Source of the DNA: Arsukibacterium tuosuense
Lineage (GTDB): Bacteria > Pseudomonadota > Gammaproteobacteria > Steroidobacterales > GCA-2729495
DNA length: 38,885 nt
Direction of reading: 5' to 3'
Assembly: GCA_945872065.1 (NCBI GenBank)
Contig: CAMBYH010000013.1
Span: 1 to 38,885, forward strand
Below the pieces are notes generated by a model. That model was not told the origin of the DNA. It was given only the letters and a program-made list of their open reading frames with translations, and made no database searches. A program made the translations under genes and the position numbers. Below, piece by piece: positions 1-38,885 of the stretch. How positions within the stretch are numbered: position 1 is the first letter of the stretch; every line of letters starts with the position of its first letter.

Positions 1-2
1 AG

Positions 3-233
3 CAGTGGGAAGACCTGTGCGCCGAACTGGGCGAGCACCCCGCCGACGTCGCCCTGGCCTGGCTGCTGCATCAGCCCGGTGTGACCGCCCCGATCATCGG
101 CCCCCGCACCGTCGCTCAGCTCGACGGGTCGCTGCGGGCACTGGAGATCACACTCGGTGGGGATTTCCTCGTGCGGCTCGACCAGCTGTTTCCCGGACCT
201 GGAGGCGCGGCGCCGGAGGCTTACGCCTGGTAG
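3..233 (+). CDS. Aldo/keto reductase, C-terminal fragment (cut by window edge)
   Basis: The window opens inside a reading frame whose last 76 codons end at a TAG. The visible part reads like the C-terminal end of an NADP-dependent aldo/keto reductase: an alpha-helix with ALAWLLHQPGVTAPIIGPRT, followed by a QLDGSLRAL helix. In that family the 'P-I-I-G-x-R' stretch binds the adenosine/2'-phosphate part of NADPH, and the next helix packs on the (beta/alpha)8 barrel. The catalytic Tyr/Lys/Asp/His residues would lie upstream, outside the window, so substrate and activity cannot be judged. The family assignment is strong on the motif; the gene start is not visible. About 160 bases without a convincing gene follow before the next CDS. 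Confidence 0.85.
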   Translation, partial: QWEDLCAELGEHPADVALAWLLHQPGVTAPIIGPRTVAQLDGSLRALEITLGGDFLVRLDQLFPGPGGAAPEAYAW

Positions 234-390
234 CGCATTCCGGTGCGAGGCGAGCATCAGGGACGCCTCTACGGCGTATACGTGGCAACGTAAATCCCGT
301 TTAAAACGTCGGCTTCGGCGCTGGCCTGCCCGTTCTGGGAGAGCTAAGGTCCCACCACCTTCCAGACTGACTCACCCCACGAGGCTCGCC

Positions 391-756
391 GTGGACTACC
401 TCTACTCGCTGTATGCTGCCCTCGTCAGCATCAACGTCCCGAACGACAAAGCTAGGGCTGTCGTTGATGCCATGGAGCGGGACATGGGCACTACGATTGC
501 AACCAAAACCGACCTGCAGCTTCTGCGCCAGGAGTTGATCGCGAGCCTCGCGTCCCGCGACGAGTTGGCCGGCGTCAGGACCGACCTGACAGCCCTGCGG
601 CAGGACCACGTGTTGCTGCTCAAGGACCTGGACGTACTGGGCTCCAGCTTTCGTAAAGACCTGGAACTTCTGTCCACCACCATGACCGTGCGCCTGGGGT
701 CGATGCTGATCGTCGGGCTGAGCTTGCTGTTCGCTGCGTTGAAACTGACGGGGTGA
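391..756 (+). CDS. DUF1640-like coiled-coil protein with C-terminal membrane anchor
   Basis: A 121-residue protein. I place the start at a GTG (giving V/M-DYLYSLYAAL), because the frame upstream has Arg/Pro-rich shadow composition. Residues 1-35 form an amphipathic helix (LYAALVSINVPNDKARAVVD). Residues 40-95 are a heptad-like coiled coil with repeated 'TKTDL...RDELAGVRTDLTAL' phrasing, and residues 100-120 form one hydrophobic segment (MLIVGLSLLFAALKL) ending near the stop. This layout (short helix, repeated 'xTKxDL' coiled coil, C-terminal TM helix) is that of DUF1640/CCDC90-like bacterial proteins, often found in phage or accessory regions. The function is unknown. No clear Shine-Dalgarno precedes the GTG, so the start is uncertain. 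It stands alone and converges on the MAPEG pseudogene. Confidence 0.65.
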   Translation: MDYLYSLYAALVSINVPNDKARAVVDAMERDMGTTIATKTDLQLLRQELIASLASRDELAGVRTDLTALRQDHVLLLKDLDVLGSSFRKDLELLSTTMTVRLGSMLIVGLSLLFAALKLTG

Positions 757-765
757 TCGCCGGCT

Positions 766-1203
766 CTAGCCCAGCACCGCCCACGCCGCCCGAATCGCCA
801 GCCCCGCCAGCACTACTGAGGCAAGCGCGAAGACCGCGAACCGCAAAAGGATGATGTTGACGGTGGCCTGGACCAGGCTGTGCACCACCCGGAGTCCGAC
901 GTAGGCCCAGGCGAGGGTCACGCTGGTCGCGTCCTAGGCGCCAAGCACCGCCAGGGTGAGGGCGACGGCGTAGAAGAGGACTGGCTGCTCCAGCAGATGG
1001 TTGTAGTTGTCGGCCTTCCAGCGCACTTCCGGCGGCAGCTGGGCATTGAAGGCTTCCTTGGTCTGGGTTGGCGGCATCTTCACACGAAGGCGCCGGATCG
1101 CCGGTATGCGCGTCGCGTACAGCCAGACCCACATGACGAAGGTCCAGAGCACCAGCGCCATGACAGGCTGAAGGATCGCGCTGGCAGGCAGTGTTTCGGC
1201 CAT
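766..1203 (-). pseudogene. MAPEG family membrane protein, interrupted by in-frame TAG
   Basis: Reading from the ATG at 1203 (preceded by GGGAGC) gives a MAPEG-type integral membrane protein. It has a first TM helix (LQPVMALVLWTFVMWVWLYA), a loop with the family-like PPEVRWKADNYNHLLEQPVLF, and a second TM. An in-frame TAG at 934-936 then interrupts after LAVLGA. The same frame continues without a shift as DATSVTLAWAYVGLRVVHSL and then a last hydrophobic helix to a TAG at 766-768, about 145 codons in all, the normal MAPEG length. The 'AWAYVGLRVVHSLVQ' stretch is a hallmark of the family's third helix, so the missing part is clearly present downstream. Other genes in this window end in TAG, which argues against TAG recoding. 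The lesion is either a real nonsense mutation or a sequence error. Confidence 0.8.
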
Positions 1204-1262
1204 CACTTGCTCCCGGGATTTTGTGCTGACAGACTCCAGCGCATCCGGCGGGGAACCTACGC

Positions 1263-2108
1263 ATGACCTACCATCGCATCAGTCTGCAGCCCATTTCCGG
1301 CTCGCTCGGGGCCATCATCAGTGGCGTGGATCTCCGCCAACCCCTGGATGACGAAACCTACCAGGAGATCAAGCGGGCCCTGCTGGAGAACCTGCTGATC
1401 TTCTTTCGCGATCAGGACATCACCCCCGACCAGCAAATCGCCTTTGGCCGCCGCTTTGGCGACCTGCACGTCCACCCCTTCATTCCCACCATGCCGGGGC
1501 ACAAGGAGATCATCGTGCTCCGGGCCAGGAGTGGCGCGGAGGAAAATCTGCGCCTCGCCAATGCCTGGCACCCGGACCTGAGCTACACCAAAGACCCGCC
1601 GCTCCTTGGCATCCTGCGCTCCATCCGTCCGCCCTCCCGCGGTGGCGACACGATGTGGGTCAACCTCTACCGGGCCTACGAGACACTGTCACCGAAGATG
1701 CAGGCAATCATTGGCGAGCTCTCCGCTTGGCACGACGTGACCAAGACCTACCGACGGCAGGAACTGCAAACGGAGGGCGGCCCGGAGCGTTACGCACAAA
1801 CCTACAAGAAGGCGCCGCCCGTACTCCATCCGCTGGTCGCTGTGCACCCGGAAACCGGGCGCAAGCTGCTGTACATCAGTGAACTGACTACCACCCACAT
1901 CGAGGGACTGCGCGAAAAGGAGAGTGCCGCGCTTCTGCAGATGCTCTACCAGCACATCGACTGGAAGGAACTGCACTGCCGCTTCTACTGGGAGAAGAAC
2001 TCCATCGCCGTGTGGGACAACCGGTGCACGGTGCACTACGCCGTGGGCGACTACGACGAACCCCGGGAGATGCACCGGGTGACGGTGATCGGTCCACGGC
2101 TGAACTGA
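1263..2108 (+). CDS. TauD/TfdA family alpha-ketoglutarate-dependent dioxygenase
   Basis: A 281-residue cytosolic protein of normal length for the family. These enzymes couple oxidative decarboxylation of 2-oxoglutarate to hydroxylation of a substrate such as taurine, an alkyl sulfate or an aryloxyalkanoate. The Fe(II) facial triad is visible: His103-x-Asp105 in WHPDLSY and His258 in DNRCTVHYAVGDY. The 2-oxoglutarate-binding Arg is Arg272 in MHRVTV, and the GGDT motif is at 127-130. The N-terminal GAIISGVDLRQPLDD is also typical. The physiological substrate cannot be told from sequence; no sulfonate transporter or sulfur-starvation regulator is adjacent. It converges on the MFS gene with only 7 bases between stop codons, so the two probably share a terminator region. 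Confidence 0.92.
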   Translation: MTYHRISLQPISGSLGAIISGVDLRQPLDDETYQEIKRALLENLLIFFRDQDITPDQQIAFGRRFGDLHVHPFIPTMPGHKEIIVLRARSGAEENLRLANAWHPDLSYTKDPPLLGILRSIRPPSRGGDTMWVNLYRAYETLSPKMQAIIGELSAWHDVTKTYRRQELQTEGGPERYAQTYKKAPPVLHPLVAVHPETGRKLLYISELTTTHIEGLREKESAALLQMLYQHIDWKELHCRFYWEKNSIAVWDNRCTVHYAVGDYDEPREMHRVTVIGPRLN

Positions 2109-2115
2109 GACTCTG

Positions 2116-3414
2116 CTATCCCGGCTGCTGCCGCTGGATTTTCCGACGAACCAGTATGGCGCCGACCAGCACCAGAGTATTGATGATGCCCATCTGCACG
2201 AAAGGTGCCCCGGGCATCCACAGATCAAACAGTCGGCCACCCAGGCCCGTGGAGATCAGTATTCCCGCGGCTCCGGACAGGGCGAAGCAGCCCAGCACCG
2301 AACCACGCAGGGCTGCCGGAGCAACCTGACCAATCAGGGCATTGCCAGTAATGATGGTGCTGGACTCACCCATGCCGAGCAGTACAGCAGGAAGAAATAT
2401 GCTGCTGGAAAACGGATCACTCACCAGACCGAAGGACAGGTAGCCCAGCGCCGCCAGGCTGAAACCGATAATCACGCCGGTGACCCGGTTGACCTTGTCG
2501 AGGATGTAACCCATGACGAGGGCCCACAGCAGCGCCGAGCCCTGAATGACGCCCACGATCATGCCCCCGCGCTGATAGCCGGCGGCGACGCCCAGTCCCA
2601 GGTCCTCAGCGGCCTGCTGGGTCCAGAGGAAACTGAACGTACCCACCACCAGGACGTCACCACGAGCGGCAAAGGCCGTGACATACGCCAGAGCTACTCT
2701 GGCGTCCCTGCGGGCGGCGTCGATCCCGGCACGGATCAGGGTTGGCACGGAATCCCGCGCCCGGGCCTCTGCCGGCTTGTGGGAACTGAGCCCCACCGCC
2801 GCTACGAAGAACAGAGCGACACAGATGGCCGTGCATCCCCAGAACAGGTACTTCGCTATGACGGTCTCCGGGAGGCCATCAGCGGCCAGCGTCCCGGGCA
2901 GCTTCCGAAGCAACTGGGTGACCAGGAAGATACCAAGTCCCTGAGTCATGCTGGCCAGCGCCACCCACTTGCCGCGGCTGCGATCCTGCACGTAATCCGT
3001 GTTCACTATGGTGATACTGGTCGCCACCATGGCAACGCCCACCGCAAATATCACGCGGTAGGCATACATCATGAACACGCTGTCGGCGAACGGATAAAAG
3101 GCGTAGCCGAGACCCAGCGCTGCCGAACCCAGCATCACCAGCGGCTTGCGCCCCACCTTGTCTGCCGCGGCACCAACGAACGGTGTAAGCAGCAGCACGA
3201 GAATTTCCTGGAAGAATCCCAGGTCGCCAACGAGGGCGCCCTGAATTTCCCGCTCCACGCCGATGATCCGCACCATGAGCGGCTGCAGGAAACTCAACGC
3301 TGCCATCATTGGCACCGCGATCATGGCGGACAGGAAGTAGCTCGCCCCATTGACCCGACTGATGCCGGGCATCAGAAAGAAGGGTCCCAGCTTGCGATCA
3401 GCGTTGGCAGTCAT
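2116..3414 (-). CDS. MFS transporter (last gene of coupled operon)
   Basis: A 432-residue, 12-TM major facilitator. The cytoplasmic loop-2 signature is AAADKVGRKPLVMLG (the classic D-x-x-G-R-K/R motif), and a second half-repeat version is GYILDKVNRVTGV. The N-terminus (MTANADRKLGPFFLMPGISR) is cytoplasmic with no signal peptide. Its ATG overlaps the TGA of the upstream flavin monooxygenase gene as ATGA (3411-3414), so it is probably translated by reinitiation. The substrate is unknown. Being co-transcribed with a flavin-dependent oxidoreductase and a second MFS pump suggests uptake or export of the compound that enzyme handles. That is inference from context only. Confidence 0.9.
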   Translation of the reverse strand: MTANADRKLGPFFLMPGISRVNGASYFLSAMIAVPMMAALSFLQPLMVRIIGVEREIQGALVGDLGFFQEILVLLLTPFVGAAADKVGRKPLVMLGSAALGLGYAFYPFADSVFMMYAYRVIFAVGVAMVATSITIVNTDYVQDRSRGKWVALASMTQGLGIFLVTQLLRKLPGTLAADGLPETVIAKYLFWGCTAICVALFFVAAVGLSSHKPAEARARDSVPTLIRAGIDAARRDARVALAYVTAFAARGDVLVVGTFSFLWTQQAAEDLGLGVAAGYQRGGMIVGVIQGSALLWALVMGYILDKVNRVTGVIIGFSLAALGYLSFGLVSDPFSSSIFLPAVLLGMGESSTIITGNALIGQVAPAALRGSVLGCFALSGAAGILISTGLGGRLFDLWMPGAPFVQMGIINTLVLVGAILVRRKIQRQQPG

Positions 3415-4370
3415 TGGCCTGCTCCCTGCAGGTGGGGCAGGACGTCGCCTGCGAGGCGCTCCATCTGCCCCACGTAATCCCAGAGTGGATTGAGAACAAT
3501 CATGCCGGCGCCCGCATCAATGACCGTGCGCAGACCGTCGATGCACTGACGCGGCGGACCCCAGACGCAGATGTCGGCAACAAAAGTCGGGTTGGCCCTG
3601 ATCATCCAGGGGTAGCGGGCCCCAAAGAACTCATCGAGCCGCCGCTTCGCCCGGTCCGCATCGTCGTCCACCGCCAGGTAGACCCGCTTTGAGAGGGGGA
3701 AGGTCGCTGGATCCCGTCCACTCTCACTCAGGGCCTCGCGGATAATGTGCACGTGCGCCGCGAACTCCCGGGTGGTGGTCGGGCCCGCACCCATATAGCC
3801 GTCCGAGAGCCGGACCGCACGTCTCAGCGCATCACGGTGCTGCCCACCGAACCACAAGGGTGGATGGGGCTTCTGCAGAGGCTTGGGCTCCATGGCCGTG
3901 CCGTCGAGGTGCCAGAATTCGCCGTCGTGGCGGGTGACTGGCTGGGTCCACAACGACTTCATCACCGCCACACCCTCGTTGAATCGCCGCACCCGTTCCG
4001 AGTACTCCACGCCAAAGCTGCGGTAGAAATTTCGCGCGTTGGCAGGCGGTCCAAGCCCGATGCCGAGGATGACCCGGCCACCGCTCATGTGGTCGAGACT
4101 GCTGACGCTCTTGGCGAGTTGCACCGGATTGCGCACAGGAAACACGATGACCGACACACCAAGCTTCAGGCGCGTAGTACAGGCCGCTGCGTAGGACATC
4201 AGCGTTACCGACTCAAGCAGCGGCACGTCACCGATAACCTGGTCCTGGACCCAGGCACTGTGAAACCCCAGCGCCTCCGCCCGCCGCAGGCTGTCCCTGA
4301 TCAGGGTCATGTCGGCAACCCCCTGCATGAAGACCTGGGGGATGGGGATGCCGAACTGGGCAGCGGCCAT
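3411..4370 (-). CDS. LLM class flavin-dependent oxidoreductase (luciferase-like)
   Basis: A 319-residue bacterial-luciferase-like TIM barrel that uses FMN or F420. The start is the ATG at 4370 (MAAAQFGIPIPQVF), because the open frame upstream of it overlaps the MFS gene and is a shadow. Family marks are LGFHSAWVQDQ (strand 2), LDHMSGGRVILGIGLG (residues ~95-110, the cofactor-phosphate region), RVRRFNEGVAVMKSLW, and KPHPPLWFGG followed by AVRLSDGYMG near residues 180-200. These are typical of monooxygenases and F420-dependent reductases annotated as alkanesulfonate- or steroid/terpene-related. The gene begins 2 bases after the upstream MFS stop and overlaps the downstream MFS start by 4 bases. 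It is therefore the middle of a tightly coupled three-gene operon. The exact substrate is unknown. Confidence 0.9.
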   Translation of the reverse strand: MAAAQFGIPIPQVFMQGVADMTLIRDSLRRAEALGFHSAWVQDQVIGDVPLLESVTLMSYAAACTTRLKLGVSVIVFPVRNPVQLAKSVSSLDHMSGGRVILGIGLGPPANARNFYRSFGVEYSERVRRFNEGVAVMKSLWTQPVTRHDGEFWHLDGTAMEPKPLQKPHPPLWFGGQHRDALRRAVRLSDGYMGAGPTTTREFAAHVHIIREALSESGRDPATFPLSKRVYLAVDDDADRAKRRLDEFFGARYPWMIRANPTFVADICVWGPPRQCIDGLRTVIDAGAGMIVLNPLWDYVGQMERLAGDVLPHLQGAGQ

Positions 4371-4372
4371 GT

Positions 4373-5782
4373 TCAGTTCCTGAACGGATCGACGGGCTGA
4401 GCCCCAGCAGTATCGGGCGCTGGCCCCGCTATCTTGGGGCGAACGTTCCGCAGGCCAAGGGCTATGCCGCCGATCACCACGGTGATCACCGCCAGCACGC
4501 CGAAAGACGCCTGATACCCCGTGGTGCCGCCACCCGCTGACGTGGCTACGGCCCCCACGATGGCTGCGCCACTGAGCTGGCCCACGGCCAGAAAGATATT
4601 CAGGAGGCCCTGGGTGGACGCGCGGTCTTCGGGACTCGCCTCTTCGAGCAGGATGTACCGGAGTGGTGCGCCCAGCAAGGCCGCCACGCCAACGCCGACA
4701 ATCATGCCGCCGCCGATGAAGGTCACATAGGTAATCCCTGCCAGGGCGTAAACCAGCAACCCGGCAAGCACTATCCCCAGGGAGACCTGGATGACCCGCG
4801 TGGGACCCAGTGCATCGACGAGTTTCCCGGCCAGGATCGAGACCACCATCATCACGAACACGCCGGGCAGCATCAGCCACGCTGCCGTGCTCTCCGTGAT
4901 GCCCAGGGCGGCAACCCCCAGAGCCGGGAAAAACACCTGGGCACACTCCAGGGCCCCGAGGCCCGCGGCGATCAGCATCACCAGCCGTATCTGCCGGGCG
5001 GCGAAAAACGTCGGTCTGATGATCGGGTCGGCCGCCGACTTCTCGGCACGCCAGAAGAGCGGCAGCAGGGCAATCCCGGCCAGCAGAAACGGCCACACCT
5101 GCAGGCTGACAAGGCTGCCGGCGATATCGGCCGTATCAAGATTGGTGACGCCCACGGCGATACCAAACAGCAGTGCCGTCAGCAGCACACCGCCCGCCCA
5201 GTCAAACGGCAGCGACTGCCCGCTGCCGCCCGAGGGCAGCAGCCGCCAGGCCGCGACCAGCAGGCCAAGAGCTATCGGCAGATTGATCAGGAACAGCCAC
5301 TGCCAGGAATAGCGCAGCAGGATGCCGCCGAGCACCGGGCCCAGCAGAAAAGCCAGCCCGAACACCGCACCGATCAGGCCCAGCGCACTGCCCTGCTTTT
5401 CCTTGGGAAACGTGTCGCCGATGACCGCCGCCGCCACCGGAAAAATGCCACTCGCACCCAGCCCTTGCACAGTACGACCCAGCAAGAGCGTTTCGTAGCT
5501 GGACGCCAGGACCAGCAGAAGTGACCCCAGGCCGAAACCGGCCACGCAGACCAGATAGACGTTGCGGCGGCCGTATTTGTCCGACGCCTTGGCAAACAAC
5601 GGCGTACCGATCAACTGCGCCAGCACGTACACGGTGAAGAGCCAGGACAGGTCCCGGTTATCCAGGTTGAAGTCAGACTGAATCGCCGGCAGGGCGGGCC
5701 CGATGATGGCGAGGTCCAGGGCGCCCATCAGCACGCCGACGAACAGCACCGCCATGAGTGGTTTTTGGCTGATCTGGGACAT
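4373..5782 (-). CDS. MFS transporter, DHA2/EmrB-like (first gene of operon)
   Basis: A 469-residue major facilitator with more hydrophobic segments than the 12-TM paralog downstream. It matches the drug:H+ antiporter DHA2 (14-TM) style. Motif A is seen as FAKASDKYGRRNVYLVC. Motif C-like GPVLGGILLRYSWQWLFLIN, at the end of TM5 and start of TM6, is a signature of multidrug exporters. The N-terminus MSQISQKPLMAVLFVGVLMG leads straight into TM1. It opens the minus-strand operon with the LLM oxidoreductase and the second MFS gene. A divergent 106-base gap separates it from the PQQ dehydrogenase, so both genes probably share one promoter region. Export of a toxic or hydrophobic compound is the family's usual role; the substrate here is unknown. 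Confidence 0.9.
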   Translation of the reverse strand: MSQISQKPLMAVLFVGVLMGALDLAIIGPALPAIQSDFNLDNRDLSWLFTVYVLAQLIGTPLFAKASDKYGRRNVYLVCVAGFGLGSLLLVLASSYETLLLGRTVQGLGASGIFPVAAAVIGDTFPKEKQGSALGLIGAVFGLAFLLGPVLGGILLRYSWQWLFLINLPIALGLLVAAWRLLPSGGSGQSLPFDWAGGVLLTALLFGIAVGVTNLDTADIAGSLVSLQVWPFLLAGIALLPLFWRAEKSAADPIIRPTFFAARQIRLVMLIAAGLGALECAQVFFPALGVAALGITESTAAWLMLPGVFVMMVVSILAGKLVDALGPTRVIQVSLGIVLAGLLVYALAGITYVTFIGGGMIVGVGVAALLGAPLRYILLEEASPEDRASTQGLLNIFLAVGQLSGAAIVGAVATSAGGGTTGYQASFGVLAVITVVIGGIALGLRNVRPKIAGPAPDTAGAQPVDPFRN

Positions 5783-5888
5783 CCGGGCGCGACTCTAGCA
5801 GAGACCCGTGGGACGCCCGTAGCGTGCCCTGCCCGCGGCAGGCGGGTTCACTTCACTTTCCGGTGTCGCAGGAGCACGCTGCAGGTCC
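5783..5888. promoter_or_regulatory. Divergent promoter region between MFS operon and PQQ dehydrogenase
   Basis: The only gap between two head-to-head genes, so it must hold both promoters. I see a short perfect inverted repeat CCTGCC-CGC-GGCAGG at 5828-5842, which could be an operator, but no clear -35/-10 pair. On the plus strand GCAGGTCC lies just before the ATG at 5889, a weak ribosome binding site. Confidence 0.35.
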
Positions 5889-7859
5889 ATGAGAACTCGC
5901 ACATTCTTTGCGGCGCTTGCCCTGCTGCTGGCCGCCGCGCAGTGCGCGTCGGCTGGCGACCGGGATGACTGGCAGCACTATGGCGGCGGCCCCGGCGGTT
6001 CCCAGTATTCATCCCTCACCCAGATCAACCGCGACAATGTCGGCGGACTGCAACTCGCCTGGACCTATCGCACCGGGGATCTCGAGCGCCACCCGGATCG
6101 CCGGCCACTGGCGGCGCTGAACGTCACCCCCATCCTGGTGCCGAAAGCGGCCGGTCAGTCGCTGGTCCTGTGCTCGGCCATGAATCGCGTGATCGCGCTG
6201 GACCCTACGACCGGCAAGGAACGCTGGGTTTATGACCCAAAGATCGAGATGGGACCCCAGGGCAACAAGTTTCTGTGCCGGGGCGTGGCCTACTGGGAGG
6301 ACACCGCCGCCACCGCCGGCGCGATCTGCAGGCACCGCATCTTCACCGGCACGAAGGACCTGCGCCTGATAGCCCTCGACGCAGTGACGGGCCGGCTCTG
6401 CGCGGGCTTCGGGGCTGGCGGTACCGTGGACATCCGGCCAGACATCTACACCGATACAGCGAAGCTCAATGTCGGCGATGTCCAGTTCTCGGCGCCCCCA
6501 GTCACCGTGGCGGATCTCGTGATCATCGGCGGCGCGGACAACACCAAGTTCTGGCGGGCCGACAGCCCCCGGGGCGAGGTGCGGGCCTTTGATGCGCGCA
6601 CGGGTGCCCTGCGCTGGAAGTTCGATCCCCTCCCCCACGACGCGCCGGACCCGGCGGCACTGGGCTGGACCCGGGACGCGCTTGCCCAGACCGGCGGGGG
6701 CAACGTCTGGAGCATGATGTCCGTGGATCCCGAGCGGGGCCTGGTGTTTCTGCCCACCGCCACGGCGGCCCCCAACAACTACGGTGGCCTCAGGCCCGGC
6801 GACAACCGCTACGCCAACTCGGTGGTGGCGCTCCGGGCTGCGGATGGCAGCGTGGCCTGGCACTTCCAGATCGTGCACCACGACGTGTGGGATCTGGACC
6901 TGCCGGCGCAGCCCATCCTCGTGGACCTTGAGCGGGACGGCCGGCAGGTGCCGGTGGTCATCCAGCTCACCAAGCAGGGCCTCATCTTCGTCCTCAACCG
7001 GGAGACGGGTGTGCCGGTGTTCCCGGTGGAGGAACGGCCGGTACCCACCGATGGCGTGCCTGGCGAGGTCCTGTCGCCCACGCAACCGTTCCCGGTGCGG
7101 CCCGCTCCGGTAGGCGCAACGAAGTACACGGCAGACGATGCCTGGGGCTTCACCGTCTTCGACCGGGCCGCCTGCCGCCAGAAGCTTAAGTCCTTCGGTC
7201 GGGCCGGGCTCTACGAGCCGCCCAGCCTCGACGGCACGCTGCTGATCGCGTCGGCGAACAACTGGGGCGGCGCCGCCTGGGACCCGCAGCGCCAGCTGCT
7301 CGTGCTGCCCGTAACCCAGGCGCCCATCTTCACGCGCCTGAAGCGCACCGCGGATGTGACGCCCGAGGAGCTGAACAAACCGCGCATGGGTCCCATCGGG
7401 CCGCCAATGCCGATGGCCGGCACGCCGTATTCCTTCGAGTTCGGCCCCGTGCTCTCGCCGCTGTTCTCGCCCTGCACGCCGCCGCCCTGGGGCGAGCTGC
7501 TGGCGCTAGACCTCAGGGGTGACACAGGCACGGCCTGGCGCTTCACGCTGGGAACGCTGGACAAGCTGATGCCGGTGCCCCTGCCGCTCCCCTTCGGCAC
7601 GCCGCTCTCCGGCGGCCCGACCATCACTGCGGGCGGGCTGGTGTTCATCGGCGCGAGTGCGGACGAAAAGTTCCGCGCTTTCGACGTGGAAACGGGTGCG
7701 AAGCTCTGGGAAGTCGCCACGCCAGCGTCAGCCCTGGCGACGCCGATGACCTACGAGGTGGACGGCCGCCAGTTCATGGTGGTGGCCGCCGGGGGCCATA
7801 TCGTTACGGGCTTCCGCAACGTGTCCGACTACGTGGTGGCCTACGCGCTGCCGCCATGA
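5889..7859 (+). CDS. Periplasmic PQQ-dependent dehydrogenase, glucose-dehydrogenase-like
   Basis: A 656-residue quinoprotein with a Sec signal peptide (MRTRTFFAALALLLAAAQCA, cleavage near ASA-G). It lacks the five N-terminal TM helices of E. coli-type membrane glucose dehydrogenase (Gcd), so it should be a soluble periplasmic enzyme. It opens with WQHYGGGPGGSQYSSLTQIN, the first propeller blade. Further blades show WRFTLGTL, the 'ALDPTTGKERW' and 'AFDARTGALRW' tryptophan-docking motifs. VHHDVWDLDLPAQP and IQLTKQGLIFVLNRETG look equivalent to the Gcd regions holding the catalytic Asp and the PQQ-contacting Lys. There is no cytochrome c motif, so electrons must pass to ubiquinone or a separate carrier. 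The sugar or alcohol substrate is unknown, and PQQ synthesis genes are not in the window. A paralog lies at 20789-22753. Confidence 0.9.
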   Translation: MRTRTFFAALALLLAAAQCASAGDRDDWQHYGGGPGGSQYSSLTQINRDNVGGLQLAWTYRTGDLERHPDRRPLAALNVTPILVPKAAGQSLVLCSAMNRVIALDPTTGKERWVYDPKIEMGPQGNKFLCRGVAYWEDTAATAGAICRHRIFTGTKDLRLIALDAVTGRLCAGFGAGGTVDIRPDIYTDTAKLNVGDVQFSAPPVTVADLVIIGGADNTKFWRADSPRGEVRAFDARTGALRWKFDPLPHDAPDPAALGWTRDALAQTGGGNVWSMMSVDPERGLVFLPTATAAPNNYGGLRPGDNRYANSVVALRAADGSVAWHFQIVHHDVWDLDLPAQPILVDLERDGRQVPVVIQLTKQGLIFVLNRETGVPVFPVEERPVPTDGVPGEVLSPTQPFPVRPAPVGATKYTADDAWGFTVFDRAACRQKLKSFGRAGLYEPPSLDGTLLIASANNWGGAAWDPQRQLLVLPVTQAPIFTRLKRTADVTPEELNKPRMGPIGPPMPMAGTPYSFEFGPVLSPLFSPCTPPPWGELLALDLRGDTGTAWRFTLGTLDKLMPVPLPLPFGTPLSGGPTITAGGLVFIGASADEKFRAFDVETGAKLWEVATPASALATPMTYEVDGRQFMVVAAGGHIVTGFRNVSDYVVAYALPP

Positions 7860-7866
7860 GGAGGTG

Positions 7867-8121
7867 TCAGTCGACCCGTTCTGCCGACGTGCGCGCCCGC
7901 CAGGCCCGCAGTAACGACGGCATCGTGAAGAGGAACCACGCGGTCTCCAGCACCACGAAGCCCCACTGCTGGGCCCGATAGGCGTCGATGGCCAGCAAGA
8001 GTGAGCCCACGACGTTGGCAACGTTATAGCTGAGGCTGCTCGCATTGAGCCGGCCCGACTGCGCCAGTGCGTAGGCGGCCAGCAGCAGGAAGGCACCCAG
8101 GAATTGCGGCCACTGATTCAT
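7867..8121 (-). CDS. Small membrane protein, CBU_0592 type
   Basis: An 84-residue integral membrane protein with three hydrophobic segments: LGAFLLLAAYALAQ, YNVANVVGSLLLAIDAY and WGFVVLETAWFLFTMPSLL. It ends in a basic tail (LRAWRARTSAERVD). The phrase 'SLSYNVANVVGSLLLAIDAYRAQQWGFVVLE.AW' matches small CBU_0592-like proteins of unknown function found in many proteobacteria. Its ATG overlaps the TGA of the upstream gene (ATGA, 8118-8121), so the two are translationally coupled and probably one transcript. It converges with the PQQ dehydrogenase gene, with only 7 bases between stops. Confidence 0.8.
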   Translation of the reverse strand: MNQWPQFLGAFLLLAAYALAQSGRLNASSLSYNVANVVGSLLLAIDAYRAQQWGFVVLETAWFLFTMPSLLRAWRARTSAERVD

Positions 8122-9068
8122 CGGCTCTTACTCCTGGCTGTCGCTGCTCCACCACCAACCCGCGCTGCATAAAGCCCCGCCGGTACCTTTGCGTCATCCG
8201 CGTCTGTCACCAATAGCACTTCCCGGCCGCGACTTCCTGGCCGCAGCGTAATCCCCTCCACCTTCCGGGTTGGCCGGAGCTTACGCACCCAGTCCAGCAC
8301 CCCGTCCGGCCGGATCACGCCTATGGCCGCTGCGACACACGATCCATCCGCATAGCTGTCGTCGGCGCTTTCAGCCACGGCGGTGAAGACCATCCCTCCA
8401 CCCGGTGACGCTGCTCCGTCGGTAAAGCCCAGCGGCACCCCGTCGGCCCTGCCCAGATCGTAGTGGCGCACCTCACAGGGCAAGGCACCAACTGCATCAG
8501 CCCGCGTGATGGCGCGCAGGACCGCAGGCAGGTTCAGCCACACCAGCGCACTCCCGCCCCGCTGCGGCGGACCGCGGTTCAGCAGGCACAGGTGCTTCCC
8601 CAGCACCACCGCGCCCTCCACGTTCAGTTCGCCGAGCTCTTTCCTGAGACTCACATACAGGCCCGACAGGTCAATCACCCGGGTCAGACCTGTGACTGCA
8701 CCAGCCCGGTCCAGCGGCACGAGCACCCCGCGACGGCGATTGGGCCGGGAGCCCGAGCCAAGAGCCAGCAGCGCGCCGTGGGGACAACCGGCGAAAGCCG
8801 GCAGCAGGGTCAGCACTTCGAAATCCGCCTTCAGGGCTTTGCGCTTCTTCGGCGCGGCGGGGAGCTTGCCGGGGAGCAGGCGCAGCAGCGTACCCGGCGC
8901 AGTGCCGTTGGCGGGAAACACACCCAGGTGCATCTCGTCGTCCGCAATCACGTAGAGCCACTTGCCAACCAGCACCAGACCGCTCGCAGCACTGATGAAC
9001 AGGGGCCGACCGCGAGCACTGGCGTCCTTGAGACGCAGCCTGCGCAGGTGCTTCAGGTGCAGTGTCAC
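8118..9068 (-). CDS. Conserved hypothetical protein, probable beta-propeller (DUF6929-like)
   Basis: A 316-residue protein starting at a GTG (MTLHLKHLRRLRL), with no signal peptide and no membrane segments. The pattern is of short beta-strands with turn motifs: 'ISAASGLVLVGKWLYVIADDE', 'LNVEGAVVLGKHLCLLNRG', 'LGFTDGAASPGGGMVFTAVAE' and 'KVEGITLRPGSRGREVLLVTD'. The recurring 'EG...L..d..L.l..rg' blades suggest a five- to six-bladed propeller. I believe this corresponds to the family called DUF6929, which has no known function, but that label is from memory. It is coupled to the small membrane protein downstream by a 4-base overlap and lies 21 bases after rdgC in the same direction, so a three-gene rdgC transcript is plausible. 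Confidence 0.7.
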   Translation of the reverse strand: MTLHLKHLRRLRLKDASARGRPLFISAASGLVLVGKWLYVIADDEMHLGVFPANGTAPGTLLRLLPGKLPAAPKKRKALKADFEVLTLLPAFAGCPHGALLALGSGSRPNRRRGVLVPLDRAGAVTGLTRVIDLSGLYVSLRKELGELNVEGAVVLGKHLCLLNRGPPQRGGSALVWLNLPAVLRAITRADAVGALPCEVRHYDLGRADGVPLGFTDGAASPGGGMVFTAVAESADDSYADGSCVAAAIGVIRPDGVLDWVRKLRPTRKVEGITLRPGSRGREVLLVTDADDAKVPAGLYAARVGGGAATARSKSR

Positions 9069-9089
9069 GCTACTGGGCTCGGCTTCACG

Positions 9090-10010
9090 TCAGGCGGCTT
9101 TCTTCTCCTTCTCCGCCACCGCCTGCTCGCCACCCAGCACGCTGGTGAGTTCAGCCAGCAGCTGCTTCAGCTCGCCGGTCATCAGCGCAAAGTCGATGTC
9201 GAACTGCTCGTGGGGATTTTCGCCCTTGCCGTTGTCGTCCTTGTATACGTCAAGAAACTGCACCCGCTTCACGTGGGCATTCTGGTGGAGCAGGAAGGAG
9301 ATCCGGCCGTTCCAGGTTAGGCCGAGTCGCGTGGGGGTCTTGCCGGAAGTGAGATGGGCGCGAATTTCGCCAGTCTCCAGGGGATGGCGCACGTAGCGGA
9401 TTGTGGCGCCGCCGCCGTCGATGGCCTGCAGGTCCAGGTCCTCGGCGAGCATGAAGCGTCCGGGTGCGTTGCCGTGGGTCAGCCAGGCCGCCATGCAGCC
9501 GGAGGGCGAGTGCTGGGTGGTAAAGGGCTGCACGGGAAGCGTGCCCAGCGCGTCGCGCAGGGTCTCGATCAGTTCCTCGGCGCGGCTCGCGCTGGCCGTA
9601 TTCACCGCCAGCCAGCCGTCGGCGAGGTCCAGCCACGCAAAGGTGGTCCGACGCCGGGTCAGCGCCCGGGCCCGCAGTTCATCGCCCACCCGCGCCTTCA
9701 GCTCCCGCATCTGGCGCCGCCCGACCGGGTGGCCCTGCTGCTGTTCCAGCTCCACCGCCCGCTCCTTCGCCACCTGATTGACGATGGACGCGGGCAACAA
9801 CTTCTGGTCAACGCCCAGACAAAGCAGATGCTGCCGGCCCTGGGTGTACAGGGTGCGCTGCTCGTAGCCACAGGCCACGAAGCCCCGGGTTTGCATGTCG
9901 AAGCTGCCGCAGGGCTGGAGCGGCCGGCGCTCGAGAGCCTCTTCAAGGCTGGCGGCAGCGAGGGCAAAACCGGGCGGCAGACGATAGAGAATCAGGTTCT
10001 TGAATAACAC
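9090..10010 (-). CDS. rdgC: Recombination-associated protein RdgC
   Basis: A 306-residue protein of the normal RdgC length. It begins at a GTG with LFKNLILYRLPP (most homologs start M-W-F-K-N-L). RdgC forms a ring-shaped dimer around DNA and limits RecA filament access; it is confined largely to beta- and gammaproteobacteria. Visible family marks are 'CGSFDMQTRGFVACG' near residue 40, 'LPASIVNQVAKERAVELEQQQG' near residue 80, 'RRQMRELKARVGDELRARA', 'FAWLDLADGWLAVNTAS' and 'TWNGRISFLLHQNAHVKRVQFLD'. The C-terminus is a lysine-rich tail (AVAEKEKKAA). The family assignment is secure. A divergent or independent promoter should lie in the 44 bases upstream (10011-10054), but I see no clear consensus there. 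Confidence 0.95.
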   Translation of the reverse strand: MLFKNLILYRLPPGFALAAASLEEALERRPLQPCGSFDMQTRGFVACGYEQRTLYTQGRQHLLCLGVDQKLLPASIVNQVAKERAVELEQQQGHPVGRRQMRELKARVGDELRARALTRRRTTFAWLDLADGWLAVNTASASRAEELIETLRDALGTLPVQPFTTQHSPSGCMAAWLTHGNAPGRFMLAEDLDLQAIDGGGATIRYVRHPLETGEIRAHLTSGKTPTRLGLTWNGRISFLLHQNAHVKRVQFLDVYKDDNGKGENPHEQFDIDFALMTGELKQLLAELTSVLGGEQAVAEKEKKAA

Positions 10011-10054
10011 GGGTGCGGGTCGGGTGATTGGGGGGCGGAAGTATACCGGTCAGC

Positions 10055-10672
10055 TCAACCCCACAGACGCCGGGCGAGCCGGATCTCGCCGGAAGCCGGA
10101 CAGCGAAACTCCGCCAGCCCGTCACTCTGGGGCTCCCAGTCCCAGGCCACAAACGGGACGGGACTGGAACGGCCCCAGGCCAGCGCTACCGTCCGGGAGC
10201 TGGCCTCCAGAAGATACAGATGCACTTCCTTGCGGCGGATGTCCCAGTCAGCGCGCAAGGCATCGAGTCCGGGAGGGTCGGCGGTGGCCAGCAGGCGCCA
10301 CTCGCCCTGCCCCGGGGTATCGAGGAGCCAGCACTCCCGAATTCCCGGGTGGCGGGCATGCACCAACGACAGATAGCGGTGCAGGGCCGGCGCCAGCTGG
10401 GGTTCCGTATCGGCCTGCCACAGCGGATGCCCCGCATTGCGCAGCCAGTGGGTTGGTGGCAGACCGCTGGCGGCGACGTAGCCGAACAGTGCAATGAGAG
10501 AGAGGTAAAGAATGGCCTGAGCGGCCAGGCGGATGAAAGCCGGGGTATCGATAACCTGGCCCGGTACACCCCGGATCAGCAGGATGATCGCCAGGACTGC
10601 TGCCGCAGCGATGGCCCCGGCCAGCAGGCGAACCCAGACCGGTATGACCCGCAGCAAAGGTGTCGGACTCAC
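10055..10672 (-). CDS. Hypothetical membrane protein with soluble C-terminal domain
   Basis: A 205-residue protein not recognised as a named family. It begins at a GTG with a good purine-rich ribosome site (GGGGAGGG) upstream. Two transmembrane helices are obvious: residues 15-34 (VRLLAGAIAAAAVLAIILLI) and about 46-68 (FIRLAAQAILYLSLIALFGYV). A cytoplasmic or periplasmic domain of about 130 residues follows, with alternating strands and helices (CWLLDTPGQGEWRLLATAD, KEVHLYLLEASSRTVALAWG). It sits between slyX and rdgC on the same strand, 27 bases after slyX, and may be co-transcribed with them. I infer a membrane-anchored protein of unknown role. Confidence 0.7.
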   Translation of the reverse strand: MSPTPLLRVIPVWVRLLAGAIAAAAVLAIILLIRGVPGQVIDTPAFIRLAAQAILYLSLIALFGYVAASGLPPTHWLRNAGHPLWQADTEPQLAPALHRYLSLVHARHPGIRECWLLDTPGQGEWRLLATADPPGLDALRADWDIRRKEVHLYLLEASSRTVALAWGRSSPVPFVAWDWEPQSDGLAEFRCPASGEIRLARRLWG

Positions 10673-10699
10673 GGCGGGCAGCCCTCCCCGGCCACGCCC

Positions 10700-10912
10700 C
10701 TAGTAGTGGGGCGGAAGCTCCGTGCGCGGACCGCCCGCCGCCTCAGCGGACGTTTCCAGCGCTTCAATCTGGCTGGCCAGAGCTTCGTTCCGCAGCAACG
10801 CCCGCTCGAGCTGCTGCTGCTGGCGATAGACGACATCGCTCAGCTCCTGGACCGCCCGCTCCAGGTGCGAGCACTTGATTTCGAGAAGTTCGAGACGGGT
10901 GTTGTCGATCAT
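10700..10912 (-). CDS. slyX: SlyX family protein
   Basis: A 70-residue protein that is almost entirely a coiled coil: LELLEIKCSHLERAVQELSD and VVYRQQQQLERALLRNEALA. It ends in a Pro-His-Tyr tail (ELPPHY), as SlyX proteins characteristically do. SlyX is a small protein of unknown function named for its position next to slyD in enterobacteria; no slyD is present here. Length, the leading 'R.ELLE.K..HLE..V.ELS..V..Q...L' pattern and the C-terminal PPHY make the call firm. It starts at an ATG and diverges from the transaldolase gene, with the promoters for both expected in about 100 bases (10913-11016). Confidence 0.9.
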   Translation of the reverse strand: MIDNTRLELLEIKCSHLERAVQELSDVVYRQQQQLERALLRNEALASQIEALETSAEAAGGPRTELPPHY

Positions 10913-11016
10913 TTGCTAAGGTAGGCCGCTGGATGGGTCAGCAAGATACTCGCACAGCCGTTGCCCCGTCACGCGCCCTGATTGCACCCGCAGCCCACCC
11001 GCATTGGAGAGCACCT

Positions 11017-12144
11017 ATGAACCGCCTGCGCAAACTGGCCGACTGCGGCCAAAGCTACTGGATGGATGATCTCTCCCGCGACCTGCTCCGCAGCGGCGAT
11101 CTCCCGCGCCGGATCCGCGAAGAAGGGCTGCGAGGCATCACCTCCAACCCGGCAATCTTCAGCCAGGCCATTGGCGGCAGCACCGCCTACGACGAGCAGA
11201 TTGGCCGGAGTGCCCGGGCTGGCAGTTCCGCCCTGCAAATCTACGAAGAGCTCACCAGCCAGGACATCCGGGACGCCTGCGATGCACTGCTGCCGGTGTA
11301 CCGGGACACCGATGGCCTGGACGGCTATGTCAGCCTGGAAGTGTCGCCACTGCTGGCCCGGGATACCGCGGGCTCCATTGCCGAGGGCGATCATCTGGCG
11401 AAACTCGTGGCCAAGCCCAACCTCATGATCAAGATTCCGGGCACCGCCGAGGGCCTGCCAGCGGTTGAAGAACTGCTGTATCGGGGGATCAGCGTCAACG
11501 TGACCCTGCTCTTCAGCGTCGAGGTGTACCAGGCCGTGGCCGAAGCCTGGCTCAGGGCGATGGAACGCCGGCTCGCCGCCGGCCAGCCGGTGAACAACGT
11601 GTCTTCTGTCGCCAGCTTCTTCGTGAGCCGCATCGACACCCTCGTGGACCAGTTGCTGGCGCACCGGATCCGCCCGGATGGCACGTCGGCCCTGACGCCT
11701 CACCCGCAGTCCCTGCAGGGCAAGGTGGCCGTCGCCAACGCCAAGCTGGCCTACGCCGCCTTCCGCCGGATGGCGGGAAGCGAGCGGTGGCAGGCCGTGG
11801 CCGCAGCGGGGGCCAAGCCCCAGCGCCTCCTCTGGGCCAGCACTGGCAACAAGAACCCGGCCTACAGCGACGTGGGCTATGTGGAACCGCTGATCGGCGC
11901 CCACACCGTCAACACCATGCCTGCGGCAACGGCCGCGGCCTTCGCCGACCACGGCAAGCCGGGCAAGAACCTCTCCCGGGCGGTACCTGTAGCCCGTAAG
12001 TCATTGAAAGACCTAAAGGCTCTGGGGATAGACCTGGGGCGGGTGACCTGGCAGCTGGAGAACGAGGGCATCCAGAAGTTTATCGAGCCCTTCGAGAAGC
12101 TGATTGGCAACATTGAGGCCAAACGCAAGGCCCTGGCGGGCTAG
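11017..12144 (+). CDS. tal: Transaldolase
   Basis: A 375-residue transaldolase of the pentose phosphate pathway. It moves a dihydroxyacetone unit from sedoheptulose-7-phosphate to glyceraldehyde-3-phosphate in the cytosol. The start is the ATG preceded by GGAGA at 11006-11010; the open frame extends further upstream, but that part is not protein-like. Signatures are GITSNPAIFSQAI near residue 40 (phosphate/sugar binding), LAKLVAKPNLMIKIPGT with the Schiff-base lysine in IKIPGT, and ISVNVTLLFSVEVY and NNVSSVASFFVSRIDT further on. The length is that of the long (~370-residue) transaldolases seen in many high-GC bacteria, not the ~317-residue TalB form. It is monocistronic here, diverging from slyX. 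Confidence 0.95.
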   Translation: MNRLRKLADCGQSYWMDDLSRDLLRSGDLPRRIREEGLRGITSNPAIFSQAIGGSTAYDEQIGRSARAGSSALQIYEELTSQDIRDACDALLPVYRDTDGLDGYVSLEVSPLLARDTAGSIAEGDHLAKLVAKPNLMIKIPGTAEGLPAVEELLYRGISVNVTLLFSVEVYQAVAEAWLRAMERRLAAGQPVNNVSSVASFFVSRIDTLVDQLLAHRIRPDGTSALTPHPQSLQGKVAVANAKLAYAAFRRMAGSERWQAVAAAGAKPQRLLWASTGNKNPAYSDVGYVEPLIGAHTVNTMPAATAAAFADHGKPGKNLSRAVPVARKSLKDLKALGIDLGRVTWQLENEGIQKFIEPFEKLIGNIEAKRKALAG

Positions 12145-12425
12145 AGGCTGGGCGGGTGGCACCGGGAGAGTCGCGCCGGAAGACTGGCCCTGGGCCGGGG
12201 TTGGTTGACCTCGGGTCGGTTATGGCCTACCGTCAACGTGCAATTGGCGTTTTTGGCCTGCCTTGGACTTAAGAAGACTCCCATTCGGGATCTTCCACGA
12301 CTGATGCTTCCCAACTATTCCATGTTGTCCGGATCAGCAATCTCCTGTTCAATCTATAAGTGATTGGGGAGGGCGGCGCTGACCGGTTGTTTTATTTTTT
12401 TATTGCTTAAGGAAGATTTACTAAA
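12145..12425 (+). promoter_or_regulatory. Long leader region upstream of the cold-shock gene
   Basis: A 281-base stretch without a gene before csp. It is notably A/T-richer towards its 3' end (12388-12425, including a run of T around 12391-12403). A TATAAG at 12355-12360 could be a -10 box, but no good -35 lies at the right distance. AAGGAAG at 12409-12415 is the ribosome site, 10 bases before the ATG. CspA-type genes often have long, temperature-responsive 5' leaders, so this could be one; that part is inference. Confidence 0.45.
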
Positions 12426-12629
12426 ATGGCTACAGGTACTGTCAAGTGGTTTAACGCCCAGAAGGGCTTTGGGTTCATCCAGCCGTCCGACGGCTCGAAG
12501 GACGTTTTTGTGCACGTGACTGCCGTTCAGGCGGCAGGGCTCGCGACCCTCAATGAGGGCCAGAGCGTGACTTTCGAAGTCACCAACGAGCGTGGCAAGC
12601 CGGCCGCAGCGAATCTGCGGGCGTCCTAA
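12426..12629 (+). CDS. CspA-family cold-shock protein
   Basis: A 67-residue single OB-fold cold-shock protein that binds single-stranded RNA/DNA and acts as an RNA chaperone. RNP1 is KGFGFI at residues 13-18 and RNP2 is VFVHV at 27-31. The N-terminus [20 protein letters not shown] is canonical, and the C-terminus ([20 protein letters not shown]) is typical. It has its own strong AAGGAAG ribosome site and is followed by a clear intrinsic terminator, so it is monocistronic. Whether it is truly cold-induced cannot be told from the coding sequence, though the long leader fits that idea. The family call is certain; assignment to a particular csp paralog is not possible. Confidence 0.95.
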
Positions 12630-12680
12630 GGTCGTTTCTCGCTGAGCGGTTGCGCTCAGGAGACTTCGATCCATCGATTA

Positions 12681-12711
12681 AAGGCCCCGGCTCGTCCGGG
12701 GCCTTTTTTTT
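12681..12711 (+). terminator. Rho-independent terminator after csp
   Basis: A perfect 8-bp GC stem GGCCCCGG / CCGGGGCC (12683-12690 and 12696-12703) with loop CTCGT, followed by eight T residues (12704-12711). It lies 52 bases after the csp stop. Confidence 0.93.
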
Positions 12712-12764
12712 GCGCCCGGAAAAGGAAAAAGGAAAAGGTACCGGACCTTAGTTGTCTGGTTTCT

Positions 12765-13499
12765 TTAGTTGTTTCCGCTCTTTAGCGAGACCGGAGGCTG
12801 GTCTGACGCCGACAGGCTCTCGGGAGCGCCAGGCTTCAGCACACCCAGCAAGGCTGCCGTCAGCAGGGCGATCCAGATCGCGAATGTATAGGGTCGACTC
12901 CGCGCCACGGTCACCCGCATGGCCTCTTCCTGAACGGGGGTTGGCCCCGTGGCGGCGAGCGCCGAAAGGGCCTCACGGAGCGGCGCCAGCCGGGCCCGCA
13001 GGAGATAGCCAAACAGCAGCACCGCCGCAAACAGGAGGAGTTTGGCACCCACATAGGGCGCGAGCACCAGACGCCCGGTCACGGTCGAGTACGCCACGGA
13101 CAGGGGCACCGCAACGATCAGTAACCACCGGAGCCAGGACTCGAAACGCTCGGCCGTGGCGCCAAAGGGTGTGCCGTCCCGAATGACCGCGGCCAGCACC
13201 AGGGCCAGCCAGACCGGTCCCAGCAGGACGATGCCCGCCATCTGCCACCAGGGGTGCACCAGCCCGACATACTCAGAAAGCAGGCCGCCCACGGTCAGCA
13301 TCAGGGCTATGGCTGCCCGGGGAATCATATCCACCGTGGCCATCATCCGGCCGGCCACCACCCGCTGCTCTGCAGAAGCGCCGGCCTCCACCACCTTGCG
13401 ACTCCAGACGTAGACCGCCACGTCGGGGCCCAGCCAGAACACAAAGAGGAAAATGTGCAGAAACTGCAGCAGCTCGTAGCTCGTAACGCCATCGTGCAT
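12765..13499 (-). CDS. Hypothetical polytopic membrane protein
   Basis: A 244-residue integral membrane protein with about six TM helices: LLQFLHIFLFVFWLGPDVAVYV; IPRAAIALMLTVGGLLSEY; WWQMAGIVLLGPVWLALVLA; WLRWLLIVAVPLSVAYS; VGAKLLLFAAVLLFGYLL; YTFAIWIALLTAALLGVL. The first helix carries a His and an LGPD motif (HIFLFVFWLGPD). Several membrane proteins of the CopD/DUF2269 type have a comparable 'LHi...FW.G' start, so a distant relation is possible. I do not assign a function. The ATG at 13499 is a clear start. It converges on the csp terminator and diverges from the next gene across a 108-base gap (13500-13607) in which I see no distinctive element. Confidence 0.7.
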   Translation of the reverse strand: MHDGVTSYELLQFLHIFLFVFWLGPDVAVYVWSRKVVEAGASAEQRVVAGRMMATVDMIPRAAIALMLTVGGLLSEYVGLVHPWWQMAGIVLLGPVWLALVLAAVIRDGTPFGATAERFESWLRWLLIVAVPLSVAYSTVTGRLVLAPYVGAKLLLFAAVLLFGYLLRARLAPLREALSALAATGPTPVQEEAMRVTVARSRPYTFAIWIALLTAALLGVLKPGAPESLSASDQPPVSLKSGNN

Positions 13500-13607
13500 G
13501 GTGGCCTCCGGATCAGGTCGCAGGCAGAGGGTAAGGCCGGTTAGAGCCTTCTGGCAAAGAGGTTAACATGCGCGCTTTCGTCCCAAGCACCATCGAGGAT
13601 TCCAAAC

Positions 13608-13970
13608 GTGGCAGAACATGAAGTGATGTGGATCGGGCGCCGCCCCGCGGCCATGGCACCGGTGGAACACCCGGCCACCAGCGAAGCCTTTGCCGAGGCC
13701 GTCACCGCCGCTTGTGCCGCCTGCGGCGCCGACGTGGAGGACTATGTGGCTGCCGCGGGAGCCTATGGCAGCTGGCTGCTGCGCTTCGCGCGGGACGGCC
13801 AGCGCCAGCGTCTGGTGTGGAACGGGAAGGACGGCCGGCTGGTCCTGGAGCAGGCGACGTCCGGGGTGGCCTGGAATGAACTGGGCAGCAGTGCCATCAG
13901 CGAACGGGACCAGGAGCACTTCGTCGCGGGCGTCCGGGCGCTTCTGGCAGGGCAGTCCAATGTCGCGTAA
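13608..13970 (+). CDS. Hypothetical protein, about 120 residues
   Basis: A soluble 120-residue protein ([20 protein letters not shown]...) that I do not recognise. It has a Cys-containing helix ([20 protein letters not shown]) and then a beta-hairpin-like region ([20 protein letters not shown] and [10 protein letters not shown]). It ends in a helix, [16 protein letters not shown]. Coding potential is supported by sensible amino-acid composition and by the 11-base overlap with the following SEC-C gene, which suggests translational coupling. The mixed alpha/beta pattern resembles small globular 'DUF' proteins; nothing indicates membrane or DNA binding. Function is not assigned. Confidence 0.65.
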
Positions 13971-14157
13971 ACCAGGCGCTCTCCCGCCAGCAACTGGAGC
14001 GCCGGAACAGCCGGGAGAGCATGTGCACGGCCCGGACTGCCATCACGAGCCGGTCCAGGCTCCCGTCCGGCGCGACACGCCCAAACTAGGCCGCAACGAC
14101 CCCTGCTACTGCGGCAGCGGCAGGAAGTTCAAGAAGTGCCACGGCCTGAGTCTGTAG
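13960..14157 (+). CDS. SEC-C metal-binding motif protein
   Basis: A 65-residue protein starting at an ATG inside the preceding gene (11-base overlap). The C-terminus carries a complete SEC-C zinc motif, [20 protein letters not shown]-x-C-x8-C-H, as at the end of SecA. The N-terminal half is Pro/His-rich and probably disordered ([17 protein letters not shown]), with extra His/Cys that might also bind metal. SEC-C domains occur alone in small proteins and are thought to mediate protein or ribosome contacts in SecA-related or chaperone contexts; the role here is unknown. Its TAG stop (14155-14157) is the TAG of the REP sequence GTAGGAGC that begins at 14154, so the gene runs directly into a repeat element. 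Confidence 0.85.
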
Positions 14158-14209
14158 GAGCGCCTTTAGACGCGATCGATAGTGGAATCGCGCCTTAAGG
14201 CGCTCCTAC
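14154..14209. repeat. REP pair (inverted, BIME-like), copy 1
   Basis: The left arm GTAGGAGCGCCTTTAGACGC (14154 on) and the right arm GCGCCTTAAGGCGCTCCTAC (ending 14209) are inverted relative to each other with a short spacer. The same element recurs at six other places in the window. It contains the stop codons of both flanking genes: TAG of the SEC-C gene and TAA of the minus-strand repeat protein at 14166-14168. Confidence 0.9.
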
Positions 14210-17200
14210 GCCGCCGGTACGCCACCAGCGGCGCCAGCAGGCCCAGCGCCCAGATGTCCATGGCGCTCCCGCCCGGCAAGGGCTTCTCAACCACCGTCGT
14301 GCTAGTGAACGTGTCGCTGTAGCCACCGACGGTCAGCACCGTGTCGGTGAGCGTCGCGAGGCTCGCTGCGGCAACCTGCCGGACGCAAAGCGTCTCACCA
14401 TTGGAGACGAGGCCGTTGCTGCCCGTCCACGCCCCCCTGCAGTTGAGCTGATACTGGCCATTCTGGCTGATCTCAACCCTGCTGGGCGCGGTGATGCCCG
14501 TGATCGTGATGGGGTCCGCATAGACGGTGTCGTTCAGCAGGACCCCGACGCGATCTGTGAAGAAGTACTCATCGGGTACGGTTTCTCCGGTCGTCACAGT
14601 AAAGGTCGCGGACTTCTGATTGCCGGTCTGGTTGCCACCGATCGTCACGGTGACCACCTGGCTCGTGGAGTCCGTGGCCGCGGACAGGACGATCAGGCAG
14701 AGGGTGTCGCCCGGCTCCGCGACATCCCCATCCTGCCCGTCGTAAGTCCCGGTGCAGCCGATCGAAAACAGGGACAGCCGCTGTCCTCCGGGCGTGGTGG
14801 GGCCAGTGACCTGAATTGCCACGGGCGAGTCGACGCCGGAAATCGTGATCGGATCGGCGAAGACTTCGGTTCTCAGGGCTACGTTGCTCTGGGGAGCAAA
14901 CGAGAAGTCGTCGGGAGTCTGATCGCCCGCCTTGGTCGTGCTCGTGAAGGTCCGGCTGGTTGCGCCCACCGTGATGGTCGTACTGGTATCGGTCAGGCTG
15001 TTGAACGATGAGGTCTGCCGGACACAAACCGTCTGCCCGTTGGTAATGTTGCCGGGCGTACTCGTGTAGTTATTGGTGCAGCCACTGGAGTACTGGCCAC
15101 CCGTCACGGAAACCGGTATGGCCACATCAATGCCAGTGATCGTCACCGGTGCGGACGTGATCGTGGCAAACAGGTCAACACCGGTCTGGTTCGTAAAGTT
15201 GAAATCCGTGGGGATGGCATCGCCCGCCAGTGTCGTACTGGTGAACGTCCCGCTCACGCCGCCAGCGGTCAGGACCGTGCTGGTCACCGTTGAGGTGGTG
15301 ACAGGCGAGGTCTGACGCACACAGACCCGCGCCGAGGGCGGCTGCAGGGTGCCCGGCGACGCCGTGAAGGTCGCGGTGCAGTTGATCGAGTAGGTGCTGC
15401 CGGCGGAGACAGTGACCGACGTAGGATCCTCATAGCCCGAGATCACCACGATGCCCGAAGTGATGGTCGCCCCCAGGGGCACGCCCGTCTGATCCACAAA
15501 GCTGAAGGGCGCCGGGGTGGTATCGAGAGCGCGGGTCGTGCTGATGAAGCCGTCCGCAACACCGCCGACCGTCAGGGTCGTCGTCACAGGCGTCGTGCCC
15601 AGGGCAGAAGACAGCTGCCGCACGCAGACGGACTGGCCATTGCTGATGGTGCCCGTGACATTGACAAAGGTCGCCGTGCAGCCCACCGAGTAAGCGCCAC
15701 CCACGACTGACACTGCTGTCGGGGCTGTTATGCCGGTGATGGTGACCGGTGCCGAAGTAATCTGAGTCGCAGGATTAACCCCGGTCTGATCGACGAAACT
15801 GAAGGCCTCGGGCGTCGTGTCCGCATCGAGTGTGGTGCTGGTGAAGGTATCTGCCACACCGCCGATGGTGAGCGTGGTGCTGGCGACGGTCAGCCCGGCC
15901 GCGGAAGAGGTCTGCCGCACGCAGACCGACTGCCCGTCGGAGATCGTGCCCGCAACCGCCGTGAAGGGCGCAGTGCAGCCAATGGCGTACGTGCCACCCG
16001 TGACGGTAATGGGCGCCGGCGTATTCAGGCCGGAGATCGTCACTGGGGCCGAGGTGATAACCGTACTCAGGGCAACACCCGTCTGGTCAACGAAGCTGAA
16101 GGCATCGGGCGTCGTGTCGCTGACGCCCGCCGTCGTACTGCGGAAGGTGGCCTGAACCTCGGTCTCCACACCGACAAACAGCGTGGTTTCGGTGATCCCT
16201 CCGGGGGAAGCGTTCGAGGTGTGGCGCACGCAGATCTGCGCGCCGTTGGTGGCCGACCCGATATTGCCCACGTAGGTTGCCGTGCAGCCGATGGAATAGG
16301 TGCTGCCAGCCGGAGTCACCCGCACGTCCGTTGGGGTGGTGAGTCCGGACAGGGTTATCGGGGCGGACGTAATCTGCGTGTTGGCCACTACATCGGTCTG
16401 ATTGACGAAGGTGAACTGGTCGGGGGTGGCGTCACCGGTAATCAGGGTGAACTGGCTTACCACCCCACCGACGATAAGGAACGCGCTCTTGGCCGAGAGG
16501 TCCGGCAGGGCGGCGTTGGTTTTCACGCAGACGGTCTGGCCGTTGCTGATCGTGCCCGCCGCCGTCACGAAAGGCGGCGTGCAGCCGATCGCGTACAGAT
16601 CACCACTGCTCACACTGATGGCGGCCGGGGCGGCGATGCCCGTGATGGTTACGGCGTTGGAGGTGGCGACGAAGCCAGGTTCCAGCCCCGTCTGGGTCGT
16701 AAAGGCGAAAGGATCCGGCACCGTATCGGGGCCGTCGGGCAGATCTGTCGCGATGATGCGCGAGGCTGCGAAGGCTGTGTTCCCGGTGAGCGCGGTCTGG
16801 CCGGCCACGGCGATATTCCCATCCGGCAGTACCGTCAGGTCCGAGAGTACCGGCGTGTACGTGCCGGTGATCCCCAGCACCGTGATCCCGTTGGGGCTGA
16901 TCTGGGTCGGCGTGAAGCCCTGGCCCACCAGCACGATATCCCCCGACGAACGAACCCCGAGGCCCTCCGGAATTTCCGTGGTGCTGGCATCCACCAGCGG
17001 CGCAAAGCCCCCGGAGCCAAAGGTGGTGTCGAGGGCGCCCGCCGCCGTGAGCCGGCCCAGCACCCGGTTGGTGGCGGTACCGGTGGAGCTGCCGCCAGCC
17101 CGACCCGCGATCAGGATGCGGTTATCGCTGAGGACAGTGAGCGCCGTAACCACATCAAAGCTCGGGTTCGGTCCCTGCGCCGTGTCGAAGGTCAGAAAGT

Positions 17201-18083
17201 TAAAGGTGGCAACGCCGTCCCCACTGAAGCTCGTATCCGGCACACCGGCGCTGGTGAACTGGGCGAGGGTCAGGTCGCCACCACCACCGCCCGCCAGAAC
17301 CCCGTCGCCGGGCAGAACAGCGACGGCATTGAAGCCAAAGTTCGCTCCCGCCGGCGCTGCAAGCGGATTCGGAACGACGGCCAGGGCGTAGGACGGCTCA
17401 ATGGCGCCCGTGCTGGTCAGCACGATGACAAAGCCGACGCCAGTGGTACCCGCTGCCGTGCCGCCGCCCGCCACGACAATGCTGCCGTCGCTGCGCAACG
17501 CAATGGCGTTACCCGTTGGGTCAGTCACTCCCGCCGGCGTGAACAACACGACGCCAGCCGTGCCAAAGCTGCTGTCCAGCACCCCATTGGTGCCGAAGCG
17601 CGCGACAAACACCTGGCTGCTGGCTGCCGCGCTGTCTTTCCACGTGCCGGCCACAACGAGTTTCTGGTCCAGGGGCTGGATGGCCAGCGCCCGGCCGTCC
17701 CCGCCACCACCAGTCGTCGCGGTAATGCCGGGCAGGAAGGTGACGATGCCGGCAGTGCCAAAGGTGGCATCGACCGCGCCCGTCACGCCGTTCAGGCGCG
17801 TCAGGGTGACGTAGTCGATGACGGTGGGTCCGGCGGTGGTCTGCTGGCTGCGACCTGCCAGCACCAGAGACCCGTCGATCTGCTCGGCGATATCCCGGGC
17901 CACATCCGGCCCGGTATCGATGTTGATCTGGGCGATGCCACTGGTGCCGAACGTGGTATCCAGCGTCAGAGCGGCCCTGGCACCGCCTGCAGTCAGCAGG
18001 ATCCCGAGGCCCAGTATCCCCGCCAGCGTCAGTGGGTTCAGGGGAGCCAGGAGCGCAGCGAGCGGCAGGCGGATGTTCTTCAT
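14166..18083 (-). CDS. Giant secreted repeat protein: delta-60 repeats, eight Cys-pair repeats, GlyGly-CTERM-like tail
   Basis: A 1305-residue exported protein. It has a signal peptide (residues ~1-38, ending GGARA-ALT). Next come about five to six delta-60-type units (LDTTFGTSGI, VDATFGTAGIVTF, LDSSFGTAGVVLF, LDTTFGSGGFAPL) covering residues ~39-440, probably a propeller. Eight tandem units of about 100 residues follow. Each opens with a phrase like PDAFSFVDQTGV, then SAPVTISGL, then IGC...VCVRQTSS and a TLTIGG..DTFTSTT strand. All eight carry one Cys in the 'xxGC' position and one in 'VCV', which suggests one disulfide per unit. The C-terminus has a Gly-Gly, a hydrophobic helix (DIWALGLLAPLVAY) and an arginine cluster (RRRR): the layout of GlyGly-CTERM surface-sorting tails processed by rhombosortase. 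The last residues are encoded by a REP. Surface or adhesin-like function is inferred. Confidence 0.85.
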   Translation of the reverse strand: MKNIRLPLAALLAPLNPLTLAGILGLGILLTAGGARAALTLDTTFGTSGIAQINIDTGPDVARDIAEQIDGSLVLAGRSQQTTAGPTVIDYVTLTRLNGVTGAVDATFGTAGIVTFLPGITATTGGGGDGRALAIQPLDQKLVVAGTWKDSAAASSQVFVARFGTNGVLDSSFGTAGVVLFTPAGVTDPTGNAIALRSDGSIVVAGGGTAAGTTGVGFVIVLTSTGAIEPSYALAVVPNPLAAPAGANFGFNAVAVLPGDGVLAGGGGGDLTLAQFTSAGVPDTSFSGDGVATFNFLTFDTAQGPNPSFDVVTALTVLSDNRILIAGRAGGSSTGTATNRVLGRLTAAGALDTTFGSGGFAPLVDASTTEIPEGLGVRSSGDIVLVGQGFTPTQISPNGITVLGITGTYTPVLSDLTVLPDGNIAVAGQTALTGNTAFAASRIIATDLPDGPDTVPDPFAFTTQTGLEPGFVATSNAVTITGIAAPAAISVSSGDLYAIGCTPPFVTAAGTISNGQTVCVKTNAALPDLSAKSAFLIVGGVVSQFTLITGDATPDQFTFVNQTDVVANTQITSAPITLSGLTTPTDVRVTPAGSTYSIGCTATYVGNIGSATNGAQICVRHTSNASPGGITETTLFVGVETEVQATFRSTTAGVSDTTPDAFSFVDQTGVALSTVITSAPVTISGLNTPAPITVTGGTYAIGCTAPFTAVAGTISDGQSVCVRQTSSAAGLTVASTTLTIGGVADTFTSTTLDADTTPEAFSFVDQTGVNPATQITSAPVTITGITAPTAVSVVGGAYSVGCTATFVNVTGTISNGQSVCVRQLSSALGTTPVTTTLTVGGVADGFISTTRALDTTPAPFSFVDQTGVPLGATITSGIVVISGYEDPTSVTVSAGSTYSINCTATFTASPGTLQPPSARVCVRQTSPVTTSTVTSTVLTAGGVSGTFTSTTLAGDAIPTDFNFTNQTGVDLFATITSAPVTITGIDVAIPVSVTGGQYSSGCTNNYTSTPGNITNGQTVCVRQTSSFNSLTDTSTTITVGATSRTFTSTTKAGDQTPDDFSFAPQSNVALRTEVFADPITISGVDSPVAIQVTGPTTPGGQRLSLFSIGCTGTYDGQDGDVAEPGDTLCLIVLSAATDSTSQVVTVTIGGNQTGNQKSATFTVTTGETVPDEYFFTDRVGVLLNDTVYADPITITGITAPSRVEISQNGQYQLNCRGAWTGSNGLVSNGETLCVRQVAAASLATLTDTVLTVGGYSDTFTSTTVVEKPLPGGSAMDIWALGLLAPLVAYRRRRSALRRDSTIDRV

Positions 18084-18162
18084 CGGGTGGCACCAGGGGA
18101 TGGACGAGCGTAACGCCCGCGGCCCATTCTAAGAGGCCTCGCACTCCGGCACAATTTCACAG

Positions 18163-18576
18163 ATGTTAAATCCGCGCTACGCCATCACAGTCCTGCCAGC
18201 GGAGGTGGAGCTGACGGCTGTCCGGTCCCAGGGTGCCGGGGGCCAGAACGTGAACAAGGTGGCGAGCGCCATCCACCTGCGTTTCAACGTGCCGGCCTCC
18301 TCACTGCCCGAGGCGATCAAGGCCCGGCTCCTGGCCCTGGACGACCGCCGGCTGACCCGGGACGGGGTGCTGGTGATCAAGGCCCAGCGCTTCCGCAACC
18401 AGGAGCAGAACCGGGACGACGCGCTGGCCCGGCTCAATGAGCTGATCGCCCTGGCCAGCCACGTGCCCCGGGCGCGCCGGGCGACCAAGCCCACCAAGGG
18501 TTCGAAGCAGCGGCGGCTGGATGACAAGAAGCAACGGGGCACCCGCAAGTCCCTGCGGCAGCGGCCGGAGGATTAG
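18163..18576 (+). CDS. arfB: Alternative ribosome-rescue factor ArfB (YaeJ)
   Basis: A 137-residue peptidyl-tRNA hydrolase of the class I release-factor type. It rescues ribosomes stalled at the end of truncated mRNAs. The catalytic GGQ lies in RSQGAGGQNVNKVASAIHLR near residue 27; the Gln of this motif positions water at the ester bond. The C-terminal tail is very basic and extended (KGSKQRRLDDKKQRGTRKSL), as needed to enter the empty mRNA channel. The codon-recognition domain of true release factors is absent and the length matches ArfB. It diverges from the giant repeat protein across 79 bases, and its TAG stop (18574-18576) is 3 bases before a REP pair. The call is confident. Confidence 0.95.
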   Translation: MLNPRYAITVLPAEVELTAVRSQGAGGQNVNKVASAIHLRFNVPASSLPEAIKARLLALDDRRLTRDGVLVIKAQRFRNQEQNRDDALARLNELIALASHVPRARRATKPTKGSKQRRLDDKKQRGTRKSLRQRPED

Positions 18577-18579
18577 CGT

Positions 18580-18636
18580 GTAGGAGCGCCTTCAGGCGCG
18601 ATGCCGAAAAGTTTTCGCGCCTGAAGGCGCTCCTAC
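18580..18636. repeat. REP pair, copy 2
   Basis: Inverted arms GTAGGAGCGCCTTCAGGCGC (18580 on) and GCGCCTGAAGGCGCTCCTAC (ending 18636), separated by a short A/T-rich spacer containing CCGAAAAGTTTT. The arms are perfect complements across 20 bases and could form a strong hairpin between two convergent genes (arfB and the LLM oxidoreductase). The right arm supplies the TAG stop of the LLM gene (18633-18635). Confidence 0.92.
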
Positions 18637-19643
18637 AACAACGCCGGAATGATGCGCTCGCCGATCAGCCGGATCGATGCCGCAGGGTCTGTGTACAGGC
18701 GCAGCGCAATGCCCCCAAGGCCCGCCGCCTTCAGATGCCGCAGTTTGGCCAGCACGGGCTCCAGGTCATCGGGCGATCCGGAGATCGTCACGTTAGCCAC
18801 CAGCGCGTCCAGGATCCGGTCGGGGACGCCGTCGACGACATGACTGCCCGCGGCGAAGGCGGCCGCAAAGGCTGCCTGGCTCCGCATGACCAGCGCCACA
18901 TCCTCGGTTGCCAGGAACTCCGCGAGCAGCCAGGGACGGAAGATGCCCCGGAGCAGCAGCCACCGGCGTCCCTCCCGCAGGGCCTGCTGGCGATCGGGGT
19001 AGACGTGCCAGGCCGTGAAGACGGTGGTGTGGAAGTCCGGTCGCTGGCGCCCGCCTTGCTCAAGGGCCGCGTCCAGCGCACCCAGCGCTGCACTGGCAGG
19101 GCCCGGTGGCATATCGCTCATCATAATGCCGTCCGCACAACCGGCGGCCATGCGCAGCATCTGCTGCTGGCTCGCGCCCACGAAGATCCGGGGCGCAGCA
19201 ACCTCGAGCCAGCGCAGCTGCAGGCCGCTCACGCGGTACAACTCGCCGGCATAGGTCACCCTCTGCCCGCTGGCGGCGGCGCGCAGAATCTCGACGCACT
19301 CGCGGACGGCCCGCACCCGCCGGTCGGGGCGAATACCGAGGGACTGCAGCGCCTCGCCGCCCCCACCGATCACGATCTGGGCCCGCCCACCCGCCATTTC
19401 GTTCAGGGTCAGCAGCGCCGAGGCAATCTTGACCGGGTGGGTATCGAAGGGATTCACGGCGATGGGTCCCAGGCGAATCCGGGACGAGGTCTGGGCCAGC
19501 AGCCCCAGGCTGGCGAAGGGGTCCCGGGCATCCAGCAGGCTCGAGACCCAGACCCCATGCACCCCAAAGCGCTCGGCCAGACGACCGAGTTCTGCCAGCT
19601 CCTGGGGTTTGGCGCGGGCATCGAGGATGACGTCGATGTGCAT
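18633..19643 (-). CDS. LLM class flavin-dependent oxidoreductase (second)
   Basis: A 336-residue luciferase-like TIM-barrel oxidoreductase using FMN or F420, only distantly similar to the one at 3411-4370. Features are MHIDVILDARAKPQELAELG at the first strand, FGVHGVWVSSLLDARDPFAS, SSRIRLGPIAVNPFDTHPVK, LTLNEMAGGRAQIVIGGGG (the cofactor-phosphate loop near residue 90) and RVRAVRECVEILRAA. The 'IVIGGGGEALQSLG' form is typical of F420-dependent methylene-H4MPT reductase-like members, but F420 use cannot be proven from sequence. No partner gene is adjacent. The gene is bracketed by REP sequences: its TAG stop is part of copy 2 and a single REP lies 7 bases upstream of its ATG. That REP occupies the position of the ribosome site, and I see no Shine-Dalgarno there. 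Confidence 0.87.
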   Translation of the reverse strand: MHIDVILDARAKPQELAELGRLAERFGVHGVWVSSLLDARDPFASLGLLAQTSSRIRLGPIAVNPFDTHPVKIASALLTLNEMAGGRAQIVIGGGGEALQSLGIRPDRRVRAVRECVEILRAAASGQRVTYAGELYRVSGLQLRWLEVAAPRIFVGASQQQMLRMAAGCADGIMMSDMPPGPASAALGALDAALEQGGRQRPDFHTTVFTAWHVYPDRQQALREGRRWLLLRGIFRPWLLAEFLATEDVALVMRSQAAFAAAFAAGSHVVDGVPDRILDALVANVTISGSPDDLEPVLAKLRHLKAAGLGGIALRLYTDPAASIRLIGERIIPALL

Positions 19644-19650
19644 GCTGGTT

Positions 19651-19673
19651 ATCGCGCCTAAAGGCGCTCCTAC
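19651..19673. repeat. Single REP, copy 3
   Basis: One arm only, GCGCCTAAAGGCGCTCCTAC, in the minus orientation of the family. It sits immediately upstream of the LLM start codon (ATG at 19643) and just beyond the end of the frameshifted coiled-coil gene. Confidence 0.85.
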
Positions 19674-19695
19674 CAGCGAAATTATGCCTCAGGAT

Positions 19696-20291
19696 TCAGG
19701 CAAAGGGCCGGCTCGTCGCGCGCTGCGGGCGCAGCTGGTCCACGAGTGCCGCCAGCTCGTCCCGCTCCCGCTGGAGCTGGCTGATCTGGGAGGTCGTCAC
19801 TGTGGAGCCAGACTCCGTCACGTCCAGCTCCATCCGGGTGTCCTTGAGCTGCAGGCTTACGGTCGCCAGCGCCTCTGTCCGGTCACTCAACTCACCCAGC
19901 ACGCCCTCGACGCGCTGGCTGGCCTCCCGCAGCGACTGCTCGAGGGCCTGGATACACGCGCGTCCCGGTCGGCCATCTGGCCGCGCAGGGCAGTCATCTC
20001 GGTGGCCGCGGCCTTGGCCACCTTGTGGTGCTGTTCGCGCTCAACACGCCCCTGATCCAGGAGCTTCTGGGTAATGCGCAGTTCCTCGAGCAACGCCTTC
20101 TGGCGGGTATCAGCTTCGAGCGCGAGCTCCGGGACCTTAGGCGCTTTGCTGAAAGGGTGGTTGCGGCCCGTGTCGCCAAACAGGCTTTCCTTCAGGGGTC
20201 CACCGGCCCGGACCACGATGAAGCCCACCACGCTCCCGCCGAGGATGATGCCAAAGAGCAGCCCTATGAATATGAGTCCGGCGTAAGCCAT
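19696..20291 (-). pseudogene. Coiled-coil membrane protein, frameshifted
   Basis: From the ATG at 20291 the frame reads an N-terminal TM helix (AYAGLIFIGLLFGIILGGSV) and a coiled coil (ALLEELRITQKLLDQGRVER, TEMTALRGQMADRDAR). It then loses sense near 19955. In the next frame the coiled coil resumes as IQALEQSLREASQRVEGVLG, continues as LQLKDTRMELDVTESG and QISQLQRERDELAALVDQL, and stops at 19696. Joining the two gives one continuous protein of about 197 residues ('...ADRDAR-IQALEQ...'). The sequence at the break is CGTGTATC; a duplicated GT or one missing base would explain it. It follows the next gene upstream (stop 20293) by 1 base, so both form an operon of membrane-anchored coiled-coil proteins. 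This is a real lesion or a sequencing error. Function unknown. Confidence 0.75.
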
Positions 20292-20292
20292 C

Positions 20293-20706
20293 TCAGGAGT
20301 CCACGAACACGTCGCCGCCCTGATCCAGGATCGGGGAAGCGCCCAGTACCAGCTGACCCCGGGGGCGGGCTGTCTTGGCGCATTCGTGCTGGACCTCGGC
20401 TTTCAGTTTCCGCACGAGTTCATCGTGACCGGTGGATTTTTCCCGCAGCGTCTTGAGTTCGGCACTGGCCTTGCCGAGTTCACTGGCCAGAGCGTCGCGC
20501 TCGGCCTTCGCCTGCTCCGCAGTCCGCTGGGTGACACGCAGGTCCGCCTCCAGGCCGCGAATCGTGTGGTGTAGATCGTCGGCCCGCTTGCCCATGCGCC
20601 GATTGGCGCTGCTGCCCATGAGGCGCGTGAACATTGCGCCCACGACAAAACCGGCCACAGCGGCAGCGGCGATGAACAGGTTGGAGAGCAGAGTTCCGCC
20701 AAACAT
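20293..20706 (-). CDS. Membrane-anchored coiled-coil protein, hypothetical
   Basis: A 137-residue protein with an N-terminal membrane helix (LLSNLFIAAAAVAGFVVGAMF). A short basic stretch (SSANRRMGKRADDLHH) is followed by a long coiled coil (TIRGLEADLRVTQRTAEQAK, LASELGKASAELKTLREKST). The C-terminal 20 residues are different in character (LVLGASPILDQGGDVFVDS). Topology and length resemble small inner-membrane coiled-coil proteins of the YhcB/DUF1043 style, but I do not see a decisive motif. It is followed after 1 base by the frameshifted gene 19696-20291, which has the same architecture, so they probably work together. It starts 82 bases downstream of the PQQ dehydrogenase stop on the same strand. 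Confidence 0.7.
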   Translation of the reverse strand: MFGGTLLSNLFIAAAAVAGFVVGAMFTRLMGSSANRRMGKRADDLHHTIRGLEADLRVTQRTAEQAKAERDALASELGKASAELKTLREKSTGHDELVRKLKAEVQHECAKTARPRGQLVLGASPILDQGGDVFVDS

Positions 20707-20788
20707 AAGGCGGAGCGTAGCCGCGCCCTGGCCCGGCCGGCCATGCGCCAGTTCTCAGTCGGTTCCGGGCAGGCCCGGGAAACGCGGC

Positions 20789-22753
20789 CTACTTCACGGA
20801 AGGCGGCAGCGCGTAAGCCAGCACGTAGTCGTCGATGCCCTTGGCGTCGTACCAGGAGTGGCCGCCCGCCGCAAAAACCACGAACTGGCGGCCATTGGCC
20901 TCGTAGGTCATGGGCGTCGACATGGCGGACGTCGGCGCGATCTCCTCCCAGAGGATCTTGCCCGTTTCCACATCGTAGGCGTGCAGCCGGTTGTCGGGGG
21001 TGGCACCAATGAAGATGAGCCCACCCGCCGTGATGATCGGACCGCCCGCCGTGGGCGCGCCCAGGTCCAGGGGAATCGGCACCGGCATCAGCTTGTCGAG
21101 CTTGCCGAAGGGGATCTTCCACTTGATCTCGCCCTTCGCCATGTCCACCGCCACCAGCATGTTCCAGGGTGGCGCCGTGCAGGGCGTGAAGGACGGCGAC
21201 ATGAGGGGTCCCTGCTTCACGCCGTAGGGCGTGTCACCGAGATAGCCAGGGCCCTGCAGCGGGCCACCCGCTTCCGGACGCTTGGCGTACTCCGGGTCCA
21301 CCTGATCCCGGGACAGGAACTGGACGTAGTAGGGAATCTGGGACACGGGCGTGATAAGCAGGTTGCGCGCCGGGTCGAAGGCACCACCACCCCAGTTGGC
21401 GCCGCCACCAATCTGGGGATACATGACCGTGCCCCGGGTGGAGATGGGCTCGTAGTGCCCGCCGTGGCGCATGGACTCGATCTTCTTCCGGCAGGCGTTC
21501 TTGTCGAGGAACGTAAAGCCCCAGGCATCGTCCGGCGTAATGCTGTTGCGGACGAGCACAGGCGGCTTAGTCGGGAAAGGTTGCGTGGGCGACAGCTTCT
21601 CCCCCACGACTTCGGTGTCCGTCGGGACGGGCCGCTCCTCGATGGGAAACAGCGGTTCGCCGGTCTCCCGGTTGAAGGCAAACACCATGCCGGTCTTGAC
21701 CAGCTGGATCACTGCGGGAATCGTCTGGCCGTCCTTGCGGATATCCACGAGGATCGGCGGTGAACCCACGTCCCGGTCCCACACATCGTGGTGCAGGGTC
21801 TGGAAGTGCCAGACCACCTGCCCCGTCGAGGCGCGGAGCGCCACGATGGAATTGGCGTAACGGTTGTCTCCGGGCCGGTGGGCGCCCCAGTAGTTAGGCG
21901 CGGGTGCCGCCGTCGGGATGAAGAGCAAATCCCGGGGACTGTCTGCCGCCATGGGCACCCAGGTGTTGCCGCCACCAACCTCGATGGGCGTGGGTTCGAA
22001 GCCTGTTGCTGCGTCCCGCACCAGGGGATCGAAAGACCATTTCAGGGCGCCGGTGCGGGCATCGAAACCACGGATGGCGCCGTTCACCGAACTTGAACTC
22101 TTGAACTTGTTCGCGAAGGACGAGACCGCAACGATGCCGTTGATGGCCGTGGGCGGCGAGGCCAGTTGCGTGAGCTGCACACCGTCCGACGGAAAGGTGG
22201 CCTTGAGCAGAATGTCGACGTTCACTTCGCCATTGACCCCAAAGCCCGGGCACAGGCGTCCGTCCCGGGCGTCCATGGCGATCAGCCGCTTGTCTGCCGT
22301 CGCCAGAAACAGGCGGTGCGCGCAGGCAGCACCGGGCGCGGCCAGGTCGTCGGCCCAGTACTCCACGCCCCGGCACTTGAAGCGGCCGGCGTAGGGCGTC
22401 TTGTCGATCTTCGGATCCATAGTCCAGCGGGGCGTGCCGGAGGCCGGGTCGAGGGCAATGACCTTGCCGAAGGGATCACACACCACCAGATGCGCGCCCG
22501 CAGCGGCAGGGAGGAGCGTTGGTGTGTTCTGGAAGTCGATGTACTTCTTCAGCGTGGGGTTGTCCTTCACGGCCCCCGTGCGGTACTGCCAGGCGAGTTC
22601 CAGGCCGGCGACATTGTCCTTGTTGATCTGGGTCAGCGGCGAGAAGCGGCTGCCCCCTTCATCCCCGCCGTAGTGGGGCCAGCCCTGGCCTGAAGCGACC
22701 GGGAGCGCCAGGCAGAGCAGGGTTGCTGGCAGGAGCCTTTTCAAGAAGTGCAT
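20789..22753 (-). CDS. Periplasmic PQQ-dependent dehydrogenase (second paralog)
   Basis: A 654-residue quinoprotein. I start at the ATG at 22753 (MHFLKRLLPATLLCLALPVA), which gives a normal signal peptide; the frame extends five codons to a TTG, which is less likely. It shares its plan with the 5889-7859 enzyme: WPHYGGDEGGSRFSPLTQIN at the N-terminus, FKCRGVEYWADDLA with a Cys, 'AIRGFDARTGALKWSFDPL', LHHDVWDRDVGSPPILVDI, and a VKTGMVFAFNRETGEPLFP segment. The catalytic Asp (HHDVWD) and Lys (VKTG) positions look kept. There are no TM anchor helices and no heme motif. Compared with its paralog the active-site neighbour 'DLDLPAQP' is 'DRDVGSPP', so substrates probably differ. The substrate is unknown; PQQ must be made or taken up elsewhere. 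Confidence 0.9.
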   Translation of the reverse strand: MHFLKRLLPATLLCLALPVASGQGWPHYGGDEGGSRFSPLTQINKDNVAGLELAWQYRTGAVKDNPTLKKYIDFQNTPTLLPAAAGAHLVVCDPFGKVIALDPASGTPRWTMDPKIDKTPYAGRFKCRGVEYWADDLAAPGAACAHRLFLATADKRLIAMDARDGRLCPGFGVNGEVNVDILLKATFPSDGVQLTQLASPPTAINGIVAVSSFANKFKSSSSVNGAIRGFDARTGALKWSFDPLVRDAATGFEPTPIEVGGGNTWVPMAADSPRDLLFIPTAAPAPNYWGAHRPGDNRYANSIVALRASTGQVVWHFQTLHHDVWDRDVGSPPILVDIRKDGQTIPAVIQLVKTGMVFAFNRETGEPLFPIEERPVPTDTEVVGEKLSPTQPFPTKPPVLVRNSITPDDAWGFTFLDKNACRKKIESMRHGGHYEPISTRGTVMYPQIGGGANWGGGAFDPARNLLITPVSQIPYYVQFLSRDQVDPEYAKRPEAGGPLQGPGYLGDTPYGVKQGPLMSPSFTPCTAPPWNMLVAVDMAKGEIKWKIPFGKLDKLMPVPIPLDLGAPTAGGPIITAGGLIFIGATPDNRLHAYDVETGKILWEEIAPTSAMSTPMTYEANGRQFVVFAAGGHSWYDAKGIDDYVLAYALPPSVK

Positions 22754-22805
22754 CGGTGACTCGCTCAATGTGGAACCGCAATCCCGTCAATCTAACTCAA
22801 GTACC

Positions 22806-22881
22806 GTAGGAGCGGCTTCAGCCGCGACCGGGCCGCTGCAAGATATGTCCACCGGTTGGTCGCGCGTGAACGCGCTCCTAC
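22806..22881. repeat. REP pair, copy 4 (divergent arms)
   Basis: The left arm GTAGGAGCGGCTTCAGCCGC starts at 22806 and the right arm GCGCGTGAACGCGCTCCTAC ends at 22881, with about 30 bases between them. The arms have drifted from each other but keep the GTAGGAGC ends and internal palindromes. The right arm supplies the TAG stop of the chorismate-lyase-like gene (22878-22880). Confidence 0.85.
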
Positions 22882-23465
22882 GCCCGGAACGCCCAGGGAA
22901 AGCGCTCGGTGATGAGCATCAGCGGCTGGGAGCCGGCGCTCACGCGATAGGTGCGGGTGAGAAAGTCCGGCTCGGTCAGCCCGGCCACTGGGGCTGGCAG
23001 CGAAGCCGGCCGCTCGCGGCCGTACCAGAGGCCCTCCCGCCGGCTCTCAAAGCCTGGGAGCAGCAGGAGCTGCCCGAGGCTCAAGCCCCCGGACAGCAGC
23101 CCGTCGCGCAGCGCGGCAGGCAGGCGTTCCGTGCAGATTACCGACTCGGCGTAGGCAAAGAGCCGTTGACTGCGGCCCCCGACCAGAAGGACCGCGCGCT
23201 CCAGCACGGGCGTTCCCGGGGGTGCGTCGAGCCAGGTTGCGGCGGCTGGCAGCACTGCGGCGCGTTGGCTTAAGGGTTGCACCGTCACTGGTTCCAAAGC
23301 CCAGGCCGAGAGGAATGTCGTGACGGTCCCGTCGATGACCAGCAGGGAGCGCTGCAGTGGGGAGAGATCTTCCGGATGAACCGGCTCGAGCCAGGCGGGC
23401 CTTTCCTCCTGGGCCAGGAACAGGCGCGCAGCCGGGTCGAAGCGGGTGTCCGCCGGCCGGGTCAT
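22878..23465 (-). CDS. Chorismate pyruvate-lyase-like (DUF98) protein
   Basis: A 195-residue protein of the chorismate lyase/DUF98 fold. Family marks are LSPLQRSLLVIDGTVTTFLS (residues 34-53: the 'QR.LL..DGTVT' strand), ALEPVTVQPLSQ, 'PPGTPVLERAVLLVG' and 'RLFAYAESVICTERLPAALR', then a C-terminal 'FLTRTYRVSAGSQPLMLITE' strand. True UbiC converts chorismate to 4-hydroxybenzoate and pyruvate for ubiquinone synthesis. DUF98 members share the fold and in some bacteria make 4-hydroxybenzoate for other pathways. UbiA is not adjacent, so a ubiquinone role is not proven here. The ATG start is at 23465, and the TAG stop lies inside a REP. It diverges from the double hydrolase gene by 80 bases. Confidence 0.75.
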   Translation of the reverse strand: MTRPADTRFDPAARLFLAQEERPAWLEPVHPEDLSPLQRSLLVIDGTVTTFLSAWALEPVTVQPLSQRAAVLPAAATWLDAPPGTPVLERAVLLVGGRSQRLFAYAESVICTERLPAALRDGLLSGGLSLGQLLLLPGFESRREGLWYGRERPASLPAPVAGLTEPDFLTRTYRVSAGSQPLMLITERFPWAFRA

Positions 23466-23545
23466 CGTCCACCTCGCATCAGGAACTACCGGCCGGGGCT
23501 ACACGGCGGGCATGATACCGCCCACGCAGTTGCCGGGAAGGCCGC

Positions 23546-25198
23546 ATGTCGAGCCCGCCACCGAACACAGCCTTGCAGCGCCACTTCATCACGATTCGCG
23601 GTGAGTTTGGCACACGCCAGGCGCATTACCGCCGGGGTGGTGCGGGTCCGGTCGTACTCCTGCTGCACCAGTCGCCCCAGTCGTCCCGGGAGATGGAACC
23701 GCTCATCCTGGCGTGGGGCCAGTCCTGCACCGTGATCGCTCCGGACTCGCCGGGCTATGGGCTTTCTCAGCCGCTGCAGCGGGCGGGGCAGCCGGTAGCG
23801 GGGGCCACCATCGACGAGTTTGCAGCCGCCACTCTGGAGTTCGCCACGGCACTGGGCCTGCAGCGGTTCGGCATTTATGGCTTCCACACGGGGGCCAGCA
23901 TTGCCGTAGCCCTGGCTCACCGGTATCCGTCCCGGGTGACAGCCGTCGCTGCTAACGGCCTCGTCCTGCTCACCGCAGATGAACGTGCAGCCATCCTGCG
24001 GGACTATCTGCCGGCGTTCGTCCCGCAGTGGGACGGCAGCCACCTGGCCTGGCTGTGGGCCAGGATGCGGGAGCAGACGATCTTCTTCCCCTGGCATGAC
24101 CGGCGGGCTGCAACCCGCCTGACCTTCGACGTGCCACCGCCCGAGCGACTTCAGGAAGGTCTGCAGGAATTTCTCGCGGCGGGCGCCGGCTATCACGTGG
24201 CTTACGAGGCTGCGTTCTCCGACCGCGCAGAGTCGCGTCTCCCCACACTCAGCGTGCCACTCCTGATTACCGCGACCGCGCGGGATCCCCTCTCGGGGCA
24301 TCTGGGCCGCATTGGCGCGCGATCCGCCACGGTGCAGGTGGAGCCGTCGGCAGACAGCAGCGCTGCGCTGTCCCGGTCCTTCGCGCACCTGGCAAGGCAC
24401 CCGGGCGATGCCGGACCGCCCGCCGCGCCTGCGGCCGGCGCCAGCGTTTACTTTGGCTCTCCGGGGCAGCAGGTCAGGGTGATCCGTCATGCAGCGCGGG
24501 CCGGCGGGCCGGATCAGACTGTCATTCTGCTGCACCCTCCAGCCGCCTCTGGGCAATCGCTCCACGGGCTGGCCGCAGAACTCGCGGCTTACGCCGAGGT
24601 CCTGGCCGTGGATCTGCCCGGACACGGAGCCAGTGATCACCCGCTGGCGGATGGGGCGGGCGGAGTTTTGGCCGGCGCGGTCAGGCAGCTGACCGCGGCC
24701 CTCCAGCCGCTACTCACCAGCAAGGGTTCGGTCGTGCTTGCCCTCGGCAGCAGCGCCCCCGTGGGCATCGAACTGGCGAGGGCACTGGGCCCGTTCACGC
24801 GCACCGTCCTCCTGGGCCCACCCGCCTGGTCCCCGGCCGACGCCGACGCCTGGCGCCGCCACGGCCTCCCTCCGCTGACACCCGTCTGGTCCGGCGGCCA
24901 TCTGCTGGAAGCCTGGCATCTGGTCCGGGACAGCCGCTTGTTTGTACCCTGGTTCCGCCGGGAGAGTGCCGGTATCCGGCCCGGGGAGCCCGACCTGGAC
25001 GAGGTCGGGATTCAACGGGAAGTGCAGGACCTGCTCCGCGCCAACGGCACCTGGCAGGCCCTCCTGCGGGACGTGCTGAACTATGACGGCGCCCGGGGCG
25101 GCCCGGACCGGCCGGCCGTCATCACACTGACTGAAGCCCCGGGAAACTGGGGCCACATCCTGGGCCCGGGCAGGACGCCAACCCCGCACCCAAGTTGA
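23546..25198 (+). CDS. Tandem (two-domain) alpha/beta hydrolase with atypical nucleophile elbows
   Basis: A 550-residue protein containing two alpha/beta-hydrolase domains in one chain. Domain 1 (residues ~13-285) has the oxyanion-loop strand PVVLLLHQSPQSSREMEPLI, the strand APDSPGYGLSQP, and the elbow GFHTG at 112-116, where His114 occupies the usual Ser/Asp/Cys nucleophile position. Domain 2 (~300-545) repeats the plan with QTVILLHPPAASGQSLHGLA, AVDLPGHGASDHPL and the elbow GSSAP (401-405), which keeps Ser403 but has Pro where the last Gly of GxSxG should be. Catalytic His candidates are NWGHILGPG near the C-terminus and, less clearly, in domain 1. There is no signal peptide, so it is cytosolic. 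It may be a binding or regulatory protein, or an unusual lyase/hydrolase. The ATG is preceded by GGGAAGG. Confidence 0.85.
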   Translation: MSSPPPNTALQRHFITIRGEFGTRQAHYRRGGAGPVVLLLHQSPQSSREMEPLILAWGQSCTVIAPDSPGYGLSQPLQRAGQPVAGATIDEFAAATLEFATALGLQRFGIYGFHTGASIAVALAHRYPSRVTAVAANGLVLLTADERAAILRDYLPAFVPQWDGSHLAWLWARMREQTIFFPWHDRRAATRLTFDVPPPERLQEGLQEFLAAGAGYHVAYEAAFSDRAESRLPTLSVPLLITATARDPLSGHLGRIGARSATVQVEPSADSSAALSRSFAHLARHPGDAGPPAAPAAGASVYFGSPGQQVRVIRHAARAGGPDQTVILLHPPAASGQSLHGLAAELAAYAEVLAVDLPGHGASDHPLADGAGGVLAGAVRQLTAALQPLLTSKGSVVLALGSSAPVGIELARALGPFTRTVLLGPPAWSPADADAWRRHGLPPLTPVWSGGHLLEAWHLVRDSRLFVPWFRRESAGIRPGEPDLDEVGIQREVQDLLRANGTWQALLRDVLNYDGARGGPDRPAVITLTEAPGNWGHILGPGRTPTPHPS

Positions 25199-25222
25199 CC
25201 CTCTGACAGCTGCCCGTATACT
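25195..25222 (+). promoter_or_regulatory. Sigma-70-like promoter for the OmpA-type gene
   Basis: TTGACC (25195-25200) and TATACT (25217-25222) with a 16-base spacer form a good -35/-10 pair. The -35 box overlaps the TGA stop of the hydrolase gene. The leader from here to the ATG at 25409 is about 180 bases, contains no gene I can support, and ends in the ribosome site GAGGAG. Confidence 0.7.
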
Positions 25223-25408
25223 GAGCGCGGGCATAAGGCGAGCCGCGATTCGATAGAGGGGGCGAAACGTGGCGCGCCGACAACAACAGTGTCCATGGCG
25301 GGGACAACCCGCTGAATACCGAGACTGGGCCCAGCGGTCGGGCGCAGACTCCCCTCCCTTAAGGATCAGTACTTCCCGAACTCTGTTTTTTGTTGAGGAG
25401 CCTGCGTA

Positions 25409-26470
25409 ATGAAACGGTATCTGACGGCAATCGTCCTGGGACTCGCCGCCACCTCTGCCCTGGCGGCAGATGACAAGACCGCCTGGAATGCAGGCCTCGC
25501 GGCCACCTTTGCGGAGTACTCCTTCGACAGCAACCAGCTGGACGACAACTCCGCTGGCTTCAAGGTCTTCGGGGGCTACCGCTTCAACAAGTGGTTCGGT
25601 CTGGAAGCGGGCTATTACGATTTTGGCGACTTCGATGAAGACCTGGATCCGCCGAATCCCGGTGGCGGCGCGACTGTGCGGATTGACGGCCTGGTGGGCT
25701 CAGCGCTGCTCTACGCTCCCCTCGAGAGCAACGACTACGACGCCTTTGTCAAAGTTGGCTACTACACTTTCGATCAGCAGCTGGAACTGGACGATGCGGG
25801 CGTCTCGAGCAATTCGCCTGCGAGCCTGATGCTGGGTGCGGGTTCGCGCTTCTATGTGAGTGAACAGTTCGCCATTCGCGCCGAAGGCGAATGGTTCAAT
25901 ATCGATCAGGGTGACCTCTGGACCCTGAACCTGGGCTTCGAGTACCTGTTTGGCCGGCCGGCCAAGGCTGCGGCTCCCGTGGCCGCCGTCATGGCCGCAC
26001 CGGTGGTGGCAGCTGTCGCTGCGCCGCCCGCTGACGCGGACGGCGACGGCGTCGTGGACGGGACCGACCAGTGCCCTGAAACACTGAAGAGTGAGCGGGT
26101 TGGTCCGCTGGGCTGCTCCTGCGACATCACCCGCCAGGTCCAGTTCAACTTGGACACGGCGGACCTGACGGACGCCGACAAGGTGATTCTCGACGAGGTC
26201 GCAGAAGCCCTGAATCGCCTGAAGTTCGTCTCTGGCACCGTGGTTGGCTACACGGACAGCACGGGCACCGACGAGTACAACCTGGGGCTGTCGGAGCGTC
26301 GCGCCCAGTCCGTGTCGACCTACCTCCAGGGCAAGGGCATCGCCGTGGGCCGTCTGGCCGCGTCCGGGGCCGGTAAGGCCGACCCGATCGGCGACAACGA
26401 GACCGAAGAAGGCCGTGCCCTGAACCGGCGCGTGGTCATCAAGCGGACGGACTGCGACAAGCCCGAGTAA
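25409..26470 (+). CDS. OmpA family outer-membrane porin/peptidoglycan-binding protein
   Basis: A 353-residue outer-membrane protein. The signal peptide is MKRYLTAIVLGLAATSALA, cut before ADDKT. Residues ~20-185 form an eight-stranded beta-barrel with alternating hydrophobic strands (FKVFGGYRFNKWFGLEAGYY, FAIRAEGEWFNIDQ, LWTLNLGFEYLFGR). An Ala/Val/Pro-rich linker follows (residues ~190-210), then a thrombospondin type-3-like acidic segment DADGDGVVDGTDQCPE that should bind Ca2+. The C-terminal OmpA domain (~230-350) contains the peptidoglycan-binding residues in TDEYNLGLSERRAQSVSTYL and EEGRALNRRVVIKR. Extra Cys residues (QCPE, GCSC) are probably in disulfides. It is monocistronic from the promoter at 25195 and followed by a REP pair that may act as a hairpin end. 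The assignment is firm. Confidence 0.95.
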   Translation: MKRYLTAIVLGLAATSALAADDKTAWNAGLAATFAEYSFDSNQLDDNSAGFKVFGGYRFNKWFGLEAGYYDFGDFDEDLDPPNPGGGATVRIDGLVGSALLYAPLESNDYDAFVKVGYYTFDQQLELDDAGVSSNSPASLMLGAGSRFYVSEQFAIRAEGEWFNIDQGDLWTLNLGFEYLFGRPAKAAAPVAAVMAAPVVAAVAAPPADADGDGVVDGTDQCPETLKSERVGPLGCSCDITRQVQFNLDTADLTDADKVILDEVAEALNRLKFVSGTVVGYTDSTGTDEYNLGLSERRAQSVSTYLQGKGIAVGRLAASGAGKADPIGDNETEEGRALNRRVVIKRTDCDKPE

Positions 26471-26491
26471 ACGCCTGCGCGGGATTTGCCC

Positions 26492-26545
26492 GTAGGAGCG
26501 CCTTTAGGCGCGATGCCTGCTGATCGCGCCTAAAGGCGCTCCTAC
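26492..26545. repeat. REP pair, copy 5 (near-perfect inverted repeat)
   Basis: GTAGGAGCGCCTTTAGGCGC (26492 on) faces GCGCCTAAAGGCGCTCCTAC (ending 26545), 20-base perfectly complementary arms with a short spacer GATGCCTGCTGATC. It lies 21 bases after the OmpA stop, so it may also help end or stabilise that transcript. Confidence 0.93.
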
Positions 26546-26681
26546 GGGCGCTCCGAACGGACCTGCGTCACAGCAGCCCTTCTGGCCACGTAGCGGGACT
26601 GTGATCCCGCGAACTCCCCACCAGACATAAAACCCTGATCCTGACCGGGCCTTAAGTTAACAGGGCCAGGGGCCACAGGTC

Positions 26682-27259
26682 ATGACAGGTAACACGACGC
26701 GCACCCACGCGAGCTTGGTAGTCGTTGCGGCCCTCGGGGCCTTCGCGGCTGGCTGCGGCCCGGTCCAGAAATTCAACCCGGTACCGGAGGACCACCTCAC
26801 CGTCATCGAGAAAAACGGTGACGTGCCCCCGCCGTCACCAACAGCGACGCTAACGGCAACGGCAACGGCAACGGCAACTGGGATTTTGTCCGCCCCGGCG
26901 AGATGCGCACCGTGACGCTGGCTAACCTGGCACCCAGTCTCGATGTCTGCACCACCACCACGGGCTCGTCAGCAACAGCCTGCGCGAGCAACGCCACGAC
27001 ACTCAGCAGCTCGGCGCCAGCAATCATCGTTTCCCTAGGCAAGGACTGGGCATCGGCCACGTCGGCAGATCAGCTGGAGAACCTGGGGGCGACAGTGGGT
27101 GGCGGCCCGTCCGGCCGGACCTACCCGGTGGCAGCGGACGAGGTGTTTGTTAACCGCACACTTGGCTCGTGCGTGGGCAACGAGTTCGACGACATTGTGA
27201 TGTGGGTCTCGCCCGCGACACTCTATGGCGACCTGGTCAGCGCCGGGCGGCTGCCCTGA
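26682..27259 (+). pseudogene. Lipoprotein-like N-terminus with pilin-like C-terminal half, frameshifted at a C5 run
   Basis: From ATG 26682 the frame gives a lipoprotein-like export signal with lipobox-like FAAGC (THASLVVVAALGAFAAGC) and a short linker (NPVPEDHLTVIEKNGDVP). It then becomes a meaningless Thr/Ala stretch. In the next frame the protein resumes as VTNSDANGNGNGNGNWDFVR and runs to 27259 with CTTTTGSSATAC, VAADEVFVNRT and FDDIVMWVSPATLYGDLVSA. One base added at CCCCC (26826-26830) would restore a single ~192-residue protein. The 'FDDIV.WvsP..Ly..lv.AGrLP' ending resembles the C-terminal tail of type IV pilin-like proteins, and the neighbour downstream is a pilin. However, this protein has no GFTLxE prepilin motif. 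It may be a decayed or unusual surface lipoprotein; a base-calling error in the C run is equally likely. Confidence 0.65.
26852..26878 (+). repeat. AACGGC hexanucleotide microsatellite
   Basis: Four and a half head-to-tail AACGGC units encoding Asn-Gly repeats (NGNGNGN) in the true frame, right after the frameshift of the lipoprotein/pilin-like gene. A shorter AACGGC tract (27644-27660) encodes NGNGNG in the next gene. Six-base units change repeat number without changing frame. Confidence 0.85.
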
Positions 27260-27347
27260 GCAGCGCGCCAGCTTGCTTAATCTGTGAACTGTTTTACAGA
27301 ACGCTCTGCGGCAGTCCCGCACTATCGCTCCGGGTATTAGGGCAAGA

Positions 27348-27366
27348 CCGGAACACCGTGTTCCGG
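27348..27366. promoter_or_regulatory. 19-bp perfect palindrome upstream of the pilin gene
   Basis: CCGGAACAC-C-GTGTTCCGG is perfectly symmetric and lies 25 bases before the pilin ATG, between it and the preceding gene. It could be a repressor or activator operator, or a small hairpin in the leader. I know of no regulator with exactly this site. Confidence 0.55.
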
Positions 27367-27391
27367 CCCGGACACTACCGAGGAGCAACGC

Positions 27392-28000
27392 ATGGTTAGG
27401 CAGTCCCGTCAGCAGGGCTTTACGCTGGTCGAAATCGCTATCGTTCTGGTCATTATCAGCCTGCTGATCGGTGGTGTGCTCAAGGGCCAGGAAATGATCA
27501 CCAACGCCAAGGTGAGCAAGGTCGAGAACGACTACAAGGGCATCACCGCCGCGATCCTGGCCTATCAGGACCGCTACGGCGTGCTGCCGGGCGATGACCC
27601 CGGCGCTTCAACCCGCTTCCCCGGCACCTGGACCGCAGCAGACAACGGCAACGGCAACGGTGCCATCGCCGGCGCCTGGAACAGTACGAACAACACGCTG
27701 GAATCCCGCAAGATCTGGAAGCACCTCCGGGGTGCAGGCTTCCTGAAGGGCCCCGTCGACGGCACGGCGGCGTCCTACCAGCAGCCCGCCCATGCTTTCG
27801 GTGGCCTGATCGGCTTTGAGCAGGGCCTGTACAACCTCAGCGGTCACGTGGTTGTCTTCGGGGCTCTGCCCGGCAACGTCACGCAGATCCTCGAGGCCCG
27901 GGGTGACGACGGCAGCCCGAGGGCGGGTTCCGTTCAGGGCAATGCTACTGCCACCACCTACACGCTCAACACCAACTACGACCTGGCCTACTCCTTCTAA
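27392..28000 (+). CDS. Type IV pilin-like protein (prepilin-type N-terminal methylation domain)
   Basis: A 202-residue prepilin. The short basic leader MVRQSRQQG is cut by prepilin peptidase between G and F in QQGFTLVEIAIVLVIISLLI. Phe becomes the N-methylated +1 residue and Glu5 is present. The hydrophobic helix is IAIVLVIISLLIGGVLKGQE. The globular part includes KVENDYKGITAAILAYQDRY, GVLPGDDPGASTRF, an Asn-Gly tract and a beta-rich C-terminus ending in YDLAYSF. The 'GQEMITNAK..K..NDYK.I..AI.AYQDRYG.LPGD' segment is typical of T2SS/T4P-like pseudopilins of the GspG/PulG/FimT style that are encoded alone. No pilus assembly genes are nearby. It has a GAGGAG ribosome site and a strong bidirectional terminator after it. 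Confidence 0.9.
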   Translation: MVRQSRQQGFTLVEIAIVLVIISLLIGGVLKGQEMITNAKVSKVENDYKGITAAILAYQDRYGVLPGDDPGASTRFPGTWTAADNGNGNGAIAGAWNSTNNTLESRKIWKHLRGAGFLKGPVDGTAASYQQPAHAFGGLIGFEQGLYNLSGHVVVFGALPGNVTQILEARGDDGSPRAGSVQGNATATTYTLNTNYDLAYSF

Positions 28001-28020
28001 CGGCGCGCCGGTCACGAAAA

Positions 28021-28054
28021 AAACGGGGCGGTGCTGCACAGCACCGCCCCGTTT
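28021..28054. terminator. Bidirectional intrinsic terminator between pilin and DUF5666 genes
   Basis: A 16-bp perfect inverted repeat (AAACGGGGCGGTGCTG and its complement, 28021-28036 and 28039-28054). An A run precedes it and T-rich sequence follows, so it can stop transcripts from both sides. It sits between convergent genes with stops at 28000 and 28067. Confidence 0.93.
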
Positions 28055-28066
28055 GCTTTTCGGGTG

Positions 28067-29563
28067 TCAGTCTTCGATCTCGACCTCTTCTGCCAGGACA
28101 GGCGTGCTCGCCCCCGGGGCAATGTTCAGCAGGAACTTCACCTTGACTTCAGCCCCGGTGGTGACGGCGCCGGCGAAGAAGGCTGCCGCGGCGATCTCAT
28201 TCTCATCCGCATCGAAGAACGTCGTGAAGTCGTCCGTCTCGACCAGCACGCCGAGGATGGTGAAGTCCGGATCGTTGCGCGCACCCAGACTGCCGCGTAG
28301 AAGCCCCTGCGTTTCCTCAGCATCCTGGCGCTCTAACAGCGTGGCGAGGACGGTGTTGGGGCCCTGGGGAATGCCCCGCACTTCCACATAATCCACCCCA
28401 GCCTGCAGGTCGGCCAGGGAGAAGTCGCGCACCTCATCGTCACTCTGGTCCTCGAGCCGCGTGTTGGCATCGACCAGGATAGTGACGCCGAGCACCACGA
28501 ACTGCCCCACCTTGGGATTTCCCGCATTGGGAGTCACGGTATCCACCCGGGCGGCAATGCGCGTATCCTCGTCCGGGCCATCCGCCCCCGTGCGGACCTG
28601 GACCTCGCTCGCCACGATGGCGCCGCTCGCGTTGAACTCACCCTCAACCCGGACTTTCGCGCCCAGCGCGACAGTGCCACCCGTGGCGGCGACGCTGCTC
28701 TGCACCGGCACGCCGGATACCGAGAACGAGCTGGCGCTGGTAAACAGGGTGACGTAACCCTCCACTTCCGCCTCGTCGCCATCCTCACCGATGCGGTCTT
28801 CGCCGTCTTCCAGTTCCACCCGCGTGGCCACCAGCTGACCAGCGCCGTTCACCACGGTGCCCTTGACCTCCACGAAATCGCCATTGTTGATGACGCCGCT
28901 GGGGGCATCGATGATCGTGTTGATAGTCGTCAGCACGACCTGCCCGTTGATAACAAAGGTATTGACGGTGGGGTTCGACACGGTGCCGCGGATCTCGATT
29001 TCGCCACCGGGAACCTTGCGCTCGATACGGGTCGCCCGGACCACGACATTGACCAGTACTCCATCCACCAAAACGTTCTGTTGCAGCAAACCACTCACCT
29101 CGACGACATTGCCGTCCGCCAGGCTGTCGAGGTCGATCAGCGGCGAGGCAAATGAGGTGTCAGCATCGACCAGGACCGTCTGCCCAAGCACCACGAAGGA
29201 CTGGGTGAGCGGATCGATGCTGCCCGCCGTGATCGGTCCCTCGACGCTGTCGTCGTAGAAGACCTCGACGGCACGGCGCGTGACGCCCTCATCCACGCTG
29301 CTCCACTGGACAGTGACCTGCTGGCCTACCTGCAGGTCGGACTGACTGCCAGGAGCGTCGTCGATGTCAAAAGCTGTACCGGTCGTCGAGTACTCCACAC
29401 CGTTGACGAACACGCTGCCAAAGCCGGTGATGGTGCCTGTGGACACGCCCAGGCGATCGATACCAGCGAGATTGGCGCCGCCACCGCCGCCGCAGGCGAC
29501 GACCAGGCCGAGCACCAGGCCAGTAACACCGGCCGCCTGAAGCTTAAGTTTGAAATTCTTCAT
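28067..29563 (-). CDS. DUF5666 lipoprotein, six repeats (downstream copy)
   Basis: A 498-residue predicted lipoprotein. The start is the ATG at 29563 with GAGGAAT just upstream (the frame also has a GTG one codon earlier). The signal peptide ends in the lipobox LVVAC followed by a Gly run (GGGGG). Six DUF5666-type beta-barrel-like repeats follow: STGTITGFGSVFVNGVEYST; EGPITAGSIDPLTQSFVVLG; EIRGTVSNPTVNTFVING; EVEGYVTLFTSASSFSVSG; RIAARVDTVTPNAGNP; and a last one near FTILGVLVETDD. Each carries the OB-fold-like 'G.V......F.V.G..V..d..T.f' and 'G..VEV.G' phrases. DUF5666 function is unknown; the repeats look like small domains on a membrane-anchored chain. It lies 12 bases downstream of the DUF6502 gene and is paralogous to 30539-31990 (483 residues). 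Confidence 0.88.
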   Translation of the reverse strand: MKNFKLKLQAAGVTGLVLGLVVACGGGGGANLAGIDRLGVSTGTITGFGSVFVNGVEYSTTGTAFDIDDAPGSQSDLQVGQQVTVQWSSVDEGVTRRAVEVFYDDSVEGPITAGSIDPLTQSFVVLGQTVLVDADTSFASPLIDLDSLADGNVVEVSGLLQQNVLVDGVLVNVVVRATRIERKVPGGEIEIRGTVSNPTVNTFVINGQVVLTTINTIIDAPSGVINNGDFVEVKGTVVNGAGQLVATRVELEDGEDRIGEDGDEAEVEGYVTLFTSASSFSVSGVPVQSSVAATGGTVALGAKVRVEGEFNASGAIVASEVQVRTGADGPDEDTRIAARVDTVTPNAGNPKVGQFVVLGVTILVDANTRLEDQSDDEVRDFSLADLQAGVDYVEVRGIPQGPNTVLATLLERQDAEETQGLLRGSLGARNDPDFTILGVLVETDDFTTFFDADENEIAAAAFFAGAVTTGAEVKVKFLLNIAPGASTPVLAEEVEIED

Positions 29564-29575
29564 CACGACATTCCT

Positions 29576-30475
29576 CTATTGATCGTCAGCAATCAGAAAC
29601 ATACCCAGACCGAGCCGCGTGCGCTTGCGGGCCCCGCCGCTGGCCGGCCGCGCTTCGTGCTCGGTCAGCCACTTGTCCAACGCCTCGAGAAACTCCTGCC
29701 CGCGCTCCTCGACGAAGGCCTCGAACTCGGGCCTGGCCTCCACGTCGACGCTGTCGCTCGTGGCCCGGCCTATGAAGCGCCGGGCGGCTACCTTTGAAGG
29801 CACCACAGCAGGCAGCGATGGTGCCTCAGCCGCGACATCCAGGTTATGCGTAATACTCGCACCAAGATCGGCCAGGATGCTACCCGCGTTGAGCATCCAC
29901 TGGGGATCGAAGCTCCGGGGCATGAAGTAGCGCCGCTCGGCGCGGAGCGTTCCGTCTTGCAGCACCGTAATTGCCCCGGCCCGCTCCAGCTCCTTGCGCA
30001 TGCTCGTGACGGGCACGTCGCCGCCATAGCGCTGCCAGAGGGTGGTGAAACTGGCCCCGCTGCCCTCAGCGGGCAGCGCCCGGGGCTCGCCGGAGGGCGT
30101 GATGAAATCGGGATCCTGGTGCCAGCCGGACAGTAGCCGGGTGGCGTCGGTCGTCTTGTTTGGCAGCGGCGCAGATTCCTGTTCGAGCAGGGTCCGGACC
30201 CGGGCGATTTCCTTGCGGCTGACACCCGTGAGGATTGACACCCGGGACACGTTGGTGGGCCGGCCGTTCAAGCCGTAGTCCTGGCTGGCCACAGCCACGA
30301 AGACGCTTTTGGAGACGTCGGCGAATTCCCGCCAGGTCATCCCGCACTTCAGCAACAGGCTGGCGATGGGCCGGAGCAGCACGCGGCAGGTCTGGACGAC
30401 CGCGCCTCGATCCAGCGCATTGGCTTGATTTGCTTCCGTTGGCATATCCATCCGGCCGCCAGGGTGAGGACTCAT
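29576..30475 (-). CDS. DUF6502 family protein, probable helix-turn-helix regulator
   Basis: A 299-residue cytosolic protein (ATG at 30475; later ATGs at 30451 and 30445 are possible). The N-terminal 100 residues contain RVLLRPIASLLLKCGMTWRE and then TNVSRVSILTGVSRKEIARV (residues ~74-93). The latter has the spacing of a winged-helix recognition helix, 'SRVS.LTG.SRKEI.R'. A proline-poor middle (SGWHQDPDFITPSGEPRALP) follows, and a second helical part (FEAFVEERGQEFLEALDKWL) ends in a basic patch (GGARKRTRLGLGMFL). This is the layout I know as DUF6502, a family without an established role. The gene is flanked on the same strand by two DUF5666 lipoprotein genes, which suggests it controls them or the envelope process they serve. 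DNA binding is inferred from the helix pattern only. Confidence 0.82.
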   Translation of the reverse strand: MSPHPGGRMDMPTEANQANALDRGAVVQTCRVLLRPIASLLLKCGMTWREFADVSKSVFVAVASQDYGLNGRPTNVSRVSILTGVSRKEIARVRTLLEQESAPLPNKTTDATRLLSGWHQDPDFITPSGEPRALPAEGSGASFTTLWQRYGGDVPVTSMRKELERAGAITVLQDGTLRAERRYFMPRSFDPQWMLNAGSILADLGASITHNLDVAAEAPSLPAVVPSKVAARRFIGRATSDSVDVEARPEFEAFVEERGQEFLEALDKWLTEHEARPASGGARKRTRLGLGMFLIADDQ

Positions 30476-30486
30476 TGTGGCCGATT

Positions 30487-30522
30487 GCGCCCGCCCGACG
30501 CTTGAGACTGCCGGGCGGGCGC
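30487..30522. promoter_or_regulatory. GC-rich hairpin between DUF5666 and DUF6502 genes
   Basis: An 11-bp perfect inverted repeat GCGCCCGCCCG / CGGGCGGGCGC with a 14-base loop, in the 63 bases between the upstream DUF5666 stop (30539) and the DUF6502 start (30475). No T run follows on the minus strand, so it is not a normal terminator; it might attenuate, process or protect the message. Confidence 0.6.
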
Positions 30523-30538
30523 GTTTCCGGCCGACGCG

Positions 30539-31990
30539 TCAGTCGTCCTCGCCCTCCAGCTCCACTTCCTCCGCCCGAATAACCTGGTCGGCGATCAGGT
30601 TGCCCTTGGCCTTGACCAGATCCCCCAGGGTAACGATTGAGAAGAAGGTGGCCGCAGACACGCTGTCCTCGGACCAGTCCTCGAACTCGGTGCCGGCCAC
30701 CGTCTGAACCGTCACGCCGAAAATCTCCAGGTCCGGGGCGGCCACCGCAGTGACGGGGCCCTGGACGGAGCTCTCGTCGTCGTTGTCCTCCCGCTCCAGG
30801 CGCCGGGCGAGCAGCTGGCCGCTGGCGGCGGGGAACTCGGCGCCCCGCACCTCCACGTAGTCGCCTGCCCGGAGGTCAGCCAGGGCGAAGGACTCTACAT
30901 CCGCGTCGCTCTTGTCTTCCAGCCGCGTCAATGCATCCACCTTGACGGTGATACCGAGCACGATCAGCGTGCCGCTGGCAGCATCGACGCTGTCCACGAG
31001 GGAGGTCAGGCGCACGTTGGCGGCGCGCCGGATACTGACTTTCCGGGCCACGAGGACCCCGGCGGCGTCCAGCGGTCCCTCCACTTCAACCTTGAGGTTA
31101 AGGCCGAGATCAGCAGCAGTGCCGTTCTCGTAAACCGTGGTCAGCGTCGTGGTGACGGGTCGGCCGGCGACGTCGAAGTCCGTGACTGAGACGAAGCGGG
31201 TAATGAGACCCTCGATCTCCCGCTTGGCATCCCCATCATCGTTGTCATCATCTGCATCCGGTCCCTCGAACTCGATCTTGGTCGCCTGCAGGGCGCCGCC
31301 CACAAAGGTGGAGCCCTTGGCCTCGACGAAGTCCCCTGCGGTGATCTGGCCACCGGGGAAGTCATCCAGCACTGCGGCGCCATAGTCGATGTTGAGGGCG
31401 TTGATGCGGAAGCGGCGGTTCACCGTGTCCAGGTCAGCAACGACACCGTGGACCTCGACAATGCTGCCCGCGGCCTTCTTCTCGATGCGGGTGGCGCGCA
31501 CAGCGCCCGCCGCGTCAAGGAATCCCGCGACCTCAACGAAGTCGCCAATAACCAGACCGGCGAGGGACGACCCCGGAATGTTGTCATCGAAGGAAGTGTC
31601 CGCGTCTGTAACCACGGACTGGCCGGCGACCACCAGGGTGCCCGCCAGGAGGTTCAGCGCCGTAACGGGCCCCTCGACCGCATCATCGCCAATCACCTCG
31701 GTGGCCGTGCCAGTTCGTCCGTCGTCGTTGACCCGGCCGCGGATCTTCACCACATCGCCCACGGCCAGATCGTCCTGACTCCCCGGCGCATCGTCGACCA
31801 GAAACACGGCCCGGGTGGTTTCGAAGCGCACACCGTTCACATAGACGCTGCCAAAGCCGGTGATCACCCCTGTGCTGACGACGCTGGATCCCGACGCTGT
31901 GGCACCGCTGCCGCCACCCCCGCCACCGCAGCCCGTGAGGAACACAGCCAGTGCAGCGGCAGCCGAAAAGCCTAAATATTTGATTTTCAT
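30539..31990 (-). CDS. DUF5666 lipoprotein, six repeats (upstream copy)
   Basis: A 483-residue predicted lipoprotein. I start at the ATG at 31990 (MKIKYLGFSAAAALAVFLTG), preceded by GGAGA, although the frame is open further upstream. The lipobox is FLTGC followed by a Gly run. Six DUF5666-type repeats follow the same order as in the downstream paralog: VITGFGSVYVNGVRFETTRA; EGPVTALNLLAGTLVVAG; EVHGVVADLDTVNRRFRI; EIEGLITRFVSVTDFDVAG; RLTSLVDSVDAASGTLIVLG; SVQGPVTAVAAPDLEIFG. Acidic residues are frequent, including a D/E tract (GPDADDDNDDGDAKRE) and an acidic end (VELEGEDD). It probably heads an operon with the DUF6502 gene and the second DUF5666 gene. The function is unknown. A pair of palindromes lies just upstream. 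Confidence 0.88.
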   Translation of the reverse strand: MKIKYLGFSAAAALAVFLTGCGGGGGGSGATASGSSVVSTGVITGFGSVYVNGVRFETTRAVFLVDDAPGSQDDLAVGDVVKIRGRVNDDGRTGTATEVIGDDAVEGPVTALNLLAGTLVVAGQSVVTDADTSFDDNIPGSSLAGLVIGDFVEVAGFLDAAGAVRATRIEKKAAGSIVEVHGVVADLDTVNRRFRINALNIDYGAAVLDDFPGGQITAGDFVEAKGSTFVGGALQATKIEFEGPDADDDNDDGDAKREIEGLITRFVSVTDFDVAGRPVTTTLTTVYENGTAADLGLNLKVEVEGPLDAAGVLVARKVSIRRAANVRLTSLVDSVDAASGTLIVLGITVKVDALTRLEDKSDADVESFALADLRAGDYVEVRGAEFPAASGQLLARRLEREDNDDESSVQGPVTAVAAPDLEIFGVTVQTVAGTEFEDWSEDSVSAATFFSIVTLGDLVKAKGNLIADQVIRAEEVELEGEDD

Positions 31991-32007
31991 GACAATCTCC
32001 AAAGTTC

Positions 32008-32053
32008 TACTTGCCAATGGGGCTACTTGCCCCAAGTTGGGTAAACTTACCCC
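32008..32053. promoter_or_regulatory. Two GGGG/CCCC palindromes plus CTACTTGCC direct repeats upstream of the DUF5666 operon
   Basis: GGGGCTACTTGCCCC (32019-32033) and GGGTAAACTTACCCC (32039-32053) are similar 15-base dyads with starts 20 bases apart, about two helical turns. CTACTTGCC also occurs as a direct repeat at 32008 and 32023. They sit 18-63 bases before the DUF5666 start codon, where operators or attenuators are expected. Confidence 0.6.
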
Positions 32054-32077
32054 ACTTGAGTTGAGAGTGTCAACCGC

Positions 32078-33091
32078 CTAGTTGGCCGCCTCGGGGCCCA
32101 GCACCACCAGGGACTTGCCCACGTTCTCCCCCCGCATCAGGCGGGCGAAATGGGCGCCGGCCTGCCCAATGCCTGCGACCCGATCCTCCCGGTACCGGAT
32201 CTGCCCGGTGCGGATCCCGGCTGCGACTGCCGCCTCGAAGACGGGCCGGCGGTGCTCGAAGTCCGAGACCACCAGGCCCTTCATGACCGCCCGCTTCATG
32301 ATCGGCAGGGCGAGATCCAGGGGCTTCGACCTGGCCGGGTCGTTGTAGCGCTCCATGAGTCCGCAGAGGATCACGGTGCCGTTCACCTTGAGCACCGAGA
32401 ACGCGTCCGCCAGCATCTGGCCACCCACGTTGTCGTGGTAGACGTCCGCGCCCTCAGGGAGAGCCGCGCGAAGGCGCTCCAGGAAACCCTCCTGCCGGTA
32501 GTTCACGCAGGCCCGAAAGCCGAACTCCCCCGTGACGATGGCGCACTTCTCGTCGGAGCCTGCAATGCCGACTGCCGTAGCGCCCCGCTGGATCGCCAGC
32601 TGCCCCACCATCGACCCCACGGGGCCCAGCGCGGCGGATACCAGCACAGTCTGACCGGCCTGCACGCCCGCCAGTTCCACGGCACTCGCCCAGGCGGTAA
32701 GCCCCGGCATGCCGAGGACACCAAGCCAGGCCGACAGCGGGGCAAGGGCGGGATCGACCCGCTCCGTTCGCTCACCGGCAGAGAGCGCGTACTCCTGCCA
32801 GCCACCGAAGTGCCGGACGTAGTCCCCTTCCCGGTAGTCCGGGTGCCGGGAGCGCAGCACCTGCCCCAGGGTCTCGGCCGCGGGCATGTCGCCGGCGACC
32901 AGGGGCCCGCGGCCCAGCCTGTGGCGACCGGCCATCGCCGAGCGCTGGTAGGGGTCCAGGGAGAGATAGAGGTGTCGGACCAGAAACTCCCTGTCCTCCG
33001 GCTCGGGCAGGGCTTCGTCAACCACCCGGAAGTCCCCGGCGTCGGGCACACCAGCCAGTGAACGGGTCAGCACGACCTTGTGATTGCGCAT
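32078..33091 (-). CDS. NADP-dependent MDR oxidoreductase (zinc-less, CurA/leukotriene-reductase type)
   Basis: A 337-residue medium-chain dehydrogenase/reductase without zinc ligands. The N-terminal GroES-like part has FLVRHLYLSLDPYQRSAMAG (residues ~37-56), the 'SLDPY.R' signature of the prostaglandin/curcumin reductase (PTGR/CurA, YncB) branch. The Rossmann part shows TVLVSAALGPVGSMVGQLAI (coenzyme loop 'ALGPVGS'), GIAGSDEKC and 'ADVYHDNVGGQMLADAFSVL'. These enzymes reduce the double bond of alpha,beta-unsaturated ketones or aldehydes with NADPH. They often detoxify lipid-derived enones. The start ATG at 33091 diverges from the DUF1838 gene across 84 bases. The substrate cannot be told, and curA naming would be only by similarity. 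Confidence 0.87.
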   Translation of the reverse strand: MRNHKVVLTRSLAGVPDAGDFRVVDEALPEPEDREFLVRHLYLSLDPYQRSAMAGRHRLGRGPLVAGDMPAAETLGQVLRSRHPDYREGDYVRHFGGWQEYALSAGERTERVDPALAPLSAWLGVLGMPGLTAWASAVELAGVQAGQTVLVSAALGPVGSMVGQLAIQRGATAVGIAGSDEKCAIVTGEFGFRACVNYRQEGFLERLRAALPEGADVYHDNVGGQMLADAFSVLKVNGTVILCGLMERYNDPARSKPLDLALPIMKRAVMKGLVVSDFEHRRPVFEAAVAAGIRTGQIRYREDRVAGIGQAGAHFARLMRGENVGKSLVVLGPEAAN

Positions 33092-33175
33092 GGCGCCACC
33101 GTACCTGCTGGCGGCCCCTTCCGGCTAGACTAGCCGGCCAATATCCGACCCGGCCGGCAAAAGGAACCCTTAACG

Positions 33176-34054
33176 ATGGCCATCATTCCCTTCGAGACGA
33201 AGATCGACTTTATGAATCCCCGGTGGAACCGGGACGCCTGGTCCCGCATCCAGGGCGACATGGATTCCAGCAAGGAGCGCATCGGCCACGCCAGCGGCCT
33301 CATCCTGGGCGTCAAGCCCGGCGAGAAACTCCGGCCCCTGCTCGGTTTTCAGACCTTCCTGGCGACCCGGCTTGTGCCGCTGCCCGATGGCAACATCCGG
33401 CGCCTCAATAAGGAGGTCATCTTTTATACCAACCTCACCCGGCTGGGTCAGCCCGGCGAAATCATTGAAGAATGGGAAAACCCCTGGACCAAGGAAAAGT
33501 GCAAGGTCGTGCAGGTCTTCAATGATCCCTTCAACTACACCATCAGCGACATGCTGATCCTGGCGCCGGAAGATTTCCCTGGCGACCGGAGCAAGCTGCC
33601 GAAGATTCCGCTGATCTTCCCCTGGCAGGAACTGAACGGTGACAACCTGGTGCTGTCCACCGACATGCACCTGAACTACCCCAACCCCCTGCAGCCGGAC
33701 AAGTGGCCCCGGGAGTCGCCTGGCCCGATGGCGCAGGTCTCCGAGATGATGCGTTACTTCGTGTCCCGTAAGGACCTGGAGAATCCCAAGCTGACGTCCG
33801 TGCCCTACGTCGGTACCTGGCACCGCGTCACGCCGTGGCTGCCCTGGATGTTGATGGGCCAGACCCCCGGCCACTGCATGTACACCTCGACGATGACCGG
33901 CTTCGACAATGTGGAGCGACTGCCCAAGGTGATCCTCGATTACGCGCGGAAGCACAAGCCGGACATCCTGTCGGCGCCGACGGAAGACTACGGTCCGAGC
34001 CACTCCAGCCTGGAGCACTACTCCAAGCAGCAGAAGCCCGCACCCGTCGTTTAA
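33176..34054 (+). CDS. DUF1838 family protein
   Basis: A 292-residue protein, cytosolic or periplasmic without an obvious signal peptide, with a good AAGGAA ribosome site. The C-terminal half carries the DUF1838 signature: VGTWHRVTPWLPWMLMGQTP followed by 'GHCMYTSTMTGFDNVE'. The N-terminal half (DFMNPRWNRDAWSRIQGDMD, LGFQTFLATRLVPLPDGNIR) is beta-rich and Trp/Pro-rich, with 'LNKEVIFYTNLTRLGQPGEIIEEWENP' as a hairpin. DUF1838 proteins are found mainly in proteobacteria that degrade steroids or aromatics, often beside ring-modifying oxidoreductases, but have no proven activity. Here it is followed by a quinone reductase (44-base gap with a REP palindrome) and preceded by a divergent enone reductase. 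Confidence 0.85.
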   Translation: MAIIPFETKIDFMNPRWNRDAWSRIQGDMDSSKERIGHASGLILGVKPGEKLRPLLGFQTFLATRLVPLPDGNIRRLNKEVIFYTNLTRLGQPGEIIEEWENPWTKEKCKVVQVFNDPFNYTISDMLILAPEDFPGDRSKLPKIPLIFPWQELNGDNLVLSTDMHLNYPNPLQPDKWPRESPGPMAQVSEMMRYFVSRKDLENPKLTSVPYVGTWHRVTPWLPWMLMGQTPGHCMYTSTMTGFDNVERLPKVILDYARKHKPDILSAPTEDYGPSHSSLEHYSKQQKPAPVV

Positions 34055-34060
34055 GACACG

Positions 34061-34090
34061 GTGCAGGAGCGGCCTTGGCCGCTCCTGCAC
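34061..34090. repeat. REP variant, copy 6 (30-bp perfect palindrome)
   Basis: GTGCAGGAGCGGCC and its exact complement GGCCGCTCCTGCAC with TT between them. It is a variant of the GTAGGAGCGGCC family in which A at position 3 is GC-changed. It fills the gap between the DUF1838 stop and the quinone reductase ATG, and as RNA would form a strong hairpin just before the ribosome site. Confidence 0.85.
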
Positions 34091-34098
34091 CACTTCTT

Positions 34099-34854
34099 AT
34101 GCGTGTCCTGATCGTCTACGCCCACCCGGAGCCGAAGTCTTTCAACGGTGCAATGAAGGACCTGGCCGTCGAGACCCTCTCGGCGGCCGGCCACTCCGTG
34201 ACCGTCGCCGATCTCTATGCCCAGGGCTTCAACCCGGTGGCGAGCGCCCGGGACTTCACCCGGCGCGCTGACGCCGCGCATCTCGACATCGGCACCGAGC
34301 AGGCCCATGCCGCCCGGTCGGCCGGCTTCGCGCCCGATGTGCAGGCCGAAATCGACAAGCTGCTGGCTGCCGACCTGCTGATTCTCCAGTTCCCGTTCTG
34401 GTGGTACTCGGTGCCCGCCATCCTCAAGGGCTGGATCGACCGGGTCTTCGCCTACGGCGTGGCCTACGACTTTGGCCGCACCTGGGACCGGGGGGTATTC
34501 CGGGGCCGGCGGGCCATGCTCGCCTTTACCACCAGCGCGCCGCCGACGTCGTCGTTCCCGGACGGCAGAAACGGCGACCTGGAGCGAACGCTGTGGCCGC
34601 TGCATGCCGGCGTGCTCGCGTTGTGCGGCTACGACGTGCTCAAGCCCTACGTCGCCCACGCCGTCCGCTGGGTTGATCAGGAACGCCAGGAGGTCATCCT
34701 TGCGGAGTACCGTCAGCGCCTGCTGCACATCGAAAGCGACCAGCCTTTGTTCTTCCAGAAGCTTGCAGACTATGGCCCGGATGGCCGTCTGCAACCCGAC
34801 ATCGAGCCCGGGACGCCGGGCCAGCACCGGGGACCCCGCTTTCATCTGGACTGA
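34099..34854 (+). CDS. NAD(P)H dehydrogenase (quinone), flavodoxin-fold
   Basis: A 251-residue protein of the KefF/MdaB/NQO1-type flavodoxin-like quinone reductases. I start at the ATG at 34099 (MRVLIVYAHPEPKSFNGAMK), since the open frame continues upstream over the REP and DUF1838 gene only as a shadow. The FMN phosphate loop is AHPEPKSFN (residues 8-16). The NQO-like tryptophan/tyrosine pocket is seen in LLILQFPFWWYSVPAILKGW (residues ~94-113) and 'RVFAYGVAYDFGRTWDRGVF'. The later 'AFTTSAPPTSSFPDGRNG' forms the second FMN loop. It performs two-electron reduction of quinones, probably protecting against redox-cycling compounds. Start selection lacks a typical ribosome site, which a REP hairpin displaces. 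It is likely co-transcribed with the DUF1838 gene. Confidence 0.88.
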   Translation: MRVLIVYAHPEPKSFNGAMKDLAVETLSAAGHSVTVADLYAQGFNPVASARDFTRRADAAHLDIGTEQAHAARSAGFAPDVQAEIDKLLAADLLILQFPFWWYSVPAILKGWIDRVFAYGVAYDFGRTWDRGVFRGRRAMLAFTTSAPPTSSFPDGRNGDLERTLWPLHAGVLALCGYDVLKPYVAHAVRWVDQERQEVILAEYRQRLLHIESDQPLFFQKLADYGPDGRLQPDIEPGTPGQHRGPRFHLD

Positions 34855-34898
34855 CCCCGGCGTGACCGCACGCAGGTGCGACCACCCGTTGGCGCAAG

Positions 34899-34914
34899 AC
34901 GATCCCGGGATCGT
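34899..34914. promoter_or_regulatory. 16-bp perfect palindrome upstream of the solute-binding protein
   Basis: ACGATCCCGGGATCGT lies just before a TATAGA (34917-34922) that could be the -10 box of the gene starting at 34958. Such a position would suit an operator, but no matching -35 box is obvious. Confidence 0.5.
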
Positions 34915-34957
34915 GGTATAGATTCACCTAGGCCAACCCTCAAGGACTCGACTGCCC

Positions 34958-35983
34958 ATGAACACTCGTTCCATCGTCCGCGCTGCTACCCTCGGTCTCA
35001 CCGTCGCGATGACTGCCCTGCTCACCACGGGCTGTGCCACCACACCCAGGGCAGAACCGGCTGTGGCAAAGGCAGCCAAGGTCGATCCTGATGTGGCCAA
35101 GGGCCGGCAACAGCTCGTATTGGCCATGGACGCGGCCTGGATCCGCGTCGTCGCCAGTGGCCGGGACCGGGAGATCCTCGCCCAGCAGCCGCCGGCCAAG
35201 CCCGGCGCTGCGCTCTCTTATATGGTGACCCTCGCGGACTGCCTGCCCCAGCCGGGTCTGGCGCCGTTCCCCGAGAAGCCGGTGGGTCTGTTTAAAGAGA
35301 TTCTCGACCGGGGCACGATTCGCCAGGTCGTTCAGGTCACGACCAGCTCGCCAAACGACACCTCGTTCTTCTTCGGCTCCATCAGCGATGCGTTTTTCCA
35401 GGCGATGCTCGATGAGATCAACAAGCACTACAACGTGAATCTGAAGATCGAAAACGTCACGATTCCGGCGGGCCCCGCCTGGACCACGTCACTGGTTCTG
35501 GACGGCACGGCAGACATCATCAGCCAGCTCAATGCGACGGGCGGTGACACCCAGGGCATGCGCCGGCGTCTCTCCCGCCGTTTCACCTGCACGATCAGCG
35601 CCATCAGCCAGTACATTCACATCCCGGTGACATCGGCCCTGGCGAAGCAGATCAACACAGTGGATGACCTCTCGAAGATGAAGGACCTGCGCATCTGCAC
35701 AGGGCCGCTGGCCACGCAAACCACCAAGGCCTTCTGGCCCCAGCACAAGGTGTCGACCAAGTTTCTGAACGACCTCACGGGCTGCGACAAGGACACCAAG
35801 GAGGGCAAATTTGACCTCATTGTCAACCCGCTGCCCAGCCTGCAGATTGCTGACATCAAGGGCTACAAGTCGGTGCATACCCTGATCGTCGCGGGCACCC
35901 CGCTGTGGGTGGCGCGGGACGACATCGAGTGCCCGTCGGACGGCAATCCCAGGACTGAAGACAAGTGCTTCGCCGTGGAGTAA
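34958..35983 (+). CDS. Orphan periplasmic substrate-binding lipoprotein (SBP family 3-like)
   Basis: A 341-residue predicted lipoprotein. The signal peptide is MNTRSIVRAATLGLTVAMTA and the lipobox is LLTTGC. After a short Ala-rich linker the chain has the two-lobe pattern of periplasmic binding proteins: 'FFFGSISDAFFQAMLDEINK', 'LKIENVTIPAGPAWTTSLVL', 'DGTADIISQLNATGGDTQGM' (a ligand/hinge region) and 'KFDLIVNPLPSLQIADI'. It resembles transporter substrate-binding (SBP_bac_3) domains, but no permease or ATPase gene lies beside it. It may therefore serve a distant transporter, or act as a sensor or chaperone. The 'CPSDGNPRTEDKC' Cys pair near the C-terminus is probably a disulfide. The stop abuts the DUF1244 start with no gap. 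Confidence 0.78.
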   Translation: MNTRSIVRAATLGLTVAMTALLTTGCATTPRAEPAVAKAAKVDPDVAKGRQQLVLAMDAAWIRVVASGRDREILAQQPPAKPGAALSYMVTLADCLPQPGLAPFPEKPVGLFKEILDRGTIRQVVQVTTSSPNDTSFFFGSISDAFFQAMLDEINKHYNVNLKIENVTIPAGPAWTTSLVLDGTADIISQLNATGGDTQGMRRRLSRRFTCTISAISQYIHIPVTSALAKQINTVDDLSKMKDLRICTGPLATQTTKAFWPQHKVSTKFLNDLTGCDKDTKEGKFDLIVNPLPSLQIADIKGYKSVHTLIVAGTPLWVARDDIECPSDGNPRTEDKCFAVE

Positions 35984-36241
35984 ATGGACGCCCAGACCCA
36001 AACCGAGCTTGAGGCTGCCGCCTTCCGCCGTCTGCTCCAGCATCTGGACGGGCGGAAGGACGTGCAGAATCTCGACCTGATGAACCTGGCCGGCTTCTGC
36101 CGTAACTGTCTCGCCAAGTGGTACCGGGCCGCCGCCGGGGAGCGCGGCATCCCACTGACTGACGACGCGGCCCGGGAGCGCGTCTATGGCATGCCCTATC
36201 CGGAGTGGAAGTCCAAACACCAAAAGCAGGAGCGCCTTTAG
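35984..36241 (+). CDS. DUF1244 family protein (REP-encoded C-terminus)
   Basis: An 85-residue soluble protein. The DUF1244 signature is complete: AFRRLLQHLDGRKDVQNLDL followed by MNLAGFCRNCLAKWYRAAAG, including the C-x-x-C pair, and a 'YGMPYPEWKSKHQ' end. Other members finish soon after 'Y.eWK'; here the last residues (QERL) and the TAG come from a REP that begins at 36227. The ATG is directly after the stop of the solute-binding gene (35983/35984), so translation is coupled. DUF1244 has no established function; the conserved C-R-N-C suggests metal or redox binding. The assignment is firm, the role is unknown. Confidence 0.9.
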   Translation: MDAQTQTELEAAAFRRLLQHLDGRKDVQNLDLMNLAGFCRNCLAKWYRAAAGERGIPLTDDAARERVYGMPYPEWKSKHQKQERL

Positions 36242-36248
36242 GCGCGAT
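36227..36248. repeat. REP, copy 7 (single arm)
   Basis: CAGGAGCGCCTTTAGGCGCG, the plus-strand form of the family with C for T at position 1, overlapping the end of the DUF1244 gene and giving its last two codons plus stop. A short duplicate of CGATCCATAA follows at 36245-36265. Confidence 0.8.
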
Positions 36249-36280
36249 CCATAACGCGATCCATAAGAGGAGTCTCTGGC

Positions 36281-36439
36281 ATGCGGCTATTTGCGCTCAG
36301 CCCGCTGTTGGTCTTCCTGGCACTACTGACCGCGACGCCCGTAGAGGCCCAGTTCTGGGACCCACGCGCCCTCGACGGTGACCCTGCGACGGCCGCGGCG
36401 GCCCTGGCACCAGGACTGACCGGTCTCGCCGCGCGGTGA
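36281..36439 (+). CDS. Truncated secreted-protein gene (5' fragment)
   Basis: An ATG with a strong AAGAGGAG ribosome site opens 52 codons: a signal peptide (MRLFALSPLLVFLALLTATP, cut near VEA-QFW) and a short mature part (PATAAAALAPGLTGLAA), then a TGA. The 'LAPGLTGLG' phrase is common at the start of secreted TPR-repeat proteins in gammaproteobacteria, where a long chain would follow. Here it stops at once, and the next sequence reads as another gene of a different style. I infer a 5' remnant cut at the junction near 36430-36440. It could instead be a genuine small secreted protein, but the good ribosome site and abrupt loss of sense favour truncation. Confidence 0.6.
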   Translation: MRLFALSPLLVFLALLTATPVEAQFWDPRALDGDPATAAAALAPGLTGLAAR

Positions 36440-36444
36440 TCAAC

Positions 36445-37659
36445 ATGCTCAAGCGCGATACCATGGAGGGCGCCGTTGATATTGTCGCGCCACCCGAAGG
36501 ACAGCAGGCCAGGCACATGCGGCAACAACTCCAGCATGCCATGCTCCCCCGTGCAAACCACGATGAAGCCGCACGGCAGGATTTTATAACCGCGCTGCGG
36601 GCACATATGTCGGCAACTCTGATGCCGGGGAATCAGGCGGTCTATCAGGCGCGAACCGAGAGTGTATTTCTTGCCAAACATGGCCGCCATCCTGCCAACC
36701 GGCAGGAAGTCGCGTCGGTGATGAAGCAGGATCCTTTTTATCAGTTCTGGTCAGCGCTTCAGCGCGTGTCGCAGCAGGCGATCTGGGACAGCGTGACCGA
36801 CACGATCGAGCGCGACCACGAGTTGCTGAGCGCGGAGGCAAGCCGCATTGCCGCCGAAAACCCAGCCGGGGGGAGCCTTCGACTCAATCCCGATCTGCCC
36901 ATTCCCGATTATGTAACTGCAGTAGATATTCACCTTATGCCTGGGGGCTACGTGGGCGATGATCCCACCGCAATGCGCCAGGGGCCGCTGTATGATCGCG
37001 GGCTTTACCTTTACCTCGATGGCCGCTGCGGGCCGGAAAATGACGGGCTGGTTTATCTCCTGCGTCAGGTGCTCGAACGACACAGCCCTGGCTTCTCGCC
37101 GAAACGAATTCTCGACCTGGGCTGCACCATCGGCAACTCGACCGTGCCATGGAAGAAACTGTTTCCCGATGCCGAGGTCACCGGGATCGACGTTTCCGCT
37201 TCGGCGTTGCGTTATGGGCACGCCCGCGCCGAAGCACTGGGCGTGCCTGTAACTTTCGTCCAGGCCAATGCCGAATTTACCGAGTTTGAGGACGGCGCGT
37301 TTGATCTGGTGACCTCGTCCCTGCTGCTGCACGAAACATCGGCCAAGGCCTTGCCGCGTATTCTTGCCGAATGCCGCCGCCTGCTCACGCCCGGCGGCCT
37401 GATGGCGCATTTCGATGTGCCGCAACTTCGAGAACTAGGCCCATTGCAGGCATTCCTCGCGAGCTGGGAGGAGGAGAACAACAACGAGACCTTCTCACAC
37501 CTGATCCGCGAGCTGGACCTTTCCATTCCCGCGCAGGAGGCTGGCTGGTCGGCTTCTGCACTCAGTCAGCCCGCGATTGCCATGACCGGCGACCTTTACG
37601 TCCGCAGCGCTGACAGTCCTCGACAAGTCACCTGGACAGTACTGCTCGGCCAGGCATGA
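36445..37659 (+). CDS. Class I SAM-dependent methyltransferase (possibly 5'-truncated)
   Basis: About 404 residues from the ATG at 36445; the frame also has GTG at 36436 overlapping the preceding TGA. Neither has a visible ribosome site, so the natural start may have been lost. Residues 1-150 are a helical region (VAPPEGQQARHMRQQLQHAM, PANRQEVASVMKQDPFYQFW). The Rossmann methyltransferase domain follows with motif I ILDLGCTIGNSTV (~222-234), motif II AEVTGIDVSASALRYG (~244) and 'FDLVTSSLLLHETSA' (motif IV, ~292), then GGLMAHFDVPQ (post-motif). The N-terminal extension is unlike small ubiquinone methyltransferases; homologs of this size occur in sphingomonads. Its substrate is unknown. The gene ends in an ATGA overlap with the next ORF. 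Composition looks less G+C-rich than the left part of the window. Confidence 0.82.
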   Translation: MLKRDTMEGAVDIVAPPEGQQARHMRQQLQHAMLPRANHDEAARQDFITALRAHMSATLMPGNQAVYQARTESVFLAKHGRHPANRQEVASVMKQDPFYQFWSALQRVSQQAIWDSVTDTIERDHELLSAEASRIAAENPAGGSLRLNPDLPIPDYVTAVDIHLMPGGYVGDDPTAMRQGPLYDRGLYLYLDGRCGPENDGLVYLLRQVLERHSPGFSPKRILDLGCTIGNSTVPWKKLFPDAEVTGIDVSASALRYGHARAEALGVPVTFVQANAEFTEFEDGAFDLVTSSLLLHETSAKALPRILAECRRLLTPGGLMAHFDVPQLRELGPLQAFLASWEEENNNETFSHLIRELDLSIPAQEAGWSASALSQPAIAMTGDLYVRSADSPRQVTWTVLLGQA

Positions 37660-37997
37660 GTTCGCCTCGCACAGCCAAGGGCAAGAAGCCGGCATATTTC
37701 GCTGATCCGGCTACGGATAAGCTTCTCCAGATGGTGATCACCCTGGCCGGAGAATTGTCTGTCGTGCGTGACAGACTTGATCTGGTCGAACGCCTGGCGA
37801 CCGAGGCTGGGGCTTTTGATCGCAGCAAACTCGAAACGATGAGGCTGACTGAAGCCGACACAAACGAACGCGATGCCAATCGAGCGGACTTTGTTGCCCG
37901 TGTGCTGCGGGTGCTCGATCAGGATCTCGAAGAGATCACCAACCGCGAGGCGCCCGGTTTCGACGAGCTTGTGCCGATGCTCGGCAAGACCGACTGA
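37656..37997 (+). CDS. Hypothetical protein coupled to the methyltransferase
   Basis: A 113-residue protein, not recognised. It has a Lys/Pro-rich start (MSSPRTAKGKKPAYFADPAT), then helical segments TDKLLQMVITLAGELSVVRD and RLDLVERLATEAGAFDRSK, and an acidic C-terminal helix (FVARVLRVLDQDLEEITNRE). It is probably a small all-alpha protein. The ATG overlaps the methyltransferase TGA by 4 bases, which supports co-translation and a joint role, for example as a partner or accessory subunit. It converges on the monooxygenase pseudogene 14 bases away. Confidence 0.65.
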   Translation: MSSPRTAKGKKPAYFADPATDKLLQMVITLAGELSVVRDRLDLVERLATEAGAFDRSKLETMRLTEADTNERDANRADFVARVLRVLDQDLEEITNREAPGFDELVPMLGKTD

Positions 37998-38011
37998 GCT
38001 TTAAAGCCAAA

Positions 38012-38336
38012 TCAGCTTTTCCCCAAGCCCGGCTTTAGCAAGGACAGCGGCTCATGGGGGATCATGGTTGTTTTCTCTTCGGTAAACAGCTCGATCGATC
38101 CTGGAAGGCCATTGACCTGGCGCCCCACCGCAGGGGACAAAGTCTCAACCTCGGCTGTGGGCATCCATCGACGTTTTGTTCTTATAGACTTCCATAAGAA
38201 CAAGATGGCTCGGACTTGCCGGGTTCTGCGCGACGTTGAATTCGATGCAGCCCGGCTCCGCGATCGTTTCGTCCGCATGGCCCTTGAGCATCTCAAGATA
38301 CTTTGGCCGGGCGGCGGGCAGCGTGGATTTGAGCAT
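38012..38336 (-). pseudogene. Antibiotic-biosynthesis-monooxygenase-like gene, frameshifted copy
   Basis: From ATG 38336 (with GGGGGAGA upstream) the frame gives LEMLKGHADETIAEPGCIEF and HLVLMEVYKNKTSMDAHS, the core of an ABM (quinol monooxygenase-like) domain. It then hits a TGA at 38145-38147. In the next frame the sequence resumes as AEVETLSPAVGRQVNGLPGS and IELFTEEK, the expected last strand ('...IELFxE'), and ends at 38012. A single-base indel near 38150 explains both frames. ABM proteins are small dimeric ferredoxin-like proteins that oxidise quinols or aromatics without cofactor, or protect against reactive carbonyls. A second copy at 38430-38684 is closely similar in DNA (shared GGGTTCTGCGCGACGTTGAA), so this is a tandem duplicate in decay, or a base-calling error. 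Confidence 0.75.
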
Positions 38337-38373
38337 AGGCGGGTCTCCCCCGGTTATTTTGGCCGGACAAAAG

Positions 38374-38409
38374 AAAACGGCCTTCCGAACATTTTTGGAA
38401 GACCGTTTT
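38374..38409. terminator. Likely intrinsic terminator downstream of the ABM gene
   Basis: AAAACGG-C-CTTCC and GGAAG-A-CCGTTTT form a stem with one mismatch and a 10-base loop; the minus strand ends it in a run of T. It lies 20 bases after the ABM stop at 38430 and before the duplicate copy. Confidence 0.8.
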
Positions 38410-38429
38410 GCGTTCAGTCGGTAAAGCCG

Positions 38430-38684
38430 TCAATGGGCCTTGGAATGAATCTCGACCGGGTTGAGAGGCTGGACGATTTGATCGGCGACCATATCCTTGG
38501 TCGCGGCCATGAACTTCTTGAAGTGGTCCGACGCGCTGTGCGCGTCTATCGCCGCCTTGTTCTGATAGACCTCGAAGATGACGACATGGCCGGGGCTGGT
38601 CGGGTTCTGCGCGACGTTGAACGCGATGCAGCCCGGCTCCTGGATCGTCGCCGCGGCGGCGGCGAGCAGCATGGATTTGAACAT
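38430..38684 (-). CDS. Antibiotic biosynthesis monooxygenase-like protein, short copy
   Basis: An 84-residue ABM-domain protein. The core is TIQEPGCIAFNVAQNPTSPG, then VVIFEVYQNKAAIDAHSASD and HFKKFMAATKDMVADQIVQ, matching ferredoxin-like ABM dimers (usual length ~95-105). It is close to the frameshifted copy but lacks about 11 codons near its N-terminus: after MFKSMLLAAAA the copy goes straight to ATIQEPGC, where the other copy has the segment RPKYLEMLKGHADE. The missing part forms the first helix in the family, so this copy may be impaired. The ribosome site GAGGAAA is good and the ATG is at 38684. Its terminator lies just downstream. Sphingomonads carry similar small genes. Confidence 0.8.
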   Translation of the reverse strand: MFKSMLLAAAAATIQEPGCIAFNVAQNPTSPGHVVIFEVYQNKAAIDAHSASDHFKKFMAATKDMVADQIVQPLNPVEIHSKAH

Positions 38685-38885
38685 AGGCAGATGTTTCCTC
38701 TGGGTTATTTTGACCGGACTATTTTGACTAAATCAGCTGACATGACAACTATCCTGACGCGGGGGCGGGAATAGGCATTTCAAAGACCCCCCAAGCTGAA
38801 GTCTGGCCGCCCGGGATCCCGGCCGCCCGCCGCGCCGACCCACGCGCCGCCAAATCGCCCCGCTGCCGCCGGATTTGTGCACCGC
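38685..38885. promoter_or_regulatory. Upstream region of the ABM gene with TATTTTGAC direct repeats; window edge
   Basis: 201 bases without a gene. TATTTTGAC occurs at 38706-38714 and 38720-38728, 14 bases apart, around a CCGG core (TGACCGGACTA), which could be a repressor site. A version TATTTTGGCCGGAC lies upstream of the frameshifted copy as well (38355-38368), so the leader was duplicated with the gene. The last 80 bases are strongly G+C-rich and give no gene. Confidence 0.5.

Follow-up and report, generated by a model that had tools for sequence, protein, structure and literature searches.

The operon and its promoter

Within the window, as we call the whole stretch of 38,885 nucleotides that was analysed, three open reading frames lie on the minus strand between positions 28067 and 31990, and Pfam assigns them to a DUF5666–DUF6502–DUF5666 operon, as in the preliminary description. 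All features given below are on the same strand. The upstream lipoprotein (483 residues, 30539..31990) is followed by a DUF6502 protein of 299 residues (29576..30475) and by a downstream lipoprotein of 498 residues counted from the ATG at 29563 (28067..29566), which we refer to as the partner. The middle protein matches DUF6502 (PF20112) with an E-value of 1.1e-44 and 152.7 bits, against a curated cut-off of 27. Each outer protein contains six DUF5666 stretches (PF18914; 1.8e-42 and 4.9e-61, with 143.9 and 203.3 bits, both above the curated cut-off of 27 bits), in line with the six repeats described earlier, and each begins with a signal-peptide-like segment that runs up to a lipobox-like cysteine (VVAC and LTGC). 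The motif GIDRLG (29447..29464; residues 34–39 from the ATG at 29563) starts ten residues past the lipid cysteine, C24, of the downstream lipoprotein; the upstream lipoprotein has no such GIx[GR]xG motif. A sequence search of solved structures returned no convincing match for DUF6502 or for the DUF5666 units, and a PADLOC scan of two of the three proteins, DUF6502 and the upstream lipoprotein, returned no defence match. One lipoprotein gave a weak hint of an OB fold (E = 0.0085), below the cut-off.

The palindromes previously noted at 32019–32053 are real, with GGGTAAGTTTACCC at 32052–32039 and GGGGCAAGTAGCCCC at 32033–32019. The former, a putative operator of the GGG-N8-CCC class, overlaps a -10-like region, the hexamer TAAGTT within it lying 18 nt from a -35-like TTGACA (32068..32073). 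Together the two hexamers match 9 of 12 promoter positions; TAAGTT alone agrees with TATAAT at only three of six and is therefore absent from the promoter scan output. A terminator-like hairpin of 15 pairs with a T run (28021..28054) lies 3' of the operon and has by far the longest stem among the three such sites found, where 2.3 were expected in shuffled sequences.

The form of the operator seen in the window, [GT]GGGWN6WCCC[AC], an expression that, like the one used for the motif, was picked after inspection of the sequences, occurs in 31 of 149 DUF6502-locus promoters and in 10 of 6020 control windows. For the strict form TGGGWN6WCCCA, to which the window's site does not belong as it carries G rather than T before GGG, the counts are 24/149 and 5/6020; of the 149 promoters, 79 show no match to either of the broad palindrome patterns. 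At 21 of 32 sites a -10-like hexamer lies inside the operator with a -35-like one before it (10.1 expected), with promoter starts assigned by rule and operator distances approximate. Elsewhere in the genome, GGGTAN4TACCC recurs at one site, which is also one of the six TGGGWN6WCCCA sites of the genome. It is located inside an open reading frame that we take to be pirin-like, and thus no wider regulon was found with GGGTAN4TACCC.

DUF6502 partners and the motif they carry

In the order sample, DUF6502 is present in 69 of the 73 DUF5666-bearing genomes compared to 30 of the 74 others (Fisher, 5e-13), and 53 of 70 DUF5666 genes among the matches listed lie within 4.5 kb of a DUF6502 likewise listed. 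Given these two results, the co-occurrence is not due to chance. Of the gene order whose recurrence the preliminary description proposed to score, the DUF6502–partner pairing is kept across genomes, with the two genes adjacent or overlapping. The share of genomes with DUF6502 is 99 of 147 in the order sample, 64 of 229 in the class sample and 15 of 299 in the phylum sample; the loci surveyed include Cellvibrio records (L081, L083 and L084).

The idea that the two lipoproteins are partners of each other fared less well. DUF5666 genes flank DUF6502 on both sides in only 9 of 60 named loci (a count that leaves out L082, a tandem of two pairs), so an obligate pair was rejected; moreover, the copies differ, the DUF6502-linked motif being usual downstream and absent from upstream copies with intact starts. 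DUF5666 was also rejected as the constant partner of DUF6502, since the neighbour in other clades is an exported protein of short repeats or of an unrelated kind, bearing this motif or one like it. The partner survey covered 161 non-redundant DUF6502 genes, 27 of them without an automatically assigned partner (contig ends, second DUF6502 genes and misjudged starts) and a few with a wrong-frame reading frame picked as partner (L015 and L024, both on their other strand, and L019 and L035). On a tree of those 108 of 138 representatives that have a partner label, partner type tracks the DUF6502 clades, with 14 changes compared to 34.8 in shuffles.

The motif G-I-x-[G/R]-x-G lies close behind the signal peptide or lipid cysteine in 73 of the 85 multi-DUF5666 partners encoded downstream (shuffling of their linkers predicts 13.6; 12 lack it), in none of 12 upstream DUF5666 copies and in 1 of 16 copies not adjacent to DUF6502, all three sets leaving out proteins with fewer than three DUF5666 units, starts cut by the locus end, weak signal peptides and repeated linkers. 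Two upstream copies that are cut by the locus end (L109 and L174) likewise lack it. Among control reading frames of the window and the 60 named loci, the motif occurs in 0 of 36 other lipobox proteins and 3 of 166 other signal-peptide-like ones. Its location in lipoproteins is a median of 13 residues past the lipid cysteine. The sole motif-bearing non-adjacent copy begins 28 nt from a contig end.

Partners of other architectures extend this pattern. Those with under three DUF5666 units carry the motif or tandem repeats of it in 32 of 47 cases, some of the other 15 being wrong-frame picks or variants. The motif is still present in partners without a DUF5666 match (GGIVGTG in L128, GVIGTG in L130), and close variants occur in others (AEISGSG in L036 and L165, AEITGSG in L158 and L167); the motif or such a variant is also present in partners from a different class of this phylum (L176, L178–L181 and L183–L185). 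Short-repeat partners contain up to 34 copies, which in many cases lie a long way from the N-terminus. Repeat proteins frequently keep the motif peptide constant while its codons vary, as exemplified by L016, where eight copies encode one peptide in eight DNA versions.

On a lipoprotein tree of 54 rows (32 upstream, second and non-adjacent copies, with 22 of the 85 downstream ones, picked by hand), upstream and downstream copies alternate with at least five changes of position. Between three and five independent phylogenetic contrasts of downstream with upstream copies have the motif downstream and none the reverse (p 0.06–0.25, a number of contrasts with which significance is unreachable). 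At the level of sequence, the comparison shows the DUF6502–partner pairing, a motif close to the signal peptide or lipid cysteine that partners have and sister lipoproteins lack, and a palindromic, putative operator in a subset of promoters to which the window's own belongs.

The DUF6502 fold and its comparison with HetR

HetR and PatX set the cell pattern in filamentous cyanobacteria, the textbook bacterial Turing-type system. HetR consists of DNA-binding, flap and hood domains, of which the hood is dimeric, and is controlled by RG[S/T]GR peptides. The AlphaFold model of the window's DUF6502 contains a helix-turn-helix (HTH; residues ~48–98), which bears out the DNA-binding fold suspected earlier, a winged domain (about 143–179) and a C-terminal hood-like part. 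As the pairing is conserved, an HTH and a winged domain are modelled and the palindromes are those of a recurring promoter operator, the proposal that the operon has its own regulator is likely to be correct; the operon may also be the self-contained envelope system of that proposal.

The model matches HetR over its full length (Foldseek, 4j00_A, E = 5.7e-5, probability 1.00), the best non-HetR match having an E-value of 0.17. A second aligner places six HetR entries on top, with Z of 7.1–10.4 over 217–236 residues, values under about 13 that for mostly helical models may reflect a shared arrangement only; the 44 other rows among the matches listed are aligned over just 48–86 residues. For a divergent DUF6502 model, HetR ranks first to third and fifth (Z 6.0–7.8 over 205–218 residues), with a Foldseek E-value of only 0.15. 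Superpositions of DUF6502 with HetR have an rmsd of 6–12 Å. Thus, the window's DUF6502 is predicted by its model to have a HetR-like fold with all three domains, a resemblance that is weaker for the divergent member.

Sequence homology between DUF6502 and HetR was not detected with hhalign (P 0.05–0.32), a comparison that failed its controls, equally high scores being reached by 22 of 179 unrelated reading frames and by 5 of the 60 HetR sequences that had been shuffled. The Pfam HetR models (Peptidase_S48 and HetR_C), which match HetR itself, do not match the window's DUF6502 at E = 1, nor does the DUF6502 model match HetR; a search for extra HetR relatives to deepen the HetR profile found none. 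In a one-chain model of DUF6502 with the N-terminus of its partner, the motifs are disordered (pLDDT 26–31) and undocked, in a single chain where two chains make up the hood of HetR.

RRNPP-type peptide sensors (Rap, Rgg and PlcR) are TPR proteins of Gram-positive bacteria. They resemble the present pairs in that the gene of an exported precursor lies next to that of a cytoplasmic DNA-binding receptor, but the TPR receptor fold is absent among the DUF6502 structure matches listed. The likeness to HetR with PatX, PatS or HetN is as follows: DUF6502 is a protein of ~300 residues predicted to match HetR over its full length and in order, some of its promoters contain a GGG/CCC palindrome, and the linked protein is exported and carries a short glycine-rich motif. 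However, the recurring palindrome is spaced GGG-N8-CCC, whereas two HetR studies describe a required GGGN5CCC site (PMC4192349, PMC4649674). The exported partner has a signal-peptide-like start and GIx[GR]xG instead of the RG[ST]GR of PatS and PatX, mostly without its arginines. Unlike PatX, it is either a lipoprotein or a protein of repeats whose gene immediately follows that of the regulator, with one to dozens of motif copies, and the pairs occur in gammaproteobacterial records and another class of the phylum rather than in cyanobacteria.

A candidate peptide-feedback module and its alternatives

On balance, we lean towards reading the operon as an autoregulated proteobacterial module of the HetR/PatX kind, with DUF6502 as the reader of a tag on its exported partner. 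A DUF6502 dimer would bind the operator and, since the palindrome covers the -10 region, repress its own operon. In cyanobacteria, PatX is exported by Sec and cleaved to HRGTGR (PMC12756182), and a peptide in the hood domain makes HetR release DNA (PMC4649674). By analogy, the motif peptide might be cut from the exported partner, re-enter the cytoplasm as PatX peptides do and bind the hood-like C-terminal domain of DUF6502, altering its DNA binding; alternatively, its source could be the partner precursor before export. The amount of the envelope lipoprotein or what becomes of it, or of the neighbours that produce it, would then determine how strongly the operon is expressed, and the upstream lipoprotein would be a diverged, tagless paralogue, a product and not a signal.

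Under this reading, two families of no known function would share a testable role, and GIx[GR]xG, not found as such in the literature search, would become the ligand predicted for a regulator that occurs in many Gammaproteobacteria and in at least one further class of their phylum. That search returned no match for DUF6502, mentions of DUF5666 of which none in the text retrieved concerns function, no match for GIGGTG, and for other motif strings only matches unrelated by title. HetR relatives outside cyanobacteria appear in none of the titles and opening lines of abstracts among the matches listed (few subscription papers, no bioRxiv preprints), and the PatX survey is restricted to 474 cyanobacterial genomes (PMC12756182). 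We put forward more tentatively that an ancient HetR-type family has its proteobacterial branch in DUF6502, with PatX-like precursors as exported partners, peptide feedback being widespread and cyanobacterial patterning one specialised case. If true, the HetR/PatX logic would predate multicellular cyanobacteria and reach beyond them, and would be open to study in simpler hosts.

A rather unlikely explanation is that DUF6502 acts as a conventional autorepressor of its envelope-lipoprotein operon with another input, and that the motif, unseen by DUF6502, has an envelope function: it might tether the protein, direct its sorting or export to the surface, or be recognised by a protease or a partner. 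In lipoproteins the motif falls into the segment just past the lipid cysteine, a position of sorting and tether signals, which suits this explanation, as do the lack of predicted docking and the scarcity of PatS- and PatX-like arginines. However, DUF5666 lipoproteins without an adjacent DUF6502 have the same repeat domain and mostly a signal peptide and lipobox, yet 15 of the 16 examined lack the motif, as do the upstream sisters of the same design. A general sorting signal should not follow an intracellular DNA-binding protein, and the motif or a variant is common to partners of other architectures.

Within the HetR/PatX-like reading, DUF6502 could instead sense the motif on unexported precursor, thus monitoring export capacity without release or return of a peptide, which we consider unlikely. 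The motif follows closely after the lipoprotein signal peptide and so is translated early, from genes adjacent to or overlapping that of the regulator, but the many copies in short-repeat partners, frequently far from the N-terminus, better suit the release of many peptides, and the PatX precedent points to an exported, processed source. It is improbable that regulator and partner merely travel in a shared operon, their motif and operator likeness being common descent without a functional link. The tracking of clades by partner type is what such hitchhiking would give, but copies switch position on the lipoprotein tree with the motif downstream in every differing contrast, and the motif or a variant outlasts replacement of the remaining partner protein.

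Gene unit and its conservation

In order of transcription, three genes on the reverse strand of the window encode a 483-residue lipoprotein (30539–31990), a DUF6502 protein of 299 residues (29576–30475; the Pfam domain spans residues 26–295) and a 498-residue lipoprotein (28067–29566). Open reading frames and Pfam matches agree with the preliminary description of a DUF6502 gene between two DUF5666 lipoproteins, each with six repeat units, on one strand. Since a promoter-like TTGACA (32073–32068) and two palindromes (32052–32039 and 32033–32019) precede the first gene on this strand and a terminator-like hairpin of 15 pairs follows the last, 28067–31990 reads as one predicted operon. A prepilin-like protein with an N_methyl motif, encoded on the forward strand (27392–28000), is convergent with the operon end.

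The proposed association of the two families is borne out across genomes. In a sample of 147 genomes from the same order, DUF6502 was found in 99, DUF5666 in 73 and both in 69 (odds ratio 25, p = 5e-13, among the matches listed), and of 70 distinct DUF5666 genes among the matches listed, 53 have a listed DUF6502 within 4.5 kb. DUF6502 is also present in 64 of 229 genomes sampled from the class and in 15 of 299 from the phylum, nine of the latter outside the window's class. Among 60 named loci, retrieved by searching with six aligned DUF6502 sequences, a same-strand DUF5666 gene with at least three units adjoins DUF6502 in 58, a figure above the general pairing rate because the query was built from DUF6502 proteins adjoining DUF5666 genes; it lies directly downstream in 54 of these 58. 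DUF5666 genes flank DUF6502 on both sides in nine of the 60 (the downstream copy of one, L083, is truncated). The DUF6502-DUF5666 pair thus recurs elsewhere, mostly without a second flanking lipoprotein. One pair, with 41% identity to the query, occurs in a record titled as a Klebsiella pneumoniae MAG (L086), a title that may be a mislabel.

A short motif in the exported partners

Outside the window's clade, the gene behind DUF6502 often does not encode a six-unit DUF5666 protein. Its product is then an exported protein in which a short repeat recurs many times in succession (GITGSGVR, AIGGTYEQ, AIDGTDAR, SISGSDNAGL, GIHGSDAL and others) or one that is exported but unrelated (L128, L130, L036, L158, L165 and L167). 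To judge from their sequences, the constant feature of these partners is a short motif, shared by most, rather than DUF5666. This motif is G-I-x-[G/R]-x-G, with mostly T, S, G or L before the last glycine; it lies at a median of 13 residues past the cysteine in lipoproteins and reaches up to 34 copies per protein in repeat proteins. A literature search by title found it nowhere treated as a biological element.

The motif was scored as [GA][IVM]x[GR]xG, an expression picked after the sequences were viewed and applied identically to the controls, in the non-redundant N-terminal linkers of DUF5666 proteins with at least three units. Of the 85 direct downstream partners, 73 carry it, compared to 13.6 expected from the same linkers shuffled; it is absent from all 12 upstream copies and present in two of four second copies and in one of 16 non-adjacent copies, whose start lies 28 nt from the end of a contig (Fisher tests by copy position, 3.8e-9 and 8e-10). 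The second position is isoleucine in all 72 partner motifs with full context, where valine and methionine were also permitted. The 12 motif-negative downstream partners mostly carry near variants (e.g. AGIDARG, AGIDAGG and DISGSG), with ETGTG in four. In L109, L115, L120 and L121, a variant tag, GGGETGTG, replaces the motif; in L049, the motif itself is carried by the second lipoprotein instead of the direct partner. Partners with fewer than three DUF5666 units were scored more broadly (the motif within residues 16–130, or at least three copies of a looser form), and 32 of 47 were positive; among the other 15 are ORFs picked in the wrong frame, AIGGT[RYN] repeats and EI[ST]GSG variants. The motif rarely occurs in other exported proteins: across the window and the 60 named loci, it was found in 0 of 36 other lipobox proteins and in 3 of 166 other signal-peptide-like ORFs. 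The window fits this pattern, with GIDRLG in the downstream lipoprotein and no such tag in the upstream one.

The window's genome contains a second module (L042, contig C1, 4857–7408), in which DUF6502 is accompanied by an exported protein with four C-terminal GISGSG copies and no DUF5666 match, and by a second DUF6502 on the opposite strand. The proteins behind DUF6502 in L036, L158, L165 and L167 are secreted, lack a DUF5666 match and carry AEI[ST]GSG directly after the apparent signal peptide. Tiny lipoproteins of 96 and 120 residues with KIIKNGK or KITGPGK repeats follow DUF6502 in L034 (2355–2642) and L041, and are possibly the most reduced ligand-like partners. In L091 (3–1529) and L157, a GIDEGGTY/H repeat protein is located upstream of DUF6502, not downstream.

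Fold of DUF6502 and the promoter operator

Our literature search found no paper on DUF6502. An AlphaFold model of the window's protein (mean pLDDT 86.5) has as its best PDB matches four chains of HetR, led by 4j00_A (E = 5.7e-5, probability 1.00), with the other three at 2.1e-3 to 2.6e-3 and the top non-HetR match at 0.17. A second aligner placed six HetR entries on top (Z 7.1–10.4, 217–236 residues aligned); its 44 further listed matches align 48–86 residues, mostly of helix-turn-helix regions. The model favors the DNA-binding fold suggested by the preliminary description. A second model, of the L176 DUF6502 (25% identity to that of the window) with part of its partner, again ranked HetR first, weakly (Foldseek E = 0.15); HetR holds ranks 1–3 (Z 7.0–7.8, 211–218 residues, rmsd near 11 Å), and a fourth HetR chain ranks fifth (Z 6.0).

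Common descent with HetR is not supported by sequence comparison. Pfam cross-matches were absent both for the HetR models against DUF6502 and for the DUF6502 model against HetR. The hhalign P was 0.32 with 31 sequences and 0.05 with 138, the latter alignment being collinear and covering most of both proteins; in a control run, HetR scored 17.4, a value reached by 22 of 179 ORFs unrelated to it and by 5 of 60 shuffled versions of HetR. We therefore refer to a HetR-like fold rather than to the HetR family, and with due caution consider that only the modeled fold points to kinship. No HetR relative outside cyanobacteria was found in a search of titles and abstract starts.

The window's form of the putative operator, [GT]GGGWN6WCCC[AC], occurs in 31 of 149 non-redundant operon promoters; the background is 10 of 6020 equal windows placed elsewhere in these loci, and 0.43% among shuffled sequences. 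Requiring TGGGWN6WCCCA, a stricter form that the window's site fails to match, leaves 24 of these promoters and five of the control windows. Promoter inverted repeats in general surpass those of shuffles in strength (p = 6e-14); over random windows taken from the loci, their advantage is modest (p = 0.0015). Related palindromes were recognized by eye in Cellvibrio records (TTGGTA...TACCAA) and in other clades (ATTTGTG...CACAAAT), and 79 of the 149 promoters fit neither of two broad palindrome patterns. At 21 of 32 sites, compared to 10.1 expected, the palindrome encloses a -10-like hexamer paired with a -35-like one, a position that points to repression.

The layout, pairing, motif and operator found by comparing loci could be those of a HetR/PatX-like autoregulated module. 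By analogy, DUF6502 would bind DNA and repress its own operon, and would sense a GIx[GR]xG peptide from its exported partner, which might return from outside or be recognized while still on the precursor. In HetR, the hood forms an intertwined dimer; in a single-chain model of the L176 DUF6502 with its own partner's N-terminus, the five motifs are disordered (pLDDT 26–31). HetR is described as requiring GGG-N5-CCC (PMC4192349, PMC4649674), with half-sites like those of the operator but different spacing. PatS6 is reported to give the hood domain an extra strand and to free the DNA (PMC4649674), and exported PatX to be cleaved by PatP, yielding HRGTGR, which binds HetR (PMC12756182).

Descent of DUF6502 and its partners

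On a tree of 54 lipoproteins, whose downstream set comprises 22 hand-picked from the 85, the upstream lipoproteins do not form one group, and at least five switches between upstream and downstream positions are required. Independent contrasts yielded 3–5 pairs with the motif downstream only and none with the reverse, which, with so few pairs, is below significance (p = 0.06–0.25). On a tree of 108 DUF6502 proteins, partner type switches 14 times, compared to 34.8 in shuffles, indicating that DUF6502 and partner type are inherited together.

The repeat partners indicate protein-level selection in many cases and recent expansion in others. In several, the motif peptide is constant while its codons vary, as in L016 (eight copies of one peptide in eight DNA versions) and L014 (14 copies of one peptide in 11). 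Others hold few DNA versions: one among seven copies in L024, two among 17 in L153 and four among 34 in L037.
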